A stretch of DNA of 64,000 bases, taken from contig CP092876.1 in NCBI GenBank assembly GCA_030710605.1, positions 61,814,115 through 61,878,114 of the forward strand, read 5' to 3'. The position numbers and the translations under genes were made by a program. This DNA comes from Cordylochernes scorpioides. Lineage: Eukaryota > Arthropoda > Arachnida > Pseudoscorpiones > Chernetidae. Positions 1 through 64,000 of the stretch are shown piece by piece; the stretch's first letter is position 1; each line of letters opens with the position of its first letter. The notes below the pieces were generated by a model. The model saw only the letters and a list, made by a program, of their open reading frames with translations. It made no database searches and was not told the DNA's origin.

Positions 1-359
1 ATTTTCATAAAATTTTTACTAATGTCTATAGTTTCTTACCTCAAAGGATTTTTTTTGTATTAGTTGTTTGTTAATACACTATTATCAATTATTTAGATTT
101 TGGACTTTTCTTTATTCACTAAATTCTCCCATTTCTCTATACATAAATTTTGTACATTTTCAGTGGCTGTCATCGCCTCTGTAATACCTTTTTACCGGTA
201 AGGTTGTATTTAAACAACAATCGACTGTGTAAATTTGATTTTTAAAACGGTCGAATTATCGGAAGTGTCGAATTATTGATAGTGTCGAATTACAGTTTGT
301 TATATGATAGGCTATAGTTCAGGACATCAAAACATTGTCAATCTATACTTTTAAAGTCT

Positions 360-409
360 CTGCAGGCCCTTTGGGTAAACCCTGGGCGTTGCCCGGGTCA
401 CTCGGCTAG
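360..409 (+). mobile_element. Helitron 3' terminus (5' end not identified)
   Basis: A GC-rich hairpin (CCTGGGC..GCCCGGG) is followed about 10 bases later by CTAG and then T. This is the classic Helitron 3' end, and it resembles the ends at 8418, 23261, 29404 and 29938. No matching TC 5' end was found in bases 1-360, so the element is either truncated or starts before the window. Confidence 0.6.
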
Positions 410-861
410 TTCATTTATATTATCATTATTATATATTATTTTATTTTGTGAAAATTGACTGATCGTCAATAAAATCATTTCAAATGTCAATGTCTCCCTC
501 TCTCTCTGAGAGAAGGGTTCAGTTTTTTCAATCACGACAATACAAGATTTCCGGCGTATCAGTGCATATCGACAGGTATAATTACAACACCAAGTACTTA
601 CCATATTTTAGTAGTAAGAAAGATTATATTGTCATGATAAGGAAAAAGAAACTCTCCCCTCAGCGAATTGTCTTTTATTCATAATAGAAGAATATGTACT
701 CTCAACAACAAGAATCTATGTTGATTCCTTTTATTTCTACATATATAAGTTATAATCAATTGGTTTGATATAGAAATTTCTTATGTTTTTCAAAGATACA
801 TTAATATGTTTATGATATTGTTTTGATATATGAACATTTCATGTTATTGAAGTCATGGACA
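410..861. other. AT-rich DNA, nothing recognised
   Basis: Only short chance ORFs overlap here on both strands. A CT-rich stretch lies near 490-515. No element ends or protein similarity seen. Confidence 0.5.
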
Positions 862-1150
862 TCATCTTAGAAAATATAATAAAACATTTTGTATCAAAAT
901 TGCTTTAATTTAGCTTTTGAAATATTTAGAACATTAAATGAGAAAAGTAATACCTTACTTGAGGCTTGAAGAAGAAAATAAAACAGAAAATATTTACATA
1001 TCTAGAGAAATTTTGAGCCAGCCAACGGGAAATAACAACAATAGATTTATATAGGGAAAGCGGCGATCTCTCGCAGTCGACCTTACAGAGTCATTTGTTT
1101 AGGAATTTATAATTTTAAAATAAAATATAATTTTCATATAACATATATAT
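862..1150 (+). repeat. Dispersed ~330-bp repeat family, copy 1 (diverged)
   Basis: Shares an ordered set of blocks with 4262-4590 (minus), 29985-30322 (plus) and 33998-34317 (plus): a TTGCTTTAATT block, a GCCAACGGGAAACAACAACAA block, a TATAGGGGAAGC block and an AT-rich end with AACATATATA. No coding capacity and no clear terminal inverted repeats. The class (SINE-like or MITE) is unknown. Confidence 0.55.
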
Positions 1151-1508
1151 ATATAAATTACTTGAAATGTTGAAGAATTTAACACGACGAAAGAAATATT
1201 TCTAACCAGCCTATGAAAAAGGGAAGTCTAAAGTGATTACATCCATCCTGATACTCTATCACGAACTTTTTGATCTGATGGATTTGTCAGTGAAGAATAA
1301 AAAATCCTTATAAAATATATATATTCATATAGAGAAAGAGCGCGCTATGCCCCACTAGGAAAACACTCACTCTTCATAGGTAAATTAAACATAGAAATAG
1401 AAGAAAGAAAGATCATTTCAAATATGTACAAGACTTAGTATGCGCAATTTAGTTTGATGGAGATATAGAAAATTTAACACAATATGTACAAAGAGTTGGT
1501 ATGCCAAT
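1151..1508. other. AT-rich DNA, nothing recognised
   Basis: No ORF of interest. A weak relative of the tandem unit at 1509-1900 may start near 1430 (ACACAATATGTACAAAGAG). Confidence 0.4.
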
Positions 1509-1900
1509 TTATTTTGATTGAATTGGCCCTAAAAGAACCAAACGAGCTTTAATGATCCGTTTAATTCTAAGATTAAAGCTGGTAGAGAGTATTTCCATCA
1601 GCGCTAATTGTATTTTATTTATATAAGAAAAATAATATGTACTCGCAACAACAAGGAATCTATGTTGATTGAATTGGCCCTCAAAGCACAAAATCAACTT
1701 AAATAATCCGTCTAATTCTAGGATTGAAGCTGGTAGAGGGTATCTTCGATCAGCGCGAATTGTATTTTATTTATATAATAATATGTACTCGCAACAACAG
1801 TTGATTGAATTGGCACTAAAATCACAAAACCAGCTTTAATGATCCGTCTAATGCTAGGCTTAAAGCTGGTAGAGAGAGTGTATCGTCTGGTTAGCCACCA
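1509..1900 (+). repeat. Degenerate tandem repeat, about 3 units of 100-155 bp
   Basis: Three copies of a block starting GATTGAATTGGCNCTNAAA, followed by a TTAATGATCCGTNTAATNCTA block and AAAGCTGGTAGAG, recur at about 1516, 1670 and 1804. ATATGTACTCGCAACAACA lies between them. The overlapping minus-strand ORFs reflect this repetition, so I do not call a gene. Confidence 0.7.
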
Positions 1901-1933
1901 ATTTCTGGAAATTGCCATCAGGGAGTTTGTCAA

Positions 1934-2368
1934 ACTTCAATTCGATAGTTATTCGATAAATAATTTAGAAGCTTCTTTTATGTCGTCGTGGGATGGGGAG
2001 GATTTTGTCTGAAAAATTACATTCTTAATGTTTGCTCGACTGTGAAAGTAACTTTAAGGCGCCAACACTTTACTCGGTGAAATAAATCATTCCCTTCTTA
2101 GCACTTTAATTAAACCTTGATTGAATTCTCGTCGTAGCATCAAAACTGTCAATAGAAAAACTCGGCTTTTTATAAACGATGTCTTTTTATAAATTTTTCT
2201 TCTGCCTCTGTTTCTTTTTTTTGCCTCAAACTCCGCTAAACTACCTAAATGTTTAGAAAACTACATCGCTTGATTTAATAAGATATTAGGCGAACTATCT
2301 AAGGCTATTGATATTTTTCATTTGAATATTCAAACTTTAAAAGTCAATGAAATAATGATACGAAATAT
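1934..2368. other. AT-rich DNA, nothing recognised
   Basis: No repeat pairing, element end or coding signal recognised. Confidence 0.4.
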
Positions 2369-2370
2369 AT

Positions 2371-2551
2371 AAAGTTGTTCCAAAAGATCGTGTTTTTCTT
2401 AAATGGTTGTTTTTCCTATTACATGGCGAATAATATTATTACGGCGAATACATAATAAGATTATACATAATACAAAGACATTATACATAACGGCGAATAA
2501 TATTGGTATTTCAATTTTTGCAAGTGTTTACGAAATTTTGGGACAACCTTG
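2371..2551. mobile_element. Short mariner-type MITE (about 181 bp) flanked by TA
   Basis: The left end AAAGTTGTTCCAAAAGATCG and the right end read in reverse (CAAGGTTGTCCCAAAATTTC) form imperfect terminal inverted repeats of about 24 bp, with TA on both sides (2369-2370 and 2552-2553). The inside is AT-rich and non-coding. TA targets and short TIRs suit Tc1/mariner mobilisation. Confidence 0.65.
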
Positions 2552-2825
2552 TATAATTTAAATTTTCAGAAAAATTATGTTTTTTTCTCGCATATATTAA
2601 AGCATTATCGTGGCCCTCGTAGAGTTTTAAAATTTTCATACCGTATTGTGTTTGCTAATAGTTTACCTTATTTATACAATAACGCGTTGTGTACAAATCA
2701 TTTAAAACTGCAGCTTCGTATGATTTGCGCGTATTAAAAACCTAAAGTTTATATACAAATAAAAATGTATATACTCGTAGATTGTCAAATTATAAAAGGT
2801 ATTAATTAAATATAGTATTGAAACG

Positions 2826-3020
2826 TAGAAAATTAGGAAAGACAAACTTCAGGATGACACGGTAATTTATTTTAGGCACAGGCATCATTTCGAATTGTAA
2901 AATACAAGAGAAAGAATGTAGGAAGTTTACGCAAAGTAACAAAATATATGAAAATCATAATAAAAATATATATTTGGCTGATAAAATAATAAATATTTTG
3001 CTGCAATATAACTGCACGGT
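2826..3020 (+). repeat. Helitron-derived internal segment, copy a
   Basis: Begins with GTAGAAAATTAGGAAAGACA and a CAGGATGACACGG block. Both are also in the Helitrons at 7731-8418, 28711-29404 and 29437-29938. It repeats in similar form at 3410-3600, together with downstream GAAGTTTAC and TTTGCTNCAATAT blocks. No Helitron ends were found, so this is a fragment or a related element. Confidence 0.5.
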
Positions 3021-3409
3021 TATCTCTATTGTCAAAATTCCAAATTCTGTTTACCTATATCATCTTAACGTTACTGTATATGTGCTGAAAAGGGTCTACT
3101 TTAATTAAATCCAATTCTTGATTAAGCAAACACACAAATGGCGTTATGCTCGATTTGTCTATATTTATTTGATGTCTATAAGCCTTATTTGTGATTTATT
3201 AGCAGTGTGTGGTGTCCTAAGCATATATTTATCAAAACATAGACACATCCTTATACTTGCTATTGATTTATCTTCCTTATTTTACATTAATTTCTCTCCT
3301 CGAAATATTTGAATTTTCTGGGAATTAAGGGCGTCATTTTCCGATGTACTTCCAGACTATGTTTAATGAGCGTAAACACATTTTCACTGTATTACCTGCA
3401 TATTTCCAC
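3021..3409. other. AT-rich DNA, nothing recognised
   Basis: Two short open frames (3118-3312 and 3309-3500) have low-complexity hydrophobic content and no recognisable domain. I treat them as chance ORFs. Confidence 0.4.
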
Positions 3410-3600
3410 GTGGAAAATTAGGAAAGACAAATTTCAGAATTACACAGCAATTTATTTAAAGCAAGAGCAAACTATGAATGATAAAAAAGATAAGCAATGA
3501 GGGAAGTTTACATATAGTAGCAAAATATAAACATAAAATATAATACTATGTAAATAAAATAATAAATACTTTGCTACAATATTTGTAAACTGTTCCCTAT
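3410..3600 (+). repeat. Helitron-derived internal segment, copy b
   Basis: Second copy of the block at 2826-3020 (GAAAATTAGGAAAGACAAAT start, then CAATTTATTTA, GGGAAGTTTACATA and TTTGCTACAATAT). The pair suggests a local duplication or two neighbouring fragments of one family. Confidence 0.5.
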
Positions 3601-3676
3601 AAAACGTATGTAGTATTTAACTGAAAATAACATTATATATATAGAATTTACTCAAATGTGGATTACTATATAAATA

Positions 3677-3835
3677 GATCTAAAGAGACAAGGGTCGCCT
3701 CTCCTGTCAAAATAGACGTTTAAAACCAGACGCCATCTATTGACCGTCGCTGCAACTAGCGGCCTCGGTCAATAGATGGCGTCTGGTTTTAGACGTCTAT
3801 TTTGACGGGAGAGGCAACCCTTGTCTCTTTAGATC
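3677..3835. repeat. Long palindrome (foldback element), arms about 69 bp
   Basis: GATCTAAAGAGACAAGGGT at 3677 pairs with ACCCTTGTCTCTTTAGATC ending at 3835, and the arms continue inward to TGACC/GGTCA with only a few mismatches around a 21-nt loop (3746-3766). It is GC-richer than its surroundings. Such a hairpin could be a MITE or foldback element. No coding content. Confidence 0.85.
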
Positions 3836-3839
3836 AATT

Positions 3840-4261
3840 TCCTCCCGGCAAAATTCCCGTCTATATATAAATAGAATTACCAAATATAACATTAGAACGG
3901 TCAAGTAGATTAAAGTAACCAGAAGGCTGCCATTACTGATGTCTGCTGTATCAGGCTATCCCAATAATATTTTTAACTTACAAGGAAAGTTGGAATTATT
4001 TTAATAAAAAAGAGACCTCGTTGAGATTATTACAAATCTAGATTATATAAAGCCTTGTTTTATAAGAAAATCTAAAAAGTTAATTGAACACACAGTGAGA
4101 GAGAGAGATTGAGATTGAAACTAATTTTATTATATAATTTATATAAGGTTATATAATGTTAAATACAATTATATAAAAAGATAAGGATAAAAATAATACA
4201 ATGAAGAAATATATGTGGATAAAAAATAAATATAAATATATGAAATAATTGATAAATATAC
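3840..4261. other. AT-rich DNA, nothing recognised
   Basis: Includes a short GA-rich tract near 4095-4110. No gene or element ends seen. Confidence 0.4.
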
Positions 4262-4590
4262 ATATATATAAATGTTATATTAAAATATTATTTTATTTTA
4301 AATTATAATTTCATAGATTCAAATACTCTGCTAAATCGACCGCCAGAAGTCACTCTTCCCCTATAAAAACTCGTTGTTGTTTTATCCCAATGGCCAGCTC
4401 AAAACTTTTGTACATTATGTAAAAAATCTTTTGTTTTCCTTATTCTACTCGCCTTAAGCCAGGCATTACTTTTACCAAATTATGTCTTTTATACATTCCT
4501 TAGCTCAATTAAAGCAACCTCTGATCAAAAGCATTATTTTTTTTATTTTAAGATTTTTAACCACGACTGCATTACCATAGCATAACCTTA
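4262..4590 (-). repeat. Dispersed ~330-bp repeat family, copy 2
   Basis: The reverse complement matches 33998-34317 and 29985-30322 in the same block order, including GGTAATGCAGTCGTGGTTAA, TTAAGGCGAGTAGAATAAGG and the CTCTGGCGGTCGATTTA-like block. Ends next to a TATA-rich tract. Confidence 0.75.
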
Positions 4591-4724
4591 ACAATTCTAA
4601 AATACAACAGAAATCATTCATCTTTTATTTATAACATATATATATATTTTTTTTTTCAAAAATAGAGCAATCTATTAATAAATATTCAATTAAAATGTTG
4701 TTGACACACATTAATATGTTATAA

Positions 4725-4812
4725 TACCTTGATAAAGGTTGGCGTTCAGCCAACTGAAATATTGGTAAAATAAATGATATTTTGACCCAATATATGCTTT
4801 TTTAATTAGAAA
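4725..4812 (+). repeat. Foldback-family arm (GATAAAGGTTGGCGTTCAGCC type)
   Basis: Carries CTTGATAAAGGTTGGCGTTC, an AGCCAACTGAAATATTGG block and CCAATATATGC. These match one arm of the palindrome at 39464-39667 and the copy at 6443-6530. Confidence 0.7.
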
Positions 4813-5076
4813 GAAATATATATAGAACGACGCTTAACAAGTTTTACCTTAGGGATACCTTAGGGATGAAGTATTAAAAGGATGAATTGTGAAGAGTAAT
4901 GATGAACGAAAAAATAAAAGTATCCAGAGATCCCTGGAATAGTTGTTATTTCTCCTTAGAATAATTAAAATTACGATTTTTCGTTCTGTAAAAAGAAACA
5001 TTTGCGGTAAACTTGTTAAATGTCGTTCTTTAATCATAGCAGCATTATATTGTATTACATATATATATATATATAT

Positions 5077-5570
5077 TAAAAATAAAGAAGGCATTTTCTG
5101 ACCACGAGCGCATGAGCTTTTTAGATGGCAGAGCGCCATCTAGTGAAGCAAAAATAAACTAAACGTCTATTTAGCTTGCTCCGTGATATTTGGCCAACTC
5201 AACTTTTAATATCAACACCTGACCCACTTATCTTTTATTTTTTTCTATTGTTTTTTCATGTGTTAAGCGTATTTATACAAATTTGACCTTAAATACCCAT
5301 TTCTTGGTTTCTCAAGAAGCTTCTGGGACAAAATATATTTTTGGAGGCAGTGGTTACAGCCTACTCCACGCTAAAGAGCGCCAACAGCGCGAAACGCGTT
5401 CGTGGATGGCTTTTTTTGATTTATCAAGAAATTGGGTTGGCCATATATCACGGAGCAAGCTAAATAAACGTTTAGTTTATTTTTGCGCCACTAGATGGCG
5501 CTCTGCGATCTAAAATGCACATGTGCTTGTGGTCAGGAAATGCCTTCTTTATTTTATTATCAACACCTGA
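5077..5570. mobile_element. Inverted-repeat element (~490 bp, arms ~125 bp)
   Basis: The left arm (5077-5205, with AATAAAGAAGGCATT, AGAGCGCCATCTAGTG, AAATAAACTAAACG and TAGCTTGCTCCGTGATAT) is repeated inverted at about 5437-5570. The centre (5206-5436) has no intact ORF. Matching arms also flank the Tc1-like element at 18140-19800, and 13225-13290 resembles part of the centre. Class unknown: a non-autonomous TIR element is likely. Confidence 0.7.
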
Positions 5571-6442
5571 CCCACTTATCTTTTATTTTTCATTGTTTTT
5601 TCATATATATTTATAATATATACAATATCTTTATTGGTGACGCCCAGAGAGAGAATGATTGAACATATGATGTCATATGAGTAAAGGAAAAATAAAAAAT
5701 CAAAGTAATTTCGGCACAATGCTAACAAAAAACTTCCATTGGTGGAATGAAAGGATACGTTTTCAAAGCTACATTAGAGCTAATAACCCTCTTCAGAGGA
5801 AAATTATTGGTTTTTCTTTAATCTAATTTCCCAATTTTTCAAAAGACTTCGCTTGCCAAAAAAACACTATCAACCTCGAGGGAATATGCGTCAACGCCTT
5901 AATCCATTTAATGACAAAAAATATTCAGAAAATTTTAAAACTTCGACCCAATTAATAAATTTCTGTATTTAAACTCCTTTATACAAAATATTACTTGCTA
6001 AACTACTTGAAAGGTTGATTTATTTTTTAGGAATATTCAAATTTTGATGATGTACTGGCCAAATTAATGGTATCATACTTGAGGTTATATATTTTTATTT
6101 GGTATTTTATAGAAAGTTAAACATATGCAAGCAAACCTATTCATTTATTTTTAATTTATTTTCAAATATGTTAATAGATACATATATTTTTACCTTTTTT
6201 TAATGAAATTTTGATGGTTTATATTTTATGTATTTATTACAAATATTTCAAAATATAGGATATACCTAACTGTTTTTTTTTCTACTTTAATATTTTAAAA
6301 GAGTTAACTAATTCTGATTGTAATTTTTATTATTTTTTTTATGAGCAAATTTCCCCCATCTATACTTTGTATTTTTTTGAAATTATTTCAACTGTGATAT
6401 TATAAAATTATGCGGCGCTAGGATTGTTTATACAAAAAGGTA
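5571..6442. other. AT-rich DNA, nothing recognised
   Basis: Begins with a second copy of the ATCAACACCTGACCCACTTA block that follows the left arm at about 5210. Otherwise AT-rich and non-coding. Confidence 0.4.
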
Positions 6443-6530
6443 ATGCCTTGATAAAGGTTGGCGTTCAGCCAACCGAAATATTGGCAAATATATATTCTAT
6501 TCAATCCAATATATGTCTTTAAATTATCTA
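6443..6530 (+). repeat. Foldback-family arm, second copy
   Basis: TGCCTTGATAAAGGTTGGCG, then a CAGCCAACCGAAATATTGGC block and CCAATATATG, as at 4725-4812 and in the palindrome at 39464-39667. Confidence 0.7.
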
Positions 6531-7339
6531 ATTCATTTATTTATACAGTGATTATCCTAAAGAGGAATGAAAATACTCTTTAAAAACACGAAAATAATTT
6601 TTCGAAAACATTTAAAGTTTGAATAGTAGATATTTGCCTACATATTAATATATTAAATTAATATGGATGAAAAAAAAAACTTTTGAAATATTTAGCACAG
6701 TGATTGCTTTGAATTGTCCTTTCTACCAATCAGTTTCGATATTATTTTGTTTTGAATATATTAAATGAATGACTATCCCGCAAGTTTTTGAATACCTCAG
6801 TGATTGATTCTGTTGAAATCGTTTGCTGGTTTAATAGTTTTTCTGAAAAAAAAACATTACATAAACGAAATTCCAATGTTTTTATCTTTGCACAATACGT
6901 GACGGCGACTCTTTATCAATACAAATTTCAAAAATTAATTTTCATCTTCATGAAAATTTAATTAATTACCGGAATATCGGACGTAAAAGTAAAAAGAACA
7001 AAATTTAGACCGTGTGGACTTCCATTCATCTACTTGAGAACTAAAAAATTTGGTTGAAACAACAAGCATATAGTATTATTATCTAACTTCCCTATAATTT
7101 AATCTAAAATCAACATCGTTATTGACCCAAGAGATTTAAAAACGGAAAGAGAGAGAGATTCTACAAATTGTTATATTGTGTAATATTGTTATAATGTGAG
7201 AAAGCCAATAAACTATGCTGTAATATAAAGATAGAAATGGGCTGCTGTAGAGACCCAAAGAACAATAGATGATAACGATGAAGATATTAAAGAGATCGAT
7301 TCCCTGAGTGCCGAACATCTGTATTAATACATCAGGTAG
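6531..7339. other. AT-rich DNA, nothing recognised
   Basis: The minus-strand ORF at 7136-7348 is hydrophobic and low-complexity. It is not supported as a gene. Confidence 0.4.
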
Positions 7340-7730
7340 TTGTAGCAATATCTCTACATGGAGGAATTTCTTCCTATCTTGTTATTCCAATGAACATCCC
7401 TGTAGCAATTTATCCTCCTTCAGATAAAACCTATTGTTCATCCTATTTTATACACCTGAGCTTATGACTCCTTGTAGCAATTTCTCTTCTATTAGATAGG
7501 GTTCTTGCTTATTTTATACAATTATTAAGCATATGCGTCCTAGGATAAATGTCTATACCGTTAAATAAGACTTCTTGTTCATACCTTTTTATACAAATGA
7601 ATATTTGTATCCCTTTATCAATATTTATACTGTTAGATAGGACTTATTTTCCATCTTATTTCATACAAATGTACTTATGCGTCCTGGGATCAATGCCTAC
7701 GCCGTTAAATAAACTTCTTGTTCATACTTA
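7340..7730 (+). repeat. Degenerate ~72-bp minisatellite, left part
   Basis: About five units, each starting near TCCTNNNNNAAT with CTGTTAGATAGG- or CCGTTAAATAAG-like middles and TTTTATACAAATG ends. The array is split by a Helitron at 7731 and resumes at 8419 (ATGAACATATGCGCCCCTCT). A related repeat lies at 12217-12525, so the whole 7.3-12.5 kb block may be one satellite locus. Confidence 0.75.
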
Positions 7731-8418
7731 TCTATATATATATAATTAATTGTCTGTCTGTATGTTTGTACTCTATAGATTCAAAAACCATACATCCAAT
7801 CGCCGTGAAATTTTGGGATATTATTAGGAATATCCCCGGGAAGAGTTTTAAAATAATTTCTTGAATAGCTTGAATATCCTTAGAGTTATATGCAGATTTA
7901 TAGATTCAACTCGCAAGCAGTGCCCCCATTGCGACGATGATAACAATTTTTTCATCACTAAGTTTATTATCTTAAAGATTATTCATCAAATGTAATATTT
8001 TCTACCTATTAATTGCGCACAAGTCAAAGTTAGTTTTATCATTTATCTACAACATATATATTGGGAGAATAGATAAAATGATGATTTTGTAAGGTAGAAA
8101 ATTAGGAAAGACAAAATTCAGGATAAAACGGCAATTTGTTTAAGACAAGAATAATGATAACAATTCCAAGGCAAGATACTATTACTTTAACTTCCAATTA
8201 CCAAGGGAACCAATTAATATTGATTTTATTCAAATTATCAAGTATTTTTCAAGGGACCGGGAAAAAATGTTCACTTTATCGAGAGATTTAAATTTACGAG
8301 TTTCAAATTATCAAAATATATCTTTTTTTATAAGTTTATAGAGAATTGTTTTAACAAATGTTCGTTATACAAACCTTTACTCGGGTAAAACCCTGGCGAA
8401 GCCGGGTACATCCGCTAG
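7731..8418 (+). mobile_element. Non-autonomous Helitron H1
   Basis: The 5' end TCTATATATATA follows an A at 7730. The 3' end is a GCGAAGC hairpin, then TACATCCG and CTAG (8415-8418), followed by T. This is insertion between A and T without target duplication, as expected for Helitrons. The interior shares the GTAGAAAATTAGGAAAGACA block with the copies at 28711 and 29437. No Rep/helicase ORF. Confidence 0.88.
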
Positions 8419-8769
8419 TTCTATATAAATGAACATATGCGCCCCTCTATCAATGTCTATACTAGTAAATTAAATTTAATTGCCATCTATCGTCAAAACT
8501 TTACACAAATAAATTTACTGGCAATGCGTTTCTTTTAAATATCATCAAATATTATCTCTACATACCTTACTGCAATGATATGAGTTATTGAATGAGAGGG
8601 CTTGGCTCATCAGTAGTGAACCCTCTCAGCGGTTTCGCCAATATAATCTCTAGCCCGCTTTACTATTGTATTGGATTGGTTTGGAGTATCCCTGTATTTT
8701 CTATGGAAGGTAGCTTAGGGGTGTTTAATGAAATATGGACATAAGCTTCTAGGTCTGTAGAGGTACATA
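8419..8769 (+). repeat. Tandem ~377-bp unit A, left part (split by Tigger)
   Basis: After a last piece of the 72-bp minisatellite, sequence from about 8460 matches 11745-12075 closely (TTGCCATCTATCGT, GAGAGGGCTTGGCTCATCAG, GAACCCTCTCAGCGG). Unit A is interrupted at 8770 by the Tigger element and continues at 11674. Confidence 0.85.
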
Positions 8770-10583
8770 CAGTATAACTCCTCAAATTCGGAAAGCTTGG
8801 GGCGCAAGGTATTCCGAATTTGAGGATTTTCCGAATTTGAGAGAGTTAGATTTGTGAATATTTATGTGGCATAAATAGGCATTTAGATGACTGAGACAAA
8901 GATTTTGAAGCATATGAACAATTTTAGGTTGAATATAATATGTACATTACATAATTTTAATTACGATTTTTAATCAAATGTTCCTTGACTTTTATGAGTT
9001 TTGAGCATGAAACCGATGAAAAATAGTAAAATATTTTATTATGTATGTAATGCAATTGATGGCCAAGTAAGTTATGGCTTGGCAAAGAAGTTTCTGATTG
9101 TTGTCTGTTTCTTTGGCTTGTTTAACAAAGCTTCTTCTTCTCTCATAAGCATAGTTCGAAGACTATTGATGGTGTTGTAGCTTGCAAGCATTTCTGGTTC
9201 AGTGCGCTTTTCCAAATATTTTAATGCAACATCCAAACTTTTCAACGCTTCGCATCTTGGAACATCCGGCTCCAAACTGTCTTCAGAAGTTGAGGAACTA
9301 TCATCAGAACTGCAGATTTACATTTTTTCACTCAAAACAGCTTCAACTATATCATCATTGCTAAGAACATTGTGACCTGGATCATCAAGGTCTATATCGA
9401 TCCATTCATTAATGCTTTCTTGATTTACTTCAATTCTAGCTCTTTGAAATAATTGCTCCAGCCGTCTAATTTCTTGTTCAGATTCATCCTCGGATAATTG
9501 TAATGCATCACCTGCTGTTTCCAAATCTGAATTATTTTTGTGTTCAAGCAAAATCTTCCATCCATTTCTTATTGTAGAAGATTTTAATTCATCCCAAGAA
9601 TTTCCAAAATTGAATACCGCTTTCTTGATGTCGTACTTTTTTAAATTAGAAAAAGTTTGTTCACCCACAGAGTTATTTGGCTGATCTGCATCACTTGAAA
9701 ATACTAAACAACTTTCTAACTGTCTTCGTTTATACAACCTTTTGAAGGCAACAATATTTCCCTGGTCCATAGGCTGCAATACAGATGTATTAGGTGGTAA
9801 AAACTTGCATTTAATGTTGCCGTCATTACTGCTCAGCTCTGTTGGATGAGCAGGAGAATTATCAACTAGTAGTAACGCTTTTACTTGATCTGGAGCAACT
9901 CTTAACTTATTTTCTTGAAAATTGCGAACTTCTTTATGAACCGTTTAAAAAACCATTCACTAAAAATGCTTTGATTAAACCAAGCCTTGTGTGAAGAATA
10001 GTAATGGACAGGCAATCGATCAATGATGTTTTTGATTGCTCTTGGACGTTTTGATTTTCCAACAACAGCCAAAACATTTTTATATGAAGCGTCTGCATTT
10101 GCACAAAGTAAAACAGAGAGTCGATCTTTGGATTGCTTATGACCACTAGCGCTGTTTGCATTTTTGACTTGAGAATTATCGGGTAATGACTTCCAGTAAA
10201 CTCTTGTTTCGTCAGCATTATAAATTTGGAACTGTTCATACTTTTCTTCAGTCATTAGTTCGTGAAAATCATCTTTAAAGCGATTAGCTGCATCTTCGCC
10301 AGCACTCAATGCTTCCCCGACAACTTTTTTATTTTTCAAATTATGTCTGGCTCTGTATCGTGACAACCATCCACCACTAGCTTTAAAAGTGGGATTATTC
10401 AATTTTGATGCAAAATGACTGGCAGCTGTTTGGAGTTCAATACCACGAATAGGAACCCCTGATAATCTCTGACTTTCGTACCAGATGTTAACTGCTTTAT
10501 CAACATTTTCGTATAACGGATTTTTTACTTGAGAAAACCTTTTGACATCTTTTTCGGTAGAATCAACAAACTTTGTAAGTTTA

Positions 10584-10988
10584 AGTAGAACTGCTCTTCA
10601 CAGAAGGTTAATAACGAGTTTACAAGGTGGGAAGAGGAGCTTCTTTTTATTAGCATGCACACAAGCTTTCGGACATATCGTCCTTCATCAGGTAAGAGTA
10701 ATAAACGCGCTGAGGATCCATATATACACAAAGCTGAAAAGAAAATTTACATAACTGCAAAAGATAAAAGTATTTAAAGATATAAAAATAAGAATCAAAT
10801 ATGCTAAAAAGAATATAGGAATTAAATGCTAATAAATCTGGACTAAGTACATATGCACTATGAATGGTGTTAATCAAGGGCAGGTAAATGCAACCTATGG
10901 CTATTCACACAACATATGGTATTGTTCCGGTATATCTATATGCCTGTTGATGCTGTTTGTTTTTATTGACACAAATGCCTCTAGTAAG
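10584..10988 (-). mobile_element. 5'-truncated Penelope-like element inserted in the Tigger gene
   Basis: A 12-bp direct repeat (TTTGTAAGTTTA at 10572-10583 and 10989-11000) flanks 405 bp of foreign DNA. On the minus strand the insert begins with the last ~28 codons of a PLE protein (ending NRHIDIPEQYHMLCE, stop at 10901-10903). These align with the C terminus of the PLE at 43944-46232 (NRKIDLPDIYQILYK). A 3' UTR follows, then a hammerhead-type core, then AATAAAAAGAAG and CTCCTCTT blocks shared with the 3' end of the 43944 element. This is a target-primed retroposition product with 5' truncation. Confidence 0.9.
10667..10692 (-). ncRNA. Hammerhead-ribozyme-type core in the PLE 3' region
   Basis: The minus strand reads CTGATGA (conserved core), A, GGAC, a 5-nt loop, GTCC (stem II), then GAAA. 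GC...GC and UA follow as a possible short stem III with a UH cleavage site. PLEs are known to carry hammerhead motifs in their terminal repeats. I did not model stem I, so catalytic activity is not claimed. Confidence 0.7.
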
Positions 10989-11673
10989 TTTGTAAGTTTA
11001 AGCTCAGACTTTTTTATATCATAAACAGTTGTCTTGTAAGTTTTATACTTTTGCACTATCGTTGTATAGCTTAATCTTTTTTTAATGTCACTAAGAACAT
11101 TTAACTTTTCACCAAGCTTAAGAATTCGGTACTTGCCTCGTTTTTGCCGCTCCTCTTTGGATGCCATTTTGTTGAAGAACAAACTTGTAAATGCAAAAAA
11201 ATTGAGAGTTGAATAAAAGAATTTGAAACTTACAATGTCTGAAAATGTTTGATAATTTGAACTTTAGGTGAATCAACTTTGCAATAAAAAATGCGTGAAT
11301 GGCTTATGACGTAATAATGCTGCCTTCTTATTGGACAATATCCTAAACTAAGCACAAAGGTCAAATGAAACTGTTGACTTATTTAAGCATTTAAAAAAGG
11401 CGATAAACCCCTAATTAGCGATTATAAATAATCGGTAAAAGTAAATTAATTAAACACTTAAATTAAAAATAAATATTACTAATAAAAATTAAATAAAATA
11501 AAATAAAAAGTAAAAGTAATAAAATAAAATAAAATAATGTTGAAATATCAACAAAATAAAAGCATGTGAAAATTGATTTTTTTTTTTATTAAAAAAAAAA
11601 AAAAACATTACAATACTTTCCGAATTTGGGAGTTTCCGAATTTCAGAATTTCCGAATTTGAGGAGTTCTACTG

Positions 11674-12216
11674 TACCTATAATTTCAAGGTATTGCATCG
11701 AGCAAAGCTCTTCCGCAAAATATGTTTGCATAACCAATATATATTAGTAAATTAAATTTTATTGCCATCTATCGTTAAAGTTTTATACAAATAAATTAAC
11801 TGGCAATGCGTTTCTTTTAAATATCATCAAATATTATCTCTACAGAACTTACTGCAATGATATGAGTTATTGAATGAGAGGGCTTGGCTCATCAGTAGTG
11901 AACCCTCTCAGCGGTTTCGCCTAAATAATCTCTAGCCCGCTCTACTATTGTATTGGATTGGTTTGGAGTAACCCTGTTATTTCTATGGAAGGAAGCTTAG
12001 GGGTGTTTAGTGAAATATGGACATAAGCTTATAGGTCTGTAGAGGTACATACATATAATTTCAAGGTATTGCATCGAGCGAGGCTCTTCCGCAAAATATG
12101 TTTTCATAACCAATATTTATTAGTAAATTGAATTTAATTGCCATCTATCGTTAAAATTTCGCACAAATAAATTTACTGGCAAAGCGTTTCTTTTAAATAT
12201 CATCAAATATTATCTC
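11674..12216 (+). repeat. Tandem ~377-bp units: end of A, complete B, start of C
   Basis: The block TTGCCATCTATCGT recurs at about 8478, 11761 and 12138 (B to C spacing about 377 bp). Unit B (about 11742-12118) is complete and contains GGTACATACATATAATTTC, the unoccupied version of the Tigger target in unit A. Unit C breaks off near 12216, where the ~70-bp minisatellite begins. Confidence 0.85.
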
Positions 12217-12525
12217 TTGTTTTATATGAACGGACGTAAGAAATCATTGTTCCAATATCTACCATGTGTATAAGCTTTATTTTATTGTTTTATATAATAG
12301 GGCGTATACATCTTTGTGCCAATATCTCTACTTTGAGAATAATATTCATTGTTATTGTGTCTTATAGTTGGACGTATACAATTGTGCCAAATTGTGCCTT
12401 GTGCCAAAATCTCTACTTTGGGTTCAATATTTATTGTTATTTTTTTAAAGAATTGACGGAAAAATCCATGTGCCAATATCATTACCTTGGGTATAAGCTT
12501 CATTTTTATTGTGTTATCTATATTA
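12217..12525 (+). repeat. Degenerate ~70-bp minisatellite, right part
   Basis: About four units carry CCAATATCTCTACTTTGGG-like starts, ATTTATTGTTATT middles and GGACGTATACA ends. Similar in layout and sequence to 7340-7730. The overlapping ORFs on both strands come from the repeats. Confidence 0.7.
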
Positions 12526-13880
12526 ATAAAATGGAAATTTCATAAGTGGACATCACTAAAAACTTTCGTTACAATGCATCAATTTCAACCAAATTTTCAA
12601 CATTTATGTAAAACGAGATGGAGCAGGTTTTGCTTAACATCAAGATATATTTCCTAACATTAACATGCGTAACTTCGCTGTTATCGATTAAATACAAAAA
12701 AAAATCAACAGAGTTAATTTTATTTATATATAAATACAAAAATAAAAATCAACAGAGTTAATTTTTTTACATACTAGCTAATAATCTCAATCTAAAAAAC
12801 AACAACGATATTACATCTTTCTCACATATTCACACATAATCTTAATTAATAATTAACTAATTTTTAACATTGTTTATTATATTTCAACTTTTATTTCTAC
12901 ATTTGTTTTTAAATAACCAATTGTTTTATCATGTTTCTAATTTCGCCTAACAAATGTACAAATTTATAGTGACCATTTGGGTGATTCTACAAAACAAGTG
13001 TTCAAGCTTCCACTGATTCTATAAACCCTCCCGTTGGATGTTATGACATCGAAGCAGTTTCATCAACTCCAGACAAAGGTCAACCATAAATAGAAATTTA
13101 ACTAAGGTGAAAAGATATGCAAACATATAATTAAATTTGCACATTTAAATTTCCTTAGGAAATTAATTTTTATATTTGATCTACTTATTATTAATTATAT
13201 ATTTAAATTTCTCTCTCTCAGCGTACGACACGTTAAATAAACATTTCTTGATATTTAAGGAAGCCTCTAGGACTATATATGAGGACAATCTTTATTCTCC
13301 ATTGTGTTACTATTTTAGAAAAGATAAATTCTTTTCATTTATAAAACTGTCTCATACTTTATCTTAATTTAAAATAATTATTTCCACATTGGAACACAAA
13401 AAACTAATTTATTTCAGAATTATATAATTTGTACAAATTAGTTTATTTTTAAATAGAATTCTTGTGGTTACATTCTTTTGATTCTTATATAACTTTTTTA
13501 AATTTGTGTATTATAATTATATATAGATAATGGTGTCTTCTCTATATTTGATCTTTTTTTACTATTTCATGATCGGAAATTTAGTTGAATAATCATTTAT
13601 ATATTAGCCTTGTGAAAACACACAGTATAATAGTGAACGTAAATACATTATAAGAGTTGCAGCTTTCGAAAATCTCAAAAAAGAAAGATAAAAAATAGAA
13701 GAAGGTGAATAAACATCATATTAAATAAATCCATTTCAGAACATCACAATTTTATTTTAAAAACGAAAAAAAAATACTTTTGTAAAAATAAAAGCGAGTG
13801 TAAAAATGATATTTTATCTCTGACTGATAAAACTAGAAATGTTTTATCTATATTGTTTAAAAATAAGAGAAAAACTGATG
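12526..13880. other. AT-rich DNA; possible remnant of the 5077-5570 element near 13225-13290
   Basis: A duplicated AATCAACAGAGTTAATTTT block occurs at about 12704-12722 and 12747-12765. Around 13225-13290, TAAATAAACATTTCTTG and AAGCCTCTAGGAC resemble the centre of the inverted-repeat element at 5290-5330. No gene is supported. Confidence 0.4.
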
Positions 13881-14050
13881 TAGGTCTCAGAAATATTTCA
13901 GTTATATTCATATCTGGAGATACCTTTGAACGTGGTATAGTCTATAAATGTGTTTGGTTTACATCTGAAGATTATCTAGTACATTGAAGTGATACAAAAT
14001 GACAACATGTTATTTTTGTATCTGGAGATACTCTAGTATATTGAAGGGAC
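13881..14050 (+). repeat. Short tandem repeat, three ~57-bp units
   Basis: ATCTGGAGATAC (or ATCTGAAGATTA) followed by a TAGTATATTGAAGGGAC-like block occurs three times, at about 13912, 13966 and 14020. Function unknown. Confidence 0.55.
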
Positions 14051-14400
14051 GCTAAATGAAAACACATTTGGTCCCTCCCAAAATCCTATCCTACAGCCTC
14101 AAAGTGGTGGGAGGATGTGAACAGGTAGCACAGGACTTCGGGAGTTTAACTCCTGGTAGGGCCACCCTGTACCCAGCTAATGTAGGAAGGTATCAATTGG
14201 TAGCGTCTGTTCTCCTTAGGAGCGGCTACACTCCATGTCAGGAGCGGCCAACCAAAAGAAGCAAAGTCACACTGAGTGGTACTTCCAGGTCTTCATACCA
14301 ACAGCACTCCTCTTTCCTTCTCCATGATATCAGGACTAAAATAGAAAAGCTGAGACAATGGAACCTAATGGAGATCGTTTAAACGACTTGAGGAATAAGC
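14051..14400 (+). other. GC-richer unclassified segment, possibly a LINE remnant
   Basis: About 350 bp with clearly higher GC than its neighbours. A 108-codon frame runs from 14056 to 14382, but its protein has no motif I recognise. The segment has the look of a LINE 5' region or a gene fragment, but nothing is diagnostic. Neither strand gives a domain. Confidence 0.35.
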
Positions 14401-14685
14401 AACAACAATTATTGGTTTCTAAAAATGATACATTCTAGTTAATTATAAGGATATTTCGATAAAATTTATGAATATATATAAAAGAACAAACCCTTTCGCA
14501 TAAGTTGGTTTAATACAATATCGTCGATTTCGAGGTCTTGCTCTTTAGCGGACAATAATATATCTAAGAGTCAGCATGGGAGGCTAGATATACATTTGAT
14601 GGCTATTTTTACTGAGAGTAAGAAAGTGAGGCGAGATTTGAATGAATGGCTATTTCTAATTGTCTTGGGATATAACAGAACTACT

Positions 14686-16150
14686 CTGGAATATCTAATC
14701 TCCTGTTGATACTGTTCGTATCTTTTATATGAGGGATTCAAGTATCAATCTTTCTCAATGGTAGGTGATTTAATGTGGGGGTATACAGGTAGGGTTTCCT
14801 AGATTGAATGTATGGCCTTTATTTGTGACATACATTATTAGTGATCTTGGGTCCTTGGTTTTGATATTGTATAAATGTTATTATATTCTGGTTTATATTT
14901 TCTTACTGTTGTCGCCAACATAAATGGATTGGAAATCTAGACATAATATTGAATATATGGATTTTTTGTAAGGGGTTTTGATATATGAATAGTTCTATGA
15001 TGGGATTTCTAAGAATATTTCCATTGTTCTCTTGGGGTGCGAAGATAAACCTCATACCAAATATTTTTATTTCTAGTGCTATTTTTTACTTTTTCGGTGA
15101 ATAATCTATGTAGCAATTGTATCTAAATTTCGGCTGGGTTCTCTGTTAGGAAGGAATATAAAATGTTCATGGATAAAATAGGTGAATATCCAAAAATTCC
15201 GAGGTTTCTGTAGATGTTATTCTGTTCTATTTGTTTAAATTTGTAGGGATCAATGAGTAAATAAACGTTTAGTAGAGTTTTTCAACAGTTATTCCTAATG
15301 ATATAGGGCTATGAGAACTAAAGGAAACCTTCGAAGGTTTTGGACTATTCTTATAATTAACGGTGTCATGAAACCTGTTTTCTGTTTTTATAAAGTGTAT
15401 AACCAGATAGGGTAATAATCCGTCTATTTCTATGGTGAACGATAATGTATGGTGGTAGTTATTAAGGGTATCTAAAATAAGCTCTTCTTTCTCTGATTGA
15501 TATTTGCAGTAAATGTCATCCATATATTTTTTCTATTTCACAATGCCTAAGTTTTTACACCGTTCCTATTTATATAGAACTATTTCGGCTGCTATCAATA
15601 ATAGATGACTTCCCATGGGTGACCCACTTGTCTGTTTATATATTTGGTTTTTCTATGTCAAATTGCTGTTTGAAATGCATGTCTTGAAAAGGATGGTAAT
15701 TTCTTTCGTTTTCTAATTAATATCAATGAGTTTACTCTAACATTGAGGTCATAGGGGTAAGCAAAGAAGAATAAAATTGTATTGAATGGGCAAATCCTAC
15801 AGTTTGACCAGGAGCTGGATTCTCTAATATATTTAATGGATTCTGATATATTGTTCATGGAGAAGGTGTTGTACGAACGAATAATTGGTGAAAGGCATGA
15901 AGACGAGTACCGGGACACTGCTCTTGCTGGTGAAAGATGATGGGCGATAAAGGTCTCAAGAGTATGTTTTCTAAATGTATTTCTGACAAGCCCTATATGG
16001 AAGGATCATAATATTCCTGTAGTAAATGATTAATATTTATCATCAGTAATATAATATTTCCTTATATAAGTGATGATAAAGTTTTATTAACTTTTCTAAT
16101 GATCTAGAATTATCCGATTTGTAAATAGGCCTAAAATTATTTGCATCATT
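14686..16150 (-). pseudogene. Decayed Penelope-like reverse transcriptase with C-terminal GIY-YIG
   Basis: Read on the minus strand, fragments appear in the right order in several frames. FIAHHLSPARAVSRYSSSCL (about 15980-15890) aligns with the PLRPIIAYHLSPAYSVAKFL region of the PLE at 43944-46232. YKQTSGSPMGS (about 15640-15600) is the QTRGTPMGSP motif, YMDDIYCK (about 15525-15500) is the YVDD catalytic box, LLPYL corresponds to LPFLD, and NSINRRLDIPE (near 14700) is the typical PLE C terminus. The longest open piece is 15269-15523. Many frameshifts and stops lie between, so the copy is old. It belongs to the C-terminal GIY-YIG group and not to the permuted copies at 39-64 kb. Confidence 0.82.
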
Positions 16151-16364
16151 TAATATTTCGGCAATTTTGTTATGATATTAAGCTTCAGGCAAAACAAATA
16201 TGGTTTCGCCCTTTTCGGTTTGCAAATAACAAAATTATCCTACCTTGATGCTTCATTATAAAAACAGAGAACAGGTTTCACACCTAACGTTTATTATAAG
16301 AATAGTGAAAAAACCTTTCGGTTTTTATATCTAATGTTTTCATACTGTTCCGGTTCCTCAATCC

Positions 16365-16460
16365 AGTTTGAAGGGGTCGTTGGGAGGGTAGTCTAAACCG
16401 TTGGTTTTCGACCGCTACGACCCGATATCGAATCCCGCATTGGGCACTTTTTTCTGATTT
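16365..16460 (+). repeat. Possible tRNA-derived (SINE-like) promoter segment
   Basis: GTAGTCTAAACCGTTGG resembles a Pol III A box. ATATCGAATCCC, about 45 bases downstream, resembles a B box. Around it is a GC-richer stretch ending GCATTGGGC. No cloverleaf was verified and no second copy was seen in the window, so this is tentative. Confidence 0.25.
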
Positions 16461-16719
16461 AAAAAACTGCTCTAATGGCTCTCGATTCTTGCAAAGGTTC
16501 AACCCCACAAGCGAGTGCGAATAATCAAACGGGATCCTGGCTCATTTGTAAGTGCAAAAGTCGAACTATTTTTCATATGTGTAGACATGTGGTGCATTTG
16601 CAATGAAAAGCAGTCGCCAACTTCTATCCATCATGATTTTCATCGCCTGTACCACGTGTGTACTAGGGATAAAATTAATAATGATAATATATCCAATTTG
16701 ATGATGATTTTAGTATACT

Positions 16720-17872
16720 AATGATTATCATGGGTGGATTTTATTCAAAAACCATATATTCTACTGATATAGTACCAATTATTATAACCATCTTAGTTTA
16801 CTTTTATGTATCCTCTGTTCAGGAAGTCGAATAGCAATCACATCTCATATCTTTTAAACCTTCTACTTGGGCTTTTCTTTTAAAGAGGTGGCGATTTCTT
16901 CTCGGTCTACAAACTCAACAACAAGAAATATATTTTCTAATTCCTTATTCAGAATCATATTGACACACACAATCTTCTAATAAAATTTAAATTAAATAAT
17001 TTAAAATTCTCCTTGTTTTTATTAACGCTCCGCAGTGATTAAAAAAATAGTTTAATAAATTGAATTTCGAACTACGTTCTTTTCAATTAAAATTCACTGA
17101 TATAGGCTTGAGTAAATTAGAATTTTTAATTAAATAGAACATCTACGTTTTAAATTACAAGTTGTGTAATTAGAACCTTTTATATATTTATATACATTCT
17201 AATGAGCTGGTTGGAGTGATAGAATATTGAGATGGTTTTTATAGTACGAATGGTTATTTCTTCCATTCCATATTTTCGAGTAGCTTAATATTTATAAATT
17301 TATTTATGCGTATATATTATTTAATTTAAATTGGGAAGCGCGAAATCATTTTTAATTAAATATTTGAAAAATGTTCGATAAGAGTTGAAAGAAATAACTC
17401 ATAAAATGTCAAAATGTACTTGCAATTAGAATATTATTTTTACATTTATAAAATTCGCTAGCTTTAAATGAAAAATCTCTTCAACGGTCTTATTTTACTA
17501 CAATAAGACCAATATGGTTATATATTATTCATAAATGCTTATTTTGGATCATAAAGTTTTATTTTCCAATATTTCGTATGGCAACCCCCCAAACTTCTTC
17601 GGGAAATAAATATTGTTTTGAGATGTTCTCGTATCAATTCACGAGTATGTACAACTGCTGTAAAATTTAAAATATCTAAAACATAGAATATTCATGTTTA
17701 TAAATATGTTAAATGATAATATTAAATAATAATAAAATATTAATATATATAAAGAATAAATAAATATATACATTTGAAATATAAGAATTGAAAAAATTGA
17801 AGAGGATATATATAGGATATATTTTTTGTCTTCTCGTCTAATTTATATATGGTTATTAATAAAACAACTATG
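16720..17872. other. AT-rich DNA, nothing recognised
   Basis: No coding or element signal beyond simple AT-rich tracts. The minus-strand frame at 17740-18006 is low-complexity and overlaps the hairpin at 17874-17975. Confidence 0.4.
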
Positions 17873-17873
17873 G

Positions 17874-17975
17874 TAACGAACCACAGATATTCTTTAATCA
17901 AATATAAAAAAGATTCACTTTTTAGGGTACTTCTTTTATATATTTGATTGATGAATATCTGTGGTTTGTTAACCC
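17874..17975. repeat. Hairpin, arms about 40 bp
   Basis: GTAACGAACCACAGATATTC near 17874 pairs with the inverted GAATATCTGTGGTTTGTTAAC ending near 17972, extended by AATCAAATATA / TATATTTGATT. A small MITE-like foldback. Confidence 0.7.
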
Positions 17976-18139
17976 AGTTTTTTTTTGTTTGTTTGGACAA
18001 GCTCATGACGTGTCAAAGCCGATTTAAATGTTTGGTTCCGTTGTTAAATCTTGCTGTTGAACAATTTAAATATTTATTGATACACATTCATAATATTCAC
18101 CTTAAATATAATAATATAAACTTATCTTACTCATTATAT

Positions 18140-18320
18140 TTCTCTTTCTTTCGTTCGTGGATGGCTTTTCTTGATAAATCAAGAAATTGGGTTGGCCAAA
18201 TATCACGGAGCAAGCTAGATAAACGTTTAGTTTATTTTTCTCCATTAGATGGCGCTCTACCATCTATAAAGCACATGTGCTCGTGGTCAGGAAATGCTTT
18301 CTTTATTTTTAATATACTTA
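18140..18320. repeat. Inverted-repeat arm flanking the Tc1-like element (left)
   Basis: Matches the right arm of the 5077-5570 element in order: TTCGTGGATGGCTTTT, AAATTGGGTTGGCCA, ATCACGGAGCAAGCTA, TTAGATGGCGCTCT, GTGGTCAGGAAATGC. Its inverted partner is at 19630-19800. Confidence 0.75.
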
Positions 18321-19625
18321 GTCTAGCCATAAATATTGTTACAAAACCAAATCAGTGATAAAAAATTAATTTGACCGCGTTAAGTATTCAAAATACAGTT
18401 GTTGTTATTTGAATATCTCGTGCACACGTGCTCAGAAAAAAAAATCGAAATATATTTGTTTTTTGATAATGGGTTTGGATATTAAAGAAAACCCTATAGT
18501 TGTAATAGCCTTACACAAGGTAGGCCAAAATCTTTCACCCTTTTTAAGCCTTTACAAACTTGAATATTACGCTTCAATTTGTTTATCGAATCATTGAAAG
18601 GTTCAACAAGGCTTGCACTATTGATGAGCTTGAAAGATCTGGTCGACCTCGCATGCAACGAACGCAAGCAGCTATAAAAGCCATTCGCGAAAGAATTCGT
18701 CGAAATCCACACTGCAAACAAAATATCTTAGCAAAGCAGATAAATTTAGCTCCAAGATAGTTTCAAGGATAATCAACGAAGACCTTGGACTGAGAGCTTT
18801 CAAACGACGCACAGGTCATTTGATAACCCCTGCTCTTAGAGATATTAGAAGGGTTATATAAAAAATGTTGTTGGCGCAGCATGATGGTCGGTGGCATGAG
18901 AGAATCATTTTCACAGACGAGAAAATTTTCACTGTCGAGGAAAGGATTAATCGTCAGAATGATAGGATATATGCTCGTAGCTCTCTAGAAGCTTCTTTGA
19001 AAGTCAGAAGACTTGAAAAAGTCACCATCCTTCTTCTGTCATGGTTTGGTGGGGAGTTAGCTACCAAGGTGTAACAGATCTCCACTTCTGTGACAAAGGG
19101 GTAAAAAATACAACTAAAAACTATAATTAAGACATTTTGTAACAAATAGTAAAGCCTCTGAATACAAAAATGTTTAATGGAGAACATTGGATATTTCAAC
19201 AAGATTCAGCTCCTGCTCACAAATCTAAGTCAACTCAGCAATGGTTGGAGACGAATGTTCCGGAGTTCATAGGGGCCAATGAATGGCCCTCTGGAAGCCC
19301 TGATTTAAACCCCCTTGATTACAGTTAGTGGGCATATTTAGAGGAGAAGATGTGCTATAAAAGATATCATAATTTGGATAAATTGATATCAGCCTTGGTG
19401 TGAGCAATGAAAGAAATACCCTTAGAAAAGGTGCGTGCCACCATAGATCAGTGGCCCGAACGTTTGAGATCCTGTGTCAAAAATAAGGGAGAACATTTTG
19501 AATGCTTGTATATATTTAAAATCTATGTCCTATTGGCTAATAAAATATGTATTTATATTCCATTAGTTTTTGTTCTTAATGATTTAATTTATAAAATTGT
19601 TTGTAACAGAATTTATGGCTAGACT
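18321..19625 (+). mobile_element. Tc1-like DNA transposon, inactive
   Basis: The left end AGTCTAGCCATAAATATTG and the right end (TTTGTAACAGAATTTATGGC followed by TAGACT) are inverted repeats. They enclose about 1.3 kb with a broken transposase on the plus strand. Exact termini are uncertain by a few bases because the flanks are TA-rich. Confidence 0.82.
18469..19622 (+). pseudogene. Tc1/mariner-family transposase, multiply broken
   Basis: Pieces in order: MGLDIKENPIVVIALHKVG (first helix-turn-helix, 18469), VYRIIERFNK and RSGRPR (linker, from about 18560), AIRERIRRNPHCKQNILAKQ (second HTH), LGLRAFKRR, IIFTDEKIFTVEE (first catalytic Asp, about 18905), QDSAPAHKS (second Asp, about 19200), SPDLNPLDY (about 19300) and a C-terminal IDQWPERLRSCVK. 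Frame changes occur near 18540, 18760 and 19075, and stops lie within the DDE core (TAG inside DYSxWAYLE). Such enzymes excise and insert the element at TA. This copy cannot make a full protein. Confidence 0.88.
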
Positions 19626-19629
19626 GTTT

Positions 19630-19800
19630 ATATATATATTAAAATAAAGAAGTCATATCATGACCAAAAGTACATGTGTTTTTAGATGGCAGAGCGCCAT
19701 CTAGTAGAACAGAAATCAAATGAACATTGATTTAGCCTGTTACTTAATATTTGGCCAACCAATATTTTCAATATCAACACCTGACCTTTTTACTTTTTAA
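19630..19800. repeat. Inverted-repeat arm flanking the Tc1-like element (right)
   Basis: Matches the left arm of the 5077-5570 element in order: AAAATAAAGAAG, TTTTTAGATGGCAGAGCGCC, ATCTAGT, ATATTTGGCCAAC, AATATCAACACCTGACC. It is the inverse of the arm at 18140-18320. Confidence 0.75.
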
Positions 19801-20848
19801 TTTTTTTCTATTGCTTATATATATAAGTGAAATCAATGCGTTTTGAGACCTATTGTTAAATTAAGTTAATGTGTTACAAACAGAGTGATTTCATTTATTT
19901 ACAAAGGATATCATGCTACAATTGGGATGATTAATTTCAAAAAAATATTGAACAAATATGTCTTCTTTCTCAAACTATAGTTAGGATGTGAATGTTATAT
20001 TCTACTATAGTTTGATAATGGCAGGGCCCGAAATTTCTCAATAAATTGCAATTGAAAATATTGCGATCTATATTTAATTTACGTTATAGTTTTATATATT
20101 ACAAAATTTTTTTATTTTCCTTAAATATATGTATGTGCTTTTTATGATTGTATATTAACGTATTATAGCGGTATAGAGGTGGAAATATCACATGATAGGT
20201 TAGAGGCTGTGTAGGAATGGGATGATATCAAGGTAGGAGTCCTCTGACAAAGCCAACGTTGGCTGAATCCTACATCAAGATGCAAAACCCAGCATATAAT
20301 TAAACTAAGTATAATGGAATGCATTGAATGCGTTTAGCTTCAATATTTGAATGTAGTTTTATGAATATTTAATCTGATCACGTTCAGGCTTTCCAGACAA
20401 TGGCTGCTGTTATCTATTTATACCATTATCTTGGTGTTGTATTATAGTTTTGGATATTACATTGCAATTCTATACATTCCTACAAAGCCTTATATAATAT
20501 TAATTGACATCAGAAAACATGAGTTACTAAAATTTTGAAGAGAGTTACTTTATCAGCGACCTTTTTACATTATTAGTTCAAGATGTTGTTAGACATTCAA
20601 TTCACATCCATCAATGGATTTGCAGAGATCAATTAAGGTCAAATACCATCTTTACCATTTTAACGCGTTCTAGCGATGAAAAATGTTACAAATCGGTAAC
20701 ACTATCTCTAAACTTTTCATCACTTCTAAGATATTATTTTAAACATTAATATAAAATATAGCTGTAATAATATGCCTCCAGGAGGAGGGCGATGCTCTAG
20801 GCACCGCTATATTCTAAACTTTATATTTATAATCGCCTGGAACAAATT
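19801..20848. other. AT-rich DNA, nothing recognised
   Basis: A stretch at 20248-20275 (AAGCCAACGTTGGCTGAATC) is a short palindrome that weakly recalls the foldback family. No gene supported. Confidence 0.4.
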
Positions 20849-20928
20849 CATAAAATCGCGAAATCAAAGGGCGGATGGTTTTTTTTCTTTTTGAACTATT
20901 ATTGATTTCGCGCTTTTATGAATATGCT
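20849..20928. repeat. Hairpin, arms about 22 bp
   Basis: ATTCATAAAATCGCGAAATC pairs with the inverted GATTTCGCGCTTTTATGAAT about 40 bases on. Possible small MITE. Confidence 0.6.
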
Positions 20929-21108
20929 AAACTATTTAGATACATTAATCTCTACATTGTTCATATATAATACTCCATCTTCTCTGATTTTACAATTTAA
21001 TAAAATTAACAAGTAATCCTGGTTTACCTAATCTTCAACTTTTTTTTAGAAAGAATAAATGATAGCCAACCCTGGATTCCTCTTGTTGATATCGTTAACC
21101 TGTTCATA

Positions 21109-22393
21109 TTAGGAGTACAAATAAGTTTTGAGGGATTTTTTTTATAAATTCGAAGCTTTATTTAGAGAAATCAGTACAATATATTTTATTCAAAGTATTG
21201 TCCATCTTTAGCTACGACTTTTTCCCATCTTTCAGGCAGCATACGGATTCCGTGTCGAAAAAATTCCTCGTCTTTTGAGGCGATCTAAACATTGACCCAA
21301 TTTTTCGCCTCTTTGTAAGAAGTGAATTGCTACTCGGCCAGGCCATGTGTCATCGAACGGAACATGTGGTAGTCTGAAGGAGCAATGTCTGGTGAATACA
21401 GCGGGTGGGGTAGGACATCCCATTGAAGCGCCTCCAAAGTCTCCTTGACAACTTTTGCAACATGTGGCCGAGCGTTGTCGTGCTGATAGATCACCTTGTC
21501 ATGTCTTTTGGCATATAGTGGGCGTTTAATCTTCAATGCTCGGCTTAATCGCATCAATTGTTGTTGGTAACGTTCTCCAGTGATGGTTTCGTTAGGCTGA
21601 AGTAGCTCATAGTAGATCACTCCGAGCTGATCCCACCAGATGCACAGCATTAGCTTCTTGCCATGAATATTCGGTTTGGCCGTTGAAGTTGATGCATGAC
21701 CGGGCTTAACCGACGATTTTCTGCGCTTTGGGTTGTCGTAATGAATCCACTTTTCGTCCCCCGTCACGATTCGATGAAAAAAACCCTTCCGATTTTGTCT
21801 TTTGAGCAGTAGTTCGCACGTGCAAATACGGCACATGATGTTTCTTGGCTTGAGTTCATATGGAACCCAATTTCCTTGTTTTTGCACCATACCCATGACC
21901 TTGAGACGGCTCGAAATCGCTTGTTGAGTCACTCCCAAGGTTTCAGCGAGCTCCTCTTGAGTTTGGCTTGAATCTTCGTCCAATAAAGCCTCCAACTCAG
22001 CGTCTTCGAACTTTATTGGCCTCCCTCCGCGTTCTTTGTCTCTGGTGTCAAAATCGTCACTTTTAAAACGCCGAAACCAGTACTCACATGATTTTATTGA
22101 TTGAGCATGTTTACCATATGCCTCACACAGCAATCGATGTCCATCAGTTGCACTTTTCTTCAAATTAAAACAAAAAAGCAGCGCTTCCCGCAAATTGTGT
22201 TTTGTTGGCAAAAAGGTTGACATGGTTAGAGCACCAAAAAAAAAATCCTTACACTTGAGTGGAAAGACTTATTCTGAATTTTTTAGGGAAATGATGAAGC
22301 CTTAACATGTAACCTTACAAGGTCCGATGCCATTTATATAATATTTGTTGTGGCTTCTTTTTCAAATCCCTCAAAACTTATTTGTACTCCCAA
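21109..22393 (-). mobile_element. Full-length mariner transposon (1285 bp)
   Basis: The terminal inverted repeats begin TTAGGAGTACAAATAAG on the left and TTGGGAGTACAAATAAG (reverse) on the right, continuing TTTTGAGGGATTT. TA is present outside both ends (21107-21108 and 22394-22395). Length and layout are standard for mariner. Confidence 0.92.
21186..22223 (-). pseudogene. Mariner transposase (DD34D), 345 codons with two in-frame stops
   Basis: From the ATG at 22223 the frame runs in one register to the TAA at 21186-21188. That is 345 codons, the family's normal length. The N-terminal paired-like HTH region (HRLLCEAYGKH, CEYWFRRFKSDDF) is followed by WVPYELKPR and the catalytic DD34D triad: Asp in VTGDEKW, Asp in QHDNARPH, and Asp in IAPSDYH 34 residues later. 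Two TAG stops (21330-21332, after THGLAE, and 21285-21287) cut off the last ~48 residues, which contain EEFFRHGIRMLPERWEKVV. The enzyme would cut and paste the element at TA. The triad is intact, so this copy decayed recently. It could only work if the C terminus were dispensable, which is unlikely. Confidence 0.93.
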
Positions 22394-22526
22394 TATATAT
22401 TAACGGAGATAGAGAAATAATGCTTGCTCTTTGCAATGAACCATTATGTACGCATTGAAGGAAAACATATACATGCTACCCTCTTGATGATTCGATTTTG
22501 TCCATCTAATAACTAAATATTGTCAA

Positions 22527-23261
22527 TCTATATATATAATTGCCTTATTCTGTCTGAAGCTCACGGATAGAATGCGCGCCCATTGGCTGCCGGCGAACAC
22601 GTGTCCTCCCTGCCCCCCTCTAGACAACCCTGTTATCAGCTGTGTGATACATACACCTGTCTAAAGGCCATTCTAGACAACCCTGTTATCACAGCAGTGT
22701 GTTACATCCACCTGTCTATACAGACCACCCTGTCTATAGCGACCACTGACCACCCTGCCTATAGCGACCACTCTAGACAACCCTGTTATCAGAAGTGTGA
22801 TACATCCACCTGTCTTTACAGACCACCCTGTATATAGCGGCCATTCTAGATAACCCTGTTATCAGCTGTGTGATACATAAACCTGTCTATAGCGGCCACT
22901 CTAGACAACCCTGTTATCAGCTGTGTGATACATCCACCTGTCTATAGAGTCCACCCTGTCTATAGCGGTCACTTTAGGCAACCCTGTTATCATCAGTGTG
23001 TTACATTCACCTGTCTATACAGACCACCCTGTCTATAGCGGTCACCTTAGGCAACCCTGTTATCAGCAGTGTGATACATACACCTGTCTATACAGACCAC
23101 CCTGTCTATAGCGGCCACTCTAGACAACCCTGTTATCAGCTGTGTGATACATACACCTGTCTATACAGACCACCCTGTCTATAGCGACCACCCAAGACAA
23201 CGTTTTTAAAATATATTCGCACCCGGGCAAAACCCGGGCGTTGCTCGGGCCATTCGTCTAG
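22527..23261 (+). mobile_element. Non-autonomous Helitron H2 carrying a minisatellite
   Basis: Starts TCTATATATATAATTG after an A. Ends with an AAACCCGGGCGTTGCTCGGG hairpin, CATTCGT and CTAG (23258-23261), followed by T. Its end is closest to the Helitron end at 409. About 590 bp of the interior is a 73-bp tandem repeat. Confidence 0.85.
22608..23200 (+). repeat. 73-bp minisatellite inside Helitron H2, about 8 units
   Basis: The unit contains TCTAGACAACCCTGTTATCA, a GTGTGATACATACACCTGTC block and ACCACCCTGTCTATAGCG. Some units are shortened. The open frames across it are a by-product of repetition. Confidence 0.9.
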
Positions 23262-23455
23262 TTACAACATAAAAACCTACTGTTCCTGTTCACTTTGCTT
23301 AGAATTTTTAATGAAACTGAATCCAAGAATTATGATCAAAGAGAAACTTATATTAAACAAATAAAACTTTTTTATTCGGTTAGCACTTATTTACTTGTGA
23401 TATTACACATACTCTGTGGTAACAATTAATTAATTAATATATATACAACACTTTC
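23262..23455 (+). repeat. Dispersed repeat pair, copy 1 (other copy 31944-32155)
   Basis: Shares TTTGCTTAGAATT, AATGAAACTGAATCCAA, TTCGGTTAGC, CTATTTACNTGTGA and ACTCTGTGGTAACAATTAAT with 31944-32155 in the same order. No ends or coding content identified. Confidence 0.6.
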
Positions 23456-24311
23456 TGATCGACTCTCCTAAACTCCCTCTTCACAGACTGCATGTACCTG
23501 GTAAAGATGGATGAATTGAATCTGAAGGTTTTCGAGAGAGAATTATCTTCAAAAAAATTGTGACATCTAAAATTGCTACTTTGCCATGAATGTAATCCAT
23601 CTCAAATATATTCGTCTATCTTCTTATTTTGTTGCTTATTTGTTTAATGTATATGTTTATTTAATGCTCCTTTTCTTGGTTTTTTATTTTCTTTTGACAA
23701 TTTTAATTTTTTTATAATCTTTTTTTTTATTGTGAAGATAATGAGGCAACGTTTTTATATTATTTTTTATATTAAGATATATAAATAAAAAATAATACTT
23801 TTAATTAAAAATCATTAGACCCTAATTACTCTCCATTGATTCCCTTTTTACTTAAACCAAAACACTGAGAAAATTAGAGATAAGAAACATATATATTATC
23901 ATAATATATATAAAGACATCAAAGACTCTCGTTTCTTATTATCTGTGTCTGAAGGATGAAAAATCATAAATAGGAAAGTAACATTACTGTCCACTATAAA
24001 GAAATATTAATTTTTATATATTTTATATTATTTATATTTTTGATTTCTATTCATATATGTAAATAATTAGCGATCTTTGTATATTCATAATCAATTTGAA
24101 ATGAATATCAATTTTTCTAATTGAAACTCTTGATTTTTAAAATATGTATTGTGCTTAGTGTTTTAACTTGAAACTCTTCTGATTTTAACGCTTACCTTAT
24201 TGCCTATATCTGGTAGCTTGTTGAAAGGCATAAAACAGGCCGAGTTTCAAATAAATTAATAAAACTTTATTGTGCAATTTGATCTTCTAATGTGCTTTGG
24301 TTATTAAATTT
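23456..24311. other. AT-rich DNA, nothing recognised
   Basis: No gene, repeat pairing or element end recognised. Confidence 0.4.
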
Positions 24312-24465
24312 TATGAAAATTCAAAACTATTATAGACGCGTATGATTTTTTTTACAAATTAAACAATTTCTACTGCCTTTACTACAATTAAATTTTAAAA
24401 TAATTATACGCGTCTATAATAGTTTCGAAATTTCATAACAGACGGCGCGCTAATGCGTCATAATT
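24312..24465. mobile_element. Small TIR element, arms about 36 bp
   Basis: CAAAACTATTATAGACGCGT near 24322 pairs with ACGCGTCTATAATAGTTTCG near 24425. The outer AGCGCGCC-type block (in reverse at 24440-24465) is also present at 31615, where a related copy lies. Confidence 0.65.
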
Positions 24466-25555
24466 AAATTTTATATCGATTTGTTTTCATTAAATGATGT
24501 ATATTGTTATCAAGTTGTCCCATAAATAATGGCCGTTTGGAAGCGACCAATTAAGGGCACCATATCTAAGCCAAACTTGAGCGTATTTAAACAAAATATG
24601 TACCATTAGAATCACAGCACTTATGCCAACGTGATGTCTGGTTGTCATGAGGCCTAAATATAGTTTTGCCTATTACATCTTGTTGTTTTGCATATTTGCT
24701 CTTTAAATATTTGTTCTTTGTGCACAATTTACATATTTTTAATTTAACGTATTTGTGCTATAAATAGGACTAAGAATAAAGTTAAGGTATCCAGTCTTAG
24801 GAAAAGAGTAGCCTTGTTGCCTTAAACTTCTTTCGTGGCCCGGAGCGACACGAAACATCTGAAGATAAATGAAATGGAAACCTGGCAATTAATTTAATGT
24901 GTAAAATATTCACAGGTTTACAAATATAATATTTTAAAGTGAGTGGTCCACATGTCGTTGTATAAATGTCTATTTAGTTTGAAACGATCAACTCGACACG
25001 ATGGCCGCAAAAAGGACTAACCAACCGGCTTTCTGGGCCTACTAAAATAAATGTGATTATAAATTAAATGATTAATTATCAATTAATGAATTCATTTCTT
25101 AGGAATTTTGACGTCTGTGGCTACTTCCTTTTTTATAGTTATAAATAGGTGAATGTCCACATTGGCTTACAAACTATCAAAGCCAAATGGAACTGATATT
25201 TAGAGGTAGATACTTCTTTAGACTGAACAGCTTATATCCCTTGAAATAATGAGTATTCCTAACCTGTGTTTTACTTCTATAACAATTGCAGCCTATATAA
25301 TACATAGTATAAAATAATAGAAAATAACCTGGAAATTAATCTGAACAAACCGGTTAAAGGATTCCCACAAATGAACCAAACTGTCATATCTAATTTTCTA
25401 CCATCGCGGGTTAAGGTTTAAAGAAATAAATATAATTATAAAAAGAATAAATGCCAAAATATGTGTAAAATAAACGGCATTATAAATATTTTGTTGAATA
25501 ATAGTCCCTGAAATTTATAAAACCTAGTGATCTGCTCTCACGTTTCCAAATAGGT
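24466..25555. other. AT-rich DNA, nothing recognised
   Basis: A slightly GC-richer patch near 24815-24850 (TTTCGTGGCCCGGAGCGACA) has no match in the window. No gene supported. Confidence 0.4.
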
Positions 25556-26975
25556 CCCACGCAGGCCATTAAGCGAGCCACATCGCAGGCTACACAGCAG
25601 ACGACAGAGCAGGTCATACAGCAAACCACACCGCAGACCACACAGCAAGAAACACCGCTGGTCACACAGCGAGCCACACCGTAGTTCACACAGCGAGGCA
25701 CACCGCAGCCACACCGCGGGTCACACAGCGAGCCACACCGCATGTCACACAGCGAGCCACATTGAAGGTCACACAGCGAGCCACACCGTAGGTCACACAG
25801 CGAGCCACACCGCATGTCACACAGCGAGCCACACCGTAGGTCACACAGCGAGCCACACCGTAGGTCACACAGCGAGCCACACCGCATGTCACACAGCGAG
25901 CCACACCGTAGGTCACACAGCGAGCCACACCGTAGGTCACACAGCGAGCCACACCGCATGTCACACAGCGAGCCACACCGTAGGTCACACAGCGAGCCAC
26001 ACCGTAGGTCACACAGCGAGCCACACCGCATGTCACACAGCGAGCCACATTGTAGGTCACACAGCGAGCCACACCGCATGTCACACAGCGAGCCACACCG
26101 CATGTCACACAGCGAGCCACATTGTAGGTCACACAGCGAGCCACACCGTAGGTCACACAGCGAGCCACACCGCGGGTCACACAGCGAGCCACACCATAGT
26201 TCACACAGCGAGGCACAGCGCAGCTACACCGTGGGTCACACAGCGATCCACACCGTAGTTCACACAGCGAGCCACACCACAGCCATACCGCGGGTCACAC
26301 AGCGAGCCACACCGCATGTCACACAGCGAGCCACATTCTAGGTCACACAGCGAGCCACACCGTAGGTCACGCAGCGAGCCACACCGCAGGCCACACAGCG
26401 AGCCACACCGCAGCCACACCGCGGGTCACACAGCGAGGCACACCGCAGCCACACCGCGGGTCACACATGGAGCCACACCGTAGTTCACACAGCGAGCCAC
26501 ACCGCGGGTCACACAGCGAGGCACACCGCATCCACACCGCGGGTCACACCGCAGCCACACAGCGAGCCACACCGCAGCCACACAGCGAGCCACACCGCAG
26601 GCCACACAGCGAGCCACACCGCAGGCTACACCGCGGGTCACACAGCGAGCCACACCGTAGGTCACACAGCGAGCCACACCGCAGCCACACAGCGAGCCAC
26701 ACCGCAGCCACACAGCGAGCCACACCGCAGCCACACAGCGAGCCACACCGCATCCACACCGCAGGTCACACAGCGAGCCACACCGCAGCCACACCACAGG
26801 TCACACAGCGAGCCACACCGCAGCCACACAGCGAGCCACACCGCAGGCCACACCGCAGCCACACAGCGAGCCACACCGCAGGTCACACAGCGAGCCACAC
26901 CGCAGCTACACAGCGAGCCACACCGCAGCCACAAAGCGAGCCACACCGCAGCCACACAGCGAGCCACACCAGACT
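25556..26975. repeat. GC-rich 24-bp minisatellite with 72-bp higher-order structure
   Basis: About 1.4 kb built on CACACAGCGAGCCACACCGN. In 25740-26190 it runs in 24-bp steps, and the variable tail cycles CGCATG, CGTAGG, CGTAGG, a 72-bp higher-order unit. From about 26400 on, shorter variants ending CGCAGC mix 22- and 15-bp-type steps. Because 24 is a multiple of 3, long frames stay open on both strands: SHSEPHRR-type repeats on plus, and RCGSLCDL and ARCVTYGV types on minus. These frames have no N-terminal context, so I treat them as non-coding satellite. Confidence 0.95.
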
Positions 26976-27085
26976 TAATCAAATCGCCGTCGGCCAAGGG
27001 ATGATGTTCGAGATTTCTCAAGGGAGAAGGATCATTATCTTCTTGCTTCTGGTCCAGCTTGCCGCTACACCTGACCTGATCCATT
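26976..27085. other. Unique segment between two satellites
   Basis: About 110 bp of mixed composition with no recognised function. Confidence 0.35.
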
Positions 27086-28430
27086 ATCCTTGTAACCTTG
27101 TCTCTCCTTGGTCTATTGTTCTGGTATTTTATCTGATACCTTTTACCTTATATTGTTCTGGTAGCTCTACCTAATCTATAGTTTTAGTGACTTTGTTCTA
27201 CTTGACCTATTTTTCTTGTGATTTTGTATTTATCGGATAAATGTATTTGTGAGCTTTGTCTCTAGCCGTTCTATTTTTCTCGTAATTTTCTTTTTACCAG
27301 ATTAACTCTTTTAGTATTTCATTTGTACCATATATTTTACTTGTGAATTTACCTAATTTATTGTTTCGGTGATTTTGTATCTACATGACCCATTTATTTG
27401 CAAACTTTGTCTTTACCTCTCTCAATCAGTACTCTGTTGTTGTCGTTGTCGTGTCCAATGAAGAGTCTCAGATCTCTCCATGAATCTTTATCATTGCAGT
27501 TGCAATATCTTCTATATTTGGTGTGTAAAGATGCTGTTCTGGGTCCATGTCTATATTCTGCAAGACTGCGGCCTTTCCTGGGCATGAGAATATGCGGGTA
27601 GTTGTTAGTTCCACACCAGTACAAATTTTGCATGTCCTGTAGGTTCTTGTGCCATCTGGATATATTGTAATTCCTTCGAAGTGTTTCCTTCTGAATCTTG
27701 TTAACTCAATGTTCTGATTACTTTATATTCACCTAAACCATTGTTATAGTAACGTTGTTCTTACTCAATCCATTGTTCTGGTAACTTTGTCTCTACCTAA
27801 GCCGATTTTCTGGTAGCCCTCTCTTCGCCTAAGTCATTGTCCTGGTAACCTTCTCTTCACCTCATTGTCCTGGTTACTTTTCTTTACTTGAGTCATTGTT
27901 CTGGAAATTTTGTTTTATCCAAGCCAATGTTCTTGTAACTTTAACTAATCCATTGTTCTGGTAAAATTAACTACTCCTTTGTAGTGATAATTTTATGTTT
28001 ACCCTTGATTGATTCTTTCTGTGTATACCAGATTTATTGTTCTGGTTAATTCATATTTACCTAATCCATTGTTTTGATTACTTTGTCCTTACTCTTTCCA
28101 TTGTACTGGTAAAGTTGTCTGCTTGCCTATTATTCTTCTAATTTTGTATATATATGTTTATTTTACTTGTATCTTTCTCTTTACATAAGCATATGTTCTG
28201 TTAACTTTATTTTTACCTGATTCATTGTCCTGGTAACATCAATTAATTCATTGTTTCAGTATTTCTGTGTTTAATTTATTAAATGTTTTGGTAATTCTGC
28301 ATCTACAAATTACTTGTTATGGTGATATTTACTCTACCAATTTATTTTCTTGGTGACGTTTGTTTTTACCTGATTTATTGTTCTGTTAATTTTGATTCTA
28401 CCTGATCGATTTTTCTTGCTAACCCTGAAC
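27086..28430 (+). repeat. Degenerate ~32-bp minisatellite
   Basis: The unit is close to ATTGTTCTGGTAACTTTG followed by TCTCTACCTAAGCC, repeated dozens of times with many substitutions. Interrupted by a LINE fragment at about 27420-27690. Non-coding. Confidence 0.85.
27415..27690 (-). pseudogene. LINE (non-LTR retrotransposon) ORF2 C-terminal fragment 1
   Basis: On the minus strand one frame reads PDGTRTYRTCKICTG, then TTRIFSCPGKAAVLQNI and a HLYTPNIEDIATAMIKIHGE block. This is the CxxC..H/C-rich zinc-finger tail found at the end of many LINE ORF2 proteins. A stop follows IHGEI. It sits inside the 32-bp minisatellite and is clearly a dead 5'-truncated insertion. The match to the second fragment at 30722-31000 supports the call. 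Confidence 0.65.
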
Positions 28431-28710
28431 CTTTGGTTCTATAATGGTAGTGCGGTTTCTTAATGAAGGTTGGTTTTCTCTAACCCCGGGTTTTAGTAGC
28501 CAAGTATTTTACTATTTAAGTTATTAAAATAGTATTTAAGGGAGTTAGATATTATAATATTGATATAGTTGATCAGTCTATAAATTAAATAGATAACAAT
28601 CTCTTTCTCCATCTCTCCATATGTACCCAAAATATTTCACAATATAGAACTGGTAATAAATATATTAATTATTTAAAAAATATATTTATTTAATTATTAT
28701 GTATCATATA
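28431..28710. other. AT-rich spacer
   Basis: Nothing recognised between the minisatellite and the first Helitron. Confidence 0.4.
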
Positions 28711-29404
28711 TCTATATATATAAAAATGAATGTATGTGTGTCTGTTTGTTTGTTCTTTATGCCTGACCAAACCACTCATTGGATCGCCATGAAACTTTGG
28801 GAAGTTATTTAGTATAGTACTGGTAAGGTTTCTAGCAAATAAAATTTTTGAAATAACTTTTCGTCAAGAAATAATCAAGATAAATATTCTAATTTATCTG
28901 TCATAATTCAACAATCTGCTCTAAATATTATCATGATGATACGATGATTTTGTAATGTAGAAAATTAGGAAAGACAAAATTCAGGATGACACGGCAATTT
29001 ATTTGAGACAAGAATAATGATACAATTCAAAGGCAAGATACTATTCCTTTAACTTCCAATTACCGAGGGAACCAATTAATATTGATTTTATTCAACTTAT
29101 CGAGTATTTTTCAAGGGACCGGGAAAAAATGTTCACTTTATCGAGAGATTCGTTAAACAAACCTTTACTCGGGTAAAACCCGGGGGAAGCCGGGTACATC
29201 CATACAAGAATAATGATACAATTCCAAGGCAAGATACTATTCCTTTAACTTCCAATTACCGAGGGAACCAATTAATATTGATTTTATTCAACTTATCGAG
29301 TATTTTTCAAGGGACCGGGAAAAAAAATGTTCACTTTATCGAGAGATTCGTTAGACAAACTTTTACTCGGGTAAAACCCGGGCGAAGCCGGGTACGTCCG
29401 CTAG
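28711..29404 (+). mobile_element. Non-autonomous Helitron H3 with internal duplication
   Basis: TCTATATATATAAAAATGAA begins after A28710. The element ends CCCGGGCGAAGCCGGG, TACGTCCG and CTAG (29401-29404), followed by T. The last ~200 bp, hairpin included, is present twice (about 29003-29200 and 29205-29404). The first copy lacks CTAG (it reads CATCCATAC), so only the outer end is a proper terminus. Confidence 0.92.
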
Positions 29405-29436
29405 TTATGAATATTTTTTATTATTTTTCTTATATA

Positions 29437-29938
29437 TCTATATATATATAAATGAATGTATGTGTGTGTGTGTCTGTCTGTCTGTCCTTTATGCCTGACC
29501 AAACCACTCATTGGAACGCCATGAAACTTTGGGAAGTTATTTAGTATAGTACTGGGAAGGTTTCTAGCAAATAAAATTTTTGAAATAACTTTTCGCTTTA
29601 AAATAATCAAGATAAATATTCTAATTTATCAGTTATAATTCAACAATCTGCTCTAAATATTATCATGATGATACGATGATTTTGTAATGTAGAAATTTAG
29701 GAAAGACAAAATTCAGGATGACACGGCAATTTATTTGAGACAAGAATAATGATACAATTCCAAGGCAAGATACTATTCCTTTAACTTCCAATTACCGAGG
29801 GAACCAATTAATATTGATTTTATTCAACTTACCGAGTATTTTTCAAGGGACCGGGAAAAAATGTTCACTTTATCGAGAGATTCGTTAGACAAACCTTTAC
29901 TCGGGTAAAACCCGGGCGAAGCCGGGTACGTCCGCTAG
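29437..29938 (+). mobile_element. Non-autonomous Helitron H4
   Basis: TCTATATATATATAAATGAA follows an A. The element ends with the same CCCGGGCGAAGCCGGG hairpin and CTAG (29935-29938) before T. Nearly identical to H3 without its duplicated tail. The two copies are 32 bp apart in the same orientation. Confidence 0.93.
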
Positions 29939-29984
29939 TATTATATATATATATATAAAAAAAGAAATTATCTGCTTGAATTTA

Positions 29985-30322
29985 GATCATGTTGAGGATT
30001 ATGGTAATGCAGTCGTGGGTAAAATTCTTTAAAGAATAATAATAAATATAGTCTTGATCAGATTTCTTTATTTGAGCTTAAGGACTATTTATGAAAAACA
30101 TAATTTGGTAAAAGTACTACCTAGCTTAAGGCGAGTAGAATAAGGAAAACAAAAGATTATTTACATAATGTACAAAGGTTTTGAGCCGGCCAACGGGATA
30201 CAACAACAACGAGTTTTCATAGGGGAAGCCTGACCTCTGGCGGACGATTTAACAGTATTTGTATCTATGAAATAAATTTTTAAATAAAATAATATTTTAA
30301 TATAACATATATATAAAGTATA
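29985..30322 (+). repeat. Dispersed ~330-bp repeat family, copy 3
   Basis: Block order matches 33998-34317: GGTAATGCAGTCGTGGGTAA, CTTAAGGCGAGTAGAATAAG, GAGCCGGCCAACGGGA, CATAGGGGAAGCCTGACC and an AT-rich AACATATATATAAAG end. Confidence 0.8.
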
Positions 30323-30720
30323 GTAATACCTGCCATACTATTTGAGCATTCCTATTTAAAATTACACATGCGAAATGAGAACTTGATAGCGCAATAGGAG
30401 TGTATAGATGGTTCTAAATTATTCAGAAGCTTGTGAAATATGGAATGGAATATTTAATCTTCACAAAACAACTATGCAATTGCTAAAGGTTTCGGAAAAC
30501 CAGTCAAATATAATTCATCACGACGAAGATATAGTAGGGAGGTATATCTATACGAATAATTCTAGATCCTCGAACATATATTTAGAGCTCTTCTAGGAGA
30601 TGCGTAAGATTCCCAATCAAATTTTCAACTACCTATAAATTATTTCAAACGGTATTCATCAATATTATATGTAAATGAAAATTTCATAATAACAATTTAC
30701 ATCAAAGGTAAATCATTATG
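30323..30720. other. AT-rich DNA, nothing recognised
   Basis: The frame at 30408-30596 shows no known domain. Confidence 0.35.
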
Positions 30721-30721
30721 T

Positions 30722-31000
30722 AAATGATTATAATTGTAGTGGTGTCATGTCCAAGGAGCAGATCAGATCAGTCCATGCACCCTGATCACAATACCGGCCA
30801 ACTGAGGTACCTTTTCCGTATAGATGTCTTATTCTGGATTGATGTATGCCATATAGAGGGCTGCAAGTATGGTCAGACAACTGTATATATGGTCCGAAGT
30901 GAGTTAAGTGTTGTGACAGTTATTGCAGTTCCTGTAGGTTTGTTTTTGATGATTTGATTCCATATAAAGGTTCCTGTCTAAGTTTATGATTATAATCTCA
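30722..31000 (-). pseudogene. LINE ORF2 C-terminal fragment 2
   Basis: The minus strand reads TYRNCNNCHNT, stop, LTSDHIYSCLTILAALYM, then DIYTEKVPQLAGIVIRVHGL. This aligns position by position with fragment 1 (TYRTCKIC...IFSC...LYTPNIEDIATAMIKIHGE), including the paired cysteines, the HIxSC box and the IxHG box. At least three in-frame stops show it is dead. Confidence 0.65.
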
Positions 31001-31210
31001 CTAGTGTTGAGGTAAAGACGCCATTATATGGCTCTAGAACTTGAAAGACCTAGATTGGAATGTATAATTCCAATTTGAATGCCATCTGTCCAAATATTCT
31101 GCAATTATATTTGGCAATATGATTCGTATGATATATATTACCAAATATTATATATGAATAATTTCCTTCAATAATAGAAAGAATAAGATGAAAAGGTCAG
31201 TGGTAAATCT

Positions 31211-31350
31211 TCTCTTCTTTAATTAAAAAGGCATATTTTGGATCAAAATATAAATTGTTTTACCAATATTTGAGTTGGCTGACTGCCAATATTTTCAAGG
31301 TATTATAACATATTTATGCGCCATATATGCCTTTTTAATTGAAGATCTAT
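31211..31350. repeat. Foldback-family member (degraded), inverted ends
   Basis: TTTAATTAAAAAGGCATATT at 31219 pairs with the inverted ATATGCCTTTTTAATTGA ending near 31346. Between them is an inverted, diverged copy of the GGTTGGCGTTCAGCC arm. Related to 4725, 6443 and 39464. Confidence 0.55.
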
Positions 31351-31611
31351 TTATGGATTGCTCTATTTTAAAATATTCTCTTCCGTTTCGACAAATTGAT
31401 CTCTATACTATTGTATCGTATGTTTTACATTTATGAAGGAGCTATTATTATAGATGCTTAAGAAAAATATGCATATAATAAATGCACGTATATTTTAGTA
31501 AAACAGGCCAATACAATAATAGAACGATCTGGAGATTAATTTGGCAAAATCGCTAATAATTTTCACCACTAATGAGCCAAATCCTCTCACACATTAAATA
31601 TTTTTTTACGA
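31351..31611. other. AT-rich DNA, nothing recognised
   Basis: No support for any gene or element. Confidence 0.35.
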
Positions 31612-31720
31612 TGCACTAGCGCGCCATCTGTTATCAAATTACAAAACTATTTTAGAGGCGTAATATTATTTTTAAAATAAAACAATTTCTACTGTCCTTA
31701 CTGCAATTTACACATTACTA
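31612..31720 (+). repeat. Copy of the small TIR element at 24312-24465 (one end plus centre)
   Basis: CACTAGCGCGCCATCTGTTA, ACAAAACTATTTTAGAGGCG and AAACAATTTCTACTG match 24312-24465 (partly inverted). Confidence 0.55.
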
Positions 31721-31943
31721 AGTTCTAGAGGGATATTCGACAATAAGTATCATAATAAATATATGGCCGAAATATTTGTTAAATTTAACAATGTATATAT
31801 GTTTATCGAATTACCAATTTATTTAAGGGATATTTAAGGGCTCAAAAATAAAAGTAGATAAGGGAAAATAATAATGAACAATATTCACTTTCTCAATAAG
31901 CATAAGAACAATTTTACGATGATATCTCAGTGATGTTGGGAGA

Positions 31944-32155
31944 ATTTGTTGACTTTGCTTAGAATTATTAATGAAACTGAATCCAATAATTATTAATTAA
32001 ACATATTTATTGATTTACAAGAGAGAGAACAAAATATAAAAGGGGAAACTAATATCAAACAAAGGAACTTTTTTCTGTTTCGGTTAGCGCCTATTTACCT
32101 GTGAGCTCACACACACTCTGTGGTAACAATTAATTAATATATATACAATAGAATT
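31944..32155 (+). repeat. Dispersed repeat pair, copy 2
   Basis: Same ordered blocks as 23262-23455 but with an extra ~35 bp in the middle. Class unknown. Confidence 0.6.
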
Positions 32156-32990
32156 AAATATTTACAAGAGGTTATTCTATATCTTCAAACTTTTATGTTG
32201 AAACCAAAGCGAGCAAATACAAAATAAAGGTAGATAGATAAATAGTTGATGAATTCATTGATATATAATACTTTTTATGGGTTTTTGAGTTATTTCACTG
32301 AGGGGATATTTATTTATGCCCATATTCAAGCCCCTTGTTTAAAGAATATTGATAATATATTCCAAAAAATGGAAATATAACTTTTCAATATTTTCATATA
32401 TGTTCTAATAGTTTCCTCGTTTGCAATTTAATGTTATTCTAAATACTCGGCTATACCCACGCATATATGAAAACGAAATTGTGAATGAGCATTCAATATA
32501 AGAGTTTAACAAAATTATCATAAAAAAATATTTTAAATAAAATTGCAATACACAAAATCACAAAGCGTTCTTTATTATTTATTCTATTTCAAATTTATAA
32601 ATTATTTATATGATTCCTATTGAGAAAATATAAAGGAGGTAGAAATGTATTCATAAATTGGAATTAAATTCTCGAATAGGGATATAGTATAGGACAATGA
32701 ATATCTCTTTTTGTATTTTATTTATGTTTATTGAAGACTATAGCAAGCGTATAAATATTTGATTTATATTATTTTATTCACATATGAATTGAAAATGAAT
32801 AAATTTCAGATAAGTGTTTTTATAATATATTTACTGATATATATTTTTTATTTAGTAAATAGAATAATAAATATAAAAATGTATATATATATACTCTCTA
32901 TATAGTATTTGCTATATATATATTCATAATAAAATAATATTGTAACTAAACAATAGCCACCGTAAACTATGATAAATTTGAAATTGTTAT
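32156..32990. other. AT-rich DNA, nothing recognised
   Basis: Long A/T tracts and TA runs. No gene supported. Confidence 0.4.
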
Positions 32991-32992
32991 TA

Positions 32993-33917
32993 CAAGGTGG
33001 GATCAATAAATAAGGTGAATTATAATTTATTTAAAAAAATAAGAACGATATTAAAATTTAGGACATGATTTATTCAAAATAATCACCTTGGATTTCTATA
33101 CATCGTCTCCATCGTTCTGGCAACTTGTAAATACCCTATTTATAGGCACTCTTAGGAAGCGTGTGAAAAATATCTTGCACCACTTTCTGGACATCTTCAT
33201 CCGAGTCAAATCGCTTTCCCTTTAACTCTTTCTTTAGTAGTTCAAAAAGGAAATAGTCAGAGGGAGCTAGGTCTGGACTATATGCAGGATATTCTAAAAC
33301 TTCAAAACCTAATTTAATGATTGTAGATACAGTTTTACATGATGTATGCGGCCTTGCATTATCATGAAGGAAGAGAACACCTTAACTAAGCTTCCCTCTT
33401 CTTTTGTTTCTTATACCGGGCTTTAGCTTATTTACAAGGATGTCACAATAAAGGTCGCTCTTCATACGTTGCCATGATATATTTCTATCCTCCTAAATTA
33501 AGTTTTCAACCGCATTTATCGTGCTTGGCGTCGCTGTAACACTTGGTCGTCCAGGTCGCTCAATATCGGAACATGTAATTCGTCCATTTTTGAACTCGTT
33601 AGCCCATTTATAAATGTTTTTTGAGACATACAAGACTCACTATAGATAATTTTCATTTTTTGGCTTATTTGAGATGTTTGAATACCTTCTTCATTCAAGA
33701 AACGAATAACTGCACGTTGTTCAAGCGTGGTGCAATCCTTCAAGGGAGCTTCCATTTTAGTTTATTTATAAGTCTCGCGCCGCGCGTGGGAAAAAAGAAC
33801 AGAACACCTTAAATAGTCTCTCGATGTTTAATTTTAATATTCTGTGGTTTAAATTATTTTTGCTTTTTTACTTTTTAAGAAATGAGATAATTCACCTTAT
33901 TTATTGATCCCTTCTTG
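32993..33917 (-). mobile_element. Internally deleted mariner transposon (925 bp)
   Basis: GGGATCAATAAATAAGGTGA followed by ATTAT is present as perfect inverted repeats at 32999 and ending at 33911. They are preceded by CAAGGT/CAAGAA, and TA occurs just outside both ends (32991-32992, 33918-33919). About 350 bp shorter than a full mariner. Confidence 0.9.
33070..33755 (-). pseudogene. Mariner-type transposase with internal deletion and frameshifts
   Basis: The N terminus starts at 33755 (MEAPLKDCTTLEQRAVIRFL), with an HTH region and, after a frame change, DIERPGRPSVTATP. Downstream pieces read YCDILVNKLKPGIRNKRRG, FLHDNARPHTS and SPDLAPSDYFLFE, ending LPERWRRCIEIQGDYFE with a stop at 33070-33072. 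The second and third catalytic Asp residues are visible, but the segment with the first one (the GDE box) and about 100 residues around it is missing. So this is a deletion derivative that could be mobilised only in trans. Confidence 0.87.
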
Positions 33918-33997
33918 TATAAGCAATATATTTCTATATATATATATATATATATGTTATGAAAAAATTGATATTTTTCTGTTGATTTTTGATTATC

Positions 33998-34317
33998 TGT
34001 AGGATTATGCTATGGTAATGCAGTCGTGGTTAAAATCTTAAGGTATTATAAAAATAGTTTTGATCAGAGATTGCTTTAATTGAGTTCAAGAAATATATAA
34101 AAACATAATTTGATAAAAGTACTGCCTGGCTTAAGGCGTAAGAATAAAAAAATGAAAACCTTATTTACATAATGTACAAAAGGTTTGAGCCGGCCATCGG
34201 GAAACAACAACAATGAGTTTTTATAGGGGAAGCGTGACCTCTGGCGGTCGATTTAACAGAGTATTGGAATCTATGAAATATAATTTTAAATAAAATAATA
34301 TTTTAATATAACATATA
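33998..34317 (+). repeat. Dispersed ~330-bp repeat family, copy 4 (target of the Copia insertion)
   Basis: Best preserved copy: TATGGTAATGCAGTCGTGGT, TGCCTGGCTTAAGGCGTAAG, GAGCCGGCCATCGGGAAACA, TATAGGGGAAGCGTGACCTC, then AATATAACATATA. The Copia LTR begins at 34318 inside its terminal TA-rich stretch. Confidence 0.8.
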
Positions 34318-34535
34318 TGTTGGACTTAATTACCAAGCTTATTATCATTGATTATATTTTATTGATATTTGGCTACTCTGTTGTTTGTTGATTGTTCGAT
34401 AGCACATTTATTAATTAGATTGCTGTATTTCCCATATATATATTTTTCTTCCTATTATGTTTTAATTGTAATGTTTGTAATGATTAAATAAAATCATTAA
34501 TCTAAAAACTCCTTCATTAATTAAAACTTCCTTCA
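34318..34535 (+). repeat. Copia 5' LTR
   Basis: Begins TGTTGGACTTAATTACC and ends AAAACTTCCTTCA. Contains AATAAAATCATTAATC as a possible polyadenylation region. Matches 38802-39019. Confidence 0.95.
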
Positions 34536-34536
34536 A

Positions 34537-34554
34537 TGGTTATGGGCCGAGCAC
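34537..34554 (+). promoter_or_regulatory. Primer binding site (initiator tRNA-Met internal type)
   Basis: TGGTTATGGGCCGAGCAC directly follows the 5' LTR. It is complementary to the anticodon region of initiator tRNA-Met (the CAT anticodon appears as ATG). This is the half-tRNA priming known for Drosophila copia. Confidence 0.8.
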
Positions 34555-34671
34555 TTCTCCCACCGCGCAAATAAAAAAAAAGGCTTAATAAAAAAGGCTT
34601 AAGTCGAGCGTCAACATTCTTGAAAATAAATCTAATTTACCGAAAAGGTAAGATATACACATATTCAGAAA

Positions 34672-37600
34672 ATGGAGAATAGTGTACAAGTTCCCAAATT
34701 TGACGGGAAAAACTTCGCTTCTTGGAAATTTAGGATCGTATCAATTTTAGAAGGCAAAGAATTGGACGACCTTTTGGAATGTGATCCACCAGAAGATGAA
34801 GTTAAATTCAAAGAATGGAAGAAGAAAGATGCTCAAGCTAAAGGAATCATCACATGTGCAATGACTGACTCCTTAGTCGCCTTAATATTAAATTGCAAAA
34901 CAAGCAAAAATATTTGGATAGCGCTGCATGAAAGATATGAAGGAGAGAAAAAGAAAAATATCATTGAGGCCCGAAACGACGTTTCAAGATTGACAATGAA
35001 GAAAGAAGAAAATTGGGAAGAATATCTATACAGATCAGAGAAGCTATTAGAACAAGCAAGAAACCTTGGTGCAGAGATAGAAGATCAAGAATTCACCACT
35101 TCAGTGATCAGAGGACTACCCCAAAAGTACAACCTTGTTGCACTTCAACTGAATTCCCAAATGAAGGTAAGCATTTCTGATCTTAAAAATTGCTTAAAAC
35201 TATACCATGAAAGATTCACTCATGAAGAAAAGGAAGGAAATTCCAAAGCATTCAATACAATACATAAAGAATCTTTCTCAAACAGTAAGCATTTCCACAA
35301 AAATAGAAATAGTAATAAGCCTATTTGTTTCATATGTGCTAAGCCTGGCCACAAGGCTATAGAATGTTGGCATAATCCTAAAAATAATAGAGCGAGTGAA
35401 AATAAACAAACCTCAAAGAATAAACCTGAACATCAAAATAAGGCAAAATTTGTAAATTTGCAACCTGAGGAACATGTGTCCAACATCAAAGAATATGAAA
35501 CTACTCAACAACCTGAAGAATGGGTGATTGATAGTGGGGCTAGCTGTCACATGACATCAAATAGAGATCTATTAAAGGAAGAAAGAGAGGTTCACAAAAC
35601 AATAAAACTTGCAGATGACTCTGAAATAATATCCAATGCAGAAGGAGCAATTGAAATTGAAGGACAGAATAAGTTGATTAGGCTTAATGATGTCCTATAT
35701 GTTGAAAAATTGTCAGGTAACTTAATGTCTGTTAACAAACTGGTAGATGACAATAAAAAAGTACTTTTTGATAAGGATGGAGGACATATAATGGAGGAAG
35801 ATGGAGAGGAAATTTTGATGGCCCAAAGAATAAATGATTTCTACATAATCAAAACATCAGCACCAGAAGAAATTCCATCACAGGCTTTAAAGGCTACTCT
35901 TCATACCTGGAATGATTGGCACAAAAGATTGGGACACCTAAATGAAGAATACATGAAGCAAATGTTGAAGAATAATTCAGCTCACAATTTCAATACCCAA
36001 TCCCAGAATATGGACACTTGTCAAGTTTGTATTCAGGCCAAACATCCTAGAACACCCTTCAAACCAGTTCTATATCCTCAATCTACTAGACCATTGGACT
36101 TAATACATATTGATTTGATTGGACCTATTCAAGAGGAATCAATTGGAGGTGCTAAATATGTATTAACACTTGTTGATGACTTTTCTAGAAAAATATTTGT
36201 AGAATTTCTCTCATCCAAATTGGAAACTTTTGACATCATCAGATCTTTCATTGAAGAAATTGAAAAGGAAAAAGAAATCAAAGTCAAACAATTAAGATCA
36301 GATAATGGAAAAGAATTCACAAATAATCAAATGACTCAATATTTAAAAGGTAAAGGCATAAAGCACCAACTGACAAATGTTTACACACCCCAACAAAATG
36401 GTATCTCAGAAAGGTATAACAGAACACTGATTGAAGGAACAAGAGCTTTGCTGATAGACTCACAACTTCCATTGAGATATTGGGCAGAAACAATGTCAAC
36501 CTTTGCTTATTTGAAAAATAGAACACCTTGTAAAAAATTGGGATGGGTAACTCCTGAAGAGAGATTTTCAAATAGAAAGCCAACTGTAGCTCATCTAAAG
36601 ATATTTGGATGCATAGCTTACTACTATGTACACAAGCACAAAAGAGGAAAATTTCAACCTACAGCCAAGGCTGGAATATTTGTTGGATATTCAAGCACAA
36701 GAAAGGCTTGGAGACTAATTGATCCTGAAAATGAAAATGTAATTGAAACAAGAGATGTTAAATTTCTTGAAAATAAATTAGGAAAGGAAATACTAAACAA
36801 AAATGATTCAGATGACACTCAAAAATATTTACTTTACAATTTTCCAGAAGAGACTATCCCAGAAACTTCTGAAGAAGTAGAAAATCATGATGATCATTCT
36901 CATTCTGATCTTGAAAATCAAGATGAACATTCTGAACTTCCTTACAATCTCAGACCAAATTTGAAAGATAAACTTTACTATGAGCTTTCTTCAGATGATG
37001 AACCTATTGAAGACAATGAAGACAAAGATCCCACCTATGATCCAACTGTAGGAGCACTCAAGCTTTCCCATGGAAACTTGCTACCATCATCTTATGAAGA
37101 AGCAATTAATCATCCTGATTCACCTTTGTGGCAACAAGCAATGGATAAGGAAATTCATTCACTTCAGAACCATCATGTATGGGACCTTACTGAATTACCT
37201 GAAGGTGCTAAAGCAATAAAATCCAAATGGATATTTTCAAAGAAAATGGATCCTCAAACCAATCAGGAGATCTACAAAGCAAGACTTGTTGCTTTGGGCT
37301 GCTCTCAGGAATATGGGACAGACTACACAGAAACCTTTTCTCCAGTGATGAAAACAGATTCATTCAGAACTCTTCTAGCCTATGCTACAATGGCAGGATA
37401 TGAATTTCACCACTTTGATGTTGAAACAGCATTCCTGTATGGGAAACTTTCAGAGACCATCTACATGACCCAACCTCCAGGCTACCAGGATGACAAGAAA
37501 AAGACCTCTGTATGTATACTAAATCAGGCATTGTATGGACTTAAGCAGAGTGGTAGGGTATGGTATGAAACATTTACAGAATACCTTTTTGAAATAGGTT

Positions 37601-38622
37601 TAACACAACTTAAATCTGATAAATGTGTTTTTACTTTTAGAAATGGCAATTCACATTTACTTTTAGGACTGCATGTTGATGATATGATAATCATTAATTC
37701 TAATCCTGAAATTTTGCATGATATAATACAAAAAATAAGACTTCACTTCAAGATAAAGGAAAGTCTAACAACTTGTAACATTTTAGGCATTGAAATTATT
37801 AAAGAGGATGTTAGACTGATTTTAAAACAGGAAAATTACATAAATAAAATTTTACAAAAATATAACATGCAAGATTGCGAGCATATTTCAACCCCATTAG
37901 ATCCTAACACTAATTTAGATAATTTTAATAGCTCTAAGGAAGTCAATAAGACTCAATATCAAGAATTAATAGGCACTTTGCTTTATCTCTCAACTAAATC
38001 TAGGCCTGATATTGCCTTTGCAGTTACTCTTTTAAGCAGATATAATCAAAACCCTAGAGAAATGCACATGAGTGCAGCTAAGAGAATTCTTAGGTATTTA
38101 AAAGGAACTAAGCAGTGTAGATTAATATATACTAAAGGAGATGTCGAATTAAAGGCTTACACAGATGCATCATGGATTTGTGGCAGATCCAATACAGCAA
38201 GATCAACTGCTGGATTAACCTTTTATTTAGATAAAAATCTCATTTCTTGGTCAAGTAAGACTATTAATAACACATGTCTTTCAACTTGTGATAGCGAAAT
38301 ATGTGGATTACTTCAAACTGTAAAAAAGGCCATTTACATCCAATACTTATTTGAAGAAATTACATCTAATTTTGTTAAAATACAAATATTTTGTGATAAC
38401 AAAGCATCAATATTTTTGACTAAGTCTGGTCAAACAACTGATAAATCTAATCATTTAGTTAGATCTATTGCTTTTTTACATGAGAAATTGAAAAATAATA
38501 TTTTTGACATTCAATATGTAAAAACTGAAGACAACATTTCTGACTTTTTAACAAAGGCTTTATCAAAGGAAAAATTAATCCATTTGTTATCTTTATTTAA
38601 TTATAACACCAACTCTATGTAA
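34672..38622 (+). CDS. Copia gag-pol polyprotein (1316 aa), intact
   Basis: One open frame encodes all Copia functions in the Ty1/copia order. Gag comes first, with a CCHC zinc knuckle at residues about 219-232 (CFICAKPGHKAIEC) that binds RNA. An aspartic protease with DSGA at about 287-290 follows. Integrase has an HHCC zinc site (HKRLGHLN at about 417, CQVC at about 450) and a DDE core (Asp about 480 in HIDLIGP, Asp about 544 in DNGKEF, Glu about 580 in ISERYNR). Reverse transcriptase carries ALYGLKQSGR (about 954) and the catalytic HVDD box (about 1001-1004). RNase H has YTDASW (about 1162). The length is normal for the family and no stop or frameshift is seen. The protein would assemble a cytoplasmic particle, copy the RNA to DNA and integrate it. 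It is a single frame, as in many insect copias, where Gag excess is usually made by splicing. I did not find a clear splice donor by eye. Confidence 0.97.
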   Translation: MENSVQVPKFDGKNFASWKFRIVSILEGKELDDLLECDPPEDEVKFKEWKKKDAQAKGIITCAMTDSLVALILNCKTSKNIWIALHERYEGEKKKNIIEARNDVSRLTMKKEENWEEYLYRSEKLLEQARNLGAEIEDQEFTTSVIRGLPQKYNLVALQLNSQMKVSISDLKNCLKLYHERFTHEEKEGNSKAFNTIHKESFSNSKHFHKNRNSNKPICFICAKPGHKAIECWHNPKNNRASENKQTSKNKPEHQNKAKFVNLQPEEHVSNIKEYETTQQPEEWVIDSGASCHMTSNRDLLKEEREVHKTIKLADDSEIISNAEGAIEIEGQNKLIRLNDVLYVEKLSGNLMSVNKLVDDNKKVLFDKDGGHIMEEDGEEILMAQRINDFYIIKTSAPEEIPSQALKATLHTWNDWHKRLGHLNEEYMKQMLKNNSAHNFNTQSQNMDTCQVCIQAKHPRTPFKPVLYPQSTRPLDLIHIDLIGPIQEESIGGAKYVLTLVDDFSRKIFVEFLSSKLETFDIIRSFIEEIEKEKEIKVKQLRSDNGKEFTNNQMTQYLKGKGIKHQLTNVYTPQQNGISERYNRTLIEGTRALLIDSQLPLRYWAETMSTFAYLKNRTPCKKLGWVTPEERFSNRKPTVAHLKIFGCIAYYYVHKHKRGKFQPTAKAGIFVGYSSTRKAWRLIDPENENVIETRDVKFLENKLGKEILNKNDSDDTQKYLLYNFPEETIPETSEEVENHDDHSHSDLENQDEHSELPYNLRPNLKDKLYYELSSDDEPIEDNEDKDPTYDPTVGALKLSHGNLLPSSYEEAINHPDSPLWQQAMDKEIHSLQNHHVWDLTELPEGAKAIKSKWIFSKKMDPQTNQEIYKARLVALGCSQEYGTDYTETFSPVMKTDSFRTLLAYATMAGYEFHHFDVETAFLYGKLSETIYMTQPPGYQDDKKKTSVCILNQALYGLKQSGRVWYETFTEYLFEIGLTQLKSDKCVFTFRNGNSHLLLGLHVDDMIIINSNPEILHDIIQKIRLHFKIKESLTTCNILGIEIIKEDVRLILKQENYINKILQKYNMQDCEHISTPLDPNTNLDNFNSSKEVNKTQYQELIGTLLYLSTKSRPDIAFAVTLLSRYNQNPREMHMSAAKRILRYLKGTKQCRLIYTKGDVELKAYTDASWICGRSNTARSTAGLTFYLDKNLISWSSKTINNTCLSTCDSEICGLLQTVKKAIYIQYLFEEITSNFVKIQIFCDNKASIFLTKSGQTTDKSNHLVRSIAFLHEKLKNNIFDIQYVKTEDNISDFLTKALSKEKLIHLLSLFNYNTNSM

Positions 38623-38785
38623 AAATGTGTGTATATTGTTATTTTTATTTGATATCAATGTGTGTATATAATATTCCTTTGGTATTTAGGCCTAAATTTT
38701 CCGGTAAACAAAGGCGCCATCTTAGGCCGTGACGTCACGTTGTGACGTAGCAGCTTAGCTATTAGCCATCAAGATATTTAGCTTG

Positions 38786-38801
38786 AAATTAAAGGGGGCT
38801 T
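38786..38801 (+). promoter_or_regulatory. Polypurine tract of the Copia element
   Basis: AAATTAAAGGGGGCTT lies immediately before the 3' LTR, the expected site for plus-strand DNA priming. Confidence 0.8.
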
Positions 38802-39017
38802 TGTTGGACTTAATTACCAAGCTTATTATCATTGATTATATTTTATTGATATTTGGCTACTCTGTTGTTTGTTGATTGTTCGATAGCACATTTATTAATT
38901 AGATTGCTGTATTTCCCATATATATATTTTTCTTCCTATTATGTTTTAATTGTAATGTTTGTAATGATTAAATAAAATCATTAATCTAAAAACTCCTTCA
39001 TTAATTAAAACTTCCTT

Positions 39018-39019
<2 letters not shown>
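38802..39019 (+). repeat. Copia 3' LTR
   Basis: Same 218 bp as the 5' LTR with no difference that I could see by eye. Followed by ATATA and a long TA run. Confidence 0.95.
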
Positions 39020-39054
<35 letters not shown>

Positions 39055-39463
39055 CTCTATACAACACCTTTTAATGCAATGATAAAAAATGTAATGAGAG
39101 AGTTTGGTTTTGTGTGTAGCGATAATATATGATGATGTATATATATTCCCAGCACGTGTGTGAAAGAGAGAGGAACCTCACCATAGAAATGTATTTCCCA
39201 TGAACGTCCAATCAATATACCTGGACGCCCACCGACACGCTTCGTAGACCAATTAAAGGAACTCACTGGTTTAACTGTTTCCGAGATGGTATATCGATCT
39301 CAAGACATTGTTTCGACAAGAGAAGGCTATTGTTTAGTTACTATATTATTTTACTAGGAATATATATATATATATATATATATAGAACATACTATATAGA
39401 GAGTAGGTTTATATATATATATATATATATTGTTTTGAAAATAGAGCAATCCATACTTAATTC
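39020..39463. repeat. (TA)n tracts and AT-rich spacer
   Basis: TA runs at about 39020-39052, 39360-39384 and 39409-39430 surround about 300 bp of unclassified sequence. No gene supported. Confidence 0.6.
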
Positions 39464-39661
39464 ATTAGATAATAAAATGCATATATTGGATTTAATAAAA
39501 TATTTATTTTGCCAATATTTCGGCTGGCTGAACGCCAACCTTTATCGAGGCATCACATTTTTGTATACACAAATGTGATGCCTCGATAAAGGTTGGCGTT
39601 CAGCCAGCCGAAATATTGGCAAAATAAATATTTTATTAAATCCAATATATGCATTTTATTA

Positions 39662-39667
<6 letters not shown>
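39464..39667. repeat. Near-perfect 204-bp palindrome (foldback element)
   Basis: The two ~100-bp arms are mirror copies around GTATAC (39563-39568), with mismatches only next to the centre. Each arm carries CCAATATATGC, GCCAATATTTCGGCTGGCTG and CGCCAACCTTTATCGAGGC (or their complements), the same family as 4725, 6443 and 31211. It abuts (TA)n on the right. Confidence 0.95.

Positions 39668-39698
<31 letters not shown>
39668..39698. repeat. (TA)n microsatellite at the 3' end of element N1
   Basis: A TA run joins the palindrome to the 3' end of the permuted PLE copy N1. Confidence 0.85.
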
Positions 39699-39703
<5 letters not shown>

Positions 39704-40354
39704 ATAAATAGTTATTTAATTTTATAGTCCAGTTTTGTATTAAGATTATCTTCACTATTATGATTATTTAAATTCAAATTATAAAATTTGTAAAATGTTA
39801 TTAATTTGTAGATAGAGAGAGAAAAAAAAAATCCTTTACTTCTACTACATCCTCAAGTTAATTATATATTTATAATTAATAACAATAAAAATTAACAAAG
39901 TAACGTCTATTACATCGGCTTTTACACGTCATTCAGACATACTCTAATCCTATATATAGAATAATCGAAGAGAGAATATATATAATAGTTAGAAAAAAGA
40001 GAGAAAGACAGAACCATGCACTTTTAATCAAACTAATAATAAGGAAAAAAAAAAAAGAGTTTTATAAAGAAGGTAGATAAGATTGTTAGTATATATATAT
40101 TTTTTTATGATTTTATATTTTATCCTTTTTTTTTTAAAAGATTTTTAAAGGTTTTTTTATTTTATAATATGATTATAAATAGTTGTATTTAGTAATATAT
40201 CTATAGTATGAATTAACATTTGTTATAAGTTTGGATATTATGTTTTGAAACCCTAATGGTAGACCAGACATACACAAAAGACTTTAAATTGAAATGAATT
40301 GGAAAAAGAGATCTGCTGGAACGGGGATCTTCAGATAAAATTCCAACGACATTT

Positions 40355-40440
40355 CACCCCTTCTTTATTATGTCATAGATCTCTTTTAAACCGGATTTTA
40401 TGTGTTAATATTAAGTTGTTTCAGTGAAATATTTAAATGA
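40355..40440. other. N1 copy of the candidate structured RNA in the 3' region (minus strand)
   Basis: Located between TTTTTCC and CCGGATTTTATG on plus. Contains both strands of the outer AAAAGAGATCT/AGATCTCTTTT stem and the two inner hairpins detailed for N2. Coordinates are approximate within about 70 bp (the core lies in 40300-40400). Confidence 0.4.
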
Positions 40441-40488
40441 ACATATATAACAGATACAAGTGTTAACAAATTCAAACTGTAAACCTAC

Positions 40489-40509
40489 CTCGGCCGCTGC
40501 GTCCTCCAT
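40489..40509 (-). other. N1 candidate first exon (7 codons) with splice donor
   Basis: The minus strand reads CACAATGGAGGACGCAGCGG then CCGAG|GTAGGT. It is the same segment as 50363-50383 in N2. In N1 it points away from N1's own ORF (it is downstream), so it could serve only a unit lying further toward lower coordinates. None is there. Confidence 0.5.
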
Positions 40510-40991
40510 TGTGAATATCTATTTCTGGCTGGCACATGTCGCGGGAGGGGAATGTCCCCCCACATTTCAAATTTAGACCATTTATTCAGAATTTTTTTGA
40601 ACAACAAGAAAATTAAAGAAGATAGGAAAAATAGTTAAAGGAAGAAAGCTAAATTTTATAATCTTTACAGATAGTTATATCAAAATAACTGATTTAACAC
40701 TTATTCATCTTTTAATATTCCTTTAAAAAGGCAAATTATAAGAGTTTAATAAAGCTATTAATTGTGCAAATTCATCTTTATTTAACTTCCATTTTCCTCC
40801 CCAGAAATTGGAGATTAAACAAAAATGAACTATATACTTTAACACTTTAAAAATCTTGTGAAAAAATCTTTTAATCAGTTATTTAATAAAAGTTTAATTA
40901 ACTGTTAAAGATTATAAATTTGTATTAGTTAATATTAAGAGAAATTATAGAAAGTTGATTTCATAAATGGATATTTCCATTTATTTTTTTT

Positions 40992-43397
40992 TTAATATTT
41001 TATAATTGATATACTGTTGAAATATTTTACTTGTTTGATACTAAATTTGTTTTTAATAAATTCCATGTTTAAATTTTTAACATCTTCTATGAAATTATCT
41101 AATATATTATTTATTCTATAAAATCTTAGAAACTGACCATAATATATACCTTTACAGCAATTTAATGATATATTAGAATTCATATTACAGTATTTTATAA
41201 TATTGAAATTATAATTACTCTTTTTATTATAAACTCTAACAGCACTATTTGTAAGGTCTATATTCAAGTCTAAAAAGTTAACTTTTTTGTTTCTATAAAT
41301 TTTTTCATTGTTCTTAAGTTTCAAGTATTTAGGATATATTTCAGGTATTAATTTTTTAAACAGTGGATTATTAAATATTATTATGTCATCTACATATCGG
41401 AATATTTGCCAATTAATATTATTTTGTAGAAAGTATTCTCTTTCGTACCAGAACAATATTAGATTTGCTAGTAACGGACTAGAAGAAGTACCCATGGGAA
41501 CGCCTTCTGATTGAATATATATTTTATTTTTAAATTCTATATAGTTAAAATTTAAAAATGTTTCCAGTAGAGTTTTTGCTGTTTTAAGATCTAATTTAAA
41601 TGTTTTATATCTGTTATGAATAATTTTAATGTAGAAAGTTTTGTCATTAATGAATTCATTAAATAAATTGGTTATTTTATTATTTAGATCTCTTAAATTT
41701 ATTTTAGAATATAGGTCCTCAAAGTCAAATGTGTGTACTGTTTCAATGTTTGTCCAATTGTTCATTAAATAATTAATGATTTTTTTATTTGAGTCGATAA
41801 ATTTATAATTATATTTATTAGTTAATTTATTTATAATAAATTGTAGTGTTGAGGCTAATTGTATATCAATATTTTTTATGACTGAATTTATACCAGATGT
41901 GATTGTTCTGAAAGAAATAGGTTTTTTGTGTAGTTTAGGAATTATATAGAACTTTGGTATGTTTGGATTTTTGTGGTTATTATAAATTTTTAGTGAATTT
42001 TCAACATTTTTGATGTCTTTTTTGATTTTTGTGCCTGTAGTTCTAGCAAAAGTGTATTTATGATTATTATCAATTTCCTTTTTTAGTATATCGTGGTATA
42101 GATTTTTACAAATTAAAGATAAATTATTGGGACATTTATCTATAGGAGTGATAATATAGTCCTTCTGTAAATTAATTATATTTTCTTTGAAAGAAGGAAT
42201 GTCTGAATTGGGTTTTGTGTATTTAAGTGTATTATTATAATAATTTATAATTTCCTTTTTAATATTATGTTTCCATTCCAGAAAAGTAAATTCTGGAATA
42301 CTGTATTTTATACTAGTTTTATTTATGAAAATATCTATATCTTTTAATATAGATTTAATTGTATTATTATAATTGTGTTTAATTTGAGGTATATATTTAT
42401 ACCCTTTATTTAAAATTTCTTGATATTCTGGATTTAAAAAAGAAAAGTTGCTAGTTAATATATGACCTGAGTACTTATATTTATCAATATAGTTGTTGCA
42501 ATTACATTTATTTTTTTTTAAATTTGCCAAATTATTAATAAATTGGTTATAATTGCAAACTAAATTACCTATATTTTTATTGTATCTCCAGATTGTTTTA
42601 AAATTTAAATTTTTTATAGGGAAAAGATTATTGATGATTTGGTTATTAAAAATATCATTAAATTTAATATGATTAAATAAATTGTTATTAAATTTAATGA
42701 TAATATTAATGTTATTAGTAGTTTGTTTAATTTTTCTGTATTTAAAGATGTCGTGTGTGATATCTATTAATCTGTTAGTCAGATTATGAATTTTAATATA
42801 TTCTATGAGTTTGATAAATTTATTATTATTTAGTTTAAATAATGTTTTAATAAATTTATCGACGAAGTTGTTAGTGTACATTTGTTTTGGGTCCAGTAAT
42901 TCTTCAAATTCAATGTAACCTAATTTATTTGTAGTTTTACCTCTAGTTTTATTAGGTTTAGTTTTAAATTCATTTTTTTTGTATTTGCAACTGATTTCAT
43001 AGGTTGAAATTTCTTCTGTTTGTGGTTTGTATGTGTAGTTTAATTCGTCGTTAAGTCCATAAGGGAATAATGTGTTGTGTTTATAAATGTAGTTGTTTTC
43101 TAATAATAGTCGTTGTTTTTTGTTTTGACATATGTCTAGTATTTCTATCTTAAAGTTGTTAAAAGTATGTAATTGATTGTGTTCTTTCATATATATATTA
43201 CCAATTGATTTTTTAGCGTGGTTTCTATGTAGGTTTATTCGTATATTTAATGGATTACAAGTTTGTCCTATATATGATAGTTGACAAATTTGGCATGTTA
43301 ATTTATAAATAGTATTCACTAATTTACAACTAGTTGTTTGAAAAGTGTCATGGTTCTTAAGAGAGGGACAAGTTTGACAATTTTTTCTTAGGCAATT
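40992..43397 (-). CDS. N1 GIY-YIG/reverse transcriptase (permuted PLE), C terminus shortened by one stop
   Basis: Open from the inferred splice acceptor (43397) through GTG 43319 to 40992. The N-terminal extension has NC..NC..C cysteines. The GIY-YIG nuclease comes next (IYKLTCQICQLSYIGQT, then the Arg-rich helix and LLLENNYIY with the expected Glu). A long middle and the RT follow: YIIPKLHKKPISFRTI, FDFEDLYSKI, GVPMGTSSSPLLANL, FRYVDDIII (catalytic Asp pair) and VNFLDLNI. GIY-YIG before the RT is the arrangement of the Naiad/Chlamys PLE clade, the reverse of classical Penelope. Compared with N4, a T-to-A change turns the TTA codon of IIKYL into TAA and removes the last 18 residues. No AUG lies before the nuclease domain. 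Confidence 0.92.
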   Translation of the reverse strand, partial: NCLRKNCQTCPSLKNHDTFQTTSCKLVNTIYKLTCQICQLSYIGQTCNPLNIRINLHRNHAKKSIGNIYMKEHNQLHTFNNFKIEILDICQNKKQRLLLENNYIYKHNTLFPYGLNDELNYTYKPQTEEISTYEISCKYKKNEFKTKPNKTRGKTTNKLGYIEFEELLDPKQMYTNNFVDKFIKTLFKLNNNKFIKLIEYIKIHNLTNRLIDITHDIFKYRKIKQTTNNINIIIKFNNNLFNHIKFNDIFNNQIINNLFPIKNLNFKTIWRYNKNIGNLVCNYNQFINNLANLKKNKCNCNNYIDKYKYSGHILTSNFSFLNPEYQEILNKGYKYIPQIKHNYNNTIKSILKDIDIFINKTSIKYSIPEFTFLEWKHNIKKEIINYYNNTLKYTKPNSDIPSFKENIINLQKDYIITPIDKCPNNLSLICKNLYHDILKKEIDNNHKYTFARTTGTKIKKDIKNVENSLKIYNNHKNPNIPKFYIIPKLHKKPISFRTITSGINSVIKNIDIQLASTLQFIINKLTNKYNYKFIDSNKKIINYLMNNWTNIETVHTFDFEDLYSKINLRDLNNKITNLFNEFINDKTFYIKIIHNRYKTFKLDLKTAKTLLETFLNFNYIEFKNKIYIQSEGVPMGTSSSPLLANLILFWYEREYFLQNNINWQIFRYVDDIIIFNNPLFKKLIPEIYPKYLKLKNNEKIYRNKKVNFLDLNIDLTNSAVRVYNKKSNYNFNIIKYCNMNSNISLNCCKGIYYGQFLRFYRINNILDNFIEDVKNLNMEFIKNKFSIKQVKYFNSISIIKY

Positions 43398-43906
43398 CTT
43401 AGCGAGTTTAAATTAACATAAAAGAGGTGCTAACACTAATATGTTTGTAGTTTTTTTTAGTTTTTTTAGTTTGTTATTCTTATGAATTTTTAAATATATT
43501 TTACTTAATTGTTTTTGTGGTGATAAAATTTGTAATAAATTGAATAATTAATCTATAAATATATAGATATTACTGTTTGTTATCTGTTATATTTTTAAGA
43601 ATAACTAATAAAAAAAACATCTTTAAACTAACTAAACAATGAAAAAAACAAAAGTTCTGAAATTATTTTTTCTAGAATTACTTTTATAATTTAATTTTTA
43701 ATAATCAAACAATGAAAGATAATTAAAATTTGTATGAAGATTTATTTATATTAGAATATCTAATATAATTTAATTTGTATATTATGTTATATATAAAAAA
43801 TATATCATAGAGCAAGCTCATATGAATTAATATAGTGTAGAAACTATATAACAAAATTATAACAGTGATTCTAATTTTAAAACTTAAGGAGCAAACTGAT
43901 AATAAT

Positions 43907-43943
43907 ATTATATACACCAATTGGAAAAAAAAAAAAAAAAAAA
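43907..43943. other. Junction with an A-run
   Basis: About 17 bp of sequence and then more than 20 A residues separate the 5' end of N1 from the conventional PLE. The A-run could be the relic of a reverse-transcription junction. Confidence 0.5.
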
Positions 43944-46232
43944 AAGAAATCCCTACAACTGTCTAAATGGAGGCTTCATCTTACCTTTAACCTACATTGC
44001 AAGAAAGTCGGTTTCATCCCTCCGTCCCTTAGAATAAAAGATCCTGTCAAGAATCCATTCTCCTCAAAGCTCACCAGGAAGTTTCATTTGGACTTACTCG
44101 AGGCCAGAATACAAGGTTCTCATTCCAATATTAGATTCCTCTCCAGATCTATTAAAGGCCTCATCTTTCTTCTCCACCAGTTAATGTCTGCGGACGACAT
44201 TGCTAACCTAGTAAGATCCATCACCTTTAAGGTTCATCAACAAGAAATTTCGCTTAAGAATAGGCATCTATCAAAATTGGCATTTTGGAAAAGAAAATTT
44301 AATTTTCCTGATGTCGCCGAGTCCACGGGATCTGCTCTTCCCAACGTCCTAAATCTGTCTTCAACCAAGCTTTCTGATAGAGAGGAGAGGATCTTAGCGT
44401 TAGGTCTTCAATTCATCCCCCCAGCTAAACCGGACATCCCTAGAATAATTGCCGGAATCGAAGGCGTCACAAGGTCACTTAATCATCTTGAAACTCTTAA
44501 AGTACGAAACGCCGCAGTTCAAATTCTCAGCAGACCCTCACAGATACCACCTTCCAACAATAGACATCGCCAGATCATTAAGAAGTTGCAAAGTTACAAG
44601 TCTCTCATTTTCATTAAAGCTGACAAAGGAAGCCACACTGTCGTACTTGACCGCTCAGACTATCTTTCTAAGATGACGGACATTCTCCAGGACAACACTA
44701 CCTTTTCTTCCATTTCACCCCAGGAAAATCTTGCGTTGACCAAATCATTCAGAAAGGCGCTATGCGAAATGAAGAAATCCAGCATCATCACACCTGATCA
44801 ATTTGTCCTATTTACATCTTGCCTGGACAGGGAAGCTTATATTTATGGCTTGCCTAAGATACACAAGCCGGGGGTCCCACTCAGGCCCATAATAGCTTAT
44901 CATCTTTCTCCAGCCTACTCTGTAGCCAAGTTTTTGGTAAGTTTTTTGTCCCCTCTCATGAAAGACCATCCTAACACATATAGCATTACGCACCCCCCCA
45001 GTTTCATAGAAGACCTCCTTAATTTACAACCACCACCCCTACACAGTATGGTGTCTTTTGATGTCACGTCCTTATACCTCTCACTGCCACACTCTCTCAT
45101 TGCTGACAAGTTGCAATCGTTCCTGGTTGCCAATAACATTGACACACAAACAGCTTCCCATATCCTGCAACTGGCTTCTCTCTGCCTCTCTGTTTGCACT
45201 TTCACCTTTAACAAGCAGTTGTATAAACAGACCAGAGGAACCCCTATGGGTAGTCCCCTATCATCAATCATCTCTGAAATAGTCATGGGTTCTTTGGACG
45301 CGTGGATCAATCAAGCCCTCCCTTCCGATATTTACTATTGGAGGAGATATGTAGATGATATCTTTTGCATTATTAAAACAGACAGCCTTCAACTCACATA
45401 CAGCACCTTGCATGATTTCAACCCCCATATTAAGTTTACATACGAAACAGAAATAGGTTCTGTTTTACCTTTCCTAGACATCCTTATTATTCGCACCCCT
45501 CAGTCTTTTCACACCTCTGTTTTTCATAAGAAGCATATCCCTCCCCAATATACGCATTTCTCCTCCAATAGTCCCATCTCCTTTAAAATTAATACAGTCA
45601 GGACCTTAACTAAAAGAATTGTTACCCATTGTTCCTTACCCATTTTTAAAACAATAGAAAGATCTAGAATCCATTCCTTATTAACAACCGCTGGTTATCC
45701 CATAGATTTCATAGTAAAACATACTTTTGATCCAGGTGTCCAAAGAACCACTACAATTCACAAGGCCACTTGTTGGCTCCCGTTCTCCCCTGCCGCAGTA
45801 TCCATTTCCAGAGTCCTACGACCATACGGCATAAAAGTTCTCTACAATAGTCCCCCCAGCTTAGCCACCATCCTTAGACATCACATCACCAAATCTGACA
45901 AACCCACCCTACCCATAAACTCTACCGGCGCAGTTTATTCCATACAGTGCCTGGATTGCCCAACTTCTTATGTTGGAGAAACAGGAAGAACTACTGGCAT
46001 CCGTATTTCAGAGCACAGACGTAACATCCGCAATAAAGATCCCAAATCCTTAATTTTCACGCATATAGCACAAACAGGCCATAGTTTTGATCTCGACCAT
46101 CCTCAAGTTAAATATCGGCATATACATAACAAATATCACCGACTCTGCCTAGAATCTATTATTTCCACACAAAACAATAGTTGTAACCGCAAAATAGACC
46201 TCCCAGACATTTACCAGATACTTTATAAATAG
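43944..46232 (+). CDS. Penelope-type reverse transcriptase with C-terminal GIY-YIG endonuclease
   Basis: The frame is open from the A-run. The first 48 codons (with KWRLHLTFNLHCKKVGFIPP) resemble the usual PLE N terminus and precede the first possible start (TTG at 44088). RT motifs (residues counted from 44088): a YGLPKIHKPGVPLRPII block, MVSFDVTSLYLSLPH, QTRGTPMGSPLSS (about 384), YWRRYVDDIFCI (YVDD at about 421) and VLPFLDILI. The GIY-YIG nuclease follows: VYSIQCLDCPTSYVGETG (YVG near 627), RISEHRRNIRN, and CLESII with the catalytic Glu near 688, ending in the typical NRKIDLPDIYQIL. The nuclease nicks the target and the RT primes from the nick. No internal stop or frameshift is visible, so the enzyme domains look intact, but promoter and start are lost. 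Confidence 0.95.
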   Translation, partial: KKSLQLSKWRLHLTFNLHCKKVGFIPPSLRIKDPVKNPFSSKLTRKFHLDLLEARIQGSHSNIRFLSRSIKGLIFLLHQLMSADDIANLVRSITFKVHQQEISLKNRHLSKLAFWKRKFNFPDVAESTGSALPNVLNLSSTKLSDREERILALGLQFIPPAKPDIPRIIAGIEGVTRSLNHLETLKVRNAAVQILSRPSQIPPSNNRHRQIIKKLQSYKSLIFIKADKGSHTVVLDRSDYLSKMTDILQDNTTFSSISPQENLALTKSFRKALCEMKKSSIITPDQFVLFTSCLDREAYIYGLPKIHKPGVPLRPIIAYHLSPAYSVAKFLVSFLSPLMKDHPNTYSITHPPSFIEDLLNLQPPPLHSMVSFDVTSLYLSLPHSLIADKLQSFLVANNIDTQTASHILQLASLCLSVCTFTFNKQLYKQTRGTPMGSPLSSIISEIVMGSLDAWINQALPSDIYYWRRYVDDIFCIIKTDSLQLTYSTLHDFNPHIKFTYETEIGSVLPFLDILIIRTPQSFHTSVFHKKHIPPQYTHFSSNSPISFKINTVRTLTKRIVTHCSLPIFKTIERSRIHSLLTTAGYPIDFIVKHTFDPGVQRTTTIHKATCWLPFSPAAVSISRVLRPYGIKVLYNSPPSLATILRHHITKSDKPTLPINSTGAVYSIQCLDCPTSYVGETGRTTGIRISEHRRNIRNKDPKSLIFTHIAQTGHSFDLDHPQVKYRHIHNKYHRLCLESIISTQNNSCNRKIDLPDIYQILYK

Positions 46233-46570
46233 CTTGTCTTTCACCCCCCCCTCTTATATCTCAAAGATGGTTGCAGCACTGGGTGGGACCCTCCTTGGTC
46301 TGGTAGATTTTAACTTCCATATACTGTTTTATTCTTTGTTCTTTTGGTGTAGGGATGTCGCCGTTTTAATAATAATTTTACCTTAGTTTTTAGTCTCTTT
46401 CAAGTTTATTGCTTATTTTTTAGTCGTCACGCTTGTATTATGTAAATTTCATTTTAAATATTTATATTTTATTCTCTTTTTACGCTATTTTCTCTTCAAT
46501 ATGTAAATTTATTGGTGTATATATTAGTTTTTATCCTCTAATAGCATGTTAGCACGTTTTACTATCCACG

Positions 46571-46605
46571 CCCGATGAAGAACGTTCTGTTCGAAAGCTT
46601 GCGGT
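46571..46605 (+). ncRNA. Hammerhead-type core, one core base changed
   Basis: Reads CCGATGA, A, GAAC, loop GTTCT, GTTC, GAAA, GCTTGCGGTAATA. This aligns with the 10667-10692 core (CTGATGA, GGAC/GTCC, GAAA). Here the usually invariant U of CUGANGA is C. Stem II is maintained with different bases (GAAC/GTTC against GGAC/GTCC), which supports the structure, but cleavage is probably weakened. Confidence 0.6.
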
Positions 46606-46655
46606 AATAAAGAAGACTACACAAGAAACTCCTCTTATTGTTTATTATTGTTTTA

Positions 46656-46910
46656 ATGATTATAAATAGTTGTATTTAGTAATATATCTATAGTATGAAT
46701 TAACATTTGTTATAAGTTTGGATATTATGTTTTGAAACCCTAATGGTAGACCAGACATACACAAAAGACTTTAAATTGAAATGAATTGGAAAAAGAGATC
46801 TGCTGGAACGGGGATCTTCAGATAAAATTCCAACGACATTTCACCCCTTCTTTATTATGTCATAGATCTCTTTTAAACCGGATTTTATGTGTTAATATTA
46901 AGTTGTTTCA
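46656..46910 (-). repeat. Inverted 255-bp piece of the permuted PLE 3' region, joined to the start of N2
   Basis: Matches plus-strand 40163-40420 of N1, so it is in minus orientation. It contains the candidate RNA fold. It stops exactly where N2 begins (TTGTTTCA|TAATTAATTT). Inverted 5' extensions of this kind are a known peculiarity of PLE insertions. Confidence 0.88.
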
Positions 46911-47475
46911 TAATTAATTTAGATTTAGCTTGCTAATCTAATCAAATCTAACTGATATAAGTTATCATTATTATCAGTTTGCTCCTTAAGTTTTAAAATT
47001 AGAATCACTGTTATAATTTTGTTATATAGTTTCTACACTATATTAATTCATATGAGCTTGCTCTATGATATATTTTTTATATATAACATAATATACAAAT
47101 TAAATTATATTAGATATTCTAATATAAATAAATCTTCATACAAATTTTAATTATCTTTCATTGTTTGATTATTAAAAATTAAATTATAAAAGTAATTCTA
47201 GAAAAAATAATTTCAGAACTTTTGTTTTTTTCATTGTTTAGTTAGTTTAAAGATGTTTTTTTTATTAGTTATTCTTAAAAATATAACAGATAACAAACAG
47301 TAATATCTATATATTTATAGATTAATTATTCAATTTATTACAAATTTTATCACCACAAAAACAATTAAGTAAAATATATTTAAAAATTCATAAGAATAAC
47401 AAACTAAAAAAACTAAAAAAAACTACAAACATATTAGTGTTAGCACCTCTTTTATGTTAATTTAAACTCGCTAAG

Positions 47476-49911
47476 AATTGCCTAAGAAAAAATTGTCAAA
47501 CTTGTCCCTCTCTTAAGAACCATGACACTTTTCAAACAACTAGTTGTAAATTAGTGAATACTATTTATAAATTAACATGCCAAATTTGTCAACTATCATA
47601 TATAGGACAAACTTGTAATCCATTAAATATACGAATAAACCTACATAGAAACCACGCTAAAAAATCAATTGGTAATATATATATGAAAGAACACAATCAA
47701 TTACATACTTTTAACAACTTTAAGATAGAAATACTAGACATATGTCAAAACAAAAAACAACGACTATTATTAGAAAACAACTACATTTATAAACACAACA
47801 CATTATTCCCTTATGGACTTAACGACGAATTAAACTACACATACAAACCACAAACAGAAGAAATTTCAACCTATGAAATCAGTTGCAAATACAAAAAAAA
47901 TGAATTTAAAACTAAACCTAATAAAACTAGAGGTAAAACTACAAATAAATTAGGTTACATTGAATTTGAAGAATTACTGGACCCAAAACAAATGTACACT
48001 AACAACTTCGTCGATAAATTTATTAAAACATTATTTAAACTAAATAATAATAAATTTATCAAACTCATAGAATATATTAAAATTCATAATCTGACTAACA
48101 GATTAATAGATATCACACACGACATCTTTAAATACAGAAAAATTAAACAAACTACTAATAACATTAATATTATCATTAAATTTAATAACAATTTATTTAA
48201 TCATATTAAATTTAATGATATTTTTAATAACCAAATCATCAATAATCTTTTCCCTATAAAAAATTTAAATTTTAAAACAATCTGGAGATACAATAAAAAT
48301 ATAGGTAATTTAGTTTGCAATTATAACCAATTTATTAATAATTTGGCAAATTTTAAAAAAAATAAATGTAATTGCAACAACTATATTGATAAATATAAGT
48401 ACTCAGGTCATATATTAACTAGCAACTTTTCTTTTTTAAATCCAGAATATCAAGAAATTTTAAATAAAGGGTATAAATATATACCTCAAATTAAACACAA
48501 TTATAATAATACAATTAAATCTATATTAAAAGATATAGATATTTTCATAAATAAAACTAGTATAAAATACAGTATTCCAGAATTTACTTTTCTGGAATGG
48601 AAACATAATATTAAAAAGGAAATTATAAATTATTATAATAATACACTTAAATACACAAAACCCAATTCAGACATTCCTTCTTTCAAAGAAAATATAATTA
48701 ATTTACAGAAGGACTATATTATCACTCCTATAGATAAATGTCCCAATAATTTATCTTTAATTTGTAAAAATCTATACCACGATATACTAAAAAATGAAAT
48801 TGATAATAATCATAAATACACTTTTGCTAGAACTACAGGCACAAAAATCAAAAAAGACATCAAAAATGTTGAAAATTCACTAAAAATTTATAATAACCAC
48901 AAAAATCCAAACATACCAAAGTTCTATATAATTCCTAAACTACACAAAAAACCTATTTCTTTCAGAACAATCACATCTGGTATAAATTCAGTCATAAAAA
49001 ATATTGATATACAATTAGCCTCAACACTACAATTTATTATAAATAAATTAACTAATAAATATAATTATAAATTTATCGACTCAAATAAAAAAATCATTAA
49101 TTATTTAATGAACAATTGGACAAACATTGAAACAGTACACACATTTGACTTTGAGGACCTATATTCTAAAATAAATTTAAGAGATCTAAATAATAAAATA
49201 ACCAATTTATTTAATGAATTCATTAATGACAAAACTTTCTACATTAAAATTATTCATAACAGATATAAAACATTTAAATTAGATCTTAAAACAGCAAAAA
49301 CTCTACTGGAAACATTTTTAAATTTTAACTATATAGAATTTAAAAATAAAATATATATTCAATCAGAAGGCGTTCCCATGGGTACTTCTTCTAGTCCGTT
49401 ACTAGCAAATCTAATATTGTTCTGGTACGAAAGAGAATACTTTCTACAAAATAATATTAATTGGCAAATATTCCGATATGTAGATGACATAATAATATTT
49501 AATAATCCACTGTTTAAAAAATTAATACCTGAAATATATCCTAAATACTTGAAACTTAAGAACAATGAAAAAATTTATAGAAACAAAAAAGTTAACTTTT
49601 TAGACTTGAATATAGACCTTACAAATAGTGCTGTTAGAGTTTATAATAAAAAGAGTAATTATAATTTCAATATTATAAAATACTGTAATATGAATTCTAA
49701 TATATCATTAAATTGCTGTAAAGGTATATATTATGGTCAGTTTCTAAGATTTTATAGAATAAATAATATATTAGATAATTTCATAGAAGATGTTAAAAAT
49801 TTAAACATGGAATTTATTAAAAACAAATTTAGTATCAAACAAGTAAAATATTTCAACAGTATATCAATTATAAAATATTTAAAAAAAATAAATGGAAATA
49901 TCCATTTATGA
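47476..49911 (+). CDS. N2 GIY-YIG/reverse transcriptase (permuted PLE)
   Basis: Open from the inferred acceptor (CGCTAAG|AATTGC, 47476). The Cys-rich extension (NCLRKNCQTCPSLKNHD) leads into GIY-YIG (YIG at residues 17-19 from GTG 47554, Cys 9 and 12 just before it) and then the RT. PKLHKKP lies near residue 460, FDFEDLY near 532, GVPMGT near 606 and YVDD near 642. Relative to N1 the protein differs at only a few positions (for example NFKKN for NLKKN, LKNEI for LKKEI). A one-base loss in an A-run changes the last residues (KKINGNIHL in place of KKNKWKYPF...). Catalytic residues are intact. Upstream lies the inverted 255-bp piece and not a direct copy, so this unit lacks the exon that N3 and N4 could use. 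Confidence 0.93.
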   Translation, partial: NCLRKNCQTCPSLKNHDTFQTTSCKLVNTIYKLTCQICQLSYIGQTCNPLNIRINLHRNHAKKSIGNIYMKEHNQLHTFNNFKIEILDICQNKKQRLLLENNYIYKHNTLFPYGLNDELNYTYKPQTEEISTYEISCKYKKNEFKTKPNKTRGKTTNKLGYIEFEELLDPKQMYTNNFVDKFIKTLFKLNNNKFIKLIEYIKIHNLTNRLIDITHDIFKYRKIKQTTNNINIIIKFNNNLFNHIKFNDIFNNQIINNLFPIKNLNFKTIWRYNKNIGNLVCNYNQFINNLANFKKNKCNCNNYIDKYKYSGHILTSNFSFLNPEYQEILNKGYKYIPQIKHNYNNTIKSILKDIDIFINKTSIKYSIPEFTFLEWKHNIKKEIINYYNNTLKYTKPNSDIPSFKENIINLQKDYIITPIDKCPNNLSLICKNLYHDILKNEIDNNHKYTFARTTGTKIKKDIKNVENSLKIYNNHKNPNIPKFYIIPKLHKKPISFRTITSGINSVIKNIDIQLASTLQFIINKLTNKYNYKFIDSNKKIINYLMNNWTNIETVHTFDFEDLYSKINLRDLNNKITNLFNEFINDKTFYIKIIHNRYKTFKLDLKTAKTLLETFLNFNYIEFKNKIYIQSEGVPMGTSSSPLLANLILFWYEREYFLQNNINWQIFRYVDDIIIFNNPLFKKLIPEIYPKYLKLKNNEKIYRNKKVNFLDLNIDLTNSAVRVYNKKSNYNFNIIKYCNMNSNISLNCCKGIYYGQFLRFYRINNILDNFIEDVKNLNMEFIKNKFSIKQVKYFNSISIIKYLKKINGNIHL

Positions 49912-50362
49912 AATCAACTTTCTATAATTTCTCTTAATATTAACTAATACAAATTTATAATCTTTAACAGTTAATTAAACTTTTATTAAATAACTGATTA
50001 AAAGATTTTTTCACAAGATTTTTAAAGTGTTAAAGTATATAGTTCATTTTTGTTTAATCTCCAATTTCTGGGGAGGAAAATGGAAGTTAAATAAAGATGA
50101 ATTTGCACAATTAATAGCTTTATTAAACTCTTATAATTTGCCTTTTTAAAGGAATATTAAAAGATGAATAAGTGTTAAATCAGTTATTTTGATATAACTA
50201 TCTGTAAAGATTATAAAATTTAGCTTTCTTCCTTTAACTATTTTTCCTATCTTCTTTAATTTTCTTGTTGTTCAAAAAAATTCTGAATAAATGGTCTAAA
50301 TTTGAAATGTGGGGGGACATTCCCCTCCCGCGACATGTGCCAGCCAGAAATAGATATTCACA

Positions 50363-50383
50363 ATGGAGGACGCAGCGGCCGAG
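50363..50383 (+). other. Candidate first exon for the next unit (ATG plus 7 codons, GTAGGT donor)
   Basis: CACAATGGAGGACGCAGCGG then CCGAG|GTAGGT. The ATG has purine at -3 and G at +4, and the donor matches the animal consensus. Splicing in phase 0 to the AG before 51745 in N3 would give MEDAAAE followed by NCLRKN... and supply the AUG missing from the main ORF. Inference, based on the sequence and on the known presence of introns in PLE terminal repeats. Confidence 0.6.
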
Positions 50384-50484
50384 GTAGGTTTACAGTTTGA
50401 ATTTGTTAACACTTGTATCTGTTATATATGTTCATTTAAATATTTCACTGAAACAACTTAATATTAACACATAAAATCCGGTTT

Positions 50485-50571
50485 AAAAGAGATCTATGAC
50501 ATGATAAAGAAGGGGTGAAATGTCGTTGGAATTTTATCTGAAGATCCCCGTTCCAGCAGTTCTCTTTTTCC
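50485..50571 (+). ncRNA. Candidate structured RNA in the N2 3' region
   Basis: The outer stem AAAAGAGATCT pairs with AGTTCTCTTTT (one mismatch here, none in N1 and N3). Inside are hairpin 1 (GACAT...ATGTC) and hairpin 2 (GTTGGAA...TTCCAGC). The first loop holds GGGG and the second holds CCCC, so a loop-loop kiss is possible. In N4/N5 hairpin 2 becomes GCTGAAA/TTTCAGC, where one G-C pair is replaced by A-T and a wobble by C-G. The loop also contains CTGAAGA (CTGATGA in N4), but the order does not fit a hammerhead. Confidence 0.55.
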
Positions 50572-51744
50572 AATTCATTTCAATTTAAAGTCTTTTGTGT
50601 ATGTCTGGTCTACCATTAGGGTTTCAAAACATAATATCCAAACTTATAACAAATGTTAATTCATACTATAGATATATTACTAAATACAACTATTTATAAT
50701 CATATTATAAAATAAAAAAACCTTTAAAAATCTTAAAAAAAAAAGGATAAAATATAAAATCATAAAAAAAAATATATATATATATACTAACAATCTTATC
50801 TACCTTCTTTATAAAACTCTTTTTTTTTTTTCCTTATTATTAGTTTGATTAAAGGTGCATGGTTCTGTCTTTCTCTCTTTTTTCTAACTATTATATATAT
50901 TCTCTCTTCGATTATTCTATATATAGGATTAGAGTATGTCTGAATGACGTGTAAAAGCCGATGTAATAGACGTTACTTTGTTAATTTTTATTGTTATTAA
51001 TTATAAATATATAATTAACTTGAGGATGTAGTAGAAGTAAAGGATTTTTTTTTTCTCTCTCTATCTACAAATTAATAACATTTTACAAATTTTATAATTT
51101 GAATTTAAATAATCATAATAGTGAAGATAATCTTAATACAAAACTGGACTATAAAATTAAATAACTATTTATTATTATAATTAATTTAGATTTAGCTTGC
51201 TAATCTATTCAAATCTAACTGATATAAGTTATCATTATTATCAGTTTGCTCCTTAAGTTTTAAAATTAGAATCACTGTTATAATTTTGTTATATAGTTTC
51301 TACACTATATTAATTCATATGAGCTTGCTCTATGATATATTTTTTATATATAACATAATATACAAATTAAATTATATTAGATATTCTAATATAAATAAAT
51401 CTTCATACAAATTTTAATTATCTTTCATTGTTTGATTATTAAAAATTAAATTATAAAAGTAATTCTAGAAAAAATAATTTCAGAACTTTTGTTTTTTTTC
51501 ATTGTTTAGTTAGTTTAAAGATGTTTTTTTTTATTAGTTATTCTTAAAAATATAACAGATAACAAACAGTAATATCTATATATTTATAGATTAATTATTC
51601 AATTTATTACAAATTTTATCACCACAAAAACAATTAAGTAAAATATATTTAAAAATTCATAAGAATAACAAACTAAAAAAACTAAAAAAAACTACAAACA
51701 TATTAGTGTTAGCACCTCTTTTATGTTAATTTAAACTCGCTAAG

Positions 51745-54207
51745 AATTGCCTAAGAAAAAATTTTCAAACTTGTCCCTCTCTTAAGAACCATGACACTTT
51801 TCAAACAACTAGTTGTAAATTAGTGAATACTATTTATAAATTAACATGCCAAATTTGTCAACTATCATATATAGGACAAACTTGTAATCCATTAAATATA
51901 CGAATAAACCTACATAGAAACCACGCTAAAAAATCAATTGGTAATATATATATGAAAGAACACAATCAATTACATACTTTTAACAACTTTAAGATAGAAA
52001 TACTAGACATATGTCAAAACAAAAAACAACGACTATTATTAGAAAACAACTACATTTATAAACACAACACATTATTCCCTTATGGACTTAACGACGAATT
52101 AAACTACACATACAAACCACAAACAGAAGAAATTTCAACCTATGAAATCAGTTGCAAATACAAAAAAAAATGAATTTAAAACTAAACCTAATAAAACTAG
52201 AGGTAAAACTACAAATAAATTAGGTTACATTGAATTTGAAGAATTACTGGACCCAAAACAAATGTACACTAACAACTTCGTCGATAAATTTATTAAAACA
52301 TTATTTAAACTAAATAATAATAAATTTATCAAACTCATAGAATATATTAAAATTCATAATCTGACTAACAGATTAATAGATATCACACACGACATCTTTA
52401 AATACAGAAAAATTAAACAAACTACTAATAACATTAATATTATCATTAAATTTAATAACAATTTATTTAATCATATTAAATTTAATGATATTTTTAATAA
52501 CCAAATCATCAATAATCTTTTCCCTATAAAAAATTTAAATTTTAAAACAATCTGGAGATACAATAAAAATATAGGTAATTTAGTTTGCAATTATAACCAA
52601 TTTATTAATAATTTGGCAAATTTAAAAAAAATAAATGTAATTGCAACAACTATATTGATAAATATAAGTACTCAGGTCATATATTAACTAGCAACTTTTC
52701 TTTTTTAAATCCAGAATATCAAGAAATTTTAAATAAAGGGTATAAATATATACCTCAAATTAAACACAATTATAATAATACAATTAAATCTATATTAAAA
52801 GATATAGATATTTTCATAAATAAAACTAGTATAAAATACAGTATTCCAGAATTTACTTTTCTGGAATGGAAACATAATATTAAAAAGGAAATTATAAATT
52901 ATTATAATAATACACTTAAATACACAAAACCCAATTCAGACATTCCTTCTTTCAAAGAAAATATAATTAATTTACAGAAGGACTATATTATCACTCCTAT
53001 AGATAAATGTCCCAATAATTTATCTTTAATTTGTAAAAATCTATACCACGATATACTAAAAAATGAAATTGATAATAATCATAAATACACTTTTGCTAGA
53101 ACTACAGGCACAAAAATCAAAAAAGACATCAAAAATGTTGAAAATTCACTAAAAATTTATAATAACCACAAAAATCCAAACATACCAAAGTTCTATATAA
53201 TTCCTAAACTACACAAAAAACCTATTTCTTTCAGAACAATCACATCTGGTATAAATTCAGTCATAAAAAATATTGATATACAATTAGCCTCAACACTACA
53301 ATTTATTATAAATAAATTAACTAATAAATATAATTATAAATTTATCGACTCAAATAAAAAAATCATTAATTATTTAATGAACAACTGGACAAACATTGAA
53401 ACAGTACACACATTTGACTTTGAGGACCTATATTCTAAAATAAATTTAAGAGATCTAAATAATAAAATAACCAATTTATTTGATGAATTCATTAATGACA
53501 AAACTTTCTACATTAAAATTATTCATAACAGATATAAAACATTTAAATTAGATCTTAAAACAGCAAAAACTCTACTGGAAACATTTTTAAATTTTAACTA
53601 TATAGAATTTAAAAATAAAATATATATTCAATCAGAAGGCGTTCCCATGGGTACTTCTTCTAGTCCGTTACTAGCAAATCTAATATTGTTCTGGTACGAA
53701 AGAGAATACTTTCTACAAAATAATATTAATTGGCAAATATTCCGATATGTAGATGACATAATAATATTTAATAATCCACTGTTTAAAAAATTAATACCTG
53801 AAATATATCCTAAATACTTGAAACTTAAGAACAATGAAAAAATTTATAGAAACAAAAAAGTTAACTTTTTAGACTTGAATATAGACCTTACAAATAGTGC
53901 TGTTAGAGTTTATAATAAAAAGAGTAATTATAATTTCAATATTATAAAATACTGTAATATGAATTCTAATATATCATTAAATTGCTGTAAAGGTATATAT
54001 TATGGTCAGTTTCTAAGATTTTATAGAATAAATAATATATTAGATAATTTCATAGAAGATGTTAAAAATTTAAACATGGAATTTATTAAAAACAAATTTA
54101 GTATCAAACAAGTAAAATATTTCAACAGTATATCAATTATAAAATATTTAAAAAAAAATAAATGGAAATATCCATTTATGAAATCAACTTTCTATAATTT
54201 CTCTTAA
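51745..54207 (+). pseudogene. N3 GIY-YIG/reverse transcriptase, two compensating frameshifts
   Basis: Same protein as N1 and N2, but an extra A in the A-run near 52163 shifts the frame, and a missing base near 52620 restores it. About 150 codons between GIY-YIG and RT are therefore misread. The last part (from about 52640 through YVDD at about 53745 to 54207) is intact and has the full C terminus (KKNKWKYPFMKSTF). One Cys codon of the N-terminal extension is changed (TGT to TTT near 51766). Although this unit has an upstream exon copy (in N2), its ORF is damaged. Confidence 0.9.
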
Positions 54208-54632
54208 TATTAACTAATACAAATTTATAATCTTTAACAGTTAATTAAACTTTTATTAAATAACTGATTAAAAGATTTTTTCACAAGATTTTTAAAGTGT
54301 TAAAGTATATAGTTCATTTTTGTTTAATCTCCAATTTCTGGGGAGGAAAATGGAAGTTAAATAAAGATGAATTTGCACAATTAATAGCTTTATTAAACTC
54401 TTATAATTTGCCTTTTTAAAGGAATATTAAAAGATGAATAAGTGTTAAATCAGTTATTTTGATATAACTATCTGTAAAGATTATAAAATTTAGCTTTCTT
54501 CCTTTAACTATTTTTCCTATCTTCTTTAATTTTCTTGTTGTTCAAAAAAATTCTGAATAAATGGTCTAAATTTGAAATGTGGGGGGACATTCCCCTCCCG
54601 CGACATGTGCCAGCCAGAAATAGATATTCACA

Positions 54633-54653
54633 ATGGAGGACGCAGCGGCCGAG
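54633..54653 (+). other. N3 candidate first exon with GTAGGT donor
   Basis: Identical to 50363-50383. It would feed a unit further downstream, but the next unit is cut off at 55581, so it has no acceptor in the window. Confidence 0.5.
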
Positions 54654-55448
54654 GTAGGTTTACAGTATGAATTTGTTAACACTTGTATCTGTTATATATG
54701 TTCATTTAAATATTTCACTGAAACAACTTAATATTAACACATAAAATCCGGTTTAAAAGAGATCTATGACATAATAAAGAAGGGGTGAAATGTCGTTGGA
54801 ATTTTATCTGAAGATCCCCGTTCCAGCAGATCTCTTTTTCCAATTCATTTCAATTTAAAGTCTTTTGTGTATGTCTGGTCTACCATTAGGGTTTCAAAAC
54901 ATAATATCCAAACTTATAACAAATGTTAATTCATACTATAGATATATTACTAAATACAACTATTTATAATCATATTATAAAATAAAAAAACCTTTAAAAA
55001 TCTTTAAAAAAAAAAAGGATAAAATATAAAATCATAAAAAAAAAAATATATATATATACTAACAATCTTATCTACCTTCTTTATAAAACTCTTTTTTTTT
55101 TTCCTTATTATTAGTTTGATTAAAAGTGCATGGTTCTGTCTTTCTCTCTTTTTTCTAACTATTATATATATTCTCTCTTCGATTATTCTATATATAGGAT
55201 TAGAGTATGTCTGAATGACGTGTAAAAGCCGATGTAATAGACGTTACTTTGTTAATTTTTATTGTTATTAATTATAAATATATAATTAACTTGAGGATGT
55301 AGTAGAAGTAAAGGATTTTTTTTTTCTCTCTCTATCTACAAATTAATAACATTTTACAAATTTTATAATTTGAATTTAAATAATCATAATAGTGAAGATA
55401 ATCTTAATACAAAACTGGACTATAAAATTAAATAACTATTTATTATTA

Positions 55449-55573
55449 TAATTAATTTAGATTTAGCTTGCTAATCTAATCAAATCTAACTGATATAAGT
55501 TATCATTATTATCAGTTTGCTCCTTAAGTTTTAAAATTAGAATCACTGTTATAATTTTGTTATATAGTTTCTA

Positions 55574-55581
<8 letters not shown>
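55449..55581 (+). mobile_element. N3b: first ~133 bp of a third tandem unit
   Basis: TAATTAATTTAGATTTAGC to TTTCTACACTATAT, then a TA run. The break is at the same point as in N4' (57538) on the other side of the spacer. Confidence 0.9.
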
Positions 55582-55611
<30 letters not shown>

Positions 55612-55647
55612 TTTAAATATATTTTGTTATATTCAATGGGGAGTAAC

Positions 55648-55711
<64 letters not shown>

Positions 55712-55770
55712 TTTAAATATATTTTGTTATATTCAATGGGGAGTAACATTTATATATATATATATATATA
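55582..55770. repeat. (TA)n tracts with a duplicated 42-bp motif
   Basis: Three TA runs separate two identical copies (55609-55650 and 55709-55750) of a motif starting GTTTTTAAATATATTTTG and ending GGGGAGTAACATT. Together they make a ~100-bp repeat. Confidence 0.9.
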
Positions 55771-55845
55771 ACGCAAAAAAAACGGTCTTTATTCAGTTGA
55801 AAAAAGGAGGCAATTACAATCGGCAGTTTTTACAATGAGAAAGCA

Positions 55846-56337
55846 TCAAGATGTCGTCAATCTGTTTGTCGTAGTCTCTCCGTCCATCTCCTTGTCCTTC
55901 CACAGCGGAGGGGTTGTCTTCGCTCCCGGGGGGGTTGACACCGTTTTTCTATCTTGTTTTTTGTTTTCTCGTTGTTTGACGTTGTCTTCCCGATACCACC
56001 CGATCGGTCTCTTAAACATCGCAGGTACTTCATTTTCGCTTGCAGAGTCTTCTCTAAGTATAGATAATATTAATCTCATTCTTCCCACTTTGTCATTTAT
56101 GGCTTTTCTCTGGTCAAAGTCAAGGTCATCGAATGTTTTGAACTTGATGTCTTCCCATTTCTCGAGGTGGCGGGAGATCTTGGTCTCCAGGTCGGGATAT
56201 ATTTCGAGCTGTTGTAGGACTTTGGTCTGTCTGGAGAGATCAGCTCTCCTGTAAATTGTTGCTATGATCTTATCTACTTCGGGATTGTCACCTTTTTCAC
56301 ATTCTTTCAACTCATTCTGGAGTTGGGAGGAGTCCAT
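55846..56337 (-). CDS. Unknown charged protein, 163 aa or more (possible gag/ORF1 C-terminal part)
   Basis: From the ATG at 56337 to the stop at 55846. The same frame is open upstream to about 56494 (adding a Ser/Thr/Pro-rich stretch, PTPPGGGKATHS), so the ATG may be internal. The protein is rich in Glu, Lys, Asp and Arg. Residues 1-100 look helical (MDSSQLQNELKECEKGDN, QTKVLQQLEIYPDLETKI, WEDIKFKTFDDLDFDQRK), followed by a basic-proline tail. No signal peptide, membrane segment or domain I recognise. The AATAAA about 60 bases past the stop and the zinc knuckle upstream on the same strand suggest a retroelement gag. A host-derived retrocopy is the alternative. Confidence 0.5.
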   Translation of the reverse strand: MDSSQLQNELKECEKGDNPEVDKIIATIYRRADLSRQTKVLQQLEIYPDLETKISRHLEKWEDIKFKTFDDLDFDQRKAINDKVGRMRLILSILREDSASENEVPAMFKRPIGWYREDNVKQRENKKQDRKTVSTPPGAKTTPPLWKDKEMDGETTTNRLTTS

Positions 56338-57285
56338 CGACCATTCTTCGCACCTGAGAGATGTTTCTTCTCTAAGAGAAAATGTCCCTGTGGAGATATC
56401 CGACTCAGAACATGAGTGGGTGGCTTTTCCTCCGCCTGGGGGAGTTGGTCTTGATTTTCTGTCAGGGCTTGTCGCGGGATGTGTCTTTTTCTAGGAGGTT
56501 TTATTTTCCTTTGCGGCGGGGATGTTCTTCTCTGTTAGTGGTTGCTTTGGAGTTTTTGGCTGTGAAACTGGATTTAGGGCGTCAGCGAAGGATATTTTCA
56601 CTGTTTCCCTGATCTGCGGGGAAGAAGTTTTTCCCGCCCTCTACAATCACTCTAGAGGGGAGTGAGTGTTGAGGCGTCTCTGCGTGTTGTCCTCCGTAGG
56701 GGTGCCACTGACTGACGTCCAGTGAAGCTGTAAGCTGGCCGTCTTTCCTTGGTTGTCTGGGCGAGGCACACGTGTCTTGAAACTCTTGGGTCTTCGCTCT
56801 GTGTGTGCGTCATTGGGAGCGCCCTTGCCGTGCGCGAAAATTGCACCAGGGCTAGGCCTGGTGTTGAAAAACCAAGGGGTGCACACAGTAGTACCACCCC
56901 CCCGCCTCCGCGTCGGTTTCCCCGCGTCAACCTCAGAACCTCAGAGGTCCTTGATTCGACGGCAGATTCAGGGAGTACTGGGAACTAAGGGTTCGAGGGC
57001 TAAAGGGGGGGGAGTCCTATTGGAGCGTAGGACGGGTTCTTCTAAGTCCGACGAGAGGGCTCGGTCAGCAACCTTGCCAGTGACTCTCGATGACGCCTGT
57101 GGGTGAGTGGTCAACCCCAGAGAGCCAGACCATAATGGCGGGCGCGAGGGGCCTACCAATGGCCGCTCGGTGCATGGAGAATGCATCATTCCTTCTGGCT
57201 GTGTGTGGATCTAGATTTCAGCGAACTACAGGGGACGCAAGGGCCACTTTGAGCCTATATCGTCCCTGGCTTTGCCGAATTTCCT

Positions 57286-57430
57286 ATCTGTTTCCCTGAT
57301 CTGGGGGTCAAAATGCCCTTTTGACCCCCAGATCAGGGAAACAGATGGATGGAAAAATTCGGCTTTGTCTTTGACAAGCCAAATTTTTCCATCCATCTGT
57401 TTCCCTGATCTGGGGGTCAAAAGGGCATTT
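57286..57430. repeat. Alternating inverted repeat (three copies, + - +)
   Basis: CTGTTTCCCTGATCTGGGGG followed by TCAAAA occurs at 57290, then inverted at about 57320-57350, then direct again at about 57397-57425. ATCCATCTGTTT extensions are shared by the last two copies. It sits just downstream of the zinc knuckle on the minus strand. A related TTTCCCTGATCTG lies at 56600. Confidence 0.85.
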
Positions 57431-57526
57431 GGTGTTCGTGTGCCCATGCCTTCTACATGCGGTGCACACCACATCCTCACCGATGAAGACCTTAAAGGAT
57501 TGCTCCATATGGGTGATAGAAATCAT
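57308..57526 (-). pseudogene. Gag-like CCHC zinc-knuckle fragment
   Basis: The minus strand reads FKVFIGEDVVCTACRRHGHT and then NTKCP, a CX2CX4HX4C knuckle typical of retroelement Gag/ORF1 nucleic-acid binding. The frame then runs into the alternating inverted repeat and stops. Probably the upstream part of the same element as 55846-56337. Confidence 0.55.
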
Positions 57527-57537
57527 ATATATATATA

Positions 57538-57673
57538 TATATAGTGTAGAAACTATATAACAAAATTATAACAGTGATTCTAATTTTAAAAAATTTAAGG
57601 AGCAAACTGATAATAATGATAACTTATATCAGTTAGATTTGATTAGATTAGCAAGCTAAATCTAAATTAATTA
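57538..57673 (-). mobile_element. N4': first ~136 bp of a tandem unit (minus strand)
   Basis: Mirror counterpart of N3b: TA run, then AGTGTAGAAACTATATAAC and on to GCTAAATCTAAATTAATTA, immediately followed by the 3' end of N4. Confidence 0.9.
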
Positions 57674-58293
57674 TAATAATAAATAGTTATTTAATTTTAT
57701 AGTCCAGTTTTGTATTAAAATTATCTTCACTATTATGATCATTTAAATACAAATTATAAAATTTGTAAAATGTTATTAATTTGTAGATAGAGAGAGAAAA
57801 AAAAAAAAATCCATTACTTCTTTTACATCCTCAAGTTAATTATATATTTATAATTAATAACAATAAAAAAAATTAACAAAGTAACGTCTATTACATCGGC
57901 TTTTACACGTCATTCAGACATACTCTAATCCTATATATAGAATAATCGAAGAGATAATATATATAATAGTTAGAAAAAAGAGAGAAAGACAGAACCATGC
58001 ACTTTTAATCAAACTAATAATAAGGGAAAAAAAAAAGAGTTTTATAAAGAAGGTAGATAAAATTGTTAGTATATATATATATATTTTTTTATGATTTTAT
58101 GTTTTATCCTTTTTTTTTTTTTTTTTTAAAGATTTTTAAAGGTTTTTTTATTTTATAATATGATTATAAATAGTTGTATTTAGTAATATATCTATAGTAT
58201 GAATTAACATTTGTTATAAGTTTGGATATTATGTTTTGAAACCCTAATGGTAGACCAGACATACACAAAAAACTTTAAATTGAAATAAATTGG

Positions 58294-58379
58294 AAAAAGA
58301 GATCTGCTGAAACGGGGATCATCAGATAAAATTTCAGCGACATTTCAACCCCTCCTTTATTATGTCATAGATCTCTTTT
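58294..58379 (-). ncRNA. Candidate structured RNA, N4 subfamily version
   Basis: Outer stem AAAAGAGATCT/AGATCTCTTTT perfect. Hairpin 1 GACAT/ATGTC kept. Hairpin 2 GCTGAAA/TTTCAGC shows the paired substitution relative to GTTGGAA/TTCCAGC. GGGG and CCCC loops kept. Confidence 0.55.
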
Positions 58380-58478
58380 AAACCGTATTTTATGTGTTAA
58401 TATTAAGTTGTTTCAGTGAAATATTTAAATGAACATATAACAGATACCAGTGTTAACAAATTCAAACTGTAAACCTAC

Positions 58479-58499
58479 CTTGACCGCTGCGTCCTCCAT
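58479..58499 (-). other. N4 candidate first exon with donor
   Basis: The minus strand reads ATGGAGGACGCAGCGGTCAA then G|GTAGGT (seven codons MEDAAVK). The frame, length and donor are kept despite two changes from the N1-N3 version. It would serve a unit at lower coordinates, but N4' is cut off before its acceptor. Confidence 0.5.
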
Positions 58500-58924
58500 T
58501 GTGTATATCTATTTCTGGCTTGCACATGTCGCGGGAGGGGAATGTCCCCCCACATTTCAAATTTAGACCATTTCTTCAGAATTTTTTTGAACAACAAGAA
58601 AATTAAAGAAGATAGGAAAAATAGTTAAAGGAAGAAAGCTAAGTTTTATAATCTTTACAGATAGTTATATCAAAATAACTGATTTAACACTTAATCATCT
58701 TTTAATATTCCTTTAAAAAGGCAAATTATAAGAGTTTAATAAAGCTATTAATTGTGCAAATTCATCTTTATTTAACTTCCATTTTCCTCCCCAGAAATTG
58801 GAGATTAAACAAAAATGAAATATATACTTTAAAACTTTAAAAATCTTGTGAAAAAATCTTTTAATCAGTTATTTAATAAAAGTTTAATTAACTGTTAAAG
58901 ATTATAAATTTGTTTTAGTTAATA

Positions 58925-61384
58925 TTAAGAGAAATTATAGAAAGTTGATTTCATAAATGGATATTTCCATTTATTTTTTTTTAAATATTTTATAATTGAT
59001 ATACTGTTGAAATATTTTACTTGTTTGATACTAAATTTGTTTTTAATAAATTCCATGTTTAAATTTTTAACATCTTCTATGAAATTATCTAATATATTAT
59101 TTATTCTATAAAATCTTAGAAACTGACCATAATATATACCTTTACAGCAATTTAATGATATATTAGAATTCATATTACAGTATTTTATAATATTGAAATT
59201 ATAATTACTCTTTTTATTATAAACTCTAACAGCACTATTTGTAAGGTCTATATTCAAGTCTAAAAAGTTAACTTTTTTGTTTCTATAAATTTTTTCATTG
59301 TTCTTAAGTTTCAAGTATTTAGGATATATTTCAGGTATTAATTTTTTAAACAGTGGATTATTAAATATTATTATGTCATCTACATATCGGAATATTTGCC
59401 AATTAATATTATTTTGTAGAAAGTATTCTCTTTCGTACCAGAACAATATTAAATTTGCTAGTAACGGACTAGAAGAAGTACCCATGGGAACGCCTTCTGA
59501 TTGAATATATATTTTATTTTTAAATTCTATATAGTTAAAATTTAAAAATGTTTCCAGTAGAGTTTTTGCTGTTTTAAGATCTAATTTAAATGTTTTATAT
59601 TTGTTATGAATAATTTTAATGTAGAAAGTTTTGTCATTAATTAATTCATTAAATAAATTGGTTATTTTATTATTTAGATCTCTTAAATTTATTTTAGAAT
59701 ATAGGTCCTCAAAGTCAAATGTGTGTACTGTTTCAATATTTGTCCAATTGTTCATTAAATAATTAATGATTTTTTTATTTGAGTCGATAAATTTATAATT
59801 ATATTTATTAGTTAATTTATTTATAATAAATTGTAGTGTTGAGGCTAATTGTATATCAATATTTTTTATGACTGAATTTATACCAGATGTGATTGTTCTG
59901 AAAGAAATAGGTTTTTTGTGTAGTTTAGGAATTATATAGAACTTTGGTATGTTTGGATTTTTGTGGTTATTATAAATTTTTAGTGAATTTTCAACATTTT
60001 TGATGTCTTTTTTGATTTTTGTGCCTGTAGTTCTAGCAAAAGTGTATTTATGATTATTATCAATTTCCTTTTTTAGTATATCGTGGTATAGATTTTTACA
60101 AATTAAAGATAAATTATTGGGACATTTATCTATAGGAGTGATAATATAGTCCTTCTGTAAATTAATTATATTTTCTTTGAAAGAAGGAATGTCTGAATTG
60201 GGTTTTGTGTATTTAAGTGTATTATTATAATAATTTAAAATTTCCTTTTTAATATTATGTTTCCATTCCAGAAAAGTAAATTCTGGAATACTGTATTTTA
60301 TACTAGTTTTATTTATGAAAATATCTATATCTTTTAATATAGATTTAATTGTATTATTATAATTGTGTTTAATTTGAGGTATATATTTATACCCTTTATT
60401 TAAAATTTCTTGATATTCTGGATTTAAAAAAGAAAAGTTGCTAGTTAATATATGACCTGAGTACTTATATTTATCAATATAGTTGTTGCAATTACATTTA
60501 ATTTTTTTAAAATTTGCCAAATTATTAATAAATTGGTTATAATTGCAAACTAAATTACCTATATTTTTATTGTATCTCCAGATTGTTTTAAAATTTAAAT
60601 TTTTTATAGGGAAAAGATTATTGATGATTTGGTTATTAAAAATATCATTAAATTTAATATGATTAAATAAATTGTTATTAAATTTAATGATAATATTAAT
60701 GTTATTAGTATTTTGTTTAATTTTTCTGTATTTAAAGATGTCGTGTGTGATATCTATTAATCTGTTAGTCAGATTATGAATTTTAATATATTCTATGAGT
60801 TTGATAAATTTATTATTATTTAGTTTAAATAATGTTTTAATAAATTTATCGACGAAGTTGTTAGTGTACATTTGTTTTGGGTCCAGTAATTCTTCAAATT
60901 CAATGTAACCTAATTTATTTGTAGTTTTACCTCTAGTTTTATTAGGTTTAGTTTTAAATTCATTTTTATATTTGCAACTGATTTCATAAGTTGAAATTTC
61001 TTCTGTTTGTGGTTTGTATGTGTAGTTTAATTCGTCGTTAAGTCCATAAGGGAATAATGTGTTGTGTTTATAAATGTAGTTGTTTTCTAATAATAGTCGT
61101 TGTTTTTTGTTTTGACATATGTCTAGTATTTCTATCTTAAAGTTGTTAAAAGTATGTAATTGATTGTGTTCTTTCATATATATATTACCAATTGATTTTT
61201 TAGCGTGGTTTCTATGTAGGTTTATTCGTATATTTAATGGGTTACAAGTTTGTCCTATATATGATAGTTGACAAATTTGGCATGTTAATTTATAAATAGT
61301 ATTCACTAATTTACAACTAGTTGTTTGAAAAGTGTCATGGTTCTTAAGAGAGGGACAAGTTTGACAATTTTTTCTTAGGCAATT
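58925..61384 (-). CDS. N4 GIY-YIG/reverse transcriptase, intact; best expression candidate
   Basis: Open from the inferred acceptor (61384) to the stop at 58925. There are 26 codons of Cys-rich extension and then 793 codons from GTG 61306. The zinc-like cysteines (NCLRKNCQTC...SC...TCQIC), GIY-YIG residues, RT boxes (PKLHKKP, FDFEDLY, GVPMGTSSSP, YVDD, FLDLNI) and the full C terminus (KKNKWKYPFMKSTFYNFS) are all present. With the 7-codon exon at 62769-62789 in N5 the predicted protein is 826 aa. It should nick DNA with its N-terminal nuclease and prime reverse transcription there. It is the only copy in the window with both an undamaged ORF and an upstream unit. Confidence 0.94.
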   Translation of the reverse strand, partial: NCLRKNCQTCPSLKNHDTFQTTSCKLVNTIYKLTCQICQLSYIGQTCNPLNIRINLHRNHAKKSIGNIYMKEHNQLHTFNNFKIEILDICQNKKQRLLLENNYIYKHNTLFPYGLNDELNYTYKPQTEEISTYEISCKYKNEFKTKPNKTRGKTTNKLGYIEFEELLDPKQMYTNNFVDKFIKTLFKLNNNKFIKLIEYIKIHNLTNRLIDITHDIFKYRKIKQNTNNINIIIKFNNNLFNHIKFNDIFNNQIINNLFPIKNLNFKTIWRYNKNIGNLVCNYNQFINNLANFKKIKCNCNNYIDKYKYSGHILTSNFSFLNPEYQEILNKGYKYIPQIKHNYNNTIKSILKDIDIFINKTSIKYSIPEFTFLEWKHNIKKEILNYYNNTLKYTKPNSDIPSFKENIINLQKDYIITPIDKCPNNLSLICKNLYHDILKKEIDNNHKYTFARTTGTKIKKDIKNVENSLKIYNNHKNPNIPKFYIIPKLHKKPISFRTITSGINSVIKNIDIQLASTLQFIINKLTNKYNYKFIDSNKKIINYLMNNWTNIETVHTFDFEDLYSKINLRDLNNKITNLFNELINDKTFYIKIIHNKYKTFKLDLKTAKTLLETFLNFNYIEFKNKIYIQSEGVPMGTSSSPLLANLILFWYEREYFLQNNINWQIFRYVDDIIIFNNPLFKKLIPEIYPKYLKLKNNEKIYRNKKVNFLDLNIDLTNSAVRVYNKKSNYNFNIIKYCNMNSNISLNCCKGIYYGQFLRFYRINNILDNFIEDVKNLNMEFIKNKFSIKQVKYFNSISIIKYLKKNKWKYPFMKSTFYNFS

Positions 61385-62768
61385 CTTAGCGAGTTTAAAT
61401 TAACATAAAAGAGGTGCTAACACTAATATGTTTGTAGTTTTTTTTAGTTTTTTTAGTTTGTTATTCTTATGAATTTTTTAAATATATTTTACTTAATTGT
61501 TTTTGTGGTGATAAAATTTGTAATAAATTGAATAATTAATCTATAAATATATAGATATTACTGTTTGTTATCTGTTATATTTTTAAGAATAACTAATAAA
61601 AAAAACATCTTTAAACTAACAAAAACACTGAAAAAAACAAAAGTTCTGAAATTATTTTTTTTTTCTAGAATTACTTTTATAATTTAATTTTTAATAATCA
61701 AACAATGAAAGATAATTAAAATTTGTATGAAGATTTATTTATATTAGAATATCTAATATAATTTAATTTGTATATTATGTTATATATAAAAAAAATATAT
61801 CATAGAGCAAGCTCATATGAATTAATATAGTGTAGAAACTATATAACAAAATTATAACAGTGATTCTAATTTTAAAAAATTTAAGGAGCAAACTGATAAT
61901 AATGATAACTTATATCAGTTAGATTTGATTAGATTAGCAAGCTAAATCTAAATTAATTATAATAATAAATAGTTATTTAATTTTATAGTCCAGTTTTGTA
62001 TTAAAATTATCTTCACTATTATGATCATTTAAATACAAATTATAAAATTTGTAAAATGTTATTAATTTGTAGATAGAGAGAGAAAAAAAAAAAAAAAAAT
62101 CCATTACTTCTTTTACATCCTCAAGTTAATTATATATTTATAATTAATAACAATAAAAAAAATTAACAAAGTAACGTCTATTACATCGGCTTTTACACGT
62201 CATTCAGACATACTCTAATCCTATATATAGAATAATCGAAGAGATAATATATATAATAGTTAGAAAAAAGAGAGAAAGACAGAACCATGCACTTTTAATC
62301 AAACTAATAATAAGGGAAAAAAAAAAGAGTTTTATAAAGAAGGTAGATAAAATTGTTAGTATATATATATATATTTTTTTATGATTTTATGTTTTATCCT
62401 TTTTTTTTTTTTTTTTTAAAGATTTTTAAAGGTTTTTTTATTTTATAATATGATTATAAATAGTTGTATTTAGTAATATATCTATAGTATGAATTAACAT
62501 TTGTTATAAGTTTGGATATTATGTTTTGAAACCCTAATGGTAGACCAGACATACACAAAAAACTTTAAATTGAAATAAATTGGAAAAAGAGATCTGCTGA
62601 AACGGGGATCATCAGATAAAATTTCAGCGACATTTCAACCCCTCCTTTATTATGTCATAGATCTCTTTTAAACCGTATTTTATGTGTTAATATTAAGTTG
62701 TTTCAGTGAAATATTTAAATGAACATATAACAGATACCAGTGTTAACAAATTCAAACTGTAAACCTAC
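61385..62768 (-). other. Inferred intron spanning the N5-N4 junction
   Basis: It starts GTAGGT (62768 downwards) and ends CTAAG|AATTGC (61385). About 1.38 kb, against 1.36 kb for the N2-N3 equivalent (50384-51744). It contains the structured RNA and the whole inter-unit junction. Not proven: only the donor, the acceptor AG and the phase agreement are seen. Confidence 0.45.
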
Positions 62769-62789
62769 CTTGACCGCTGCGTCCTCCAT
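62769..62789 (-). other. N5 candidate first exon with GTAGGT donor, positioned to serve N4
   Basis: Same as 58479-58499. It lies 1384 bases upstream of the N4 acceptor in the direction of transcription. Confidence 0.55.
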
Positions 62790-63214
62790 TGTGTATATCT
62801 ATTTCTGGCTTGCACATGTCGCGGGAGGGGAATGTCCCCCCACATTTCAAATTTAGACCATTTCTTCAGAATTTTTTTGAACAACAAGAAAATTAAAGAA
62901 GATAGGAAAAATAGTTAAAGGAAGAAAGCTAAGTTTTATAATCTTTACAGATAGTTATATCAAAATAACTGATTTAACACTTAATCATCTTTTAATATTC
63001 CTTTAAAAAGGCAAATTATAAGAGTTTAATAAAGCTATTAATTGTGCAAATTCATCTTTATTTAACTTCCATTTTCCTCCCCAGAAATTGGAGATTAAAC
63101 AAAAATGAAATATATACTTTAAAACTTTAAAAATCTTGTGAAAAAATCTTTTAATCAGTTATTTAATAAAAGTTTAATTAACTGTTAAAGATTATAAATT
63201 TGTTTTAGTTAATA

Positions 63215-64000
63215 TTAAGAGAAATTATAGAAAGTTGATTTCATAAATGGATATTTCCATTTATTTTTTTTTAAATATTTTATAATTGATATACTGTTGA
63301 AATATTTTACTTGTTTGATACTAAATTTGTTTTTAATAAATTCCATGTTTAAATTTTTAACATCTTCTATGAAATTATCTAATATATTATTTATTCTATA
63401 AAATCTTAGAAACTGACCATAATATATACCTTTACAGCAATTTAATGATATATTAGAATTCATATTACAGTATTTTATAATATTGAAATTATAATTACTC
63501 TTTTTATTATAAACTCTAACAGCACTATTTGTAAGGTCTATATTCAAGTCTAAAAAGTTAACTTTTTTGTTTCTATAAATTTTTTCATTGTTCTTAAGTT
63601 TCAAGTATTTAGGATATATTTCAGGTATTAATTTTTTAAACAGTGGATTATTAAATATTATTATGTCATCTACATATCGGAATATTTGCCAATTAATATT
63701 ATTTTGTAGAAAGTATTCTCTTTCGTACCAGAACAATATTAAATTTGCTAGTAACGGACTAGAAGAAGTACCCATGGGAACGCCTTCTGATTGAATATAT
63801 ATTTTATTTTTAAATTCTATATAGTTAAAATTTAAAAATGTTTCCAGTAGAGTTTTTGCTGTTTTAAGATCTAATTTAAATGTTTTATATTTGTTATGAA
63901 TAATTTTAATGTAGAAAGTTTTGTCATTAATTAATTCATTAAATAAATTGGTTATTTTATTATTTAGATCTCTTAAATTTATTTTAGAATATAGGTCCTC
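63215..64000 (-). CDS. N5 reverse transcriptase, C-terminal part (gene continues outside the window)
   Basis: From the window edge through FDFEDLYSKI, GVPMGTSSSPLLANL and FRYVDDIII to the stop at 63215. The visible residues match N4, with an intact catalytic Asp pair and the full C terminus. No stop or frameshift is seen in the visible part. Confidence 0.92.
   Translation of the reverse strand, partial: EDLYSKINLRDLNNKITNLFNELINDKTFYIKIIHNKYKTFKLDLKTAKTLLETFLNFNYIEFKNKIYIQSEGVPMGTSSSPLLANLILFWYEREYFLQNNINWQIFRYVDDIIIFNNPLFKKLIPEIYPKYLKLKNNEKIYRNKKVNFLDLNIDLTNSAVRVYNKKSNYNFNIIKYCNMNSNISLNCCKGIYYGQFLRFYRINNILDNFIEDVKNLNMEFIKNKFSIKQVKYFNSISIIKYLKKNKWKYPFMKSTFYNFS

Follow-up and report, generated by a model that had tools for sequence, protein, structure and literature searches.

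The window, a 64,000-nt stretch of the Cordylochernes scorpioides genome, contains several units of a Naiad-like Penelope element (PLE) with an N-terminal GIY-YIG nuclease and a C-terminal reverse transcriptase (RT). In unit N2, of subfamily A, both are encoded by one open frame on the minus strand (58925..61384, hereafter exon 2). The GIY-YIG domain lies at 61058..61300 (Pfam PF01541, E 8.1e-07; residues 34-114, 29.7 bits versus a cut-off of 22.6) and the RT domain at 59357..59920 (PF00078, RVT_1, E 7.9e-09; 36 bits versus 29.6); the undivided 824-aa frame gave zero Pfam matches at E<=0.1. An AlphaFold model of the GIY-YIG region has the element order strand-strand-helix-helix-strand-helix, at low confidence (pLDDT 39.1). 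A CxC linker (CNC, then GHILTS) was found by eye in subfamily A and in the related family D, and such a motif between nuclease and RT is a feature of Naiad-type PLEs. The units measure 4.29 and 4.27 kb and show the tandem and inverted arrangement with pseudo-LTRs typical of Naiads; among the first 100 C1 leaders listed, 23 had a full unit upstream and 30 had an opposite-strand leader no more than 6 kb away. We know of no canonical hammerhead ribozyme in Naiad-type PLEs, and none was found by Rfam searches of positions 38500-64000 (E<=0.5) and of the element regions (E<=1), so that a hammerhead was rejected as a transcript-processing step. Domain order, CxC motif, unit arrangement and lack of an Rfam hammerhead are all shared with the Naiad clade, which was reportedly described by Craig et al. 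in 2021.

An earlier note on this DNA had claimed that the frame has no in-frame AUG before the nuclease domain, and this holds for the window family: a TAA (61400..61402) lies in frame five codons ahead of the AG that precedes exon 2, and no in-frame Met was found ahead of the GIY-YIG core in the frame of the window's units. The leader has an ATG at 61404..61406 (minus), the homolog of the family D start codon, which is one base out of frame in A and B and reads ATG TTA ATT TAA; its counterpart in a subfamily B unit is at 47454..47456 (plus). This out-of-frame AUG, 22 nt ahead of exon 2, was present in all 16 A/B leaders (12 fetched and four in the window). The out-of-frame pattern matches 2175 sites in the genome at one mismatch or fewer, and the in-frame version three sites at two mismatches or fewer, one of them exact.

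The same note had proposed that an upstream unit supplies the start, from an ATG and six further codons that end at a donor in phase with the next unit's frame. We confirmed this anatomy at all five sites in the window, with ATGGAGGACGCAGCGG followed by GTAGGT at 62789, 58499 and 40509 (minus) and at 50363 and 54633 (plus). The predicted coding exon 1 in the 3' region of unit N1 (62769..62789, minus) encodes MEDAAVK; exon 1 of N2 (58479..58499, minus) is not followed by a next unit, as other sequence begins at about 57520 and continues downward. In subfamily B the exon reads MEDAAAE (40489..40509, minus; 50363..50383 and 54633..54653, plus), the last copy being followed by a TA-rich microsatellite and no next unit. 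Frame and GTAGGT donor have outlasted two substitutions, as had been stated; the two positions at which A and B differ within these 21 nt both change the encoded residue. The 5' splice site of N1 (62763..62768, minus) scores 6.07, the highest of the unit's 119 GTs (the runner-up scores 3.10), and nine of the 5858 GTs in the window score at least as high. The site goes beyond chance expectation: an equally strong donor combined with a phase-0 open ATG and a purine at -3 was obtained in 31 of 4000 shuffles and, among native stretches, in 2 of 108. Agreement in phase carries little weight by itself, because three ATGs are open to the donor and between them cover all three phases.

On the acceptor side, CTCGCTAAG/AATTGCC is found at 61393 and 43406 (minus) and at 47467 and 51736 (plus). 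The predicted intron would span the N1-N2 junction over 1384 nt (61385..62768, minus), and its subfamily B equivalent 1361 nt by coordinates (50384..51744, plus). The joined N1-N2 product is predicted to be MEDAAVK/NCLRKNCQTCPSL, with phase 0 at both sites. The predicted 3' splice site (ctcgctaag, AG at 61385..61386, minus) is weak, ranking 11th of 19 AGs in A and 12th of 18 in B; there are stronger AGs upstream, of which two read by hand (-156 and -243) run into stops. Among the matches listed, the AG and the start of exon 2 come after the leader at 100 of 100 places. A search of the genome for the spliced junction, in its A version and near variants at three mismatches or fewer, found no copy; as PLEs keep introns, missing spliced copies are weak counter-evidence and decide nothing.

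To follow exon 1 through the genome we examined 54 windows (L114-L129 and L131-L168; L130, with a short leader stretch, was unused), of which nine lacking the exon region were left out (L125, L126, L145, L151, L153, L154, L159, L166 and L168). The donor AGGTA[AG]G was intact in 45/45 windows holding the exon anchor, by which alone they had been picked, the donor being no part of the search pattern. About 11 donor changes would be expected from the rate in the exon, and at most two were seen. The residues of exon 1 vary among copies, and despite many substitutions an ATG in phase 0 and open to the donor is kept in 42 of 45 C1 copies, and in 19 of 21 exon/donor haplotypes when the window copies are included. 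One diverged subtype has GTT in place of the old ATG and carries an ATG 9 nt upstream that opens the same frame (MFTVEDAAGK). The three exceptions are subfamily F (594 sites), whose exon is out of phase; a pattern common to F and the MFTVEDAAGK subtype has 1367 sites. Plain random placement of changes (0/5000) ignores kinship and was replaced by a tree-aware simulation that excluded F haplotypes; it gave p 0.012 or 0.106 depending on the assumed root, which lends modest support to the keeping of the frame.

The long frame itself looks constrained in A and B. The two subfamilies differ at 10 of 2457 bases in the ORF versus 40 of 1801 non-coding bases between its stop and exon 2 (20 transitions, 20 transversions); the low ORF divergence could also be explained by homogenization among units. 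Variants in the ORF shared by at least two of 16 copies (L104, L108 and L113 being clipped to their matching part) were synonymous in 29 of 49 cases versus 21.9% expected; without three diverged copies the count was 8 of 20 (p 0.05, the transition weight being taken from the non-coding differences). Singleton variants, the intended neutral yardstick, were nearly as rich in synonymous changes (46/96; Fisher p 0.22 versus shared), so the contrast between the two classes is uninformative.

On this sequence evidence, A and B probably represent a lineage-specific gene split across tandem units. Transcription would begin within the 3' region of the unit upstream, and the short exon 1 (ATG plus six codons, or plus nine in the diverged subfamily) would supply the start codon. 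Removal of the junction intron, of about 1.36-1.38 kb in B and A, would then join exon 1 to the next unit's frame, and the borrowed start would replace the leader AUG, which now lies one base off frame in A and B and which relatives still use. A lone unit with neither a partial nor a full unit upstream would make no protein. Only tandem A/B copies would therefore probably make enzyme, their start codon being borrowed from the upstream copy by splicing; the earlier proposal that tandem arrays are the functional form would hold for A and B should the splice model prove correct, and it fits general knowledge of PLEs. The model is weakest in its poor acceptor AG, in the modest outcome of the tree-aware simulation and in the out-of-phase exon of F.

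The sister families confine the proposal to A and B. An in-frame AUG directly ahead of the nuclease domain was read in 12 of 12 readable leaders of family D (13 loci) and in 27 of 28 of family C (30 loci), and the claim of a missing start codon supplied by an upstream unit is consequently too broad and finds no support for permuted PLEs in general. For A and B it is supported by the apparently constrained ORF with no in-frame leader AUG, the conserved donor and the in-phase ATG. Family D has neither a MEDAA coding exon nor an AG at the acceptor position, and family C also lacks the acceptor AG; its 3' regions (L084-L086, L061) are cut or foreign past the ORF. The note had named relatives with an AUG directly before the GIY-YIG domain and no conserved donor as refuting its idea; for C and D this is in part the case. 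MEDAAVK/NC is equal in length to MFSKLAK/NC of D. Beyond this genome, one scan of IMG/VR for relatives gave no match. It is about an even bet that a retrotransposon lineage has shifted the beginning of its sole gene to the adjacent copy, so that only concatemers would be translated while relatives in this genome still use a plain AUG, with exon phase and leader co-evolving among subfamilies and F as a second solution.

The upstream exon may instead, in every family, be a 5'-UTR exon without coding function that is spliced to a stronger AG in the leader, with A and B translated from the leader AUG by shifting +1 at AUU UAA A. Family D, without a coding exon, has a donor-like AATAA/GTAAGT at about the same distance past the ORF in 16/16 aligned copies (two of 15 windows, L089 and L100, gave no match in the 3' comparison), better AGs are available upstream, and the leader AUG and the bases after it are kept in A and B. 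However, we consider this unlikely, as it needs a very efficient +1 shift at UAA and does not account for the retained phase of exon 1 or for the in-frame switch of its start. Equally unlikely is that exon 1 owes its conservation to a promoter role, as a downstream promoter element plus a 5' splice site, its open phase being coincidental. GGACG/AGACG is a motif of the downstream promoter element type, CCAGAAATAGAT was unchanged in all haplotypes read, AGACGCC is present in D too, and with ATGs covering every phase the prior for a match is high. However, the MFTVEG and MEDST types depart from the promoter-like core, and other upstream ATGs, which in 14 copies are in some cases phase-shifted, absent or closed, lose phase or openness where the phase-0 ATG does so only in F. 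Less probable still is that A and B are untranslated and that family D, with an AUG of its own, mobilizes them in trans. Family D does form tandem arrays and gave 247 leader sites at one mismatch or fewer, but the A/B frame looks constrained and, by the patterns used, the A/B leader outnumbers that of D about ninefold (2175 vs 247).

To our knowledge no Naiad takes its start codon from an upstream unit, and no paper among those listed in a literature search describes one. Intron-bearing PLEs such as Penelope of Drosophila virilis, said to be treated by Arkhipova et al. in 2003, have a spliceosomal intron near the 5' end and are transcribed from an upstream repeat, both of which are predicted for A and B. 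The D. virilis intron lies in the 5' UTR of an ORF with its own AUG, whereas the A/B intron would split start codon from frame. In the DRT2 defense system (PMC12039810) a repetitive gene likewise comes into being through concatenation alone, a likeness of working and not of kinship. DRT2 is bacterial and reverse-transcribes a non-coding RNA to make this gene, without splicing, which A and B would use. PAc, a Poseidon element of Anolis, likewise has tandem units, with a pLTR holding a presumed promoter and a multi-unit mRNA, but its ORF has its own start codon and a C-terminal nuclease, and, unlike in A and B, a hammerhead overlaps the ORF start (PMC11167929).

A gene assembled only across two units would, if true, directly explain the tandem arrangement of PLEs. 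These elements retain introns and typically lie in tandem or in partial tandem, and the reason is an old question. Sister families in one genome, some with the split gene and some lacking it, would offer natural controls, and for annotation a frame without a start codon is not necessarily dead if it belongs to a tandem element. The A/B family is abundant in the C. scorpioides genome. Between the units of the window lies a separate PLE frame (43881..46232, plus), with the RT followed by a C-terminal GIY-YIG-like stretch, which is outside the proposed mechanism.

Between 39.5 and 64 kb of the window, in a genome of 2.62 Gb and 24 contigs, the Naiad-like Penelope element (PLE) is arranged as tandem and inverted units of ~4.27-4.29 kb, each full unit carrying one frame of ~820 codons with the GIY-YIG domain N-terminal and the RT C-terminal, the domain order of Naiad-type Penelope-like elements. 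Two subfamilies are present, A at 58-64 kb and B at 40-55 kb, with ~2% divergence outside the ORF. Element 3' ends adjoin (TA)n microsatellites at about 57520-57545 and from about 55450, as if inserted there, and near-perfect palindromes near element ends (39526-39605 and 57274-57363) gave weak miRNA-family scores, far under the gathering cut-offs.

The A/B frame has no in-frame AUG, and the earlier note had proposed that permuted PLEs take their start codon from the upstream unit, whose 3' region would supply a first exon (ATG plus six codons, then a GTAGGT donor) to be spliced across the unit junction to the GIY-YIG/RT frame of the next unit (exon 2, starting AAT TGC after the acceptor AG). 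We consider this likely to be the right mechanism for the A/B family, but it does not hold for permuted PLEs at large. Every exon-1 site (5/5) and acceptor site (4/4) that the note had placed in the window was found, the joined frame in A reads MEDAAVK|NCLRKNCQTC, and the predicted intron is 1384 nt in A and, from coordinates, 1361 nt in B. By the scoring weights applied, the exon-1 donor far outscores every other GT in the unit, and among 4000 shuffled sequences 31 combined a comparable donor with a suitably placed ATG in phase. The phase match taken alone carries little weight, since each of the three phases has an ATG open to this donor. The acceptor AG scores poorly (rank 11/19 in A and 12/18 in B); stronger AGs are present upstream, and the two traced by hand (-156 and -243) run into stops. 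After the A/B leader (the stretch just before the frame), the AG and exon-2 start were present at 100 of 100 listed places, whether or not the search pattern included them, a persistence that would be expected anyway of young copies.

Exon 1 was examined in 54 stretches of contig 1 chosen by leader coordinate, 45 of which contained the region. The donor core was intact in all 45, with at most 2 changes seen where the exon's own rate predicts ~11, and 42 copies retained a phase-0 ATG whose frame is open up to the donor. These counts, with a tree simulation of 18 in-phase exon haplotypes, all staying in phase (p 0.012 or 0.106, by root), lead us to regard conservation of the predicted 5' splice site as well supported and that of the coding phase of exon 1 as moderately supported. 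Besides MEDAAVK, which the A copies of the window carry, we found MEDAAAE, MEDAAVE, MEDSTAE, MKDAAAE, MKDAAVK, MENAAVK, MEEAAAK, and MEDIAAE; such variation among residues is as expected if only the AUG and frame are needed. In a diverged type, MFTVEDAAGK and its kin, GTT replaces the former ATG, with an ATG three codons upstream (1367 sites for its pattern, which also fits exons of F, a subfamily with exon 1 out of phase). Of the 14 copies covered far enough, some have the other upstream ATGs shifted in phase, missing, or closed.

The substitution record of the ORF suggests that the A/B protein is probably made. Between A and B, 10 of 2457 ORF bases are changed (5 of them synonymously), compared with 40 of 1801 non-coding bases. 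Among 16 copies (4 from the window and 12 from contig 1 chosen by the out-of-frame leader), variants common to at least two copies comprised 29 synonymous, 19 non-synonymous, and 1 stop, the expected synonymous share being 21.9% under a transition weight that agrees with the non-coding differences. Three diverged copies carry much of the excess, and without them 8/20 are synonymous (p 0.05). Singletons, the intended neutral yardstick, were synonymous in 46/96, giving no contrast with shared variants (p 0.22). Part of this signal could be misleading if leaders were swapped by recombination or units became homogenised.

The view that a missing AUG typifies permuted PLEs does not fit two related families. 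A motif-based protein search of the genome recovered the diverged families D (L039/L041), C (L036, L038), and E (L034, L035), which align with A/B through the frame start and have a conserved ATG immediately 5' of the nuclease domain. This ATG is in frame in 12/12 readable leaders of D (13 loci; MFSKLA[KN]NC) and 27/28 of C (30 loci; MRIKIANKC and near variants). Both E copies have it in frame with TAA one codon later (ATG TTT TAA CCC, at about 585-605 of L034 and L035), and E therefore lacks a usable plain start as well as the A/B acceptor. In A/B the shared ATG stands one base out of frame, a form found at 2175 genome sites (<=1 mismatch); the in-frame form of the A/B leader occurs at 3 (<=2 mismatches, one exact), and the D leader at 247 (<=1 mismatch). 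From these leader counts and the in-frame ATG of D and C, the lack of an AUG is a property of A/B rather than of permuted PLEs. Among the families examined the acceptor AG is confined to A/B, the same position being AAA or AAC in D and AAC in C and E. A short hairpin-like GGGTTAGCACCCC immediately precedes the leader AUG of both C and D and is varied in E; its A/B counterpart, at 61411-61423 (minus), is weakened, GTGTTAGCACCTC.

D is without a coding exon 1; a sequence resembling a donor, AATAA|GTAAGT, is kept in 16/16 aligned copies (18 D regions tried), roughly as far beyond the ORF as the A/B donor. In the simplest history, the ancestor would have had a first exon that was non-coding and a 5'-UTR intron across the unit junction, the exon having turned coding in the A/B lineage when the leader AUG lost frame, an order of events that we infer.

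The three remaining exon-1 copies (L123, L133, L143) carry one extra base. With 594 genome sites for this exon type and tandem arrays of ~4.23 kb (G000:C1:42419064-42431775, among other sites, with a mostly non-A/B leader), F is a real subfamily. On contig 1 below 167.9 Mb, 3/21 F exons have an exact A/B leader of their own; such a leader lies 1.27-1.5 kb downstream of 0/21 F exons vs. 10/32 exact MED-type sites (Fisher p 0.004, array sites not being independent) and 7/42 sites fitting the MFTV pattern, a set that includes some F. By these counts most F units there have a leader unlike that of A/B. That leader may restore phase, provide an AUG itself, or overturn the splice model.

PLEs with introns and in tandem are already known. 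If the splice model is true, many A/B units would be silent unless behind another unit, full or partial. Counting full units only, 23 of the first 100 listed contig-1 leaders had one upstream (a partial upstream unit would also serve), and an acceptor was within reach of exon 1 at 12/30 fetched loci, all chosen for identity to subfamily A. A literature search, whose reach did not include the main Naiad paper, turned up no start codon residing in a neighbouring unit. For Penelope itself, partial tandems are reported to be capable of activity (PMC3846280).

The window also holds a second PLE frame between Naiad units (43881-46232; RT plus a weak GIY-YIG match at the C-terminus) and a Copia-type open frame of 1328 aa (34636-38622; gag, integrase, RVT_2) with identical 220-bp repeats at 34318 and 38802. 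A 24-nt repeat array (25611-26300) runs into a His/Thr-rich frame (26200-27174). At 5355-5420 (plus) and about 10640-10691 (minus) there are a weak Hammerhead_HH9 match (25.9 bits vs. a cut-off of 52) and a CTGATGA...CGAAA stretch seen by eye.
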